Source: Deinococcales bacterium (lineage in GTDB: Bacteria; Deinococcota; Deinococci; Deinococcales; JAAFIG01). From it: DNA of 50,358 nucleotides. The notes below the pieces were generated by a model. The model was not told where the DNA came from, made no database searches, and saw nothing but the letters and a program-made list of their open reading frames with translations. The position numbers were made by a program, and so were the translations under genes. The stretch covers positions 1-50,358 of the forward strand of contig JAAFJQ010000005.1 in assembly GCA_013298185.1 (NCBI GenBank), given 5' to 3'. Shown here piece by piece: positions 1-50,358 of this stretch (its first letter is position 1; every line of letters begins with the position of its first letter).

Positions 1-450
1 GCCTTGCCCAAATTCTCTGGTCATGCGTTCCACTGCGCTTTTAGCCGTGGCTTGTACCATTTTCTCGAAAGCGCGACTGCCCCATTTGTCGGTGCTTGGT
101 AACTCGAGGTGAATCGTGATTTGCAGAGCATAATGAATTTCAACCTTACCATTTTGAATGGCTCTCCCCTGCCCTGAAACGGCTGCCCAAGCCCTGCCTT
201 GGCGTGGTTGAGCGATCAGGTTTGCGCCCGTAGCATGTGGCTCGAGTATCGAATGAAAATCAAGGCGCTGCTCACCAAGAATTGGTACATCCACAATCAG
301 ATCAGCGTAGATGTTCTGCTCCATGACTCGCAGTCCACGGATAAATCGCACATGGGCGAGGCTTTTTTGCACATCACAGAGGTAGGAAGTAGCTTGCTCG
401 AGGCTGTTTGGGTACTCGAGGGTAAAGTCTTTGCTGACTTCGATGTTCAT
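1..450 (-). CDS. Partial conserved protein, DUF3809/SRPBCC-like
   Basis: A reading frame on the minus strand starts at ATG 450 (MNIEVSKDFTLEYP...) and stays open for 150 codons to the window edge, so the C-terminus is missing. The visible part alternates predicted beta strands with a final amphipathic helix (AFEKMVQATAKSAVERM), as in SRPBCC-fold proteins such as the Deinococcus DUF3809 family. That family assignment is from memory and is tentative. No signal peptide or membrane segment is seen. It lies 28 bp behind the 83-codon gene and is probably the last visible gene of the operon that begins at 5809. The biochemical role is unknown. Confidence 0.6.
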   Translation of the reverse strand, partial: MNIEVSKDFTLEYPNSLEQATSYLCDVQKSLAHVRFIRGLRVMEQNIYADLIVDVPILGEQRLDFHSILEPHATGANLIAQPRQGRAWAAVSGQGRAIQNGKVEIHYALQITIHLELPSTDKWGSRAFEKMVQATAKSAVERMTREFGQG

Positions 451-478
451 GGTTGATTCGATCCACGTAACAAGAGGC

Positions 479-730
479 TCATTCGATCCACTCGACGATC
501 ATTTCATTTTCTTTGGCAGCCGCAGCGATTTCTTGGTCGGTTGCGCCGCGCAGCTTGGGTAAATCCCTAAAACTCTGGGTCGCATTGGCATAACCAACCC
601 GAACGATGATTTTTTCTGAGATTTCGTCCTTGCCGATTTTCCAGACCAACTGATTGCCTAAGCTCTCGAGTTGTTCGCGCAGCACTCGAGATTCGGGGAT
701 GACGGCTGCATCTTCAAACAAATCGTCCAC
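479..730 (-). CDS. Small hypothetical protein, 83 aa
   Basis: Begins MDDLFEDAAVIPES and ends NEMIVEWIE. It is acidic, soluble, mostly helical by composition, and has no signal peptide. I do not recognise the family. It sits in line with the upstream TelA/VWA operon and the downstream DUF3809-like gene on the same strand. However, about 220 bp of repeat-rich non-coding DNA separates it from the XpaC-like gene, so it may have its own promoter. The frame carries CTCGAG copies like its neighbours, which fits a resident gene. Confidence 0.5.
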   Translation of the reverse strand: MDDLFEDAAVIPESRVLREQLESLGNQLVWKIGKDEISEKIIVRVGYANATQSFRDLPKLRGATDQEIAAAAKENEMIVEWIE

Positions 731-951
731 GCCAACAGCCTACCGCTCGAGGGGCGGGTTGGGCAAGTAGAGGAAAGAGGAAAGGCAAAAGACGAAAGTA
801 AAAGCCGTGGTCATTGCGAGCCGAGGGAGCGACCCAAGCCCGTTTCGCTCCTGTGTGTGCCACCAGTCCAGCCATGGGCGCGACGGTGCTGCTTTGGGGT
901 CAAGAACGAGGCGTGGCAATCTCTTGAGCAACGTGTTTTTGGTTGATGCCT
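731..951. repeat. Intergenic repeat region with REP-like element and purine tract
   Basis: No convincing gene is present. 768-795 is a GAGGAAAGAGGAAAG purine tract that recurs at 16419, 34106 and 37798. 809-925 begins GGTCATTGCGAGCC and ends GGCGTGGCAATCTC, a form typical of REP-like intergenic elements. Sixteen bases at 891-906 (GCTTTGGGGTCAAGAA) are the exact reverse complement of 4384-4399, in another repeat-rich gap. The two gaps therefore hold copies of one dispersed element in opposite orientation. Confidence 0.6.
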
Positions 952-1557
952 TTACGAAAAAAAGTTCTCTGGTTTGGCGAATTTGTCTTCTAAGAATCGG
1001 CTGTTGACCAGCATTTTCTGTGCATCACCTTGGAGGACGTTGCTGCTGGCTTCTCGCACACTGGTCTCGAGCAGCGCGAGTTGCTCGAGCAGGATGGTCT
1101 TGGCGGTTTTGCCGTCCTTGATCGGGTGAATGTTGGCATAGGCGGGTGGTAATGCCAAATAATTTTCTAAGGTGTGCGGCAGGTAATCCAGTGCGGCTTG
1201 TTTGATGGCAAAGGCATCTTGTGTGCCTTGCGAGTTGCGGAGGCGCGGCAGCATTTCGACCACCAAGGTTTTGATGCTTTCGCAGCGAGCCACGGCTTCG
1301 GGTGGTAAGCGCCGTTTGGCTTTGTTTATCATTTGCTCGAGGGCGTTTTTGATGTCGGCATCTGCCAAGTTTTGTTTTAACTCGAGGTCTGAGCGATTTG
1401 GTGGGTTGAGCATCATGCCAACCAAGTACAAGCCCGGCACGATCAAGTACCAAAAATCTTTGATGATTCCCGTAAAGTACAGTGCCAAGCCTGCCAGCGC
1501 GAACAAGCAGCCGTACAAGTTGCGTTCTGAGTAAATGTATAACCAAAAGCCTCGCAT
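952..1557 (-). CDS. XpaC-like membrane protein of the TelA operon
   Basis: 201 aa. Two hydrophobic segments near residues 13-31 and 33-52 form a hairpin. The remainder is a charged, helical cytoplasmic domain containing DYLPHTLENYLALPPAY. This architecture matches the XpaC (5-bromo-4-chloroindolyl phosphate hydrolysis) family, whose members are often next to telA; the call rests on architecture and context, not an alignment. Its ATG overlaps the stop of the VWA lipoprotein gene in a TAATG, so translation is probably coupled. A function in envelope stress with TelA is inferred. Confidence 0.6.
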   Translation of the reverse strand: MRGFWLYIYSERNLYGCLFALAGLALYFTGIIKDFWYLIVPGLYLVGMMLNPPNRSDLELKQNLADADIKNALEQMINKAKRRLPPEAVARCESIKTLVVEMLPRLRNSQGTQDAFAIKQAALDYLPHTLENYLALPPAYANIHPIKDGKTAKTILLEQLALLETSVREASSNVLQGDAQKMLVNSRFLEDKFAKPENFFS

Positions 1558-3038
1558 TATTGGTATCCTCGGATTTCCTTGAAGGCAGCCTCGAGCGATT
1601 TGCGTCCGTCAAACATCCGTCCGCCTGTGAGTGTGGCGAGGTTGTTCATTTCGTCGGTGTTGCCCTCGCCGAAGAGAATCGGGAAGAGTTTAATGGGTTT
1701 TGCTGCTTTCAGCGCTGCAAAACGCGCTTCAAAGGCATTGTAATCATCACCAGCGTTGTTTTCGCCATCGGTCATCAGCACCACGCTAAAGGCACGGTCT
1801 GGCTCGAGTGGCACGGTTTTCTCGAGGAAATCATAGGCTGTGCCGAGCGCATCGTAAATGGCAGTACCGCCATCGAGTTGCAGAGCATCCACTCGAGTCT
1901 GGATTTCTTGTCGGGTGGTATCACCTGTGATGGTCAGGGTTTGTGGCGCACTGACATTTTTTGAGAAGGTGATGATCGTGACTTTCTCGCGGTTTTGGAA
2001 TTTGGTGTACTGCGCCCCGAGGCTCGAGTCGGCTCCTGCTAAGCGTTTCATCGCGGTTTTCAGTACAGCAATTCGTTCGCCTTCCATGCTGGCAGAAACA
2101 TCCAGCACAAAGACACTATGGGCAGGACGGCGTTGCTCGGATAAAAATTGCGTCAGGATGCTTGCAACTTCGGCACTCGAGGCAGGGAAGGGCAATTCAA
2201 CCAACAAGGCGTTGGGAAAAGCACTCGAGGGTGGCACGGATGTTACCGCAGGGCGGCGCAAGGTGCTGTCCATAATTTGTTTTTGGATTTTATCGGAGCG
2301 CAAGTAATCCACGACTTTTTGGTATAGCTCGCGCTTGCTGTTATCGAGCAGCACCAACGGATAATCGGCGGTGACAATGCCTTCTTTGGGGTACAACAGC
2401 ACCAATGGCTCGGAAAGTTTAGCTTGGATGCTCAGCAGCACACTTTCGTAGTTAATCATGCCGTCCAAATTGGCTTGGTCACGCACAAAGGCTTCGGCTA
2501 ACCAGCCGCTCGAGCCTGCGGTTAAACGTTGCCCTGCAAAGAATTTTTTCAGGGTTTCATTCTTACCAGCAAAAGCCGCATGAACGCCCATCAGCGCGGT
2601 AAAACCACTGTTCGAGGTGGTCGGATTGGTCATGGCGTAACGCAATTGCCCGCTTTCAGAAGCCTTGGCAATATCGCCCCAAGTGATGTTTTTACCAGCC
2701 CAACCGAGTTTCTGCACCACGCTGCGCTTCACGCCAAGTACCACAGGCGAGAGCATGATGCGTTCCTCGGCTTGGACTTTTTCTTTGGCTTCGAGTTTTA
2801 GGTACTTGGCATGGGAGAACCACGCCGCATCAAACGCCTCGCCGTTGCGGATGCGTTCCACGCCATCCAGCGTGCCTGAGTACGTGATGTTCAGTTCAAC
2901 CCCAATGTCTTTTTGCATCTGTGCAAAAATCGGCTCGAGGTCTTTGATTTCCGAACCAGCAATCAGGTTCAGCGTACTCGGCGTTGAGTTACACCCAACG
3001 AACAACACCACCAGCAGCACCCACCACAGCCGCGCCAT
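1557..3038 (-). CDS. Lipoprotein: solute-binding domain fused to VWA domain
   Basis: 493 aa. A lipoprotein signal ends in LFVGC (Cys16), so the protein should be anchored outside the membrane. Residues about 22-270 resemble a type 2 periplasmic binding protein (NLIAGSEIKDLEPIF..., AAWFSHAKYL). Residues about 305-490 form a von Willebrand A domain with the metal-site motif DVSAS (D313, S315, S317) and a later MTDGEN. VWA domains bind protein partners through a metal ion, so this looks like a ligand sensor joined to an interaction module. Start and stop overlap telA and the XpaC-like gene by one base (TAATG at both ends), indicating one coupled unit. Confidence 0.85.
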   Translation of the reverse strand: MARLWWVLLVVLFVGCNSTPSTLNLIAGSEIKDLEPIFAQMQKDIGVELNITYSGTLDGVERIRNGEAFDAAWFSHAKYLKLEAKEKVQAEERIMLSPVVLGVKRSVVQKLGWAGKNITWGDIAKASESGQLRYAMTNPTTSNSGFTALMGVHAAFAGKNETLKKFFAGQRLTAGSSGWLAEAFVRDQANLDGMINYESVLLSIQAKLSEPLVLLYPKEGIVTADYPLVLLDNSKRELYQKVVDYLRSDKIQKQIMDSTLRRPAVTSVPPSSAFPNALLVELPFPASSAEVASILTQFLSEQRRPAHSVFVLDVSASMEGERIAVLKTAMKRLAGADSSLGAQYTKFQNREKVTIITFSKNVSAPQTLTITGDTTRQEIQTRVDALQLDGGTAIYDALGTAYDFLEKTVPLEPDRAFSVVLMTDGENNAGDDYNAFEARFAALKAAKPIKLFPILFGEGNTDEMNNLATLTGGRMFDGRKSLEAAFKEIRGYQ

Positions 3039-4231
3039 TAGATCTTGTATCCTTCGGTCAATGCCTGAGCTTCTGGTTCGATGGTCTGGGCTTTAGCGCG
3101 GTCTAAGTATTGCTTGGATTTACTGACTTCCTCGGCTAAGACCCCAACGGTTTGCTGCATCGTCTCGAGGGCTTCGGCTTTGTAACTGCTCATGTTGTCC
3201 ATAGCCGTGTAAATGTTGTCAAAGGCAGCTTTGAGGCTGTCAATGCCAATGGTGGTATTGACACTTTGCTTAGCAATGGCATCCGACTGTCCAAGCAGCA
3301 TCTTGGAAGTGGATTCAATCAAATTACTGGTTGTGGCGTTCAGCGCGTTAATCTGGTCAAGCACCAATTTTTGATTGGCGAGGGCTTGCGCCACCATCAC
3401 CGCTGTTCGCAATGCCGTGACGGTGGTGGTACTGGCACGATCACAGCCTTTAATCAACTCGAGGTTGTTTTTTCTAACCAAATCCAGCGCCAAGTAACCC
3501 TGAATCGAAACCGCTAACTGCACCAACAAATCCTGCACTTTTTGCCGAGTGTAAAACAGCATTTCATCTCGCACCACTCGAGCTTTCTCAGGGTCGGAGC
3601 TTTGCAGTTCTGCCACTCGAGCCTCGAGTTTCGTATCAATTTGCTTACCAATAAAAATATAACCTTGAATGGCTTGCATTGCCGCCCACAAATTAACTTT
3701 TTCTTGTTCGATGCTGGCGTTATCCTTACGCAGTTCATCCTGACCACGGTACAAACTCTCGAGAATTTTATTGAGGTTCGTCTGAGCGCTTTCATAACGC
3801 ATGAAGTAATCGCGCAGCTTATCGCCAAAAGGAATCAGACCAAACAATTTTTTCGGCGCGAACATATCACCTTGTTTGCTTGGGTCAAGGTCTTCAACGG
3901 TACGCCGCAACTCGGTCAGCGACTTAGAAACAGGCGTATTTCCATCCTGCAAGCCCTTACTGGCAGCCAACGGACGATCCATCATCCGATTAGACACACT
4001 GGCTGCCTGACGTGCCTCGGCATTCCCAAGGTCATTGATAGCCACCATGCGCTGCTTAAACTCCTCGGAATGCACATCGAGCTTAATCACATCCTCAACA
4101 AAATCATCCGCCCGATCCTCGAGTTCAGTCAACTGTTCGGGCTTTAACTTCACCATGCCATCGGCTTTCTCGACAGGCACAGGTTGCACGGCTTCTGGAG
4201 CGGTCAGGGTTTCGGGTGGGGAGAGTTCCAT
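3038..4231 (-). CDS. telA: TelA family (toxic anion resistance) protein
   Basis: 397 aa, soluble and almost entirely helical with long coiled-coil stretches. It matches the TelA family in length and in features such as FGLIPFGDKLRDYFMRYESAQTNLNKI (two adjacent pieces) and a conserved C-terminal run ending VSKSKQYLDRAKA. TelA proteins were named for tellurite resistance but act more widely in envelope stress; the mechanism is not known. The start has a strong AAGGAGG seven bases before ATG. The gene is coupled to the VWA lipoprotein gene and follows the 354-aa binding protein after a repeat-filled gap of about 500 bp. Confidence 0.88.
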   Translation of the reverse strand: MELSPPETLTAPEAVQPVPVEKADGMVKLKPEQLTELEDRADDFVEDVIKLDVHSEEFKQRMVAINDLGNAEARQAASVSNRMMDRPLAASKGLQDGNTPVSKSLTELRRTVEDLDPSKQGDMFAPKKLFGLIPFGDKLRDYFMRYESAQTNLNKILESLYRGQDELRKDNASIEQEKVNLWAAMQAIQGYIFIGKQIDTKLEARVAELQSSDPEKARVVRDEMLFYTRQKVQDLLVQLAVSIQGYLALDLVRKNNLELIKGCDRASTTTVTALRTAVMVAQALANQKLVLDQINALNATTSNLIESTSKMLLGQSDAIAKQSVNTTIGIDSLKAAFDNIYTAMDNMSSYKAEALETMQQTVGVLAEEVSKSKQYLDRAKAQTIEPEAQALTEGYKI

Positions 4232-4744
4232 GGTTGCCTCCTTGGGGCTATGGGCTTTGAGCTATGGGCTTTGAGGGTTAAAAGGTTAAAAGTTTTGTGT
4301 AGGGTAGGCTCTGCCTACCGGTTTTGCTCGAGACTCGAGAAAGAAAATGTGATTCAGCAACAGCCAGCCCTCTCCCAGCTCGCTTCTTGACCCCAAAGCG
4401 CCACCTGACGGGGCTGGGTCGCTTAGGCTCGCTACCCTCTCGCCGCGCAAACGCGACTTTGACTGGTCGAGCGAAGCTCGTGGAGCAAGGTAAACACAAC
4501 TTTTATGTCGAAGCACAGGGTTGTTCGGGTTTGCTTTTTGTTGTAGTTGCTCGTCTCGAGAAGCCAATTCCATGACCTCAGCACCCCTCTTTGAGGGGTC
4601 GAGCGAGCGACCATGCCCGTCAGGTGCGCGTTTATGGTCAAGAGAAGCGAGGGGGAGTACCTGACTCATTGCGTTTTTTGATTTGTTCCTCGAGAGAATT
4701 CCTTAAGTCCATGATGTGGGCAAAGCCCACCCTACCTCTTTCCT
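4232..4744. repeat. Repeat-rich gap between binding-protein gene and telA
   Basis: No gene is supported in these 513 bp. 4248-4277 holds a 14-bp tandem (CTATGGGCTTTGAG twice), also seen around 16383-16410. 4384-4435 contains TTCTTGACCCCAAAGC, then GGGCTGGGTCGCT and GGCTCGC, which parallels the reverse complement of 809-906. 4583-4615 has CCCCTCTTTGAGGGG followed by TCGAGCGAGCG; a close relative is at 29391-29430. It looks like an accumulation of short non-coding elements. It may separate expression of telA from the gene upstream. Confidence 0.6.
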
Positions 4745-5809
4745 CTATCTTTTCTCGATCTTCTGTATCATGCCCTCGAGAATTTCGTAACTCGGTGCGT
4801 CTACGACATTCACAAGGTTATCTTTGATCGGAAACTGGTACTGTTGAACCGCAGCAGCAAAAGCGGTGGGGTTGTTGGGGCGAAATCCGTATTTGGCAGC
4901 GATGCGTTGGACGTTGGGGTCGTTGGTCAGGAGTTCTCCGAGTTTGCTGCCATTTTCGGTCAGTGGAATCAGGATGTGCTTGGTGAAGATGGTCGGGCTT
5001 GGGTACATCAGGCGCATGTCTGGGCGGAGGGCTTTTTCAACGACTTTCTCGAGGTATTGCGATTCGTAGATGAAAACCATGGGGGATTTGCCGATGCCGA
5101 TTAAGAAGTAATCCTCGAATGAGCCTGCGCTCGAGGATTCTTGGAAGCCTTGCTTGGCAAACAATGAGGTGGCAATGGGCAGGACGGCGTTGGCTTCGGT
5201 TTCGCTCGAGACAATGTTTTTGTTGTTCAGTAAGTACGAAACCAGGGCTAAATACTGGGCGGCGCTGTTGCTGCTTCGGACATCGGTGGTGCTGATTAAA
5301 ACAGGTTTAGACACATCGTAATCGGTGCTGTTTTTCAGGTCTGACCAGCGTTTACCTGCTTTGAATAACTCGAGAAACGCAGCTAAGTTCAGTTCATCGT
5401 ACTTGCCTTTATTGTTGGCTACGCCGTTGGCAACCAGTATGCTCGAGATTGGTTTCCATGTGGCGATTGCCATGGGGCTGAAAAAAACATCGAAGGTGGC
5501 TGAGATTTTTTTCGAGTTCTTGAGTTTCTGGGCGGCGGGTGTACCACCAGGGAAGGCAAAATCAAATCCTGTCAGGTCAAAGGTGGTGGCGATGGCTCTC
5601 GAGCCGACTTTGACGACTTGGACTTCAAAGCCTTTGTCTTTCAGGACTTGTTTTAATTCTGGGTCAGCAAAAAAGGCTTCTTTTTCAGAGCCAATTGCGC
5701 CTTTGATGATGGTTGGACCCGCGAGTTGCTGACGGGCTGAGGTAAAAATCAAGTAACCCACGCCTAGAACAAGCAGAACTGTGAACAGTGGAGCTAAAAT
5801 TCGGTTCAA
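4745..5809 (-). CDS. Extracellular solute-binding protein of the TelA operon
   Basis: 354 aa. A membrane-spanning N-terminus (residues about 7-24, without a lipobox Cys) precedes a periplasmic-binding-protein-like domain (IIKGAIGSEKEAFF..., FDFAFPGGTPAAQKL, VLISTTDVRSSNSAAQYLAL). No permease gene is nearby. Together with the binding-domain/VWA fusion two genes downstream, this suggests sensing or scaffolding rather than import. The start is TTG at 5809, chosen because GGAGG lies six bases upstream; no better in-frame ATG follows closely. It is the first gene of the minus-strand operon and is divergent from the gene at 6101. Confidence 0.75.
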   Translation of the reverse strand: MNRILAPLFTVLLVLGVGYLIFTSARQQLAGPTIIKGAIGSEKEAFFADPELKQVLKDKGFEVQVVKVGSRAIATTFDLTGFDFAFPGGTPAAQKLKNSKKISATFDVFFSPMAIATWKPISSILVANGVANNKGKYDELNLAAFLELFKAGKRWSDLKNSTDYDVSKPVLISTTDVRSSNSAAQYLALVSYLLNNKNIVSSETEANAVLPIATSLFAKQGFQESSSAGSFEDYFLIGIGKSPMVFIYESQYLEKVVEKALRPDMRLMYPSPTIFTKHILIPLTENGSKLGELLTNDPNVQRIAAKYGFRPNNPTAFAAAVQQYQFPIKDNLVNVVDAPSYEILEGMIQKIEKR

Positions 5810-5932
5810 GAGCAGCCTCCGATGGCAGTATGTCTGGGGTTTGTCAGCATTTCATCTGTACCATACGCGATGTTGTCTAAAATAGTTCCAAATTGTCAGA
5901 TATGCACGTATCAGGAAGCAATCTTGAATGCT

Positions 5933-6067
5933 CTCGAGGTGCGAGTCCCGTGCGATTCTCGAGGTGCGAAGTTCCGTGCGATTCTCGAGGTGCGAAGTTC
6001 CGTGCGATTCTCGAGGTGCGAAGTTCCGTGCGATTCTCGAGGTGCGAAGTTCCGTGCGATTCTCGAG
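5933..6067. repeat. 26-bp tandem repeat array, five units
   Basis: Units start with CTCGAG at 5933 (25 bp, divergent), 5958, 5984, 6010 and 6036, and a final CTCGAG at 6062 closes the array. The four later units are identical. Each unit holds two GTGCGA boxes 12 bp apart. The period is not a multiple of three, so a frame shifts from unit to unit and the array is not coding. It ends where a -35 element for the next gene would lie, so it may be a tandem protein-binding site. Confidence 0.93.
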
Positions 6068-6087
6068 GTTCACATCTTGGCTTGGGG

Positions 6088-6093
6088 TATCTT
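6088..6093 (+). promoter_or_regulatory. -10 element TATCTT for the orphan binding-protein gene
   Basis: TATCTT lies seven bases before the ATG at 6101, and no ribosome-binding site lies between them. This is the leaderless arrangement seen for many genes in this window. No good -35 is visible; the end of the 26-bp array occupies that position. Confidence 0.5.
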
Positions 6094-6100
6094 GCGGCTG

Positions 6101-7000
6101 ATGCGAGCTTATTGGATTGGCTTAACTTTATTTTTTGGTTCTTTGGCGTTGTCACAAACAACCTCACCCGCCGATTTACCGCCGATCAGCAATCCAAAAC
6201 CAACACCGTCTGTTCCTAAGCCCACAACGCCAAAACCCGTGCCTCAGCCTGTCGCACCACCCGTGGCTACTGTTAGCCTCGAGAATTCAAAAACTGTGCA
6301 AACCATTCGAGCCAGAGGGCGTTTGATTGTGGCACTTGACCCACAATTTGCTCCGTTTGCGCTGCGTGACGAAAAAGGCAAAATTGTTGGTTTTGATGTG
6401 GACTTAGCCAAAACCATTGCAGCCCAAATTGGTGTGCCGCTCGAGGCGCAAACCACGGTGTTTGGTGGTTTGCTGAACGCTGTAAAGGTTGGTAGAGCCG
6501 ATTTTGCCGGCAGTGGCTTGACTCCAACCTCGAGAAAAGATGTGCAGTACTCTGAGCCTTTTTTTGATAACGCACAGATTTTTGTGGTGCGGGCAGGTAA
6601 TCCAACCAAATTTGTTTTTCAAAGCCCCAATCAGCCAATTGCTGACTTATCGGGTAAGCAAATTGGTGTCCGAGCCAACACCATTGGTTTCTTGGCAGCT
6701 TTTCAGCGCCTTGTGCCGCTGGGCGCAAAAATCAATGTTTTTGACAGCAACCAAAAAGCCTTGGCGGCTTTGCAAAACGGCAAGATCGAAAGCCTGATTT
6801 TGGATGCACCCAGTTTTGCGGTTTATCGTGGACGCAGAATCCCCATTGACAAGGTTTCGGGGGTCTTGGTGCAGGAACGTTATGTGTTTGTTTTGCCTAA
6901 AGATTCGGATTTACCACCAATTATCAATCAAGCCATTGTAACTTGGCGACAAAGCGGTGGGTATTTCAAAGCGCTCGAAAAGTGGATGCTCGACAGATGA
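6101..7000 (+). CDS. Amino-acid-type ABC substrate-binding protein (family 3), orphan
   Basis: 299 aa from ATG 6101. A signal peptide (MRAYWIGLTLFFGSLALSQ) is followed by a proline-rich linker (residues about 25-55), then an SBP family 3 domain (RGRLIVALDPQFAPFALRD, GFDVDLAKTIAAQIG, DFAGSGLTPTSRKDVQYSEPFF). These proteins bind amino acids or related small molecules outside the membrane. No permease or ATPase gene is adjacent, so the partner must be elsewhere or the protein acts alone. An in-frame ORF reaches back to 5822, but that stretch is the tandem repeat. The stop codon lies in a second 26-bp tandem repeat. Confidence 0.85.
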   Translation: MRAYWIGLTLFFGSLALSQTTSPADLPPISNPKPTPSVPKPTTPKPVPQPVAPPVATVSLENSKTVQTIRARGRLIVALDPQFAPFALRDEKGKIVGFDVDLAKTIAAQIGVPLEAQTTVFGGLLNAVKVGRADFAGSGLTPTSRKDVQYSEPFFDNAQIFVVRAGNPTKFVFQSPNQPIADLSGKQIGVRANTIGFLAAFQRLVPLGAKINVFDSNQKALAALQNGKIESLILDAPSFAVYRGRRIPIDKVSGVLVQERYVFVLPKDSDLPPIINQAIVTWRQSGGYFKALEKWMLDR

Positions 7001-7056
7001 GCCTACTGGTCACGCTGGTCAGATGAGCCTACTGGTCACGCTGGTCAGATGAGCCT
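6995..7056. repeat. 26-bp tandem repeat over the stop codon, 2.4 copies
   Basis: Unit AGATGAGCCTACTGG then TCACGCTGGTC occurs at 6995-7020 and 7021-7046, with a partial copy (AGATGAGCCT) at 7047-7056. The TGA of the binding-protein gene (6998-7000) is inside unit 1. The period equals that of the array before the gene, but the sequences are unrelated. Confidence 0.9.
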
Positions 7057-7093
7057 GCGTTCTCGAGTTCCAACTCACATTCAAAAACCAAAA

Positions 7094-7107
7094 TACAATG
7101 TATTGTA
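7094..7107 (+). promoter_or_regulatory. Promoter -10 region and palindrome before the monooxygenase gene
   Basis: TACAAT (7094-7099), GT, ATTGTA (7102-7107) is a perfect inverted repeat around two bases. TATTGT (7101-7106) stands six bases before ATG 7113, the usual leaderless spacing here. The palindrome could also be a small operator. Confidence 0.45.
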
Positions 7108-7112
7108 AGCGT

Positions 7113-8639
7113 ATGATGAAACCCAATTGGCTGATTGCAGTTGCCTTGATCTTCGGTGGGGCATTGGCTGCCCGCACCTTAAGCACCCAAAATACCTTGG
7201 TCAGCGAAACCCGCACCATCAAAAACCACCATGGTGGTTTAACAACCGTTGCCATGCAGCAAACCCAGCCGCCGCTCTTGAGTTACGTCCCAACCTATTA
7301 CCGCGATGTGCAACCAATCATAGATAAAAACTGCGTTGGCTGTCATGTGGACGGCGGCATTGCTCCGTTTAGCCTCGAGAATCCCAAAGACGCCGTTCAA
7401 TACGCTCGAGATGCCCAATTCGCTGTCCAAGGCAAACGCATGCCACCATGGATGCCCGGCGGTGAAAGCCCCAAATTCAAAGACGAAACCAAACTGACCG
7501 ATGAAGAAATTGCGATCATTGCCAACTGGGCATGGGCTGGAGCGCCACTTGGCAAAATAGCCGATGCCAAACCTCGAGTCACACCAGTTGCCCGTATTCA
7601 AAAAGCCGACGTCACCATGGACATTGGAAAGCCATTTACACCCAATCCCAGTTACACCGACGAATACCGTTGCTTTATTGTAGACCCCAAAGTGGACACC
7701 GAGCGTTTTATCACAGGTTATGACATTGTGCCAGGCAATAAAAAAATGGTGCATCATGTGATTATTTTTACGGTTGAACCTCAAAAGGTAGCTGATATTC
7801 GTAAGCTCGAGCAGAACGCCGATGGACGCGGTGGTTACGAATGCTTCGGCGGACCCGGTGTACCGATTCGCCTTGGCGCAGGCACAAGCGGTTTGGGCTT
7901 TAGCATCATGGGAAACTGGGTTCCTGGCACAGCTGGTGGAGTGCAGTACCCAAGTGGTACAGGCATTGCCCTAAAGCCCGGCACAGTCTTGGTTTTACAA
8001 GTGCATTACAACTTATTGGGCGGCAAAGGCGATGACCGCACCGTAGCTAAACTGAACCTTGCTCCTCAAGGCGAAAAAATCACCAGATTGAGCAGCAGCT
8101 TGTTCTTATCGCCCGTCGAAGTGGCGTGTCCAAGCGGCATCAGCACCGACCCCAACAACGCCTGTTCTCGAGAAGCCGCCTATAAAAGCGTAGAGCCGTA
8201 CCAAGAACCAGAACTGACCACTGCCCTCAGAAGTGGTTTGCTGCTGACCTACTGCCAAACCAAGCCCAAGTACGAAAATGGAATCACCACCACCCAATGC
8301 GAATTTCCTGTTACAGCTGACCGCAGCATCCTACGCATCCAAGCCCACATGCACCTCCTTGGTAAAGCAGTCAAGCTCGAGGTCAACCCCAATAAAAACA
8401 CCCGCAAAGTACTGCTCGACATTCCACGCTGGGATTTCCACTGGCAAACAGGTTACGCCCTCGAGAAACCGATTGAAGTATCCAAAGGCGATGTGGTGCG
8501 CTTAACCTGCACATGGGATAACACCAAAGAAAACCAGCCGTGGTTAAATGGCAAACAACTCGAGCCTCGCTACGCGGTTTGGGGCGAAGGGACGAGGGAT
8601 GAGATGTGCTTAGCAGGGTTTACGGCTGCCCCAAGGTAA
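7113..8639 (+). CDS. Cytochrome c domain fused to copper type II monooxygenase-like domain
   Basis: 508 aa from ATG 7113 (7116 is an alternative). A signal segment (NWLIAVALIFGGALAA) is followed by a cytochrome c-like domain with CVGCH (C74, C77, H78) and possible axial Met in RMPPWMPGG. The C-terminal two thirds resemble peptidylglycine/dopamine hydroxylases. HH in MVHHVIIF (H214, H215) and the His of QVHYN (H298) match the CuH site; HMH (H412, H414) and Met498 in DEMCLAGF match the CuM site. All six expected copper ligands are present, so the enzyme is probably an active exported O2-dependent hydroxylase. The fused haem domain may supply electrons in place of ascorbate. The substrate is unknown. 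Confidence 0.82.
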   Translation: MMKPNWLIAVALIFGGALAARTLSTQNTLVSETRTIKNHHGGLTTVAMQQTQPPLLSYVPTYYRDVQPIIDKNCVGCHVDGGIAPFSLENPKDAVQYARDAQFAVQGKRMPPWMPGGESPKFKDETKLTDEEIAIIANWAWAGAPLGKIADAKPRVTPVARIQKADVTMDIGKPFTPNPSYTDEYRCFIVDPKVDTERFITGYDIVPGNKKMVHHVIIFTVEPQKVADIRKLEQNADGRGGYECFGGPGVPIRLGAGTSGLGFSIMGNWVPGTAGGVQYPSGTGIALKPGTVLVLQVHYNLLGGKGDDRTVAKLNLAPQGEKITRLSSSLFLSPVEVACPSGISTDPNNACSREAAYKSVEPYQEPELTTALRSGLLLTYCQTKPKYENGITTTQCEFPVTADRSILRIQAHMHLLGKAVKLEVNPNKNTRKVLLDIPRWDFHWQTGYALEKPIEVSKGDVVRLTCTWDNTKENQPWLNGKQLEPRYAVWGEGTRDEMCLAGFTAAPR

Positions 8640-8705
8640 AACTCCCCCGCTATGGGGTTTGAGAATGTTGTTTCTTCGGGTAAGGTGCAGTATGAGGAAA
8701 CAGAT

Positions 8706-11700
8706 ATGATAAATACAACGTCTCAAATCAAAAAGGTATCAGTGCATCGTCGTGGTATTGCGCTGGTCACGGTTTTATCGCTGATGGTTGTGATCTTTAG
8801 TATTGTCACGGTTGCTAGTTTGGTCGCCTTGAATAATCGGCGCAGCAGCTCTGATAATCTGGTCACATCACAAGCTCAATATGCCGCCGAAGCCGGTATT
8901 GAACAAGCTATTTTCCAAGCTTTTTATTTTCCATATGATAATTGGAACGCATCCACTGATAGTGTAGGCTCACTCAACGGACGAGCTTTTCAATTTGATA
9001 CCTGTGCTTATAGAAAGTGGCTGACCGGGATTTACTTGGTCACACAGAATCGAGCTGGTAACAACAACCAAACCTGTCAATATGGTGGCAATGGTACTGC
9101 AACAGTAGCAACCCCCGGCGTAGCTGGTTTATTGAATAACACAACTGTGACGTTGCCCACAGCAACACTTTTATCCAGCGGTGGGTCAACTGTTGATTAC
9201 ACCATTACATTGGCTCGAGCTGATGACAATCTAACCAATAGAACCGTGATAACCATGACGTCGGTTGGTCGGGTGATGGCAGGTACAGGCGTGAATGCTC
9301 GAGAGATCGCCACTCGCACTTTGACACGGGTTTCTGAAATTTCAACCGCTCCATTTGAAGGTGATCGCTTTGCAGTTCTTACCAATGCCGTCAACTGTTC
9401 TTTGTGCCATCTGCATGTGGATAACATGCGACGAGCTTATGCGCCAGTAACTTCAACAGAGCAATTTGATCGGGTGCGTATGGCTGTCTTGAATGAGGAT
9501 GTTAATTTAGATCCTGCACACAATGGTGATACTTTTATCGCTGGAACTTTGTATGCTCGTCAAGATGTAACAAATACTGGTGCTAACGAAGTTTATGCAC
9601 CGACGTGGTATGTCAATCCAGGTAGGGTACAGGCTGGCTCAGCCAATTCAATACGAGGACTTCCATTTGGGCAATCAGATACTGGCAACCCATTACGAGA
9701 TGCTACTCTGGTAGATGCCGACACAGCTACAGGGGCAACCACCAGAAATGCAAAAGTATACAAAAACTATCCTATTTTGAGTGACATAGGTACAGGTAAC
9801 TTCACAGGTGGCTGGCCTGATGGATCTGTTCCGGATAATTTCCCAACGATTGTGCCAGACCCAAACAATGATACGCTGGTTTCGGATCAAGAGTGGGGTA
9901 ACTATATCGCCAGTTCACCAACTGGTACACTGACAGTTCCAGCAGGCAGTTCCGGTCGTATTTTTGGGGTGCGCCGACCTAGGTCAACTGCTACTGTTAG
10001 TTCTACTGCGCCTATTGCTTATGACCCAACTCGTTTTAATGCAACGGCTTCAAATACTGCTACTTGTGACGCAGCTTATAGAGAAACACAAATCCGAAGC
10101 CTAACCGCAGCTTATCGTACTCCAAATGTAACAAACCAAGCTACTGCCATTGGAAATTTACGCACCAACTGCCGAGCTTGGCTGATCCAAGAAGCCTTAT
10201 CAACTCCAAATAATCGTGACTTTGAACCAGGTACGGATCAGGCTCAGTTGGCTGTCACAGGCACAAATGCCCAAGTGATTGCCACAGCTACACAAGCTGA
10301 TGGTCGGACACGCAATAACTTTTGGGTTCGCTACGATGCCCCAAACCAAAGAATGCAGCTTCTGTTTCGTACCTCGAGTAACACAACTGCTACCAATACC
10401 TGTGGTGACGATCCAACCTCGAGTTTAACGACATACTCGATTGGCTCAAATTGCGGTATGATCAGTTTTTCGCTTACTGAAGCAGATATTTTTCCCTCCA
10501 ATTCCAATGCTGCGGCTACAACCTTAGCTGTTGCTTCTACCAATACTTGGGATGGAAATTTGATTATTGATGCAGGACGAATCAATAACAGCAACAGGAT
10601 GGTAGACCTGAGCGGCACAATTAACATCAATGGTGACCTTGTTATTCGTGGGCAAATTCGGGGAACAGGGCGCATTGTAGCTCGAGGCAATATCTACATT
10701 GTCGGCGACTTTGTTTATGGCTGCGGAATATCGGCTTGCCCGATAACTGGAGCGGTTTCGTATCAGAATCCAACCCAATTACCAATGATTGCTTTACTAG
10801 CAGGCGGAGCGATTTCAGTTGGTGATTTTGATTTTCCTGATTATCGTGCTTCAAATGGAGGACAGGATTATGGTGGTGGGGTGTTTGATTTGGCAAATGA
10901 CCAAGTCGGACGCGAAACAAGCGATAGCGGACCTCCTGTAGGCTGGCAATACTATAATATTCCGGGTTCGACAGGCACAAATTCAACTCGAGGTAACTGC
11001 GCGGGAGATATGGGTTTTGTTCCCATGACTGCCTCGAATGTCAATGAGCGAAACAAAGATTTGGCTTCTACTGTTACCAATAAGCGTTATTTCCAATCCA
11101 TGCCTTTCGGACTGCTGGTGGCACGCGGTGGCTTTTGTAGTTACGAGAACGGTGGTACACAACTCAACGATGCAAATACAGCAACTGTTATTCCAATTTA
11201 TCCAAGCAATGGTCCTATACGTGTTGGTGGTAATTTAACCAGTGGTTTTTATGACGAACCAGGTACCGCCCCAGAGTTAGCAGCTGGTCTCGGTTGCACA
11301 TTGGGTGCGACTGCGCTTTCACAATTTCGTAATACCCGTCTTGGTGCAGCTGCCGATATTGGTTTGAACACTGGTTTTTGGTGTCCACCTAATGCTGGTA
11401 CTGGTTTTTTAAGAACTTGGAATACAGGTGGTAACACCAACCCCGGTTCTGATACCAGTGCTTGGGTTGCCCAAAGCAGCCAAAACCAAGGCTTAGATGG
11501 TTCTCGAGGTATGACAACAGGTTGGTTGGCTGGTGTGACAGGCTTCAATGGCACACGGTATACCCGTCTTGGCGACATCAGCCAGACCCGCCTTCTGAAG
11601 CTGATGTGGCTCAGTACCATGGAAGTTGGTCGAGATGTCAATACCGCAGATGTTGCTCTGACGCCTGGTCCGCTTCGTACCGATGGTATTTTCTACTCAG

Positions 11701-12041
11701 CCCATGCCATCTTTACGCTGGCACGTTCTTTCCAAAACCGCTTTACTTGGGGTGGAACAGTGCGCTCTCAGATTGAAGGGCGCTGGGTTCACAATGGCTC
11801 AGCTGTGTCAGCCGAATTGGGTTTCTTGGTGACAGGCGACTATACTGGAGGTGTAGATGCTCAGTTTACCAACAATAATACTTCAACCATCAACTTCAAC
11901 CCTTCACCTGCCAGTCCAGGAAATGCTGGACCAGCCATGGGTATTTTCTTTGATGAACGCTTGATTGGTCTGCTACAATTGCAAAATGGTAACCAAGTTC
12001 GTTTGCGAAGAACTGGCACATTCGCTCCGGGTACACGCTAA
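8706..12041 (+). CDS. Large PilX-like pilus assembly protein with CXXCH motif
   Basis: 1111 aa. Start ATG 8706 was chosen because GAGGA lies seven bases before it; an in-frame ORF reaches back to 8652. A prepilin-like N-terminus (HRRGIALVTVLSLMVVIFSIVTVASLVAL) lacks Glu5, as in PilX/GspK proteins. The rest is a Thr/Asn/Gly-rich extracellular region. A haem c-type motif, CSLCH, is at C231-H235. The C-terminal region includes NIDGDLVIRG-like beta-helix stretches. First gene of a four-gene pseudopilin operon; probably a minor or tip component of a type IV pilus or of a secretion or DNA-uptake apparatus. Only seven CTCGAG occur in 3.3 kb, low for this genome. Confidence 0.78.
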   Translation: MINTTSQIKKVSVHRRGIALVTVLSLMVVIFSIVTVASLVALNNRRSSSDNLVTSQAQYAAEAGIEQAIFQAFYFPYDNWNASTDSVGSLNGRAFQFDTCAYRKWLTGIYLVTQNRAGNNNQTCQYGGNGTATVATPGVAGLLNNTTVTLPTATLLSSGGSTVDYTITLARADDNLTNRTVITMTSVGRVMAGTGVNAREIATRTLTRVSEISTAPFEGDRFAVLTNAVNCSLCHLHVDNMRRAYAPVTSTEQFDRVRMAVLNEDVNLDPAHNGDTFIAGTLYARQDVTNTGANEVYAPTWYVNPGRVQAGSANSIRGLPFGQSDTGNPLRDATLVDADTATGATTRNAKVYKNYPILSDIGTGNFTGGWPDGSVPDNFPTIVPDPNNDTLVSDQEWGNYIASSPTGTLTVPAGSSGRIFGVRRPRSTATVSSTAPIAYDPTRFNATASNTATCDAAYRETQIRSLTAAYRTPNVTNQATAIGNLRTNCRAWLIQEALSTPNNRDFEPGTDQAQLAVTGTNAQVIATATQADGRTRNNFWVRYDAPNQRMQLLFRTSSNTTATNTCGDDPTSSLTTYSIGSNCGMISFSLTEADIFPSNSNAAATTLAVASTNTWDGNLIIDAGRINNSNRMVDLSGTININGDLVIRGQIRGTGRIVARGNIYIVGDFVYGCGISACPITGAVSYQNPTQLPMIALLAGGAISVGDFDFPDYRASNGGQDYGGGVFDLANDQVGRETSDSGPPVGWQYYNIPGSTGTNSTRGNCAGDMGFVPMTASNVNERNKDLASTVTNKRYFQSMPFGLLVARGGFCSYENGGTQLNDANTATVIPIYPSNGPIRVGGNLTSGFYDEPGTAPELAAGLGCTLGATALSQFRNTRLGAAADIGLNTGFWCPPNAGTGFLRTWNTGGNTNPGSDTSAWVAQSSQNQGLDGSRGMTTGWLAGVTGFNGTRYTRLGDISQTRLLKLMWLSTMEVGRDVNTADVALTPGPLRTDGIFYSAHAIFTLARSFQNRFTWGGTVRSQIEGRWVHNGSAVSAELGFLVTGDYTGGVDAQFTNNNTSTINFNPSPASPGNAGPAMGIFFDERLIGLLQLQNGNQVRLRRTGTFAPGTR

Positions 12042-12056
12042 GCAAAGGAGCAAATC

Positions 12057-12545
12057 ATGAATAAATCTGGTTTTACTCTCATCGAAGTTCTCATGGTTAT
12101 TGGCGTTCTTGGAATTATATTGGTTTTTTCTGCACCCACTTGGATTCGTGAGCAACAAGTTCAGCAGCTTCGGGCAACTCAGGCTCAAATCAGCACGGTT
12201 TTCGAGCGAGCGCAAGTCTTATCGCGGCGTTATAGTTACGATTACCGAGTCAGTATTAACCCGACCAATAGAACCATTGAGTATTTCGCAATTACTTCAA
12301 CGATACCCCGTACAAGACTAACTAACTACCCATCAGAATTGCGACGTTGGCAAAGTAATATCAATTTTATAGGAATTACGACCCTGACTGAATTTGATTA
12401 CCAAGCACCTTATGGACGCGCTCCGGGTGGAGCATCTTCGAGCAGATTTCAAATTGGTTTTGGTTCTGGACCGAACGACTTAAAAGCTCGCATTGACATT
12501 ATTGGAGTCACAGGATTGGTGGTGCTACGTGGAATCACGAATTAA
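12057..12545 (+). CDS. Type IV prepilin-like protein (GspH/FimT type)
   Basis: 162 aa. Starts MNKSGFTLIEVLMVIGVLGIIL, a class III prepilin signal with cleavage after Gly5 and Glu at mature position 5. It then forms the long N-terminal helix and a small globular domain, as in GspH/FimT minor pilins. RBS AAAGGAG lies seven bases upstream. It is 15 bp after the PilX-like gene and overlaps the next pseudopilin gene by 17 bp. It needs prepilin peptidase and assembly proteins encoded elsewhere. Confidence 0.85.
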   Translation: MNKSGFTLIEVLMVIGVLGIILVFSAPTWIREQQVQQLRATQAQISTVFERAQVLSRRYSYDYRVSINPTNRTIEYFAITSTIPRTRLTNYPSELRRWQSNINFIGITTLTEFDYQAPYGRAPGGASSSRFQIGFGSGPNDLKARIDIIGVTGLVVLRGITN

Positions 12546-12954
12546 ACAAAAAAAAGGCTTTACCATTGTCGAACTTCTGGTTGCTTTGGTTTTACTTGGG
12601 ACGGTTGCTTTGGTGGCAACTGGGTTTATTATCCCATTGCAAGTCACCCGTGGCAGTGCAGTTGAATCCCAAGCTGTTGCTTATGCAAGAACTTATATTG
12701 AAATTGTCAAAAGCCGTTGGGTCAACGACGAGATTTTTCGTCGTTCGCCTGATTGGGGTTTACCAACAGTCGGCACCACAGCGGGAAGTGATATTGTCGT
12801 GCCAGCAGGTTGGACAATTACGGTGGCTGGTACTGCTGCTTGGACTGTGGTGCAGAACGTGCGAACCGTGACTGTGACTGTCACGCCAGCTACTGTAACT
12901 GGTGGAAGACCTTTAACTATCTCAACGATCATTGCTGCTCAAAGGTTACAATAA
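12529..12954 (+). CDS. Type IV prepilin-like protein (PilV type)
   Basis: 141 aa from GTG 12529 (VESRIKQKKGFTIVELLVAL). This start leaves a short basic leader before the cleavage site Gly|Phe and keeps Glu5; the longer in-frame ORF from 12493 would add a leader with no basic character. The mature protein is about 130 aa with a Thr/Val-rich C-terminal domain, like minor pilins PilV/GspI. It overlaps the upstream gene by 17 bp, and its TAA shares a base with the next ATG (TAATG at 12952-12956). Confidence 0.8.
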   Translation: MESRIKQKKGFTIVELLVALVLLGTVALVATGFIIPLQVTRGSAVESQAVAYARTYIEIVKSRWVNDEIFRRSPDWGLPTVGTTAGSDIVVPAGWTITVAGTAAWTVVQNVRTVTVTVTPATVTGGRPLTISTIIAAQRLQ

Positions 12955-14102
12955 TGAAAAACAGTCAAGGTTTTACATTAATTGAATTGCTGATTTCTCT
13001 AACGGTTTTCTCGATCTTAATGATCGGGGTGTTGGCGATGCAGCGTGATGCCACACAAATTTCTCGATCAGTCATCAATCAAACAGCCATTCAAGATGAC
13101 TTGAGAAACGCTGCCGCAATTATCAGCGACGAAGTCCAAAGAGCGATTTATGTCTTTCCACCTTGCGGTCGTTATAGTTCTGGTGCGACACCTACCCTTG
13201 TTGCTTGTGGTGCAGCTTTTGCTACTGGATATGTGCCTAACGTGATGAATGTGAATTTTTCAGCTTTTACTTTTTCAGCTACAGGTTCGATTACCGCTCG
13301 TCCAAACGCAACTGGCACAAGTGTAGCTGACAGAACATGGGAGGTCAGAGATTTAGATGCAAATCGCGCTGCCCCAATTTTGGCGATGATTGTTGCTCCT
13401 CGGCGACCAAATAACAACGAGTGTGACCGTGGTGGGAGTTCGTCGGAGATTGCTACTAGCAAAGCCCAAGGCTGTTATCAGTTTGTGGCTTATTTTCCAA
13501 TTAGGCGCTCTCAAGTGACAGGAACTGCAACAACATATACAGCCGAACAGCTTGAGCCAGACCCTGAAAACAATAATCAATGGGTTTTGATGGAGTACCG
13601 CAAAAATTTAGATTCCAATATTCTTGCTACTTCTGTAACTGCTGCTGGTTCCCCAGTATCTGTACCAGCAGTGCGTTGGGATGAGGTCGGCTGTAATCTT
13701 GAAGGTTATGGTTGTGCATTAGGAACAAATGTTCGTCCTGTTACCGATCCAGATACTGATACTCAACGTCGGGATATTGCTTTACCCGCCATTGCCAGAG
13801 GCACGATTGATTCTGCGCTTTTAGCCAGTTTTGTTTCAAGGATGAATTCTACTGTTGCAACAGTAGATGGTGGCTCGACTCAAATCTTGATGGTCGGTAT
13901 CCAACCACAAAGAGGCTCTGGAGCGACTGCGAATAGTGGTTTTCAAATTGATTTTTCTGGTTTAACCACAACCGATGAACGGGGTGTTTTGGCAGTGCGT
14001 TTACGCTTACGAGCTGAAATTATTCGTAATACCATCACATACACCGTACCTGCCAGTGGTCCACTCGAGGTCTTCTCCGCACCAAGAAACATTCCACAAT
14101 AA
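12954..14102 (+). CDS. Type IV prepilin-like protein (PilW type)
   Basis: 382 aa from ATG 12954. The signal MKNSQGFTLIELLISLTVFSILMIGVLAM has the cleavage site after Gly6 and Glu5 of the mature form. A long extracellular domain with paired Cys (PPCGR..., VACGAA, NNECDRGG, QGCYQF, VGCNLEGYGCAL) may be disulfide-bonded. Size and position fit PilW/GspJ minor pilins. Last gene of the operon. The operon from 12042 to 14062 has no CTCGAG; the first copy is at 14064, in the last codons of this gene. Confidence 0.8.
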   Translation: MKNSQGFTLIELLISLTVFSILMIGVLAMQRDATQISRSVINQTAIQDDLRNAAAIISDEVQRAIYVFPPCGRYSSGATPTLVACGAAFATGYVPNVMNVNFSAFTFSATGSITARPNATGTSVADRTWEVRDLDANRAAPILAMIVAPRRPNNNECDRGGSSSEIATSKAQGCYQFVAYFPIRRSQVTGTATTYTAEQLEPDPENNNQWVLMEYRKNLDSNILATSVTAAGSPVSVPAVRWDEVGCNLEGYGCALGTNVRPVTDPDTDTQRRDIALPAIARGTIDSALLASFVSRMNSTVATVDGGSTQILMVGIQPQRGSGATANSGFQIDFSGLTTTDERGVLAVRLRLRAEIIRNTITYTVPASGPLEVFSAPRNIPQ

Positions 14103-14109
14103 CAACTGC

Positions 14110-14115
14110 TAGAAT
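14110..14115 (+). promoter_or_regulatory. -10 element TAGAAT for the 84/85-aa gene
   Basis: TAGAAT is six bases before TTG 14122 and nine before ATG 14125. There is no Shine-Dalgarno site, consistent with leaderless translation. Confidence 0.5.
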
Positions 14116-14121
14116 ACTGAG

Positions 14122-14379
14122 TTGATGACCCGAATCGAACTCTGCTTAGATCATCTCAGCCCAACCACCCGAGAAACCCTGCTCGAGGTGATTTACACTG
14201 AGTTGCGTATCAGCCCTGGTGAAATCACCGCCGATGGTAATTTTGAACTTGATTTAATTAACCATGACCCTGAAACGGATGACCCTGAAAACGCACCGTA
14301 TGTGCGAATCAACGACATTCTTTTTGCTCGAGTGACTGAAAATCGTATGCGTGAACTGATTAACGGGCGTAAACGCTAA
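14122..14379 (+). CDS. Small hypothetical protein, 84-85 aa
   Basis: Starts at TTG 14122 or, more likely, ATG 14125 ([27 protein letters not shown]). It is acidic, soluble, helix then strands, and ends [13 protein letters not shown]. No family is recognised. It has its own promoter-like TAGAAT and does not look like part of the pilin operon; CTCGAG occurs twice, unlike in the pilin genes. The last codons overlap those of glnS by 4 bp, tail to tail. Confidence 0.6.
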
Positions 14380-16355
14380 GGCTCGAGCAATTGTTTCAAC
14401 ACCGCTTGCACGATTTGCGGCGATGTACCTTTGAGGGTTTTCATGGCTTCGCCCACAAAAAACCCGAGTAAGCCCACCCGCCCGCCTTTATAAGCTCCAA
14501 CTTTGTCTGGGTTCGCCTCGAGAATGCTGCGTAAGCTAGGCTCGAGGGCATCCCGTACTTCGGCACTGATTTCAATTTCTGGCGCTTCTGGTTTGGCTTC
14601 GGCTTTTGGTTCTTTGGTTTTTTTACTTTCGCCTTTTGCCTTTTGCCCTTCGCCTGCAACTGCGCCCCAAGTGTCTTTTAAGCCAATGATTCGGTTGAAC
14701 ACCAGCGCACCCTGTCTCGAGTCAATCGGGTCTTGCCAGAAGTACCCGTTGCGTTCAAATTGGTAACGGGCTTGGCTGGGATGCTCGAGAATGCTGTTTT
14801 CGAGCATGCCGTGTCGTATCTCGAGGCTGTTTGGGTTGAGGTAGGTTAGAAAATCGGTGTCTTCTTCTTCTTTGGCTTCTTTTTCGGGGCTGGGAACAGA
14901 GAATAAGCGGTCATAAAGCCGTGCTTCAAATGGAATGGCACTCTCGGCGCTGACCCAATGAATCACTCCACTGGCTTTGCCTTCGGTTTGCAGGGTGCAG
15001 TAAAGTGCTAAAATTTCGCCTGAATCGGATTTCTCGAGGCGTTCGCAGCGAATGATGCCTGTGCCTCTTAAGCGTACCGTGCCGCCAAGGGTGAGGCGCT
15101 TAAAACCAGCCGTTGGTGTCTCGAGGAAATCATCTTGTTCAATAAAAATTTCTTTGGTCAGTTGCACTATGCGGCTGGCTTGGTCTGGGCTAACGCGCTG
15201 ACCGTTGGGCAGTGGCACAAGACCGTCTAGGCTGGCATTAATAACATCGGGTGGGAAGAACGGCAACTCGAGGCTCTGAGGGGCTTCTAGGTTCTCGAGG
15301 ATGACTTTGAGCGGGCGTAAGACTGCCATAACTCTGGGGCAGCGATTGTTCAGGTCATCGCGCACAGCGTACTCGAGTGCGCCAATGTCCACGGTGCGGT
15401 TGGTGCGGGAAACACCGATTCCATGTGCAAAGGCGCGAATTGCATCTGGGGTTAATCCACGGCGGCGCTGTGCGGCAATCGTGGGCATTCGTGGGTCATC
15501 CCATCCAGATACACTCTGGGTTTCGATTAAGCGCCGCAGTTTGCGTTTGGAAACCACGGTGTACTCGAGTGAACGCCGACCAAATTCGTATTGGTACGGA
15601 CGGGATTTCAGGGCGGGATGCGAAATGTTCTCGAGTAACCAATCATAAATGGCGCGGTTGTCCACAAATTCAAGGCTGCACAAGCTGTGGGTCACGCCAT
15701 TGATCGCATCGTTGATGGCTTGGGCATAATCGTAAAGCGGATAAATACACCACGCTGCGCCTTGGCGGTAATGCTCGGTGTGCAGAATGCGGTACAAGCC
15801 AAGGTCACGCAGTTTCATGTTTGGGCTGGCGAGGTCAATTTTGGCGCGAAGCAAATGCGTGCCATTGGGAAATTCACCTGCTCGCATTCGAGCGAACATC
15901 TCGAGGTTTTCAGCCACGCTGCGATTCCGATAAGGACTTGGAGTGTCGGGCTTGTCAGCCGTGGTACGAAGCGCCGCCATTTCTTCTTTAGAAAGGCTAT
16001 CCACATACGCTAAGCCTTTTTCAATCAATTGCACCGCGCATTGGTACATGATTTCAAAATCATCCGAGGCAAACTGCACTTGGGTTTTCCAACCCATCCA
16101 CTCGAGATCATGAATAATTGCATTCACATACTCGAGTTTCTCGGTTTCAGGGTTGGTGTCGTCCATGCGAAGCACCCAAATCCCATTGTAATCAGCAGCT
16201 AAGCTATGATTGAGGTTACAAGCAAAGGTATGTCCAAGGTGAGCATACCCATTGGGTTCTGGTGGAAAGCGCGTCACCACTTGCTTTATCCGCCCAGTTT
16301 CAAGGTCAGCTTCAATGATTTCAGTGATAAAATTCGGGGATACCAAACGACTCAT
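14376..16355 (-). CDS. glnS: Glutaminyl-tRNA synthetase with short GatB/YqeY-type tail
   Basis: 659 aa; it charges tRNA-Gln with glutamine. Class I signatures: HLGH (residues 39-42, the HIGH motif) and VVSKRKL (267-273, KMSKS-like), within strong GlnRS context ([21 protein letters not shown]). After the anticodon-binding region comes a Lys/Ala/Glu-rich linker (about 563-594). A final 65 residues (from [33 protein letters not shown]) match the C-terminal tail of GatB/YqeY proteins. Deinococcus GlnRS is known to carry a larger YqeY extension; here only the tail seems present. It has its own leaderless promoter (TACACT). Confidence 0.95.
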
Positions 16356-16362
16356 GGCGCAG

Positions 16363-16368
16363 AGTGTA
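16363..16368 (-). promoter_or_regulatory. -10 element TACACT for glnS
   Basis: On the minus strand TACACT is followed by seven bases and the ATG at 16355. No Shine-Dalgarno site fits in the gap, so the mRNA is probably leaderless. Confidence 0.55.
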
Positions 16369-16375
16369 CCGCAGA

Positions 16376-16534
16376 AAAGCGGCTATGAGCTATGGGCTTT
16401 GAGCTTTGAGGGAAAAAGGTGAAAGAGGAAAGAGGAAAGAGAAAAGGTGAAAACCACTTTCCTCTTTCCTCAAAATGTCTTGTTTTCCGAGTTGTCCAGC
16501 CGCTCCGCGTCATCAGGTTATCTTTTCTCTGCCC
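16376..16534. repeat. Intergenic dispersed repeat with purine/pyrimidine inverted arms
   Basis: CTATGGGCTTTGAG-type units at 16383-16410 resemble 4248-4277. A GAAAGAGGAAAGAGGAAAG tract (16420-16438) faces CTTTCCTCTTTCCTC (16464-16478), giving a possible long hairpin. The following GCGTCATCAGGTTATC and TTTTCTCTGCCC at 16507-16538 recur nearly unchanged at 34311-34344. No gene is supported here. Confidence 0.7.
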
Positions 16535-16816
16535 CTAAGCACTTGGCAGGACGCTTGGCGTCTCGAGCAGGGTAAAGCCCCAGATTCGGGTTTTGACGTT
16601 GTCTAAGTTCAAATCGGCTTGGCGTACCACTTCGAGCAGTTCGGCTCGGCTCGAGACTTCGAGTAACATGACTCTGGGGTCTTCGGTGTTTTGTAACAGG
16701 CGGGTGTTGGTGACTCCTGCCACACCAACAAAGAGGCGTTCGAGGTGATGCAATGCGTCCATGGTGGCAGGGTTTGCCAGTTCGGGTAGGGTAACTTCTA
16801 AGAAAAGGACGTACAC
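16535..16816 (-). CDS. Small hypothetical protein, 93 aa
   Basis: Starts at GTG 16816 (MYVLFLEVTLPELANPATMDALHHLERLFVGVAGV). The alternating strand/helix pattern with an acidic, leucine-rich middle resembles small ferredoxin-like alpha/beta-barrel domains (ABM or ACT size), but no family is recognised. AAGG lies about 9 bases upstream as a weak RBS. It is followed by the dispersed repeat region before glnS. It may form a unit with the Crp/Fnr-type regulator gene 68 bp upstream. Confidence 0.5.
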   Translation of the reverse strand: MYVLFLEVTLPELANPATMDALHHLERLFVGVAGVTNTRLLQNTEDPRVMLLEVSSRAELLEVVRQADLNLDNVKTRIWGFTLLETPSVLPSA

Positions 16817-16884
16817 GTCAAAAGAACCTTTTTATATGCTCGAGAAGTGAGGTCTTGACGTTTCCTCGAGGGGCGCGGATTTAT

Positions 16885-17580
16885 TTATTCATCATCAGCG
16901 ATGAATGCCTCGAGTTTTTGGGTGTTGACAATAAATGGCGCTCGGGTGCGTCCAATCGCACCTTCGCGTTTCAGACGATTTAAGCTGTGCGAAACGGTTT
17001 CTCGGGTTGCGCCAATCATGCGCGAAAGGTCTTCTTGGGTGAGTTTTAAGTGGATTCGCACGCCATCCGTGCCGGTTTTGCCAAATTCAAGGGCGAAACG
17101 AAAAAGCAAACTGGCAAGGCGGGCTGGGGCGCTGTAGGCACTGGCTTCGGCTTGCCATGATTGGGTTTCAAAGAGGCGTTGTGCCATCAGTTGAATGAAT
17201 TTCAGTGCCAAGGCGGGGCGTTCACGCAGTAAAATCTCGAGTTCGGCTCTGGGTAAACTGATTAACACCGTGTCTTCAATGGCTTCAGCTTGATGCGGGC
17301 GTTTCTCGGCGGGGGTTAAAAGCAGTTCGCCAAAACCACCGTATTGTCCGACCACACCCAGAATGGCTTCTTTACCATTGGGGAAAAGTTTGGAGATTTT
17401 CACCAGACCATTTCGTATAAAGTAAATCGCATCGGCGGGGTCGTCCATGTGATAAATCACATCACCACCAGCAAAACGGCGGTATGGTGTGGTTTTCGAG
17501 AGTTTCGCTAAATCCTCGAGTTCCCAATCTTCAAAAAGACTGGTGCTTTTGAGGTGCCAAACCAAACTGGTGTATTCCAC
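16885..17580 (-). CDS. Crp/Fnr family transcriptional regulator
   Basis: 231 aa. The N-terminal cyclic-nucleotide-binding-like beta barrel (about 15-125; FAGGDVIYHMDDPADAIYF, GQYGGFGELLL) is followed by the dimer helix and a winged HTH with LTQEDLSRMIGATRETVSHSL near residues 180-200. There is no Fnr-type cysteine cluster, so oxygen sensing through iron-sulfur is unlikely. The cAMP-site Arg/Ser pair is not clearly conserved, so the effector is unknown. It starts at GTG 17580, six bases after TAGAGT (17587-17592), a leaderless arrangement. Confidence 0.88.
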   Translation of the reverse strand: MEYTSLVWHLKSTSLFEDWELEDLAKLSKTTPYRRFAGGDVIYHMDDPADAIYFIRNGLVKISKLFPNGKEAILGVVGQYGGFGELLLTPAEKRPHQAEAIEDTVLISLPRAELEILLRERPALALKFIQLMAQRLFETQSWQAEASAYSAPARLASLLFRFALEFGKTGTDGVRIHLKLTQEDLSRMIGATRETVSHSLNRLKREGAIGRTRAPFIVNTQKLEAFIADDE

Positions 17581-17621
17581 GCTTATACTCTACAACTTAA
17601 AATGTGATTTTCGCTTGGGTG

Positions 17622-18851
17622 TCACTCGAGCCAGTCTCCTTGGGCTTCTCGAGCCACATGATACCCGTGCTGCTCGAGGTAGGTCTGCACATCTTGTCCG
17701 TGTTGGGCATCGCGCACCTCGAGAACCAGTTCCACCCCGACCTTACCAAGCGGCGCGAGCCACAAAGCCCGACGATGAAAAATATCAATGATGTTCGCAC
17801 CAGCTTCCGCGACCCTGTCCGTGATTTGTGCCAATGCACCCGGGCGGTCAATCACTGCGACCTTAAACAGCACATAACGCCCTTGGCGCACCATCACCTG
17901 CTCGAGAACTCGAGCCAGCAAATTGGGGTCTATGTTGCCACCGCAGAGCAGCGCACAGATGCTCTGACCGGTATTAAATTTGATTTTTCCTGCCAATAGC
18001 GCAGCCAAGCCAGCCGCTCCAGCCCCTTCGACCACCAGCCGCGCACTCGAGACACCATGAGCAATGGCTCGAGCAATCTCGTCATCGGAGACTTCCAGCA
18101 CTTCGTCCACCAAATCTCGGATGATCGGTAAGGTCAGTTCACCGGGGCGTTTCACGGCGATGCCATCGGCAATGGTTTGCGCCGCCAAGACCGACACGGG
18201 TTGCCCTGCCTCGAGACTCGGACGGACAGAAGCACATCCCGAGGCTTGCACACCAATGATTTTCGCGGTTGGGCGCAGGGCTTTGACGGCAGTGGCTATC
18301 CCAGCAATCAAGCCGCCGCCGCCAATTGGGACAAGCAAAATATCTAGCTCAGGCAGTGCCTCGAGAATTTCCAAGCCAAGTGTGCCTTGCCCAGCTATAA
18401 TCAGCGGGTCGTTAAACGCATGAACAAAGGTATAGCCCTCGCTGCTGGATAACTCGCGGGCGTGCTGGGCAGCATCATCAAAACTCGTGCCGAATAAAAT
18501 CACATCCGCGCCATAACTTTTTGTGGCTTGGATTTTGGTTAGCGGCGCAAAGGTCGGCATGACAATCGTGGCTTTGATGCCGTTTAAGGCGGCTGCCATG
18601 GCAACACCTTGGGCGTGGTTGCCCGCCGAGGGCGCAATCACACCTTTGGCACGTTCGGCTTCTGAAAGGCTCGAGATTTTATTGAACGCCCCACGCACCT
18701 TAAAACTGCCGCTTTTTTGCAGGCATTCGGCTTTGAAGTAGACTGGTGTCTCGAGGTTTTTAGAAAGCACATCATCGCGCAGCAGCGGCGTTAAGTTAAT
18801 GCTGTGCCGCACCCGCTCTCGAGCCGAGAGAATATCTTCGAGTTGAATCAT
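17622..18851 (-). CDS. ilvA: Threonine ammonia-lyase with C-terminal ACT domain
   Basis: 409 aa. A PLP-dependent fold type II enzyme that deaminates L-threonine to 2-oxobutanoate. The PLP lysine is K51 in SGSFKVRGAF; the phosphate loop appears as PIGGGGLIAGIA. The C-terminal ACT domain (from about 330; YVLFKVAVIDRPGALAQITDRV) suggests allosteric control. Length and the single ACT domain match the shorter IlvA/TdcB-like class. Leaderless promoter: TAGAAT at 18858-18863, six bases before ATG 18851. No other branched-chain gene is adjacent. Confidence 0.93.
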   Translation of the reverse strand: MIQLEDILSARERVRHSINLTPLLRDDVLSKNLETPVYFKAECLQKSGSFKVRGAFNKISSLSEAERAKGVIAPSAGNHAQGVAMAAALNGIKATIVMPTFAPLTKIQATKSYGADVILFGTSFDDAAQHARELSSSEGYTFVHAFNDPLIIAGQGTLGLEILEALPELDILLVPIGGGGLIAGIATAVKALRPTAKIIGVQASGCASVRPSLEAGQPVSVLAAQTIADGIAVKRPGELTLPIIRDLVDEVLEVSDDEIARAIAHGVSSARLVVEGAGAAGLAALLAGKIKFNTGQSICALLCGGNIDPNLLARVLEQVMVRQGRYVLFKVAVIDRPGALAQITDRVAEAGANIIDIFHRRALWLAPLGKVGVELVLEVRDAQHGQDVQTYLEQHGYHVAREAQGDWLE

Positions 18852-18897
18852 AAAAGCATTCTAAGCGTCTGATCAAAAGAACAGCAAGCACTGGATA

Positions 18898-18926
18898 TTG
18901 AATGTCCCTGCATCTGGCGCTATGCT
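18898..18926 (+). promoter_or_regulatory. Promoter TTGAAT-17-TATGCT for the small membrane protein gene
   Basis: -35 TTGAAT at 18898-18903, 17-bp spacer, -10 TATGCT at 18921-18926, and ATG 18934 seven bases later. The -35 contains the TTG that a naive ORF call would use as a start, so this promoter fixes the true start. Confidence 0.65.
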
Positions 18927-18933
18927 GATGCGT

Positions 18934-19173
18934 ATGGAAACACCAGATGCCAAAAAAATTGGACCCCTCAATGTCCCCTCTAACCCAATGCGTTTAGCGG
19001 GTTGGATGGTCGGCAACGCCACCTTTGCGTTTTTTGTGTATTGGACAGCCGATTCGTTCTTCCCAGGCAAAGAAATGACTGGCGAAGCGATGCTTTGGAA
19101 ACTCGGCACAGGTGCGCTGAGCTTTGCGATTGGACTTTGGTTAATGCACATCAACCATGTCGAAGTTGAATAA
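18934..19173 (+). CDS. Small two-helix membrane protein, 79 aa
   Basis: Starts METPDAKKIGPLNVPSNPM. Two hydrophobic segments (about 22-40, LAGWMVGNATFAFFVYW, and 53-71, KLGTGALSFAIGLWLMHI) predict a helical hairpin in the membrane, with both termini probably on the same side. Family unknown. It stands alone, divergent from ilvA and convergent with nagA (4 bp between stops). ATG 18934 was chosen from promoter position. Confidence 0.65.
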   Translation: METPDAKKIGPLNVPSNPMRLAGWMVGNATFAFFVYWTADSFFPGKEMTGEAMLWKLGTGALSFAIGLWLMHINHVEVE

Positions 19174-19177
19174 ATTC

Positions 19178-20284
19178 TTATTGCAACTGACCACCAATAT
19201 AAACTGCTTCTAAACTCAAATCTTCGCGCAGCACCACCAAATCGGCTCGAGCGTGCTTGGTTATTTTGCCGCAGTCGGTCAGACCCAAGTACTGTGCAGG
19301 GTGACTCGAGGCGAGTTTGAGAGCAACCTCGAGTGCTAAACCAGCTTTGACCGCGTTCTGCACCGCGCCAAGCATGGTTAGGACACTGCCTGCCAATGTG
19401 CCGTCGGGCAGTTTGACCGCGCCGTTCTCGAGGGTCGCCATTTGCCCACCAAGGTCGTACTGACCATCGGGCATCCCCGAGGCTCGCATCGCATCGGTAA
19501 TCAGCATCAGCTTGTCGGGCTTGGCAAAAAAGGCTGCTCGGAAACTCGAGGGGTGAACGTGCATAAAATCAAGAATCACCTCGCCGTAGGCATTGGGATT
19601 CCCGAGCAGCGCTCCTAAGACACCTGGTTTTCGCCCCTCGAGTCCACCCATGGCATTGTACAAGTGTGTGCCACTGACTTGCGAAGCGCGTTTTAACTGA
19701 CTGGCAAGTTCAAAAACTGCACTGGCGTCCTCGCTTGTGCCAACTGTATGCCCAAGGCTGACCCGCACATTTGCCTTGAGGAATAACTTGGCTGCTTCGA
19801 GCGCATGTTCAATTTCAGGTGCAAGGGTTACGACCTTAATCACATCAAACCCAAGCACCTCCTGCACCCGCTCAGGCGTAGGCTCGAGCGCAAAAGGTGG
19901 TTGCGCCCCAAGTTTATGCGGTGAAACAAACGGACCTTCTAAGTGCGCCCCAAGAATCCTCGAGCCAACCCAAGCAGCACTGTTCATGGCTTTTTGAATG
20001 TTTTTTAGTGCTTTCAAAACATTTTTCCAAGGATTGGTGATGGTTGTCGCTAAAAGCCCTGTTGTGCCGTGCTGGGCATGGTATGCCGCGAGTTTCTTCA
20101 TGCCCTCGAGTCCGTCCATGGTGTCACCACCACCGCCGCCATGCACATGCACATCAATAAAACCAGGTGCAATAAACCGCTTAGGCGCATTTAATTTGCT
20201 GCGAATCCCAAGAATATGGTTATCAAACTCGAGTTCGCCACTGTGCCAACCGCGAGGTGTGAGGATTTGACCAGATAATTTCAT
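19178..20284 (-). CDS. nagA: N-acetylglucosamine-6-phosphate deacetylase
   Basis: 368 aa. It removes acetate from GlcNAc-6-phosphate, giving glucosamine-6-phosphate. Amidohydrolase-fold signatures: FIDVHVHGGGGGDTMDG with H46/H48, SLGHT, GTHLYNAMGG, and LITDAMRASGMPDG carrying the catalytic Asp. Length is normal. A leaderless promoter, TAAACT (20291-20296), lies six bases before ATG 20284. A likely downstream enzyme (SIS-domain deaminase, 25515) is 5 kb away within ABC system 1, so amino-sugar catabolism is split between two transcripts. Confidence 0.93.
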   Translation of the reverse strand: MKLSGQILTPRGWHSGELEFDNHILGIRSKLNAPKRFIAPGFIDVHVHGGGGGDTMDGLEGMKKLAAYHAQHGTTGLLATTITNPWKNVLKALKNIQKAMNSAAWVGSRILGAHLEGPFVSPHKLGAQPPFALEPTPERVQEVLGFDVIKVVTLAPEIEHALEAAKLFLKANVRVSLGHTVGTSEDASAVFELASQLKRASQVSGTHLYNAMGGLEGRKPGVLGALLGNPNAYGEVILDFMHVHPSSFRAAFFAKPDKLMLITDAMRASGMPDGQYDLGGQMATLENGAVKLPDGTLAGSVLTMLGAVQNAVKAGLALEVALKLASSHPAQYLGLTDCGKITKHARADLVVLREDLSLEAVYIGGQLQ

Positions 20285-20319
20285 CAGCGCAGTTTAACGC
20301 TTTTAGATACGGTCAGCAG

Positions 20320-21165
20320 TTACACGCCAAACGAAGCAAACCAAGGCTTAAAACTTGGTTCTAATCGCACCAACGCTCTTGAAACAGCGCCTCTGCCTTT
20401 GGCTTTGGGCAGCACATCGAGAAGCAACCGAATAAACCCTAGGTCGTGCCGCTCGAGCAGTTCAGCAGCAAAAAGTGTGAACCTGGCTTGATACCAAGCC
20501 TGATTGGCTAAGGGCAAACGCACCAGTGGGTATTCAAATGCGCCAAGGTCATGGCGTGGCACGGTTGCGTCGGTTTGTTTTGCACTGCGCTTTTTTTGGC
20601 TTCTTACGCCACTTGGTTTTAAGAGTGCAATGTCCGCTAAAGCACACTCGAGGTTGGTATTCGACAGCACCCGCCCCCATTCGAGCGCCACCTCGAGCGA
20701 ATTTGGCAAGGTGTGCTTCAAAGCTGCCAAGTACAAATAAGTGGCAAGAAATTCATCCAACCAACGCACATGGGTACGTAAATCTGCTTGGTCAGCGATG
20801 GCGTGTCCGAGTTCATGCCCAAGGGTTAAATCCAGGAACATCTCTAAACTCGAGCTGGGCTTGTGTTCGGCTTTCACAACCAGCGCCTTAAACACCCAGA
20901 GCAAATGACTTGGATAATCGGCAGGCGCAAAAATCACACCAGAGCCATCTTTTAAGCGGCGAAAAAAAGTAAAGCCATACGGATAACGCGAAGCGGATTG
21001 CCAATCGGTTTGGGTTAAAACCAATAAGCGCACAGGTGCAAATTCAAAATCTAGACCAGTCTCGAGGCTGGCATGAAGGCTCGCCAAATACTCACGCAGG
21101 GCAGCCGAACGTAGCGCTAAGCCACTCGAGCCTCCAAGGGGGATTCGTTCAGCCGCATTTTTCAT
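20320..21165 (-). CDS. Putative zinc metallopeptidase-like protein with HELGH motif
   Basis: 281 aa without signal peptide. LTLGHELGHAIAD places HEXXH at 117-121, the usual zinc-binding and catalytic motif. E138 in WLDEFLATYLY could be the third ligand in gluzincin style. No further family match is recognised, and the substrate is unknown. Leaderless promoter TAAAGT at 21172-21177, six bases before ATG 21165. The downstream neighbour nagA has its own promoter, so no operon is implied. The motif could also occur in a non-peptidase. Confidence 0.6.
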   Translation of the reverse strand: MKNAAERIPLGGSSGLALRSAALREYLASLHASLETGLDFEFAPVRLLVLTQTDWQSASRYPYGFTFFRRLKDGSGVIFAPADYPSHLLWVFKALVVKAEHKPSSSLEMFLDLTLGHELGHAIADQADLRTHVRWLDEFLATYLYLAALKHTLPNSLEVALEWGRVLSNTNLECALADIALLKPSGVRSQKKRSAKQTDATVPRHDLGAFEYPLVRLPLANQAWYQARFTLFAAELLERHDLGFIRLLLDVLPKAKGRGAVSRALVRLEPSFKPWFASFGV

Positions 21166-21237
21166 GGTCTTACTTTACAATGTCAGTGTGAATTTTTCGG
21201 CGGAAATAAGACTTTCAAAAAGTGCATGATGCTCTGT

Positions 21238-22827
21238 ATGAATCTGACTCGAGTTTTTCCCATGGTTTTGGTGTTTGCGGCTGCGCTTGGCGGATGTGGA
21301 CTCTCGCCTTTGTTGCCGGTTGTGCCGGTGCGAATCTCGAGCGAACCTGCGATTCATCCGACCAGCCTTGCACCTGTGCTGATGCAGCGTTTTTACACCC
21401 AGAACGAAAATCGCAACGAGAAAGAAATTCGTCTGAGCGCCAATTATCGTGGTTTGAAGTACCAACCGCGTGACAGTGCTTACCCAAATTACATCGGTTG
21501 GGATTCGCTTACCGTACCAACTTCCGACTCGAGCCGTGATGATTGGTTGGTCTTTAAGCTGAATCGCCCTGCCACAGTGGCTGTGGTTTGGAATCGAACC
21601 GCCGGCTGGTTGGGTAGTTGGACGGCTGGCACAGATGTTCCCGGTGGTTATAAAAGTTATAAAAAATCCTTTGAAGCTGGCGAAGTGAAGCTCCCCAGCC
21701 CGGGCAAAGGCAACCCTGCTTACGAGTTGCTGTTCGCTGAAAAAAATGGTCAACCTTCGAGTGCGCCAGCCTTGCCGCCCCAAGCTCCTGCGGGGGCTGT
21801 GCTGCCGCAACCGAACGAGACATGTCCTGATTGGTTGCATCATTTATACGAAGTAACTGGGCGCGATGGTAAAAAATACGACACTTGGCATCCGCAAGTA
21901 GACCCAGTGTATTGGTGTTACTTTAAGCACGAACACGGCTCTGACCCTGCTTTGATTGGTTATAAAGGCGCGGCGCTCGAGTACGTGGCAAAACTCTTTA
22001 ACGATCAAGCTGAAATCCACGAGGGCTTTAAGAGCTTTGTGATCCGCGATGACACAACAGGTGTGGGTTGGTACATCAATGTTCATGCTGAAACGGGTTT
22101 TGAGCATCGGGTTTGCACCCAGTTTCATACGGTGGTGATTGCCGCCGTGGGCATAAAAGACACAGCTGGGTTTTCAAACGGCGAAGTGCTGGCTGAACTT
22201 GCTTTCAAAGGCGATTTTGGTCCGAGCATCACCAATAAACAGGTCGGTGGTAAAAACTTTGTGATTCAAAAAACCACCTTAGCTGGTGGCACTTGCGCCA
22301 ATCAACAAGCCATTTTTGATGCTGCCACAAGCAACAAATCCAAATCCGCCAAACGCATTCGCGTCTCAGCCGATCCTTTTGGTAACAATGGGTACGAAGG
22401 CTGGGATGGTGGGGTTCAAAAAGAACTTGGTTTTAGTTTCCCCGACTGGAACGCAGGTATCGCCATTGACATTCGCAATCCAAGCACAGCTTGCGCTACC
22501 CTCGAGTGCGCCGCCTTGGTTCGCAACAAAAATGACCACGGCGATGAACGCACCATCTTTATGAGCGGCTTAAAACTGACCTATAAAAGATCTTCGGATA
22601 CGGTCAATGGTTCGGCTGCCGATGGTGAGTTTTACACCGATTTGTACGGCACAACTTTTTACGATGCCAATGGCACAAACCGCATTCGGCAGTTCATCAA
22701 ACCCAACTTAAACATCGCCTTACCCGATGGTTTTTTCACCACCGAGGATGCTTGGCGCGGTTTATACGTTGAAGATGGCAGTGTACCACGCATTGAACTC
22801 GAGGATGCGTTAGGGGAAATCAATTAA
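21238..22827 (+). CDS. Hypothetical lipoprotein, 529 aa
   Basis: Start ATG 21238 was chosen because it gives a compact lipoprotein signal (MNLTRVFPMVLVFAAALGGCG, lipobox LGGC with Cys20); earlier ATGs at 21226/21229 are possible. The mature protein is Trp/Tyr/Asn-rich. It contains TCPDWLHHLYEVTGRDGKKYDTWHP (two adjacent pieces) and repeated Cys, suggesting an extracellular beta-rich fold. No catalytic family is recognised. It is divergent from the HELGH gene and overlaps lysA tail to tail by 4 bp. Confidence 0.65.
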   Translation: MNLTRVFPMVLVFAAALGGCGLSPLLPVVPVRISSEPAIHPTSLAPVLMQRFYTQNENRNEKEIRLSANYRGLKYQPRDSAYPNYIGWDSLTVPTSDSSRDDWLVFKLNRPATVAVVWNRTAGWLGSWTAGTDVPGGYKSYKKSFEAGEVKLPSPGKGNPAYELLFAEKNGQPSSAPALPPQAPAGAVLPQPNETCPDWLHHLYEVTGRDGKKYDTWHPQVDPVYWCYFKHEHGSDPALIGYKGAALEYVAKLFNDQAEIHEGFKSFVIRDDTTGVGWYINVHAETGFEHRVCTQFHTVVIAAVGIKDTAGFSNGEVLAELAFKGDFGPSITNKQVGGKNFVIQKTTLAGGTCANQQAIFDAATSNKSKSAKRIRVSADPFGNNGYEGWDGGVQKELGFSFPDWNAGIAIDIRNPSTACATLECAALVRNKNDHGDERTIFMSGLKLTYKRSSDTVNGSAADGEFYTDLYGTTFYDANGTNRIRQFIKPNLNIALPDGFFTTEDAWRGLYVEDGSVPRIELEDALGEIN

Positions 22828-23981
22828 GCATGCTCGGCTTGTAAAATCTCCGCGACTGTCTCACGGCGGCGCAGCACCACCCAAGCGTTGTTCTCGAGCA
22901 GCACTTCGGCAGGGCGTGGTCGGGTCAGGTAATTGCTTGCCATGCTTGCACCGTAAGCGCCTGCGACGCTGATGCAGAGAATATCACCGATGTTTGGGTC
23001 GGAGAGTTGCACATCTTTGCCGAGAATATCGCCTGATTCACAAGCTGCACCTGCAATGTCTAGGGTGACGGATTCTCGAGAAGCACTGAGGTTTTCCATT
23101 GGGTGAACCGCGCCGTACAGCATTGGGCGCATCAGTTCGGACATGCCTGAGTCCACCACGGCAAAGGCTCGGGCGGTTTTTTTCTTTTCTAACACTTCGG
23201 TCAGTAGGACACCGCTTTCTGCCACCAGCCAGCGCCCCGGTTCAATCCAGAGTTGTTCTGCGCCAAACGCATGGGCGGCTTGGTGTCCTAGGGTTGCCAG
23301 TGGCTCGAGGTTGAATTGCAGGCCAAAACCTCCGCCCATATCAAAAACTTCCCTTGCGCCAATGTGTTTGGCGAGTCCTGCCATGCGCTCGAGGGCTTCG
23401 ACGTAATCGTTGGGGTCTTCGATGCTGCTGCCGATGTGCATTTGTAAACCAATCACATTTAAGCCAGCCTTTTCGGCATTGAGAACAGCTGTGGGAACAT
23501 CTGCCAGACTGACCCCAAATTTGCTGCTGGCGTTGCCCGTGGCGAGGTGGTCGTGGGTCGAGACTTTTAAGCCCGGATTGACCCGAATCAGTGTGTCAAT
23601 TTTAGGTGCGTACCGCGCAGCTCGAGGGGCTTCGTCGGCGTTATCTAAGATAATTCTTGCACCAACTTCCGAGGCTCGGGTGTAATCGGCGTTGAGCTTA
23701 CCGGGTCCGTTCATCACGATTTGCTGCCCCGTTGCACCTGCCAGAATGGCTCGCTCGAGTTCACCACCCGAAACAGCTTCAAAGCCCACGCCAAGCGCAT
23801 TCAAGCGCTTGATGATGCCAAGGTTGGGGTTGGCTTTCATCGCGTAAAAAATTTTCGCTGAGCCAAAAGCGGTTTGTAAGCGCTCGAGTTGCGTTGCAAT
23901 GGTTTGCCAATCATAGGCATAGAGCGGTGTGCCAAACGTGCGAGCTGCTTCGAGAAGACGGTTTTTGAAATCTAAACGCAT
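22824..23981 (-). CDS. lysA: Diaminopimelate decarboxylase
   Basis: 385 aa. A PLP-dependent alanine-racemase-fold enzyme converting meso-diaminopimelate to L-lysine. Signatures: YAMKANPN with the PLP lysine K49, QMHIGSSIED, GGGFGLQF, EPGRWLVAESG and CESGDILGKD with the catalytic Cys. Length is slightly below the usual 400-420. Leaderless promoter TAGAAT (23988-23993), six bases before ATG 23981. It shares a 36-bp intergenic region with the divergent aldehyde dehydrogenase gene. Confidence 0.95.
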   Translation of the reverse strand: MRLDFKNRLLEAARTFGTPLYAYDWQTIATQLERLQTAFGSAKIFYAMKANPNLGIIKRLNALGVGFEAVSGGELERAILAGATGQQIVMNGPGKLNADYTRASEVGARIILDNADEAPRAARYAPKIDTLIRVNPGLKVSTHDHLATGNASSKFGVSLADVPTAVLNAEKAGLNVIGLQMHIGSSIEDPNDYVEALERMAGLAKHIGAREVFDMGGGFGLQFNLEPLATLGHQAAHAFGAEQLWIEPGRWLVAESGVLLTEVLEKKKTARAFAVVDSGMSELMRPMLYGAVHPMENLSASRESVTLDIAGAACESGDILGKDVQLSDPNIGDILCISVAGAYGASMASNYLTRPRPAEVLLENNAWVVLRRRETVAEILQAEHA

Positions 23982-24017
23982 ATTTTGATTCTACCGTGAA
24001 GGCTATACTAAAAAAAC
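23982..24017. promoter_or_regulatory. Back-to-back leaderless promoters for lysA and aldehyde dehydrogenase
   Basis: Minus-strand TAGAAT (23988-23993) serves lysA. Plus-strand TATACT (24004-24009) lies eight bases before ATG 24018. Both -10 elements sit within 36 bp, so each -35 region must overlap the other promoter or gene start. Mutual interference is likely. Confidence 0.6.
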
Positions 24018-25487
24018 ATGCAAACCAAACTTTTTATCGGCGGAACTTGGCACGAAGCAAACGGCGGTACGCTCGAAGTGGTGAACCCAACCACCGAGGA
24101 ATTGCTGCATCACGCACCAGCCGCCAGCAGCGCGGATATTGACAAGGCGGTACTCGCGGCTCGAGCGGCTTTCAAAACTTGGAAGCGCACCACAGGCGCA
24201 GAACGCGCTGTGTTTTTACAAGCCATTGCCGAAGGCGTGCGCCAAAACAAAGAAACCTTGGCGCGACTCGAGACTCAACAAAACGGTAAGCCCCTGCCCG
24301 AAGCCCTGTGGGACATGGATGATGTCGCCGCTTGCTTTGATTACTACGCTGGCTTAGCCAAAGACCTTGACTCGAGGCTCGAGACTCCGATTGCCCTGCC
24401 GCACCCAGATTTCAGCAGTCTGGCACGGCTTGAGCCTGTTGGGGTGGTCGGACAGATCATCCCTTGGAATTACCCACTTCTGATGCTGGCATGGAAAGTC
24501 GCACCTGCTCTGGCGGCGGGTTGTACCAGTGTCCTCAAACCATCTGAACTCACGCCACTCACCGCACTCGAGCTTGGCAGGATTGCCCTCGAGGCTGGTT
24601 TACCTGCTGGGGTACTGAACATTGTTTCGGGTGGACGTGAAGCTGGCGCAGCGCTGGCGAACCATGCTGGTGTGGATAAGTTAGCGTTTACTGGCAGTGT
24701 TGCCACAGGACGCAGTGTGATGCAAGCCGCCACGGCGGGGATTAAAAACGTCACCCTCGAGTTGGGTGGAAAATCCCCGATTTTGGTCTTTGATGATGCT
24801 GACCTTGAACAAGCGATTGAATGGATTTTATTTGGCATTTTCTGGAACAAAGGCGAAGTGTGCAGCGCCACCAGCCGTTTGTTGGTACAAGAAAACATTG
24901 CCCCCAAACTCTTTGAACGCCTGAAACTCGAGTGCGAGAAAATAGTTATTGGCGATCCACTCGAGGATGGCGTGCTGCTTGGACCACTGGTTTCCAAAGG
25001 GCAGTACCAAAAAGTGCAGTCGTACTTGGATATAGCCAAAACCGAAGGGCTGCAACTGCTGACAGGCGGCAAGCGCCCAAGCCACTTACAAAAAGGCTTT
25101 TTCCTCGAGCCAACCGTGTTTGTGGACGTGCCGAGCAGCAGCCGATTGTGGACAGAAGAAATTTTTGGTCCTGTGCTGGTCGCCCAAACCTTTGACACCG
25201 AAAGCCAAGCGATTGAACTCGCCAACACCAGCACCTTTGGACTTGGCTCGGCGGTACTCAGCCAAGACTTAGCTCGAGCCGAGCGTGTAGCTCGAGAACT
25301 CGAGGCGGGGATTGTTTGGATCAACTGCTCACAACCAACGTTTTGCGAAGCACCATGGGGAGGCTTTAAGCAAAGCGGCATTGGGCGCGAACTTGGCACT
25401 TGGGGCTTGGAGAATTACCTCGAGACAAAGCAAATCACAACCTACAACAGCCAAAAACCTTGGGGTTGGTATTTGAAGTCTGTTTAG
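24018..25487 (+). CDS. NAD(P)-dependent aldehyde dehydrogenase, betaine/aminoaldehyde type
   Basis: 489 aa. Full-length ALDH: IIPWNYPLLMLAWK, FTGSVATGRSVM (cofactor site), VTLELGGKSP with general base E248, and NKGEVCSATSR with nucleophile C282. The GEVCSATSR context and length resemble betaine-aldehyde and aminoaldehyde dehydrogenases (BADH/AMADH), so substrates such as betaine aldehyde or 4-aminobutanal are likely. No choline dehydrogenase is adjacent, but a PotD-like binding protein occurs at 39547. Many CTCGAG sites are present. Confidence 0.85.
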   Translation: MQTKLFIGGTWHEANGGTLEVVNPTTEELLHHAPAASSADIDKAVLAARAAFKTWKRTTGAERAVFLQAIAEGVRQNKETLARLETQQNGKPLPEALWDMDDVAACFDYYAGLAKDLDSRLETPIALPHPDFSSLARLEPVGVVGQIIPWNYPLLMLAWKVAPALAAGCTSVLKPSELTPLTALELGRIALEAGLPAGVLNIVSGGREAGAALANHAGVDKLAFTGSVATGRSVMQAATAGIKNVTLELGGKSPILVFDDADLEQAIEWILFGIFWNKGEVCSATSRLLVQENIAPKLFERLKLECEKIVIGDPLEDGVLLGPLVSKGQYQKVQSYLDIAKTEGLQLLTGGKRPSHLQKGFFLEPTVFVDVPSSSRLWTEEIFGPVLVAQTFDTESQAIELANTSTFGLGSAVLSQDLARAERVARELEAGIVWINCSQPTFCEAPWGGFKQSGIGRELGTWGLENYLETKQITTYNSQKPWGWYLKSV

Positions 25488-25514
25488 CTTCTCGTTTTTT
25501 TGTTTTAAGTCAGT

Positions 25515-26555
25515 TCACAGTGTCTTTGTTACTTTCGAGAGCATCCTTGGCGCATCCGGATTCATGCCTTTAGCCAAACTCAGGTGAGCCGCAAACAAAT
25601 ACGCAGCAATCATTGCAGGGATGGGGTCAGTCAGGTCATGACCCGTGGCAGGGGTGGGAAGCCGAATCGTAGCGGGAGAATCTTCTGGCGCATCACCAAT
25701 CAGAATCAATTCTGCACCCCTCGTTTGTAAATCCTTATACCGCTCGAGAGAACCCAAAGCCGTGGCATCTCTGGCTTGAAAGGCAAGCACGGGAAAACCC
25801 GATTCAATCAGGATAATTGGACCATGGGCAAATTCAGCGGTGCTGAAAGCCTCGGCGCTGATAACGCTGGTTTCTTTGAGTTTCAGGGCAGCTTCTCGAG
25901 CCAAGGGGTAATGCAAACCGCGCCCCAGCGTGACCATGCTTTCAGCGTAGCGGTAACGCTCAGCGCGGTCTTTGGAGATGCTTTCGGTCTCGAGGGCTTG
26001 GGTAACTGCTTGCGGCAAGTTCTCGAGGGCAGTACCAAGGCTCGAGTCTTGTTGCAAAGCAGCAATCAGTTGCAGCGGCGCAACCAAGCTGGCAATCAGG
26101 CTCTTGGTGGCAGCTACGGCTTCTTCAACCCCTGCTTGCATTGGCAGACAGAATTCGGCGGCTGCCTCGAGCGGAGTGTTGGGCGCGTTGACGATTGCTA
26201 CAGTCAGCGCTCCTTGTTCCCTTGCAGCAGTCAGGGAATTCACCACATCAGGCGATTGACCTGATTGTGAAATGGCGATCACCAGCGCTCCGTCGAGTTT
26301 GAGTTTGGCATTGTATGCGGTAATCACACTGGGCGCAGCCGAAGCAGTGACCAAACCAAGTTCAGATTCAAAAGCGTATTGTAAAAAATTCGCGGCGTGG
26401 TCGGATGTTCCCCTGGCAATCGTCATGGCAAAATGCGGTTGGCGTTGTTGAATCGCTTGGCTGAGTTCCTTGACTCGAGATGCGTTCTGCTCAAGCAGAC
26501 GAGCTATCACGCTGGGCGCTTGGCGGATTTCTAAGAGCATTTTAGGGTCAGTCAT
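25515..26555 (-). CDS. SIS-domain amino-sugar isomerase/deaminase (NagB-II/GlmS-like)
   Basis: 346 aa with two SIS domains (about 30-160 and 200-330): ARGTSDHAANF, ISQSGQSPDVV, KLKETSVISAEAFSTAEFAHGP. It lacks the glutaminase domain of GlmS, so it fits the ammonia-releasing NagB-II class that converts glucosamine-6-phosphate to fructose-6-phosphate. It is the last gene of ABC system 1, and its start overlaps vapC by 8 bp (GGAG upstream). It would act after NagA on imported amino sugars. An AgaS-like role on galactosamine-6-phosphate is an alternative. Confidence 0.82.
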   Translation of the reverse strand: MTDPKMLLEIRQAPSVIARLLEQNASRVKELSQAIQQRQPHFAMTIARGTSDHAANFLQYAFESELGLVTASAAPSVITAYNAKLKLDGALVIAISQSGQSPDVVNSLTAAREQGALTVAIVNAPNTPLEAAAEFCLPMQAGVEEAVAATKSLIASLVAPLQLIAALQQDSSLGTALENLPQAVTQALETESISKDRAERYRYAESMVTLGRGLHYPLAREAALKLKETSVISAEAFSTAEFAHGPIILIESGFPVLAFQARDATALGSLERYKDLQTRGAELILIGDAPEDSPATIRLPTPATGHDLTDPIPAMIAAYLFAAHLSLAKGMNPDAPRMLSKVTKTL

Positions 26556-26958
26556 GATTCTCCGAGATCAGTTTGAGATTTGTTAAGAAATCAAAGTGTT
26601 TTTTGTTGTGGGTCACAAGTGGAATATCAAAGGCAAGTGCAGTGGCAGCAATCCATAAATCGCTATCGTGCATGGTTTGTCCTTGCGTTCGATTGATGGC
26701 TCGAGTTTTTGCCCAAACACTGCAAATAGCATCCGTTGGATAAAGCACTGAGTAGCTTTCCAAGTACAATTCTGCCTGTTCTTGGCGCAGTTTACCCCAG
26801 TTGTCTTTTTCCATACCGTAACGAATTTCAGCTAGACTTTGAGCCGCAATACATAAAATTTTACCTTGCAAATGAGGTTGGTAGAGCAGCGCCAGCGAAT
26901 GCTTTTTTTGAATGTAACTCACAATGTTGGTATCAAGCAACAAAACACTTTGGGTCAC
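26548..26958 (-). CDS. vapC: PIN-domain toxin, VapC-like
   Basis: 136 aa. PIN fold acidic residues: D9 in LLLDTNIVSYI, E in SLAEIRYGM, D in MHDSDLWIAATAL and a C-terminal D in KKHFDFL. VapC toxins are Mg-dependent RNases that cut tRNA or rRNA. It overlaps the upstream HTH gene by 4 bp (ATGA) and the downstream SIS gene by 8 bp, so it is embedded in the sugar operon. Almost no CTCGAG in its length (one copy). Confidence 0.88.
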   Translation of the reverse strand: MTQSVLLLDTNIVSYIQKKHSLALLYQPHLQGKILCIAAQSLAEIRYGMEKDNWGKLRQEQAELYLESYSVLYPTDAICSVWAKTRAINRTQGQTMHDSDLWIAATALAFDIPLVTHNKKHFDFLTNLKLISENHD

Positions 26959-27398
26959 TTGATCCCTTCCCGTAAGACATCTTCAAGAAGCTGTTCGAGG
27001 TCTGCATCGCGTTGTTTTCTTAGTTGAAGTTGTACTTGTTTTTCTTGTTCGTATTCTTGCCAAAATTGTTCATCTGTTTGAATCTCCTCCGGAGTCCAAT
27101 CAGGAAGTAAGCATTCGATATTTTTTGCATCAAATGGTTTGGCATTTTTAAGTAGCGACTCGAGCAACGCACTATTTTTGTTTTCTCGATTCAAGACATC
27201 TTGCACCAACATTTTCTGACCCGTTAATTGCTCGAGTCCAGCCATGATTTTGTCCAGTGTCTCGAGTTCAATTCCTTTGGCTTTACCATGCACAATGTTA
27301 TAGACCGTGGATTTAGATAAACCACTCGCTCTTGCCAAAGCCAGTGGAGTTTTGCGGTATTGACGCAGGGTTGCATCGAGTTTCCATTGGGTCTGCAT
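26955..27398 (-). CDS. HTH (Xre-like) antitoxin partner of the PIN toxin
   Basis: 147 aa. N-terminal helix-turn-helix (about 17-40; LALARASGLSKSTVYNIVHGK), followed by an acidic, Gln/Glu-rich tail (PDWTPEEIQTDEQFW...) that may wrap around and block the toxin. Xre-type partners for PIN toxins are less usual than AbrB/RHH-type VapB. It starts at ATG 27398 with a perfect TATAAT six bases upstream, so the pair has its own leaderless promoter. Autoregulation by this HTH is expected. Confidence 0.82.
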   Translation of the reverse strand: MQTQWKLDATLRQYRKTPLALARASGLSKSTVYNIVHGKAKGIELETLDKIMAGLEQLTGQKMLVQDVLNRENKNSALLESLLKNAKPFDAKNIECLLPDWTPEEIQTDEQFWQEYEQEKQVQLQLRKQRDADLEQLLEDVLREGIK

Positions 27399-27404
27399 AC
27401 AAGA

Positions 27405-27410
27405 ATTATA
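27405..27410 (-). promoter_or_regulatory. -10 element TATAAT for the toxin-antitoxin pair
   Basis: On the minus strand, a perfect TATAAT is followed by six bases and ATG 27398. It lies just after the permease stop codon at 27432 and may also drive the SIS gene downstream. Confidence 0.65.
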
Positions 27411-27431
27411 CCAGAGTATTGGGAAAAAATC

Positions 27432-28277
27432 TTATTTAACTGCACCCTCGAGACCACGCATAAATAAACGCTGTGCGGCAATAAAAACAACCAACACAGG
27501 AATCATCATAATCATTGCTCCTGCGGCAACATTGAACGAATCATGATTAAATTGTCCTTTGAGTTTGAGCATGGCGACCGAAAGCGGTTGAAGGTTGTCC
27601 GCACCGAGCAGCGCCACCGAAGGCCAGAAATACGAATTCCAAGTGTTCACCAAAGTAAAAATGCCTAAAGCGGTCAAAGCAGGGCGCGAAAGCGGCACCA
27701 TAATTCGCCATAAAATCTGGAACTCGGTTGCACCATCCATCCGAGCCGCCTCAAGCAGCGAATCTGGCACAGCTACATAGGTTTGGCGCATCACAAAAAT
27801 ACCAAATGCCGTGGCAATTGTGGGAATCACCACGCCCCAGTACGTGCCGAGCAAACCCATTTTGTTCAGGCTGAGGACATTGACAATAAAGTTTGTTTCG
27901 CTGGGTAGAACCAATGTTGCAAGCATCGCCCCAAAAATCAGGTCGCGTCCCGGGAAAGTCATTTTCGAAAGCGGATAGGCTGCCATGGCTGAAACAACCA
28001 ATGTTCCAATCACAGTCAGGCTCGAGATGATGATGGAATTGAGCAAGTATTTCTCGAGACCAAAAACGCGGTAAACCTCAAAGAAATTATTGAAAGTAAT
28101 GGCTTTAGGAAAAAGTGACTGTGGGAAATCAAAAATCGAAACACCACTCGCCACGGTTTTATCAGTGATGCTGATTGCCAGTGTCCACAAGAATGGGAAG
28201 ATGGCAAATAAAGCAATCAGACTCAAAACCAAATAATTGGCAGCTACACCAATCAATTTAACGGGTGCTGTTTTCAT
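27432..28277 (-). CDS. ABC sugar transporter permease, MalG type (system 1)
   Basis: 281 aa with six predicted membrane helices. The EAA loop EAARMDGATEFQILWRIMVP, which contacts the ATPase, is near residues 185-204. It is a MalG/CUT1-type inner subunit. It overlaps the MalF-type gene by 4 bp. No ATPase gene occurs in the window, so a shared MsmK/MalK-like ATPase encoded elsewhere is implied. Confidence 0.9.
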   Translation of the reverse strand: MKTAPVKLIGVAANYLVLSLIALFAIFPFLWTLAISITDKTVASGVSIFDFPQSLFPKAITFNNFFEVYRVFGLEKYLLNSIIISSLTVIGTLVVSAMAAYPLSKMTFPGRDLIFGAMLATLVLPSETNFIVNVLSLNKMGLLGTYWGVVIPTIATAFGIFVMRQTYVAVPDSLLEAARMDGATEFQILWRIMVPLSRPALTALGIFTLVNTWNSYFWPSVALLGADNLQPLSVAMLKLKGQFNHDSFNVAAGAMIMMIPVLVVFIAAQRLFMRGLEGAVK

Positions 28278-29185
28278 GCTTTTGCCTCGCGCTTGGGCGG
28301 GTCTTCTCGAGTAATTCGGAAATTGATATACGACAACACAAAACCAACCACCGCCAAGAGCAAACCAGCCGCACTTGCCACACCATAATCAAAATCCAAG
28401 CCAAATGATTTTTGATACACATACATCAACACCGTGTAGGTGCTATTCAAAGGTCCGCCATTGGTGAACACCAGAATCTCCTCGAGAACCCGAATCGCAG
28501 CTAAGCTCGAGAGCAAACTACACAGCAAAATCGTTGGGCGCATCAAAGGCACAGTGATTTTCCAGAAACGCTGCCAAGCATTTGCACCGTCCAAGAGCGC
28601 TGCCTCCTCGAGTTCAGAGGGAATACTCTGCAAACCACCCAAGTACAAGACCATGTAATAACCAAAGCCACGCCAGAACGTAACAAGCATAATCGCCCAG
28701 AGTGCAGTATTGGGATTCAGCAACCAACCAAACGAACCGCTTGGATCAATGATCTTAAAAAACTCGAGCAACCAATTGAGTAAGCCTTCTCGAGTAAACA
28801 CCCAATCCCACATCACAGCAGCCAGCGAAATCGAGGTGATGACAGGAATGTAATACGCAGCGCGAAAAAACGCCATACCAGGTAGTTGCTTATTCACCAG
28901 CACTGCCACGGCAAGACTGGCAATTTGCAGAATCGGCACGATAATCAGGTACTTTAAGCTGTTCACCAAACCAATGCGAAAAAGTTCATCAGATAAAACT
29001 GTGCGAAAATTCTCGAGACCAATCCAAGTTGGCGGGGTGTTGCTGCCCAAATTCGCAGCCGTGTACTTGGTGAAACCAAGATAAGCCCCGTAGAGTACAG
29101 GGTAAAACGTAAACACCAGCATCAGCACCAATGCAGGAGCTAAAAGCAAGTAAGCAGTAAAAATAGTAGCAGCTTTTGGTTTCAT
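28274..29185 (-). CDS. ABC sugar transporter permease, MalF type (system 1)
   Basis: 303 aa, six predicted membrane helices, with the EAA loop as EEAALLDGANAWQRFWKITVP. A CUT1-family permease pairing with the MalG-type subunit at 27432. No strong Shine-Dalgarno site precedes ATG 29185. A hairpin-containing gap of 249 bp separates it from the binding-protein gene, probably lowering its expression relative to that gene. Confidence 0.9.
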   Translation of the reverse strand: MKPKAATIFTAYLLLAPALVLMLVFTFYPVLYGAYLGFTKYTAANLGSNTPPTWIGLENFRTVLSDELFRIGLVNSLKYLIIVPILQIASLAVAVLVNKQLPGMAFFRAAYYIPVITSISLAAVMWDWVFTREGLLNWLLEFFKIIDPSGSFGWLLNPNTALWAIMLVTFWRGFGYYMVLYLGGLQSIPSELEEAALLDGANAWQRFWKITVPLMRPTILLCSLLSSLAAIRVLEEILVFTNGGPLNSTYTVLMYVYQKSFGLDFDYGVASAAGLLLAVVGFVLSYINFRITREDPPKREAKA

Positions 29186-29434
29186 GATTTTAGGTTCTCG
29201 AGGTATTTTTTAGTAATTCAAAAATGGGTTTCTCGAGTTCAGGTTGCTCGAGAATGACCGTGTTACGGCTGAGGGCGTTCGTGGAAAAAGCGTAAGCTCT
29301 CACGAACTTCCCCAGCCTCGCTGCGCTAGGCAGCCCCTTCATTGAAGGGGCTTTTAAGACCATGGCTTTTGCTTTTGACGTTGCCCTTGAACCCCCTCTT
29401 TTTCGAGGGGGTCGAGCGAAGCGAGGGGGGAGTT
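29186..29434. repeat. Hairpin-rich gap between binding protein and permease genes (system 1)
   Basis: Nothing coding is seen. GCCCCTTCA (29333-29341) pairs with TGAAGGGGC (29343-29351). CCCCCTC and GAGGGGG form a second hairpin at about 29391-29411, followed by TCGAGCGAAGCGAGGGGG. The ACGAACTTCCCCAGCC stretch near 29311 resembles the hairpin at 47578. Its likely role is mRNA processing or partial termination after the binding-protein gene. Confidence 0.6.
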
Positions 29435-30688
29435 TTACTTTGCGTTTGCATTCCAGAATGCCACAGCATCACTCAATGCTTGACGCGCGGTCTTCGCACC
29501 GAGGAAAGCAGCTTCGATGTTGTCGTTGAAGTTCTTGTAAACAGCATCGGTGTTCTTGGGTGGATTCCAACCTGGAGTAATAAAGCGTCCGGTGCCACTG
29601 ACCAATGAAGTGGCAACATCAAGCGCATCGTTTGGATTGGCGGCTTTCAAGTCTGGGTCGTTCTCTGCGCCTTTGGTGGTTGGCACAATACCAGCCAGTT
29701 TGGCAAATTGCACTTGGGCTTTGTTGTTGGTCATGAACATAGCGAATAACGCAGCTTCTTTTTGGTTTTTGCTGGCTTTTGGAATGACCAAGCTCATGCT
29801 GCCGCCTGTTTGCACGCCGCCTGCACCAAGTGGGGCTGGGACAACTTTGGTTTTGCTGTAGATGTCTTTGTTGGCATCTTTGACGCGCACGAGAGCTTGT
29901 GCGCCACCGACAATAAAGGCGCTCTTACCTTGGCTGTAGTATTCGTTGTTCAGTTGGAAGGCTTCTTTACGAAGCAGGTCTTGTGGGATGAAGTCGCCTT
30001 TCATCAGGTCAATGAATTTTTGCAACAAGGCAACGTGCTTGCCACTATTGAAGGCTGCTTTGCCATTGGCAAAGAGTGGCAATCCCTCGAGATAGAATTG
30101 CCCTAAGAAACTCGCGCCGTTGGGGTCTTTGACGGGTGGTAACCAGCCATATGAACCTGTGCGTTGCTTAATCAGCTTGGATGCCGTGAGGAGTTCGCCA
30201 ATCGTGGTTGGGACTTTGGTGATGCCAGCTTTTTTCAGCACTTCGCTGTTGTATGCCATCACGCCTTGGTCTGTCCAGCCGTACCAAGGGTAGCCGTAGT
30301 TCTTGCCGTCCACAATGAACATGCCCAAGGTATTGTTCCAGAATTGCGCTTGGAGTTGGTTCATTGGGGTCAGGTCATTGATTGGTGCGAGCAAATTGTT
30401 TTGCGCGGCTGCAGCGGTGGCATCTTGCCAGAGGTTGACCACATCTGGGCTTTTACCTAGGGCAATCGCAGCTTGCAGGTCGCGTTCCATGGTGTCTTGC
30501 TTGTCTACGAGTTTCACTTCAATATTGGGATTGGCTTTTTGGAATTCTCCGATTACGCCCAGCAAGTACGGGTCGAATTTCGGGCTTAAGTACCAAGACC
30601 AAAATTCAATTTGCACTTTGTTCTGTGCCAGTGCTGCCATGCTGAGTGCGCCAAAGGCGCTTGCGAGTAATAACCAACGTTTTTTCAT
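29435..30688 (-). CDS. Sugar ABC transporter substrate-binding protein (system 1)
   Basis: 417 aa. Signal peptide MKKRWLLLASAFGALSMAALAQ, then a family 1 (CUT1) binding domain: IEFWSWYLSPKF, MAYNSEVLKKAGI, GSMSLVIPKASKNQKEAALFAMFM. It captures a mono- or oligosaccharide outside the membrane. AGGAGG lies four bases before ATG 30688. The ligand is inferred to be an amino sugar or its oligomer because of the SIS-domain enzyme in the same operon. It follows the DeoR gene by 35 bp. Confidence 0.9.
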   Translation of the reverse strand: MKKRWLLLASAFGALSMAALAQNKVQIEFWSWYLSPKFDPYLLGVIGEFQKANPNIEVKLVDKQDTMERDLQAAIALGKSPDVVNLWQDATAAAAQNNLLAPINDLTPMNQLQAQFWNNTLGMFIVDGKNYGYPWYGWTDQGVMAYNSEVLKKAGITKVPTTIGELLTASKLIKQRTGSYGWLPPVKDPNGASFLGQFYLEGLPLFANGKAAFNSGKHVALLQKFIDLMKGDFIPQDLLRKEAFQLNNEYYSQGKSAFIVGGAQALVRVKDANKDIYSKTKVVPAPLGAGGVQTGGSMSLVIPKASKNQKEAALFAMFMTNNKAQVQFAKLAGIVPTTKGAENDPDLKAANPNDALDVATSLVSGTGRFITPGWNPPKNTDAVYKNFNDNIEAAFLGAKTARQALSDAVAFWNANAK

Positions 30689-30723
30689 ACTTCCTCCTGA
30701 GAATTTGACCGCTCGAGTTTTGG

Positions 30724-31554
30724 CTATGCCGACTCGTTGTGGCTGAGCTTGGGGTGGGGCTGGGTGCTGGGGTGTGGCTCGAGGTGAGGGGCTTGGGTTT
30801 GCTCGAGTTGAACACCGATTTTGCCTAGGTGTTCAATCCAATTGGGGGGCAGGCGTTCATCGGTGATGATGTGTTGAACAATCTGTAAACTTGCAATGTG
30901 GTGTGGGGCAATACGTCCAAATTTACTGAAATCTGAGAGCATAAATCGCTGCGTGGCTCGAGTCAGCATTTTGCGGTTGATGGCGGCTTCGGAGGTGTCA
31001 AAAGTGGTTAAGCCATGGTCTTGGTGAATCGCATTGGCGCTCATGAACAGTTGGTCAAACCACAGCCTGTCCAGTGTTTCTTCGGCATACATGCCAACGG
31101 TAGCAAGGTTCTCGGTGCGGATATGCCCGCCGACAAAAAGTAAACGCACTTCTGGTACGCCAAAAAGTTCTTGAGCAGCCGCGAAACTGTTGGTGGTTAA
31201 ATTCAGTGGAATCGGATGCAAGCGCAGTCGCCGTGCGAGTTGCAAAGCGGTGGTACTCGAGTCTAAAAAAATGCTACTGTTGGGGCGAAGGTGCTTATAT
31301 GCAGCTTGGGCAATGGCACGTTTGTACTTGACTTCGCGGTGTTCGCGTTGGCGAAAACCCACTTCTACACCGCTCGAGTCAGCCAGTTTTGCCCCGCCGT
31401 GGGTGCGGATGACGACGCCATCAGATTCGAGTTTCTCGAGGTCACGGCGAATGGTGGCAAGCGAAGAGCCTGTGTGGTCTACCAAAGTTTGCACACTGGA
31501 TAGCCCGTGTTGGTATAAATACTGGCGAATTTTTTCATGGCGCTGCTCAAGCAT
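30724..31554 (-). CDS. DeoR family transcriptional regulator (system 1)
   Basis: 276 aa. N-terminal HTH (LSSVQTLVDHTGSSLATIRRDLEKLESDGVVIRTHGGAKL in the DeoR pattern), then a sugar-phosphate-sensing domain (FLDSSTTALQLARRL, FVGGHIRTENLATVG). The C-terminus has an extended His/Pro-rich tail. It begins the operon, so it likely represses its own transcript until a phosphosugar accumulates. The RBS GAGGA four bases before ATG is formed by a CTCGAG copy. Confidence 0.9.
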   Translation of the reverse strand: MLEQRHEKIRQYLYQHGLSSVQTLVDHTGSSLATIRRDLEKLESDGVVIRTHGGAKLADSSGVEVGFRQREHREVKYKRAIAQAAYKHLRPNSSIFLDSSTTALQLARRLRLHPIPLNLTTNSFAAAQELFGVPEVRLLFVGGHIRTENLATVGMYAEETLDRLWFDQLFMSANAIHQDHGLTTFDTSEAAINRKMLTRATQRFMLSDFSKFGRIAPHHIASLQIVQHIITDERLPPNWIEHLGKIGVQLEQTQAPHLEPHPSTQPHPKLSHNESA

Positions 31555-31572
31555 GGTTTCCTCGAGATGACA

Positions 31573-31653
31573 ATGAAAAGACGAAAATCAATCATGAAAA
31601 TTGGTAGATTTGTTTCTTTCAATCAAGATAACATGGTAATCGCTCAAAAGCAA
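31573..31653 (-). promoter_or_regulatory. Promoter and candidate DeoR operator array
   Basis: On the minus strand: -35 TTGCTT (31648-31653), a 17-bp spacer and -10 TATCTT (31625-31630). Downstream lie three TTTTC[AG]T boxes (31594-31600, 31581-31587, 31573-31579). Repeated short boxes in the leader resemble DeoR/GlpR operator arrays and would block early transcription. Confidence 0.5.
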
Positions 31654-31732
31654 TCATAAAAATGTAATCTGTGCCGAATTCAGTCTCGAGTCTAAAAAGT
31701 ATCCATTGCCCTCGAGCAATAGATTGGACTGC

Positions 31733-32713
31733 CTATTTGCTGACTCGCCCAGTGCTGGCTCGAGCCACGAACTCTGGGTAAATCAGCACACAACGCGGTT
31801 TTTTACCTTCGATTTGCTCTAAGAGCAACGTTGCCACTTCACGCCCAATCTGCTCGAGTGGTTGGCGCACACTGGTCAGCAAAGCGCTTTGGAAGCTCTC
31901 TAAAGCCAAATCGTCAAACCCTGTGACACTGATGTCTTTTGGCACACGCAAACCAGCATCTTCGATGGCTTGTAATGCCCCAATTGCCATTTCATCTGAA
32001 GCGCAAACCAAAGCCGTAAATTCTTTGCCTTGTTTTAAGGCATTGGCAATGGCACGGTACGCACCTAACTCGGTAAAACGACCATCGAAAACAAGTTGGC
32101 TGTCAAACACCAGACCGGCTTCTGATAATGCCTCTTTGAATGCCTCGAGCCGCGCATGAGCATCCACACCAATTGGTGTTCCAGTCAGATGAGCGATTTT
32201 TTTGTGACCCAAACCAATCAAGTGCTTCATTACAGCTAACATCCCATGGCGATTCTCGAGTTCAACACTGGCAAGTTGTTCTTGCGGAGCGCCCAGTCCA
32301 ATTGCTGCGAATGGAATGTTCAAACGTTTTAGTTCGGCTGGACGGGCATCGGTCAGGTGAATACCGGGCATGATCACCCCAGCAAATTGCCCCTCAAGAA
32401 ATTCTGTGTCATTGCGGATGATATGGACTGTATAACCACTATCCAAAAGCGCGGTTTGAATTGCATCCAAGAGCAAGGTGTAATACGGATTGCGAAGGCT
32501 GTTATCCGAAAAACGAGTGATCCCGACGACGCTGCGCGTTCCCCGAGCGAGTTGCCGAGCGCCAACATCTGGGCGATACCCAAGTTTTTCAACCAACTCG
32601 AGGATATGTTGACGGGTTTCAGGGTTGACACCGCTTCGGTCATTTAATGCCCTCGAGACTGTACCCGTGGAAACACCAGCTGCTTTTGCAATATCGTGAA
32701 TGGTTAATTTCAT
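31733..32713 (-). CDS. LacI family repressor (beta-fructoside system 2)
   Basis: 326 aa. N-terminal HTH and hinge: LTIHDIAKAAGVSTGTVSRAL, YRPDVGARQLARG. The C-terminal domain is a sugar-binding periplasmic-like fold (FDGRFTELGAYRAIANAL, VCASDEMAIGALQ, TGFDDLALESF). It overlaps the GH32 gene by 4 bp at the end of the uptake operon. Likely target: the paired GCGTTT-core operators at 37749-37782, upstream of the same operon, with the imported sugar or its product as inducer. Confidence 0.92.
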   Translation of the reverse strand: MKLTIHDIAKAAGVSTGTVSRALNDRSGVNPETRQHILELVEKLGYRPDVGARQLARGTRSVVGITRFSDNSLRNPYYTLLLDAIQTALLDSGYTVHIIRNDTEFLEGQFAGVIMPGIHLTDARPAELKRLNIPFAAIGLGAPQEQLASVELENRHGMLAVMKHLIGLGHKKIAHLTGTPIGVDAHARLEAFKEALSEAGLVFDSQLVFDGRFTELGAYRAIANALKQGKEFTALVCASDEMAIGALQAIEDAGLRVPKDISVTGFDDLALESFQSALLTSVRQPLEQIGREVATLLLEQIEGKKPRCVLIYPEFVARASTGRVSK

Positions 32714-34095
32714 AATCTCCAGACCGCCAAGGATTTTAGTTCAACACTCCCGCCCACAGCATAGACTTCGATGGCTTCAGCATTGGGTTCAGGAAAAATC
32801 AGCTCAGTAAAAACCAGTTCGCCACTACCAACAAACACTTCGAGCGAACACGAATCCACAAAAACATGCAAACGCAATACACCCTGCTCGAGAGGAAAAA
32901 CTGCTTCGTGCCGCCCCGAAAAATCAGGATGAAACACTGCGCCAGACTGGGTTTTATCCACAAAAATTTGTTTGCTGTTTAGGTGATACCCAATGGTGGT
33001 GTACGAATCCACCCCAATTCGTACACCCAAACCAAATTCACTGGCTTTTAGTGCATCAAATTCAACCAGAATCTCGAGTTGTTCACCACGAATTGGTAAC
33101 TCGAGGTGCTGATTTTCAATTGACCAATTGTGTCGTGTGTAAACTTCACCGCGTCGCTGCTCGAGTTCAGGAATGGGTTGTTGGCGCAGCCGCAAACCGC
33201 TCGAGTCCCTGAATAAACTGAGTTCCCTAGGAAGGCTCATCGCCCCGCGCCAAGGTGTTGTTGGGGTTGCTTGGGCGTACTGCCAATTGTTCATCCAAGC
33301 CAGCCAAATTCGGCGCTTCTCGAGGTTAGAAAACGACAAGGCTGCATAAAAATCCTTACCAAAATCAAGCCAGTTTGTCTCGAGTGAATCAGTCAAAAAA
33401 CGCTGCCCATCAAAATGCCCAATGAAATACTGACCACCCGAACCACCATGCAGCGCCCCAAAACCCACATCTACTTTCAGAACCCAATAACTTGTACCAT
33501 CAAAGGGCAATTCAAATACATCTGGCACTTCCCAAATACCATCCACCGAACCTGCTGGACCAAAATCACTTAGGAAACGCCAAGATTTGAGGTTACTCGA
33601 GCCGTAAAACTGCACCATGCGCTCATTGGGCAGTGCCACAACCATGATCCATTGGTGACTCGAGGTGTGCCAAAAAACCTTTGGGTCACGAAAATCTGTC
33701 TTTTTGATGTCCAGAACAGGATTACCTTCAAACAACGTCCAGCTGCGCCCCAAATCGGTACTAAAAGCCAAGTGTTGTGTTTGTAAGGCTCGGGTGGTGT
33801 GATGCGCTGTGTAAATCGCCACCAAGGCATCCGCCCCAAAGCCACTCGAGTTATGCGTGTCCACCACTGCCGAACCAGAAAATGCCATGATGCCATTGGT
33901 GTAAGGCAGTGCCATTGGCAACTCCGTCCAAGTGATCAAGTCCGTACTGACCGCATGACCCCAACCAATGTTGCCGGGCGTATCACCAAGCGGATTATGC
34001 TGATAAAAAAGATGGTACTCACCAGCCAAAAACACCAAGCCGTTGGGGTCATTGATCCAATTTTTTTGCGGAGTGAAGTGGAAAGTTGGACGCAT
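32710..34095 (-). CDS. Glycoside hydrolase family 32, intracellular beta-fructosidase
   Basis: 461 aa. It hydrolyses sucrose or fructo-oligosaccharides to release fructose. WINDPNG near the N-terminus holds the nucleophile D16, FRDPKV the transition-state Asp, and WEVPDVF the acid/base Glu (Val replaces the more usual Cys of the WEC motif). A C-terminal beta-sandwich with VFVDSCSLEVFVG completes the family layout. There is no signal peptide, so it acts in the cytoplasm on sugar delivered by the permeases upstream. Confidence 0.93.
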   Translation of the reverse strand: MRPTFHFTPQKNWINDPNGLVFLAGEYHLFYQHNPLGDTPGNIGWGHAVSTDLITWTELPMALPYTNGIMAFSGSAVVDTHNSSGFGADALVAIYTAHHTTRALQTQHLAFSTDLGRSWTLFEGNPVLDIKKTDFRDPKVFWHTSSHQWIMVVALPNERMVQFYGSSNLKSWRFLSDFGPAGSVDGIWEVPDVFELPFDGTSYWVLKVDVGFGALHGGSGGQYFIGHFDGQRFLTDSLETNWLDFGKDFYAALSFSNLEKRRIWLAWMNNWQYAQATPTTPWRGAMSLPRELSLFRDSSGLRLRQQPIPELEQRRGEVYTRHNWSIENQHLELPIRGEQLEILVEFDALKASEFGLGVRIGVDSYTTIGYHLNSKQIFVDKTQSGAVFHPDFSGRHEAVFPLEQGVLRLHVFVDSCSLEVFVGSGELVFTELIFPEPNAEAIEVYAVGGSVELKSLAVWRL

Positions 34096-34341
34096 AAGAA
34101 CCTAGAGGAAAGAGGAAAGACGATAAAGCATGATTTGAAGCAACTCAACAATTTTATAACAGAAGACTCGAGGAAAGAAAAAAGTAGTCTGGGCTTTGGC
34201 TTTCCTCTTTGAACTTTCCTCAAAATATGCTGTTTTTATGGTTGTCCGTTTATTGGCTTTGTTGTATCCGGCTCCATTATCCAGACGCTTTGCGTCATCA
34301 TAAAATGCTTCGCGTCATCAGGTTATCTCTTTTCTCTGCCC
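34096..34341. repeat. Dispersed repeat between permease and GH32 genes
   Basis: GAGGAAAGAGGAAAG (34106-34120) faces CTTTCCTCTTT and CTTTCCTC (34199-34219). Downstream, GTTGTCC and two GCGTCATCA copies lead to a GTTATCT/TTTTCTCTGCCC stretch (34320-34342) that matches 16517-16534. It is non-coding. It interrupts the operon and may moderate read-through into the GH32 gene. Confidence 0.7.
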
Positions 34342-35229
34342 TTAACCTTTGACGCTTCCAGCCAGCAGCCCACGCACAAAATACTGTTGGAAACCAATGA
34401 ATACCGCCAGTGGAATAAACATCGAAACAAATGCTCCAGCCGTGAGTAATTGCCAGTTGGTCGCGTACTGCCCAATCATTTGTAGGATTCGTTGCGGCAG
34501 CACAATACGACTTGGGTCGTCGCCCAAGAAAACCAATGGAATCAGTACACCATTCCAAACCCAAAGGAATTGAAAAATAGCAAATGAAGCAAAGGCTGGC
34601 ATCGAAAGCGGTACAACCAATTTGCTAAAGATGGTTGGGTGAGATGCGCCATCCACCACGGCTGATTCAAAGACTTCTCGAGGGAGCGTGACAATGTAGT
34701 TGTAAAGCAAGTACGTGGCAAGCGGCAGCCCAAAGCCAGTGTTGGCTAACCACACCCCAAGAAACGTGCCATTTAAGCCCAGCACGCGGTAATCACGCAG
34801 AATCGGAATCAATGACATTTGCAGTGGCACAACCAGCAGCGCCACCAAAACCATGAATAAGAACTTGCGCCCCGGGAAGTTCATCCATGCGAAAGCATAA
34901 GCGGCAATGGCGGCTAAGAAAATCGGGATAACTGTGCTGGGTATTGCCATGATAATGGTGTTGATAATGGCTTGGTTAAGGTTGATGGTGGCAGCAGTGT
35001 TGCTGGTTGCTCCATCGCCCGGGTTCAGCACAGCCGAGTAATTCTGCAAGGTAAAACTAAATTTACCTTCGGTGAAGACTTCCCACCAGCCGCTGCTCGA
35101 GGTGTCGTCTGGCACACGAAAAGAAGTCACAAGTAAGCCAAAAGTAGGTATCGTCCAGAATAATCCGAGGAAAATCAGGATGCCGTAAATGATGATTTTT
35201 GAAGAGAGGTTCATTTTTTGCGCCACCAT
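34342..35229 (-). CDS. ABC sugar transporter permease, MalG type (system 2)
   Basis: 295 aa with six predicted helices and the EAA loop FESAVVDGASHPTIFSKLVVP. A CUT1 inner-membrane subunit. GGAG precedes ATG 35229 by four bases. It is 8 bp after the MalF-type gene. Sugar specificity (sucrose or fructans) is inferred from the GH32 gene that follows. Confidence 0.9.
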   Translation of the reverse strand: MVAQKMNLSSKIIIYGILIFLGLFWTIPTFGLLVTSFRVPDDTSSSGWWEVFTEGKFSFTLQNYSAVLNPGDGATSNTAATINLNQAIINTIIMAIPSTVIPIFLAAIAAYAFAWMNFPGRKFLFMVLVALLVVPLQMSLIPILRDYRVLGLNGTFLGVWLANTGFGLPLATYLLYNYIVTLPREVFESAVVDGASHPTIFSKLVVPLSMPAFASFAIFQFLWVWNGVLIPLVFLGDDPSRIVLPQRILQMIGQYATNWQLLTAGAFVSMFIPLAVFIGFQQYFVRGLLAGSVKG

Positions 35230-35237
35230 AAAACTCC

Positions 35238-36320
35238 TTAAAATCCCTTGGCGTTCTTGCCGAAGTCACGGACGTTGTAGTACACCACAGGCAGAACCGT
35301 GACCAGCAGCACCACCGCAATGGCTGAACCACGTCCGTAATCAAAGTTGCGGAACATCTGCACGTATTGTTCGTTGGCAATCACTTGTGTGCCAAAGTTA
35401 CCACCAGTCATGCTGAAGACAATGTCAAAGACTTTGAGGGTAAAAATGACGATGGTCGTACTGACCGAAATCAGGGTGATTTGAATATACGGAATCGTGA
35501 TCTTAAAGAAACTCTGCAATTCGCTTGCCCCATCAATTCGGGCTGCCTCGAGCAGTTCCGATGGGATGCCTTTGATGGCGGCTGATAAGACCACCAAGGC
35601 AAAACCTGTTTGCATCCAAATCAGAATCACAATCAGCAAATAGGTGTTGAGTGGTTTTTGCAGCAGCCACGGCACGGGTGTACCACCCAAGGTCACAGTC
35701 ACGGCGTTGAGTAAACCGACTTGTTCTGTACCGGGTGCAAAGGCGTAGACCAATTTCCAAATCACGGCTGCGGCAATCATGCTGACCGCCATTGGCAGAA
35801 AGACAGCGGTTTTCATCAGCACTTCAAATTTGGGGTGAGTACGGTCAGCCAAAGCTGCAATCAGCAGCCCCAAAAGCACACTGATGCCACCACCAAAAAT
35901 AATCCAAATCAGGTTGTTCTTAAAACTCTCGAGCATGGTTGGGCTGGCAAAAGCATAAATAAAATTATCAAAGCCAATAAATTTGCTCGAGTCTTGGTTA
36001 AAAAAACTCAGGTAAATCGTGCGAAAGGTTGGCAGCAACAAGTAATAAAAAACAAGAAACAAAGCAGGTGCTGCAAACGCCCAAGGCATGACCACCTGAC
36101 GGACTTTCTCCGAGCATAAATCAATGATTGAAGTCACCAAGACAAATAAAAACCAAACGCCGCCAATCCCCCAAAGCAGCGAAACCGCAAAAATAATCCA
36201 AGCATTTGCTGTGCCTTCACGTAAAAACAAGAAAACATAATAGTAAATCACCAATGTTACCGCTAAAACAGCTGTTAAACCAAGAATTTTGGGTGTTTTA
36301 TTTTCGACTCGAGCAACCAT
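35238..36320 (-). CDS. ABC sugar transporter permease, MalF type (system 2)
   Basis: 360 aa from ATG 36320 (MVARVENKTPKILG), chosen over 36323 because GGGGG at 36325-36329 is then four bases away; longer in-frame extension runs into the hairpin region. Eight or so hydrophobic segments: an extra N-terminal pair precedes the six-helix core, as in longer MalF-type proteins. The EAA loop is EAARIDGASELQSFFKITIP. Confidence 0.88.
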   Translation of the reverse strand: MVARVENKTPKILGLTAVLAVTLVIYYYVFLFLREGTANAWIIFAVSLLWGIGGVWFLFVLVTSIIDLCSEKVRQVVMPWAFAAPALFLVFYYLLLPTFRTIYLSFFNQDSSKFIGFDNFIYAFASPTMLESFKNNLIWIIFGGGISVLLGLLIAALADRTHPKFEVLMKTAVFLPMAVSMIAAAVIWKLVYAFAPGTEQVGLLNAVTVTLGGTPVPWLLQKPLNTYLLIVILIWMQTGFALVVLSAAIKGIPSELLEAARIDGASELQSFFKITIPYIQITLISVSTTIVIFTLKVFDIVFSMTGGNFGTQVIANEQYVQMFRNFDYGRGSAIAVVLLVTVLPVVYYNVRDFGKNAKGF

Positions 36321-36350
36321 CATTCCCCCTTTATCGTGCCTAAAAATACC

Positions 36351-36380
36351 ACAGGACGAGGAGTAACCCCCTCGTCCTGT
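36351..36380. terminator. Hairpin between binding protein and permease genes (system 2)
   Basis: ACAGGACGAGG (36351-36361) pairs perfectly with CCTCGTCCTGT (36370-36380) around an 8-base loop. In the minus-strand transcript it follows the binding-protein stop by about 10 bases, with GGTATTTTT after it. It is probably a partial terminator or mRNA-stabilising stem, giving more binding protein than permease. Confidence 0.8.
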
Positions 36381-36390
36381 TTTGAAAGGT

Positions 36391-37653
36391 TTACTTGCGG
36401 TAAGCAGCGTCAATGCTGGACAGCACGCTATCGAGCGATGCACCAGTAACCCAATCGGTTGTGCCTTTCCAGAAGGCTTGGTTGACCGCACTTGGCATGG
36501 CATCCGAAGCATCAAAGCGAGCTGCTTTGGCGCTGAGGATGACTCGAGCAAAGTCGCCCTCGAGTTTGGTTGGGTACAGGCTGAGGTTTTGGTCTTTGTG
36601 TGGGAACAGACCGCCGCCTTGCTTGATCCAAGGGTCAGCCGATGCACCAGTGGCGAGGAATGACATGAACTTCTCGACTTCTGGGCGGTTCTTGCCTTTG
36701 AACATCACAAATTGGTCGCCGCCGACAAGGGCAGTTTGAGGCAATTTGGTGTTGATCATTGGGAGAACAAAGACTCCTACGTTGGAATCAAGGTTCTTTT
36801 GGATGCTGTCCTGCATAAAGGCAGTCGCAAAGCTACCCTGCATGTGCAACCAGCATTGGCTTGGGTTGGTGAACAAGCCTTGTGCCGATGGGATAAAGTT
36901 GGTAGCAGCAATGTTGGCGCGTCCACCGTAGACTTGCTTGGGGTTGCTCCAGATGCTATCCACCACTTGGAAAGCGTTCTTCACGGCAGCCGAGCTAAAC
37001 TTCACGTCGTTGGTGATCCATTGGTCGTAGACACTGGCTGGTTGGGTGCGGAGCATGATGTTCTCGATCCAGTCGGTAGCCACCCAACCAGTTGCGCCGC
37101 CAGATTCCATACCAACGCACCATGGGGAGGCTTTGGAGCTTTCCATGGCTTTGGTCAGTGCCATCAGTTCAACCCAAGTCTTTGGGACTTTGTAACCAGC
37201 AGCTTCAAAAGCTGGTTTGTTGTAGAACACCAAGCCCTTGACGTTGACGCGGTGGAACACACCATAGATTTTCTTGTCGGCTGCGCGTCCAAGTTCTGCC
37301 CAAGCTGGAGCGTAGTTGTTCTTGATTTGGTTCAAAGTCAAACCATTGACTGGGGCAAGCACGCCTCGAGCAGCCAAGTCCTTCATCACGCCCGGTTGTG
37401 GCAAGGCGGTGATGTCTGGGTAATCGCCGCTTTGCACACGAACATTCAAGACGGTGTTGAAATCGGCGCTGCTGGCGTAGTTGACCTTGACGCCGGGGTT
37501 CTTAGCTTCAAAGGCGTTAATCACAGCTTGGAAGGTTTTGGCTTCTTCGCCACCGAAAGCACCCAAGATGCTGATGGTTTTGGTGCCTTGAGCAAGAGCG
37601 AGGGTGAGTGGCAAAGCTGCCAGACCAGCGAGTAACACATAACGTTTTTTCAC
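36391..37653 (-). CDS. Sugar ABC transporter substrate-binding protein (system 2)
   Basis: 420 aa from GTG 37653, with GGAGG seven bases upstream. Signal peptide MKKRYVLLAGLAALPLTLALAQ, then a CUT1 family 1 binding domain (ISILGAFGGEEAKTFQAVINAF, GLVFYNKPAFEAAGYKVPKTW, DQFVMFKGKNRPEVEKFMSFL). It captures the substrate of the GH32-linked importer, probably sucrose or fructo-oligosaccharide. First gene of the operon controlled by the promoter/operators at 37749-37791. Confidence 0.9.
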   Translation of the reverse strand: MKKRYVLLAGLAALPLTLALAQGTKTISILGAFGGEEAKTFQAVINAFEAKNPGVKVNYASSADFNTVLNVRVQSGDYPDITALPQPGVMKDLAARGVLAPVNGLTLNQIKNNYAPAWAELGRAADKKIYGVFHRVNVKGLVFYNKPAFEAAGYKVPKTWVELMALTKAMESSKASPWCVGMESGGATGWVATDWIENIMLRTQPASVYDQWITNDVKFSSAAVKNAFQVVDSIWSNPKQVYGGRANIAATNFIPSAQGLFTNPSQCWLHMQGSFATAFMQDSIQKNLDSNVGVFVLPMINTKLPQTALVGGDQFVMFKGKNRPEVEKFMSFLATGASADPWIKQGGGLFPHKDQNLSLYPTKLEGDFARVILSAKAARFDASDAMPSAVNQAFWKGTTDWVTGASLDSVLSSIDAAYRK

Positions 37654-37713
37654 AATATTCCTCCGAGAGTGCTTTTCGAGAAATCAACAGCTGGTTTTTT
37701 CTTAGACCGCCTC

Positions 37714-37732
37714 ACACCAATGGTATTGGTGT
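37714..37732. promoter_or_regulatory. 19-bp palindrome in the leader of system 2
   Basis: ACACCAAT-GGT-ATTGGTGT is a perfect 8-bp inverted repeat, about 60 bp before the GTG start and downstream of the predicted transcription start. It may be a binding site for a second regulator or an RNA stem in the 5' leader. It differs from the LacI-type operators. Confidence 0.7.
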
Positions 37733-37748
37733 AAGAGCTACTATTGTC

Positions 37749-37791
37749 GAAAGCGTTTCCAGAGTGTATCGTAAGCGTTTACGGATGTCAA
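37749..37791 (-). promoter_or_regulatory. Promoter with two LacI-type operators (system 2)
   Basis: Minus strand: -35 TTGACA (37786-37791), 17-bp spacer, -10 TACACT (37763-37768). The spacer contains operator GTAAACGCTTAC (37771-37782). A second, GGAAACGCTTTC (37749-37760), lies at the expected transcription start. The centres are 22 bp apart, two helical turns, so bound dimers would face the same side and exclude RNA polymerase. The regulator is probably the LacI protein encoded at the end of the operon. Confidence 0.85.
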
Positions 37792-37797
37792 TAGGGT

Positions 37798-37874
37798 GGG
37801 AGAGGAAAGAGAAAAGAAGAAAGAGAAAAGAGGTTTGGGAGGCATTTTTTCTTGTTTCTCTTTCCTCTAAACGG
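37798..37874. repeat. Purine/pyrimidine inverted repeat downstream of the DUF512 gene
   Basis: GGGAGAGGAAAGAGAAAAG (37798-37816) and further GAAAGAGAAAAGAGG face GTTTCTCTTTCCTCT (37856-37870). It overlaps the last codons of the DUF512 gene and lies just before the system 2 promoter. It could therefore act as the terminator that isolates the two transcripts. Confidence 0.6.
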
Positions 37875-39252
37875 TTTTCCCTCGGTGTTCTTTGACTGCA
37901 TGGGCGCTATAACCAAATTGTGGCAAACTGCTTTGGGCATTCTCGAGGATGACCCTTGCCAGTTCACCAAGGTTTTTACCACCTGAGCGCACGTCCATTT
38001 TGAGTTTTTGACGCAGGTCGGTTAGGGAAACATCATCGAGCATCAGTTCTGTGCCGTAACGCAAGGTGCTTGGGCTGACCAAGAGCAAATCAGCTTCGGC
38101 AGGGGCAATGTTTTCAACAAAACAACGCCCAGTCAGCAAACCCGAGACAGTCGTGACTGTTCCAAAGGTTTTATTCTCGAGCGCTCGTACTTCGAGATGC
38201 AAACCACGGACAGCCCGTAGTGGCTCGAGGGCGAGGTCTAAAATCGGGGCAAACAACTTGCCTGTGCCGAGAATCACTTTTGTACCGGGTACAGCCTTGG
38301 GAAGTGGCGGCAAATCACCGCTCAGGAAATCACGCACCATACCCACGCCGTTCTCGAGCATTGGATAGCCTTCGTAGGCTTCCTCGGGCGGCAGAGGTTC
38401 ACCAGCCAGAATATAAAATTCATCCGATGGAAAAATAAACCGTGTACCGCGTTCCTCGAGCATTTTTTTCTGCCAAGCATGAGCAATTCGCAGCACATCG
38501 CGGGCTTCCTCGGGGCGAAAAGGACGAAGCTCGGGCAGGTTGCGCCTGTGGTCAGTCAGTCCAAGCGGCACACACGCTACCGAAAGCACATTGGGCAGGC
38601 TCGAGAGATACGTTAGCGATTCCTCGAGATGCACCCCATCGTTGCGGTTGGGCAGCAGCACGAGTTGGGTGTACAAATCTATTGGCTCGAGGCGTTTTAG
38701 GGTTTCTTGGATTTTGGTGGATTCAGGGTCTTTGACCTTTAAGCGCCACCATTTCATCATATCAGCACGCAGGGCTTGGTCGGTGCTGTGAACACTGACA
38801 TAAAGCGGCGAAAGGTTCTCGGACAGAATTCGGTTAAAGTCATTTTCGGATAAGTTCGTCAGGGTCACAAACGAACCGTACAAAAACGACAAACGGTAAT
38901 CATCATCCATCACGTATAAACTCTTACGAAAGCCCTTGGGCATTTGATGCACATAACAAAACTCGCATTTGTTGGCACAGATTTTAATACCATCAAACAA
39001 TACTTCACTGAACTCGAGTCCGGGGTCTTCCCAAGACACTTCAAAATGCAGACTCGAGCCGTCTGTGCGCTGTACCTCGAGCGTCACATCACCGACCTCG
39101 AGTTCACGGCGGTACGCCAGAATATCTGGAATCGGTTGATTATTGACGCGCACCAGCGAATCGCCAGCCTGCACCCCAGCTTGGCTGGCAGGTGAATCGG
39201 GTTCAACCCTCGAGATCAGGGCTGGGTAAAGGGTTTCTTGCAAAGACATCAT
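37867..39252 (-). CDS. PDZ-radical SAM protein of the DUF512 family
   Basis: 461 aa from ATG 39252; the frame extends to 39270, but TACAGT lies six bases before 39252, the local leaderless rule. N-terminal PDZ-like domain (ALISRVEPDSPASQAGVQAGDSL, two adjacent pieces), then a radical-SAM-like cluster site CANKCEFCYV (C-x3-C-x2-C), then the C-terminal DUF512 region (PLPKAVPGTKVILGTG..., NKTFGTVTTVSGLLTG). The family is widespread and often near ribosome-assembly GTPase genes; its reaction is unknown. It has the same orientation as system 2 but a separate promoter. Confidence 0.9.
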   Translation of the reverse strand: MMSLQETLYPALISRVEPDSPASQAGVQAGDSLVRVNNQPIPDILAYRRELEVGDVTLEVQRTDGSSLHFEVSWEDPGLEFSEVLFDGIKICANKCEFCYVHQMPKGFRKSLYVMDDDYRLSFLYGSFVTLTNLSENDFNRILSENLSPLYVSVHSTDQALRADMMKWWRLKVKDPESTKIQETLKRLEPIDLYTQLVLLPNRNDGVHLEESLTYLSSLPNVLSVACVPLGLTDHRRNLPELRPFRPEEARDVLRIAHAWQKKMLEERGTRFIFPSDEFYILAGEPLPPEEAYEGYPMLENGVGMVRDFLSGDLPPLPKAVPGTKVILGTGKLFAPILDLALEPLRAVRGLHLEVRALENKTFGTVTTVSGLLTGRCFVENIAPAEADLLLVSPSTLRYGTELMLDDVSLTDLRQKLKMDVRSGGKNLGELARVILENAQSSLPQFGYSAHAVKEHRGKTV

Positions 39253-39258
39253 GCGGTT

Positions 39259-39264
39259 ACTGTA
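39259..39264 (-). promoter_or_regulatory. -10 element TACAGT for the DUF512 gene
   Basis: TACAGT on the minus strand, then six bases, then ATG 39252. No Shine-Dalgarno site fits. It decides the start inside a longer ORF. Confidence 0.55.
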
Positions 39265-39344
39265 GCGCATTCACACATGACGGATGGCTTGGAGTGGTAA
39301 AAGAAACAAGTTTTCACGAATTTCTTTGTTCTCCAAAGCCTTTG

Positions 39345-39462
39345 TCACCATGTGTATCTCAAGTTGTGTGGAAAAATCGTTTTTTGCCGTAGGGGCGTAG
39401 CGCACTACGGCGCTACAAGCAACGTCATAGACACATTTTCTCCAAGAAGCCACACATGGTGA
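39345..39462. repeat. 118-bp structured element with 11-bp terminal inverted repeats
   Basis: TCACCATGTGT (39345-39355) and ACACATGGTGA (39452-39462) are perfect inverted arms. Inside, GCCGTAG (39386-39392) pairs with CTACGGC (39405-39411), and GTAGCGC (39397-39403) pairs with GCGCTAC (39410-39416). The second arms overlap, so the stems exclude each other. It may be a small non-autonomous element or an RNA switch-like structure; no target-site duplication is evident. Confidence 0.55.
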
Positions 39463-39546
39463 GATGCACCCCATTGTCACCCATCCCCTTGACGAACCTG
39501 TCACAAAAGCCTCAGACTATGCCATCTGATTCTCGAGGGGTGGCAT

Positions 39547-40590
39547 ATGAAAAAATTTGTATTAGCGGCATTGGGTGGCGTTGCAGTGTTGGGTTTGTTG
39601 GCTCAGGGTTCAGCTCAGACTCGGGTGCTGAATTTATTTAACTGGTCGGAGTACATGGATCCTGCAATTCTCAAAGACTTTGAAAAACAATTCAATGCCA
39701 AAGTCAATGTGTCATTGTACGAATCCAACGAGGATTTAATTGCCAAACTCAAAGCCAACGGCGGCAGTCAATACGACGTTGTTGTTCCCGGGCAGTACGC
39801 GATTCCGCTGCTTTCTCGCTCGAATTTATTACTGAAACTCGACAAAAGTAAAATCCCGAACATCAAGAACCTCTCAAAGAAATTTGTCAACCCCAGTTAC
39901 GACCCAAATAACACCTACAGCGCAGCTTATCAATGGGGAACAGTTGGCGTGGTCTACCGCAAAGACAAACTCAAAAACCCAGACCAAAGCTGGGCGCTCT
40001 TTTTTGATAAATCCAAACAACAAGGCAGTTTTCTGATGATGGATTCGACACGGGAAATGCTCGGACCTGTGCTGAAATACCTTGGTAAAAGCCTGAACAC
40101 CAACAAACCCGAAGACCTACGAGCCGCGATTGACCTGATGGTCGAAGCCAAAAGCCGCAGCCTTGGTTTTGACGGTGGCGTCGGAAATCGCAATAAAGTC
40201 TCGGCAGCCCAAGCCAATTATGGAGTGGCATACAACGGCGATGTGGTCAAACTCCAAGCCGAAGACCCAAACCTCGGGTTTTTTGTACCAAGAGAAGGCA
40301 GCGTGATTTTCACCGACAGCATGGCAATACCCGTCAAAGCCCCCAACGCAGCCTTGGCATACCAATTTATCAACTTTATTCTCGAGCCTAAAATCGGAGC
40401 GCGTTTAAGTACCTACAACCAATACGCCACACCCAACGAAGCCGCTAAGCCATTTATCAAAAAAGCCGACGTGCAGAACCCCGCGATTTACCCACCAGCA
40501 GCAGTCATGGCGAAACTCGAGTTTATTCTTGACTTAGGTAAGGATAATAATTTGTACGACAGCGCTTGGACAAAAATCAAAGCCCGTTAA
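39547..40590 (+). CDS. PotD/PotF-like polyamine ABC substrate-binding protein
   Basis: 347 aa. Signal peptide MKKFVLAALGGVAVLGLLAQGSAQ, then a spermidine/putrescine-type binding fold (VLNLFNWSEYMDPAILKDFEK, YDVVVPGQYAIPLL, YQWGTVGVVYRKDKL, DSMAIPVKAPNAALAYQFINFILEP). A GAGGGG site lies upstream of ATG 39547. No permease or ATPase gene is adjacent. The transcript ends at the strong hairpin at 40600-40636. A polyamine ligand is likely from family resemblance, not proven. Confidence 0.88.
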   Translation: MKKFVLAALGGVAVLGLLAQGSAQTRVLNLFNWSEYMDPAILKDFEKQFNAKVNVSLYESNEDLIAKLKANGGSQYDVVVPGQYAIPLLSRSNLLLKLDKSKIPNIKNLSKKFVNPSYDPNNTYSAAYQWGTVGVVYRKDKLKNPDQSWALFFDKSKQQGSFLMMDSTREMLGPVLKYLGKSLNTNKPEDLRAAIDLMVEAKSRSLGFDGGVGNRNKVSAAQANYGVAYNGDVVKLQAEDPNLGFFVPREGSVIFTDSMAIPVKAPNAALAYQFINFILEPKIGARLSTYNQYATPNEAAKPFIKKADVQNPAIYPPAAVMAKLEFILDLGKDNNLYDSAWTKIKAR

Positions 40591-40592
40591 GA

Positions 40593-42083
40593 TCAGAGTA
40601 AATTCTCGAGCAGTTTCTTTGCCTGCTCGAGAATTTGTTGTTTTTCGTTTGCGTCACGCTTTGCCCAGTTTGCCAGCATCAGGCTCATACGAGGATTGGA
40701 TTTCCAGCGTTCCGAGTGCTTATCAATAAAATGCCAGTACAAACTGTTAAACGGACAAGCCTTGTCACCCACCGTCAGCTTAGGGTTATAGACACAAGAC
40801 AAGCAGTAATTGCTCATGCGGTTGATGTATCCCGCCCCACTGACATAAGGCTTGGAGGTAAAACGACCACCATCGGCGTATTGGCTCATGCCAAGAACAT
40901 TTGGGCTGACCACCCAATCAAACGCATCCACGAATGCCACCAAGAACCAATGGTTGATTGCTTGTGGGCGTACCCCCAGCAGCAAAGCCAAATTACCAAG
41001 CACCATCAGGCGCTGAATATGATGAGCATGACCACTGTCTTGGATTTGGGTTACGGTTTTTGCCACACAGTGCATCTTGGTTTTGGCTGTCCAATAAAAA
41101 TCAGGTAGCTCGGTTGTAAAACCAAAGTAATTGGTTTCTCTAAACTCCGGCATGAACGTGTTGTAAATATGGCGCATAAATTCACGCCAACCAAGAATTT
41201 GACGAATAAACCCTTCCAAACTGGCTAAAGGTACACGCCCTTGGTACTCGAGTGCCGCCAAACAAACCTCTTTGGCGCTGAGCAAACCCAAATTCAGTGC
41301 AGGTGAAAGCAAGCTGTGGTACAAATGCGCTTCGGATTCAACCATCGCATCCTCATACGCTCCAAAAAGCGCTAAACGATGCTCGAGGAAACGCTGCAAT
41401 GCGTTCAAAGCCTGTTCTCGAGTGACCACCCAGTTGAACACAGCCAAATCCCCGAAATGATCGGCAAAGTGCTGCTCAACGAATTGTATTGTTTCTTGGG
41501 TGATTTCATCTGGCACAAAGACCAAAGGCGCAGGAAAAACATGTCCTTTGGGTGGAACTTGGCGGTTCTCAGAGTCAAAATTCCATTGACCACCAATGGG
41601 TTGGTTACCATCCATCAGCCAATTGGTTTTTTGACGCATCTGACGATAAAAAAATTCCATACGATACGAATTCTTACCTTTGGCATACCGCGCCCAATCG
41701 CTTTGCGTGGAAAGCCAAAGTGAATTTTCAGTGACCTCGAGCTGCCCACCAAGTTGCTGTACAAGCTGCTCGAGTTGTTCTGCCACACCAAATTCAGCAG
41801 GTTGCATGACCTCGAGTTTGACATTTCCAAATTGCTCAAAATACGCTGCAAAACCCTGCTCGAAGGTATCTGTTTGCGCGTAAAAAACCTCAAAGCCTCG
41901 AGCCTCGAGCGCCAGCCAAAAATGGCGCATGGCACTGTAGAGCAGCACCAGTTTTTGCTTATGGTACGGGACAAGCCTGCCTCGAGCAAGGCTTTCAATC
42001 ATCAGCACTCGAGTTTGGGAAGGGGCAAGAGTATCAAAGCGCTCGAGGTTTAACTGATCGCCCAAAACCAAAATATGCTGCAT
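40593..42083 (-). CDS. phrB: Iron-sulfur (6-4) photolyase / bacterial cryptochrome (PhrB/CryB type)
   Basis: 496 aa from ATG 42083 (MQHILVLGDQLNLERFD), chosen over the ORF start because TATACT lies six bases upstream. The N-terminal DPRP domain and C-terminal FAD domain belong to the FeS-BCP group, which repairs (6-4) photoproducts with light. Four cysteines have the spacing C-x87-C-x2-C-x12-C (MHCVAK ... NYCLSCVYNP ... KACPF), as for the 4Fe-4S cluster of Agrobacterium PhrB. UV damage repair is a known strength of Deinococcus. Its last codons share DNA with the potD-like terminator. Confidence 0.93.
   Translation of the reverse strand: MQHILVLGDQLNLERFDTLAPSQTRVLMIESLARGRLVPYHKQKLVLLYSAMRHFWLALEARGFEVFYAQTDTFEQGFAAYFEQFGNVKLEVMQPAEFGVAEQLEQLVQQLGGQLEVTENSLWLSTQSDWARYAKGKNSYRMEFFYRQMRQKTNWLMDGNQPIGGQWNFDSENRQVPPKGHVFPAPLVFVPDEITQETIQFVEQHFADHFGDLAVFNWVVTREQALNALQRFLEHRLALFGAYEDAMVESEAHLYHSLLSPALNLGLLSAKEVCLAALEYQGRVPLASLEGFIRQILGWREFMRHIYNTFMPEFRETNYFGFTTELPDFYWTAKTKMHCVAKTVTQIQDSGHAHHIQRLMVLGNLALLLGVRPQAINHWFLVAFVDAFDWVVSPNVLGMSQYADGGRFTSKPYVSGAGYINRMSNYCLSCVYNPKLTVGDKACPFNSLYWHFIDKHSERWKSNPRMSLMLANWAKRDANEKQQILEQAKKLLENLL
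40600..40636 (+). terminator. Strong hairpin terminator after the PotD-like gene
   Basis: AAATTCTCGAGCAG (40600-40613) pairs perfectly with CTGCTCGAGAATTT (40623-40636) around a 9-base loop, followed by GTTGTTTTT on the plus strand. Each arm contains a CTCGAG. The stem lies inside the 3' end of the convergent photolyase gene. Confidence 0.85.
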
Positions 42084-42089
42084 AGTCAC

Positions 42090-42095
42090 AGTATA
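42090..42095 (-). promoter_or_regulatory. -10 element TATACT for the photolyase gene
   Basis: TATACT, six bases, then ATG 42083 on the minus strand, without a Shine-Dalgarno site. This is the leaderless form and sets the start within a longer ORF. Confidence 0.6.
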
Positions 42096-42263
42096 AAGTG
42101 AAACAGTATGATCTCGTAGGTACAAAATGAAATTGCCATCCAAAAGCCAAAATTCTCGAGAACAGCGCAGTGAATTTGCAAGCCACTTCACGCCTCGAGT
42201 AGATGCAAAAGACAGGTGCCTTGCGCTTTTCTCTTTTACTTTTCCTCTTTTCTCTGTCTCTTC

Positions 42264-43940
42264 CTACCGTGCCTTAAAGACCAAAGCATTCGGTACAGAG
42301 CGTCCGATTCTGCCTCCAACCGCGCCGCCCATCAGTGCCATTTGAGCGCTTGTGCCGCTGTCTAAGCGAATCGCATCACGCAGCCCCTGACTTAAGAGTA
42401 AACGAGCAAAATCTTCGGGTGTACCAAACTCGAGCATCGCAAGGACATAATGTTTGTCATCTGTGCCAATGCCAATTTGACGGGTGGGTCGCCAAATTTC
42501 AGTGTTTGGGTCAAAGCCTTCGGCTTGTGGATTGACAGCATACTGACCTGCTGCTATCAGGCGCGGTCCTGCCGCTAAGGCGTTGTTCACATCTTGCCAA
42601 GCTGGGTCGTTCCAAGTTAAGCCAACACTGGCTGGGTCGCCTAGGTTACGCTCGAGTTGCGGATTGGCTTTTGGGTTAAACGAAACTGTCAGTTGCCCTT
42701 GTTTGGGAACAAAGGCATCATCGCGGCGCTCGAGAATTTTGCCATTTGCAATAACAAAAGTGGTGAATCCCAAACCTCCGACTGGAACAAAACCATCGCC
42801 CAGAAAAAAAGTCAGATTTTGCGGATGCGGGCTTGGACGAATCTGATTGATGTTGGCAAGCGTAGCCCCGAGGGTCAGCACCAATCTGGCTCTGGGGATA
42901 CCAAAAACCGTGTTGTTGTCCAAGAATCCAATGGTCGCACGGTTGCCTCTGGAATAGGCATATAATGCGCCATTAAAAAGTAGATCCACGGGCTGCATAC
43001 TGGCAGGGTCAAAGTAACTCCCGTTGACCGCTGCCACAGCGCCACTGGCATACTCGAGGATGTTTTTTGCTCCTCCCCAAGGGGCGGTTTGCACTTCGGG
43101 GCGATACTGGCTGGTTTCAAGGCGCACCAAATGCAGTTTGCTTAGACCAACTGGCACAATGTCGTACGTTACGCCACTGGGTAAAGCCCCCGGAATCGGA
43201 ATGGGTTGCCCTAAGTCCGAGCTATCCAAATTCAAATCCTTGCCGATGCTGCTGACCTCGAGTTTGGTGGTGGTTGGTAGTTCCGCCTCGAGAATCGCAT
43301 CCAAGCCAGAGCGCAGCACCCGCACCCTCGAGAGGCTTTCAGAACCAACCGCTTGAAAACGAGCTTGGGTGGCGGTGTTGGGTAATTTAATTCTGATTTT
43401 CAGCGCGGTTTTCTCGAGAACAAAAAATTCGGTGGAACGAGCCAAGGACAAGGTCAATCGGCTCGAGCGACCTTTGCTGCTTCTGATTTCGAGGATTTGG
43501 TTTAACCCACCTGTAGGTAATCCACTTTCGGAGCGTATCACCAAACCAGATTCGGTTTTCTCAAAGTTAAACCCCAACGGGCGAAGGCATTTGATTGGCA
43601 CAAAAACTGTGCCATCCTTGGTGATCGGTGCATTCCAGCCTTGCAGCAGGTCTGTGTTATTGAAGATCCAACCTTTATCGGGTTGCCATTCAAGTTTGGC
43701 TTTGACCAAATCTTCTGCCTCGAGCTGCATTCGGATTTTGCCATCCAGTATTGAAGTTTGCACCGTAATCCCAAAACGCTCGAGCGTACCAAGCGGCACC
43801 CGTTCATCCAAGACATCTATGGCTTGTGCATCCAAATCCGCGCGGCTCTCGAGTGGTGGCTCGAGCGGCTGGTCGTTCAGTAAAATCGGTGTGGCATAAG
43901 CATGTGCCATAAAAACCAAGAAAACCAAAAAGTGTTTCAT
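42264..43940 (-). CDS. Exported phosphodiester glycosidase-like (NAGPA domain) protein
   Basis: 558 aa from ATG 43940 (MKHFLVFLVFMAHAYATP, a signal peptide). The TAAACT at 43949-43954 lies eight bases upstream; the longer ORF from 44066 lacks a signal at its N-terminus. The N-terminal third resembles copper amine oxidase N/stalk-like domains (GTVFVPIKCLRPLGFNF). The C-terminal half has the NAGPA/DUF2233 pattern (AAVNGSYFDPASMQPVDLL, LALAAGPRLIAAG-like, IRLDSGTSAQMALMGG). Such domains cleave phosphodiester-linked sugars or act in cell-surface polysaccharide metabolism. The exact substrate is unknown. Confidence 0.82.
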   Translation of the reverse strand: MKHFLVFLVFMAHAYATPILLNDQPLEPPLESRADLDAQAIDVLDERVPLGTLERFGITVQTSILDGKIRMQLEAEDLVKAKLEWQPDKGWIFNNTDLLQGWNAPITKDGTVFVPIKCLRPLGFNFEKTESGLVIRSESGLPTGGLNQILEIRSSKGRSSRLTLSLARSTEFFVLEKTALKIRIKLPNTATQARFQAVGSESLSRVRVLRSGLDAILEAELPTTTKLEVSSIGKDLNLDSSDLGQPIPIPGALPSGVTYDIVPVGLSKLHLVRLETSQYRPEVQTAPWGGAKNILEYASGAVAAVNGSYFDPASMQPVDLLFNGALYAYSRGNRATIGFLDNNTVFGIPRARLVLTLGATLANINQIRPSPHPQNLTFFLGDGFVPVGGLGFTTFVIANGKILERRDDAFVPKQGQLTVSFNPKANPQLERNLGDPASVGLTWNDPAWQDVNNALAAGPRLIAAGQYAVNPQAEGFDPNTEIWRPTRQIGIGTDDKHYVLAMLEFGTPEDFARLLLSQGLRDAIRLDSGTSAQMALMGGAVGGRIGRSVPNALVFKAR

Positions 43941-44040
43941 TGCTTTGTAGTTTACGGCTTTGTTGTTATTTACAAATGAGGTGATGGCAAAGGTTTTTCC
44001 GAACTGACGTTTGGATACAGCTTCTATCGGATAAATCAGT

Positions 44041-44682
44041 TTATTTGGTTGCCCAGTGCAGACCACGACGCATCATTTCTCTTGCTTCGGGGACATCAAA
44101 GTCTTTACGCACATGTCCCAGAGAACAAAAAAAGACTTTGCCTTTTCCCCAACGTCGTTTCCACACCACAGGCATGACCGTGCCAGCAATCCAATCATTG
44201 TACTCAGCCCCAAAGGTGGTGGTGGCAAGCACTTCGTTGCTGGGGTCGGTGTGCATGTAGTACTGCTCAGAAACCATTGTAAAATCAGATAACCCAGCCA
44301 CAATTGGGTCACTCGAGCAAATCTGAACAGTGTACGGAATAATGTTTCCTGGATGAGCCACCCATTGTCCGCCGACCATAAATTGGTACTCGGTGTTGTT
44401 GCGAAAAGCATCTGCCATGCCACCATGCCAACCAGCGTAACCCGCACCGTTTTTAATCGTCTCGAGCAACCCTTTTTCTTGTTCTGGGGTGATCGTACTC
44501 ATGGTGTAACACTGCACAATCAAATCTTGGGCGCTCATCAGTTTTGTGTCCAAATACGAATCCAACGAATCAGAGATCGTGACTTGATACCCTTCGCTTT
44601 GCAGAATCCCTGCAAATAAATCCACACAGGCTTTGGGTTCGTGTCCTTCCCAACCGCCCCAGACGAATAAAACGTTTTTCAT
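44041..44682 (-). CDS. ThuA-like domain protein (system 3)
   Basis: 213 aa. Class I glutamine-amidotransferase-like fold of the ThuA family: [21 protein letters not shown] (two adjacent pieces), [36 protein letters not shown]. ThuA and its partner ThuB were found in trehalose/sucrose use and are linked to keto-sugar chemistry; the reaction here is not established. It overlaps the oxidoreductase gene by 4 bp and is the last gene of the system 3 operon. Confidence 0.9.
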
Positions 44683-45764
44683 AAAAACCTCGAGTCAGTG
44701 TTGAAGGCTTTGGGTTTGATGACACGGCTTTGTATTTCGATGTGTCTTTTCTGTTTGGCAGATTCAAGAATCCCGTGCATAATCTCGAGGACATGATAGC
44801 CCAATTCGCCGTTTGCACGGTGAGGTTCATTTTTTGTGATTGCATCTGCCATATCAATCACGCCAATTCCTCGACTGTTTTCGGCATGGTGGTGTTTGAG
44901 TATAATCTCTTTCCATGTCCCAGCCTTGAATAAGCGCACCGCTCCACCAAAGGTATTGGGGTCGGGCAGGCTCAAACTTCCTGCCGAGCCGTAAATCTCG
45001 AGATTAGGCAAGTTGGCAGCCTGAACATCAAAACTGGTGATCAGGCTGGCTTGTGTGCCATTTGTAAATTCAAGCAAAGCACTGATGTGCGTCGGTGTAT
45101 TGACGATTATTTTTTGTCCATGTTTAGGTTGACTGCTGATGATGCGTTCAGGAAAACTGACTCGAGCTTGCCCAGAAACCGATTTGACCGAACCAAGTAA
45201 TGCCACCAGCGCTGTTAAATAATACGGACCCATATCAAACAGCGGACCCGCCCCAGGTTGATAATAAAAATCTGGGTTCGGATGCCAAGATTCATGCCCT
45301 GGACAAGTCATAAAACCTGTGGCAGCCACAGGCACACCAATTTCACCCGCATCCACCAAGGCAAGACAAGTTTGTAGACCTGCACCCATGAAGGTATCAG
45401 GCGCACAACCAAGCCGCAAATTTTTTTCTCGAGCCAACTCGAGCATGGCTTGAGCATCGGTCAGGCTTTGCGCCAATGGCTTTTCGTTATAAACATGCTT
45501 ACCCGCATTTAAGGCTGCCAGTGCCACGAAAGCATGGGCATTTGGCGTGGTCAGATTGACAATGATTTCAATGCTCGGGTCTTGTAGCACCTGCTCGAGT
45601 GAACCGCCGTAGCTAAGGTTGTACTTTGCGGCGGTTTCTTTGGCTCGAGCCGTATCTAAATCAGCACAAGCCAGCACTTTGACGGTGGTTGCACGGGTTA
45701 AATTTGTTAAGTAAATATCGCTGATGTTGCCGCAACCGACAATGGCTATTGTTGTTGGATTCAT
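44679..45764 (-). CDS. Gfo/Idh/MocA family oxidoreductase (system 3)
   Basis: 361 aa. N-terminal Rossmann fold [14 protein letters not shown] binds NAD(P). EKPLAQSL is the family motif with the catalytic Lys, and [16 protein letters not shown] is the second conserved block. It oxidises or epimerises a sugar, often at C3. Paired with ThuA it resembles ThuB-ThuA units and suggests import followed by oxidation of a glycoside. It lies 13 bp after the permease gene. Confidence 0.92.
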
Positions 45765-45777
45765 GGTTTTCCTTTTT

Positions 45778-46602
45778 TTAGCCTTTCAAAGCTCCTGCCA
45801 TCATGCCTTTGATGATTCGTTCTTGTCCAAAGATGTAAACCACAATCATGGGTAAAGCTGTCATGGTCAGAACAGTCATAATCGCAGGTACATTCGCCGA
45901 GTATTGTCCTTGAAACTCCCAGATTGCAAGCGGCAAGGTGCGTTGATTTGGACTGGCAGTCAGGGTGAAAGCAAAGACAAATTCATTCCAAAGCATGACT
46001 GTGTTATAAATTCCCATGGATGCCATGCCAGGACTGGTCAGTGGTAAAATAATACTAAAGAAAGTCCGTGCCGGAGAGCAACCATCTACCCGAGCGGCAT
46101 CATCGAGTTCTCGAGGAATTTGACGCACAAATTCGGTCAGAATAAAAATGGTCAGTGGTAAACTAAACGCCACATACGGACCAATTAAAGCCCAAGGTGT
46201 GTCGTAAATACCTAGCCTTGTGGTCAGCGAATACACGGGAATCAGCGTGACATGAACCGGAACAGCTAAACCCGCCATGATTAATCCAAAAAGTGGCTTG
46301 GCAGGACGATACGGCAACCGCGCAAAAACAAAAGCTGCCATGGCACTCAGCAGCAAGATCAGGGTCACAGAAATCGAAACGACCAGCAGACTATTGAACA
46401 CATATCGAAAAAACCCACCGCTTAAAACAGCTTTGTAATTATCTATATTTGGACTGAGTGGCAATGCCCACACAGGGCGGGTGTACGTCTCGAGCGCGGT
46501 TTTGAAACTGCTCGAAACCATAAACCAAAACGGTAACAAAGTCAGCAGCAACCACACCAAAGCCAGTACCCAAATAAGCGGATGAATTTTAACTCGAGCC
46601 AC
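45778..46602 (-). CDS. ABC sugar transporter permease, MalG type (system 3)
   Basis: 274 aa, six predicted helices, EAA-type loop [22 protein letters not shown]. It starts at GTG 46602, one base after the MalF-type stop (TAATGTG), so the two are translationally coupled; GAGG lies about eight bases upstream. The substrate is undefined. Confidence 0.9.
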
Positions 46603-46603
46603 A

Positions 46604-47497
46604 TTAAACCTCGGTTTGGAAACGTTTTGTGAGGCTTAAAACCACACCTGAAATCAGCAGCACCACCAGAATCAATGCCACTGCCACAGTGCTGCCATAG
46701 CCAAAATTAAACGATGAAAAAGCTTGTTTGTACATGTACGTTGCCATCAATTCGGTAGACCCGCTCGGACCGCCGCCAGTCAGAACGTAAATTAAATCAA
46801 AATACCGTAAACTACCAATTAAGGAAAGTACCACGGCTGTACGAATCGTGCCTTGTAAAAGCGGTAAGGTGATACGCCAAAAGAACTGATTTTCAGTTGC
46901 ACCATCAATTAAAGCCGCATCGTGCAACTCGGCAGGCATCGAAGCCAATGCTGCTTGGAAAATCAGCATATGAAAAGGAATAAATTGCCAACAAATGACT
47001 GCCAGAACCGCATACAGCGCTAAACTTGGATCACCAAGCCAACTTTTGGCTAAATTATTCAGACCAACACCGTTCAAAACCGCGTTCAGTAAACCAAAAT
47101 TGGGATCGTAAATGTACTTGAATAAAAAACCAATGGCTACGCTCGAGACAAGCAATGGAATAAAATAAGCCAATTTCAAAAACCGCATTGCCCGCCCGCC
47201 CTTGTCAAGCATCAGGGCTAAAGCCAGCGCAATTGGCAACTGAATTAAGATCGAAAGCAACGCCAAAATCAAATTATTGCCCAATGCTTTCCAAAAAACC
47301 ATGTCCTGCAACAACCGCAACCAGTTGCTCCAACCAACGTACACCTGTGACTGCCCAAGCCCAGTCCATCGCGTGAAACTCAAACGCACTGACTCGAGAA
47401 TCGGATAGACCACAAAAACCAATAGAAGAAGCACCGTTGGAGCAAGAAAAACAATTGCAGTCAACGCATATTCATTTTTAGGTTTGACTCGAGTCAT
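46604..47497 (-). CDS. ABC sugar transporter permease, MalF type (system 3)
   Basis: 297 aa from ATG 47497 ([25 protein letters not shown]), which gives a normal short cytoplasmic N-terminus; the ORF extends to 47578 over the hairpin. EAA loop [22 protein letters not shown]. Minus-strand TATATT (47505-47510) lies seven bases before the ATG with no RBS, so a local leaderless promoter is possible in addition to read-through. Confidence 0.88.
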
Positions 47498-47577
47498 AAG
47501 AAAAAATATAAATTTGCTTTGGCAACACAAGAGAATCTTGAATTGATTTGTGTAAGCACAAAAAACGTGACCTTCCA

Positions 47578-47621
47578 CGAACTCCCCGAGGCTGCCTTTT
47601 GGGTCAGGAAAGGGGAGTTCG
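47578..47621. terminator. Hairpin between binding protein and permease genes (system 3)
   Basis: CGAACTCCCC (47578-47587) pairs perfectly with GGGGAGTTCG (47612-47621) around 24 bases. It lies 15 bases after the binding-protein stop on the minus strand. The ACGAACT-CCCC...GGCTGCC sequence is related to 29311-29336 in the same position of system 1. Probable role: partial termination or 3'-end protection of the binding-protein mRNA. Confidence 0.8.
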
Positions 47622-47635
47622 TTAGGTATTTCAGA

Positions 47636-48904
47636 TTATTTTCCTGCGAGTCGTTTGGCGGTGTCTTCCATGATTTTTGCAGCTTGTTCAGGAGTCATGG
47701 TCAGTCCCATCAAGGCTTGGGTGGTGTCTTTGTGAGCTTCGCCAAGTTCAGGAGCAAGGTATTGGTCATACCAAAGTTGCGTACCTGGGGCGTTATTCAC
47801 CAGTTCAACAATGTTTTTTAAGTCTGGGTCAGTCGGCTTGAAGCTTTTCACAGGTGGGATTCGTCCGGCTGCACCGCGTTCAGTCACCGCTTGATCGTCA
47901 ATTAAAAACTTGATCATTTCAAAGGATTCTTTTTGGTGCTTGCAATTACTGGCAATGTGGTAATAATTATCGCCAACAGTGCCAACAACATTTCCAGCTG
48001 GCCCACCGGCTCGCATCGCAGGGAACGGGAAAATACCCACATTGGTGGCAAAAGCAGGGTTTTCGGAACGCATGATTGACGTACTCCAATTGCCCATCAA
48101 TTCCATCGCGGCTTTACCTGCGTACAACAAGCCTCGAGACTGACCACTGTCGTAATCTAAGCCGTTGAAGCCCTCGTTGAAATAGCCTGCTTTAACCCAG
48201 TCTTGGAGCATTTTACCAGCCCGAATAAAAACAGGATTTTGGAAACTGCCGCCATTAGCTCGAGTGGCGGCGTTAATAAAGGTTCTAGCACCACCCATGC
48301 GATCCACCAAGTACATAAAATACATTGAGCCAGTCCATTTGGTTTTATTGGCAAGCGAGAATGGCACAATCCCATTTTTCTTTAAGGTATTGGCAGTGCT
48401 GACCAGTTGTGCGATGGTTGCAGGTTCTTGTAGACCCAGTTTAGCGAACATCTGCTTGTTATAGTAAAAAATCGAAATCGAAACACCTTCAACTGGCACA
48501 CCGTAAATTTTGTTATTGAAGGTAATGGCGCTGAAACTGGCACTGAGGAAACGGTTCTTATAATTGTTTTCGTTCAGTAAACTGGTCAAATCAATGATCT
48601 GATTGGCTTTGACGTACTCAAACAACGGACCGCCACCCCAAGTGGCAAAAACACACGGACCTTGCCCAGCCCCCATTGCCACCTTAATTTTGGTTTTGTA
48701 GGCATCGTTTTGAATTGGCACAACTTGGACATTGACATCAGGGTTAGCTGCCATGTAGCGGTCTACTTGTTTTTTCACCAATGACAAACCAGGTTCACTG
48801 GATTGAATGTGCCAAAAGACAATTTCTTTTTTTTGTTGCGCTAAGACACTGGCTCCAGCCACCAAACCAAGAATTCCTAAACCAGCTAATAACTTATGGT
48901 TCAT
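47636..48904 (-). CDS. Sugar ABC transporter substrate-binding protein (system 3)
   Basis: 422 aa. Signal peptide [23 protein letters not shown] and a CUT1 family 1 binding domain (IVFWHIQSSEPGLSLVKKQVDRYM, two adjacent pieces; ISIFYYNKQMFAKLGL; NVVGTVGDNYYHIASNCKHQKES). A strong AGGAGG precedes ATG 48904, which overlaps the LacI stop by 4 bp. The ligand is unknown; a beta-glucan oligosaccharide is suggested only by the GH16 remnant upstream. Confidence 0.9.
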   Translation of the reverse strand: MNHKLLAGLGILGLVAGASVLAQQKKEIVFWHIQSSEPGLSLVKKQVDRYMAANPDVNVQVVPIQNDAYKTKIKVAMGAGQGPCVFATWGGGPLFEYVKANQIIDLTSLLNENNYKNRFLSASFSAITFNNKIYGVPVEGVSISIFYYNKQMFAKLGLQEPATIAQLVSTANTLKKNGIVPFSLANKTKWTGSMYFMYLVDRMGGARTFINAATRANGGSFQNPVFIRAGKMLQDWVKAGYFNEGFNGLDYDSGQSRGLLYAGKAAMELMGNWSTSIMRSENPAFATNVGIFPFPAMRAGGPAGNVVGTVGDNYYHIASNCKHQKESFEMIKFLIDDQAVTERGAAGRIPPVKSFKPTDPDLKNIVELVNNAPGTQLWYDQYLAPELGEAHKDTTQALMGLTMTPEQAAKIMEDTAKRLAGK

Positions 48905-49977
48905 ACTGACCTCCTGATGCGTTTCTTCGCACCTTGATTTGACTCGAGTCTCGAGTCAAACGAAAAACCTTGGCAAATGGCTGTAGAAGCCCGTAAAATA
49001 AGTTCTGTTGGTAAATGAATCCGCCCAGCCACAGGTTGTACGCCTGCAATCATTGAAGCCAGTAATTGCACTGCCGAAGCACCCATTTGATGCAAAGGTT
49101 GACGCACCGTGGTTAAAGCCGGATGAATCTGACTGGACATCGGAATATCATCAAACCCCAGCACCGAAATATCATGTGGGACGCGCAAACCACGTTCTTT
49201 AATGGCTTCGATAGCCCCAAATGCCGAGACATCATTGGCGGCAAAAATTGCAGTCGGCGGTTCAGGCAACTCGAGCAGTGCTGTGGTGGCTCGGAAACCA
49301 TCGGGTTGTCTAAATTCAGCGCATTGCACCAAAGCCGAATCAAAAAGAATCCCTGCGTTCAATAAGCCCTCACGGTAGCCCCTAAGGCGCTCCAACGAAC
49401 ACGCCACACCTGTCATTCCTTCGAGAAAACCAATTCGCCGGTGTCCTAATGCCACCAAATGTTCAATTGCCATTCGCGCTCCGGAATAATTATCCACAGC
49501 AATACATGGCAAATTCGTCACTGCCCCACGATGATCCACAATCACCACAGGCATACCAGACCTTGATAATGCCCCAAGCACATTCTCTGGATTTTGAGGC
49601 AACACCGCAAGAATTCCGTCAGCTAAACCATTGGTCAGTAACACTGCTCGGTCACGTTCATGTTTGATGTCACTCGAAGTGGTGTAAAGCAGCAAATCAA
49701 AACCCAGCAGGTTAGCCGCTTCGCCTGCGCCTGCTACGACCTCTCCGATGTACTGCGAAGCCAAGTCAGGCACAACCATGCCAAGGATATTCATGCGCCC
49801 ACCGACCAAACCTCGAGCCGAAAGGTTCGCTACATAACCAAGTGCTTGGGAAGCCATCAGAACCCGCTCTCGAGTCTCCTGTGCCACGCCAGAACGACCA
49901 TTGATGGCTCGAGAAGCTGTCATCAGGGATACGCCTGCGCGAGCAGCAACATCAGAAAGTGTTGGGATGACAGCCAT
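48901..49977 (-). CDS. LacI family repressor (system 3)
   Basis: 358 aa. [24 protein letters not shown]; hinge [13 protein letters not shown]; sugar-binding domain ([74 protein letters not shown]). It is the first gene of its operon, so it probably autoregulates through the operator at 50006-50019. AGGAG lies seven bases before ATG 49977. The last 20 residues are an unusual basic tail. Confidence 0.93.
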
Positions 49978-49997
49978 AAATTGCTCCTATGGATGTC

Positions 49998-50026
49998 AGT
50001 ATAATTGTTAGCGCTACCGATAGCAA
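49998..50026 (-). promoter_or_regulatory. Promoter with LacI-type operator in its spacer (system 3)
   Basis: Minus strand: -35 TTGCTA (50021-50026), 17-bp spacer, -10 TATACT (49998-50003). The spacer holds the palindrome core TAGCGCTA (50009-50016), typical of LacI/GalR operators. A further imperfect inverted repeat, TACCAA...TTGGTA, is at 50047-50066 and could bind another factor. Confidence 0.75.
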
Positions 50027-50158
50027 TAGATAATTGTAGTAAAAAATACCAATTGCAAATTTGGTAATCTCCCACAACCATACCAAGTTGAACTGCCGTG
50101 AACGTACTGTATGGATGAAAAGAGTACAGCCTAGTCAAGCAGAAAATCTCGAGTCAAA

Positions 50159-50338
50159 CTAATTTTTGCGATACACCCGCACATAATCCACCATGAGATT
50201 TGCCGGAAAAATCGTGGTCTTGTCTGGATTGCCTGCTCGTTCACCAAAAGCCAAACCAGATTGCCCTTGGATTCTTTGCATTCCCAACAATCCAAGAGCA
50301 ATCATAAACGCCATGCACATCAGTGATACTCGAGCCAT
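50159..50338 (-). pseudogene. Remnant of a GH16 beta-glucanase (signal peptide plus C-terminal tail)
   Basis: A 59-codon ORF from ATG 50338, with GAGGTG upstream. The N-terminus (MARVSLMCMAFMIALGLLGM) looks like a signal peptide. It then runs straight into GNPDKTTIFPANLMVDYVRVY, the standard C-terminal end of GH16 laminarinases/endoglucanases (consensus GNPD-TT-FP--M-VDYVRVY). The whole catalytic domain with the ExDxxE active site is missing, so an internal deletion is the simplest explanation. Its position before system 3 suggests that system once dealt with beta-glucan. Confidence 0.7.
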
Positions 50339-50358
50339 ACTGATTCACCTCGAGAGGG

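Follow-up and report, generated by a model that had tools for sequence, protein, structure and literature searches.

A 26-bp tandem array next to a leaderless promoter in a Deinococcales bacterium is probably a lineage-specific minisatellite on genome-wide CTCGAG sites

Results

A tandem array between two divergent genes

The window, i.e. the whole stretch of 50,358 bp that was analysed, contains a tandem array at 5933-6069 in the intergenic region shared by two divergent genes. The following features are relevant (evidence in brackets):

4745-5809, minus strand: 354-aa protein without Pfam match, divergently transcribed (ORF call, profile search)
5933-5957, plus strand: divergent array unit 1, 25 bp, CTCGAGGTGCGAGTCCCGTGCGATT (sequence)
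5958-6061, plus strand: array units 2-5, four identical 26-mers, CTCGAGGTGCGAAGTTCCGTGCGATT (sequence, TRF, lag-26 run)
6062-6069, plus strand: partial unit (8-bp stub) CTCGAGGT, overlapping the position expected for a -35 hexamer (6065-6070 with a 17-bp spacer)
6088-6093, plus strand: TATCTT, likely the -10 box of a leaderless promoter (13 nt before the ATG at 6101)
6101-7000, plus strand: family 3 extracellular solute-binding protein, 299 aa, with signal peptide (PF00497, E=7.7e-25; start backed by an orthologue)
6994-7056, plus strand: second 26-bp array, CAGATGAGCCTACTGGTCACGCTGGT, 2.4 copies (the binding-protein gene has its TGA stop within the first unit)

The regularity of the first array is far beyond chance: TRF reported 5932-6069 with a period of 26, 5.3 copies, 98% matches and a score of 262, and the array includes an exact run of 96 bases at a lag of 26. 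Units 2-5 start at 5958, 5984, 6010 and 6036, and each of them carries one CTCGAG and two GTGCGA boxes that are 12 bp apart. An earlier note on this DNA had described five 26-bp units, all with this arrangement; the array is real and the description is accurate for units 2-5, but unit 1 comprises only 25 bp with its GTGCGA boxes 11 bp apart, and the 8-bp stub comes in addition. The second array was missing from that note. In total, CTCGAG is present six times in the first array, including one copy at either end, and (T)CTCGAGGT is found at both edges. An 89-nt query matched the genome at this locus only, and no Rfam match was detected in 5700-7200 up to E=0.1.

The array is non-coding and abuts a leaderless promoter

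There is no stop codon within the array on either strand, and a 392-aa ORF (5822-7000) crosses it and continues in the frame of the binding protein. The argument that the repeat period would break the reading frame is thus not correct, since none of the plus-strand frames is stopped in the array. Nevertheless, the array is non-coding, because the same-genus orthologue (L010) starts at the residue equivalent to 6101 (M-R...GSLALSQT in the alignment, with a signal peptide) and because TANNNT boxes peak genome-wide at -12 from the ATG. This position was occupied in 109 of 678 genes of this bacterium, compared to 35 genes at -13, 29 at -11 and a background of about 10, and the peak is the mark of widespread leaderless genes in the genome. 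The orthologue likewise has TATTGT, a leaderless -10 box, at about -12 from its start. Translation from 5822, with the array encoding an N-terminal extension of the binding protein, would be allowed by the open frame, but it is extremely unlikely in view of the signal peptide, the start at 6101 with its conserved M-R, the -10-like box between array and ATG, and a repeat period that is not a multiple of three.

The array ends at the place of a -35 hexamer, followed by TATCTT and a leaderless ATG, as had been noticed before, and the downstream gene indeed codes for a binding protein. Neither a sigma-70 consensus promoter nor an intrinsic terminator was found in 5700-6300. As to phase variation by copy number, which the earlier note considered possible, the array is located outside the spacer between -35 and -10, so that a change in copy number would leave the promoter spacing unaltered.

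The GTGCGA pair does not recur at other promoters

If the paired boxes were operators, they might be expected before other genes, and a genome search for GTGCGA-N6-GTGCGA had been suggested. Apart from the array, the 4.41-Mb genome contains a single further site, and it lies inside the coding sequence of an hsp20-like gene; a second promoter with this pair was not found. Because the pair recurs only within this one gene, there is no GTGCGA regulon. The array is absent at the same-genus orthologue L010 (one orthologue, 56-58% identity), and the genes that neighbour the orthologue differ from those at the array locus.

CTCGAG is a highly iterated palindrome of the genome

The window contains 277 copies of CTCGAG, whereas 6.6 are predicted from dinucleotide frequencies. 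Genome-wide, 26,619 copies were counted in 4.41 Mb, i.e. one per 166 bp, compared to 4 copies of the letter-reversed control GAGCTC. In a 272-kb sample CTCGAG reached 41 times the dinucleotide expectation; the next palindromic hexamer reached 1.9 times, and many other palindromes were nearly absent. Genes contain 6.3 copies per kb and intergenic DNA 5.7, and CTC-GAG is used for 73% of the Leu-Glu pairs (3,271 of 4,507). By the definition of Elhai (2015, PMC4390886), CTCGAG is thus a highly iterated palindrome.

All four genomes of the family are rich in the palindrome, the other three with 27,000-28,000 copies each. Among four genomes of a sister family, two of one genus have about 6-8/kb, a third 3.6/kb and the fourth 0.3/kb, so that the palindrome-rich set consists of seven genomes (4/4 of the family and 3/4 of the sister family). 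In the other 103 genomes of the order that were searched, the density stays at or below about 3.4/kb. The reversed hexamer GAGCTC is present in only 2-25 copies per genome in the dense genomes G000 (the genome of this study), G001, G002, G003, G012 and G016; the partly dense G008 has 1,196, and elsewhere in the order about 300 to 4,400 were counted. Samples of G000, G001 and G003 also contained almost no GGCC. As a further observation, the closest solved structure for the glutaminyl-tRNA synthetase was 2hz7, the enzyme of Deinococcus radiodurans, in keeping with a probable place of the genome in the Deinococcota.

Conservation of CTCGAG at individual sites was considered and rejected. At conserved Leu-Glu pairs in orthologues of G000 and G001 with at least 70% identity, the palindrome was kept at 69 of 87 sites, and 14 of 28 pairs that are not palindromic in one genome are palindromic in the other. 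The turnover of CTCGAG is therefore fast and the bias is general.

Candidate enzymes for CTCGAG

Restriction by XhoI was rejected as an explanation for the palindrome, since an XhoI-type endonuclease is absent from the seven palindrome-rich genomes but present in a few others. Methyltransferases were searched in four Pfam families (PF07669, PF01555, PF00145 and PF02086, matches to the last being left unclustered), and a single orthologue common to all palindrome-rich genomes was not found in these families. The C5 methyltransferase class is represented in six of the seven palindrome-rich genomes and in none of nine others, but by different proteins. In G009 (C1:1094210-1096226; L134, L167, L168) an XhoI-like endonuclease gene with in-frame stops adjoins a gene for an Eco57I-family methyltransferase of 597 aa. 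G015 has a methyltransferase that is 48% identical to the one of G009, and no XhoI endonuclease was found there. In G003 (C40:29451-31355; L200, L204) a single frame of 651 aa encodes a C5 methyltransferase that is split into two halves by a long insert, possibly an intein.

A class of arrays with periods of 23-27 bp

TRF was applied to 1.006 Mb of the 4.4-Mb genome (period 10-80, at least 85% matches) and detected 48 arrays. Thirty-five of them have a period of 23-27 bp (about 35 per Mb), distributed as 2, 15, 6, 6 and 6 over the periods 23, 24, 25, 26 and 27, and none has a period of 28-35. Arrays within genes have periods of 18, 21, 24, 27, 36 or 54, all multiples of three, and outside genes periods of 23, 25 and 26 occur, too. 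Note that the gene calls are mechanical and that the 5933-6069 array was listed as coding due to the spurious 392-aa ORF. Unit sequences are essentially unshared between loci, with the exception of one 46-bp match of 80% between two loci, and several arrays show no microhomology at their edges. Of the 35 units, 13 contain CTCGAG, whereas its density predicts about 5.4 (P=0.0015). CTCGAGGTGC, which had been considered as a special motif common to several arrays, occurs at 1.4 times expectation only and is scattered. Array density is lower in relatives (18/Mb in G001 and 9/Mb in G003, in samples of 0.08-0.34 Mb). At L082 (15102-15330) a stretch bounded by inverted copies, GAGCCTCCGAAAG and CTTTCGGAGGCTC, is located beside or within a 25-bp array and appears to have been inserted like a small mobile element.

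Most of the non-coding arrays of the class are found on stop codons. In 17 of 24 the stop codon of a long ORF lies inside the first unit, and 12% would be expected if 25-bp units were placed at random outside coding DNA (P about 3e-11, an approximate value as the gene models are plain ORFs); stop-codon arrays are thus about six times commoner than predicted by random placement. They are located at 6994-7056 in the window and at L029, L032, L034, L069, L073, L075, L078, L080, L081, L082, L086, L096, L098, L100 and L103. Most of the proteins that end in such arrays look, as judged from their sequences, like familiar enzymes and transporters; presumably they include D-Ala-D-Ala ligase, aspartokinase, RuvC, phytoene synthase and others. 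The array at L100:320, a candidate for a promoter array, was rejected as such and sits on the stop codon of an FKBP-like ORF instead, as an additional case of this type. The 5933-6069 array is not of the stop-codon type and is among the few that are situated upstream of a gene.

Discussion

The 5933-6069 array is probably a lineage-specific minisatellite that developed on genome-wide CTCGAG sites and abuts a leaderless promoter, rather than a purpose-built operator. Its unit length falls within the range of roughly 10-100 bp that is typical of minisatellites, and the array is missing at the orthologous position of the one orthologue compared. We infer that a 26-bp stretch between two CTCGAGGT sites was repeatedly duplicated in tandem in this lineage. 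Slippage could have produced the duplications, or else unequal recombination, with the CTCGAG copies on either side providing microhomology. The mutational process behind them would favour duplications of about 25 bp and would be the one that makes the other arrays of this length in the genome. The array may then have been retained because it stops just outside the leaderless promoter. Its CTCGAG boxes would be instances of the genome-wide palindrome and not operators of this gene. It may be merely tolerated just upstream of the -10 box, or it may have been taken into regulation; secondarily, the array might influence how strongly the gene at 6101 is expressed.

The array shares with bacterial minisatellites and VNTRs (PMC2884548) local, near-identical tandem units of about 20-30 bp that occur in and between genes. 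It belongs, however, to a class with a narrow unit length of 23-27 bp, about 35 members per Mb, a strong excess on stop codons and units that often contain CTCGAG. Small dispersed repeats and palindromic units (PMC2884548) are similar in their length of about 20-37 bp, in being sometimes arranged in tandem and in their location mostly outside genes, but here the unit sequences are essentially not common to different loci.

The earlier note had regarded the array as a platform with multiple sites, at which an activator or repressor bound to the paired GTGCGA boxes of each unit would control the binding-protein gene. Operator arrays and iterons are direct repeats beside a promoter with a period near 2.5 helical turns, and the array resembles them in these respects. 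It ends at the -35 place of a promoter that lacks a sigma-70 consensus and might thus depend on an activator, and its units 2-5 are identical, which weakly supports an operator platform. A dedicated operator is nevertheless unlikely: the GTGCGA pair is present at no second promoter in 4.41 Mb, CTCGAG is ubiquitous in the genome, the same-genus orthologue has no array, and the genome has many arrays of similar period whose units are unrelated and which lie elsewhere, mostly on stop codons. In contrast to typical operator arrays, there is also no known regulator. An enzyme acting at CTCGAG by nicking, methylation or recombination could alternatively cause pairs of sites about 25 bp apart to duplicate, so that the array would be an enzyme product and not the result of plain slippage. 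The enrichment of CTCGAG in the arrays and its presence at both ends of this one are in line with this idea; on the other hand, 22 of the 35 arrays are free of CTCGAG, the palindrome-rich genomes have no XhoI endonuclease, and no conserved CTCGAG methyltransferase was found in the four Pfam families searched. We consider this idea even less probable than an operator.

The copy number could be wrong because the assembly, a short-read metagenome-assembled genome, is broken into 457 contigs, and assembly easily goes wrong on tandem repeats that approach the read length. An artefact is, however, very unlikely, as unit 1 differs from the others, the array is located inside a 50-kb contig, and similar arrays at dozens of loci carry differences from unit to unit. 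Some points also speak against a minisatellite. Most non-coding members of the class straddle stop codons but this array is promoter-proximal, so that selection may have acted on where it lies. A function could also be indicated by the identity of four units and by an array edge that borders exactly on the promoter. The comparison comprises one same-genus genome with about 57% protein identity, and the mechanism is deduced, with edge microhomology missing in several arrays. The lack of function, too, is something that we infer.

CTCGAG resembles HIP1 (GCGATCGC) and its alternates in cyanobacteria in that one palindrome is hugely over-represented throughout the genome, in genes and between genes, and is distributed at the level of families (Elhai 2015, PMC4390886). 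It differs by its occurrence outside cyanobacteria, by being a 6-mer without a GATC or GC core, and by its frequency of about 6,000 per Mb, where the 8-mer HIP1 reaches 300-2,700 per Mb (PMC4390886). A cognate DNA methyltransferase would be expected for a highly iterated palindrome (PMC4390886); none was identified for CTCGAG in the four families searched. Judged from titles and abstracts, the papers in the literature searched that use the phrase 'highly iterated palindrome' deal nearly all with cyanobacteria. We tentatively suggest, as a possibility rather than a favoured view, that CTCGAG marks the whole genome (in the literature searched, it would be the first such palindrome described outside cyanobacteria) and is kept by a dedicated repair or modification system, that a distinct mutational process generates tandem duplications of about 25 bp, which fall for the most part on stop codons, and that the array is the meeting place of both.

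An apparent promoter repeat can thus be a by-product of genome-wide sequence habits. CTCGAG, denser by count than the cyanobacterial HIP1, offers an independent system for asking what makes or keeps such palindromes, and if arrays of about 25 bp are concentrated on stop codons, the mechanism of duplication would seem to be linked to the ends of genes.
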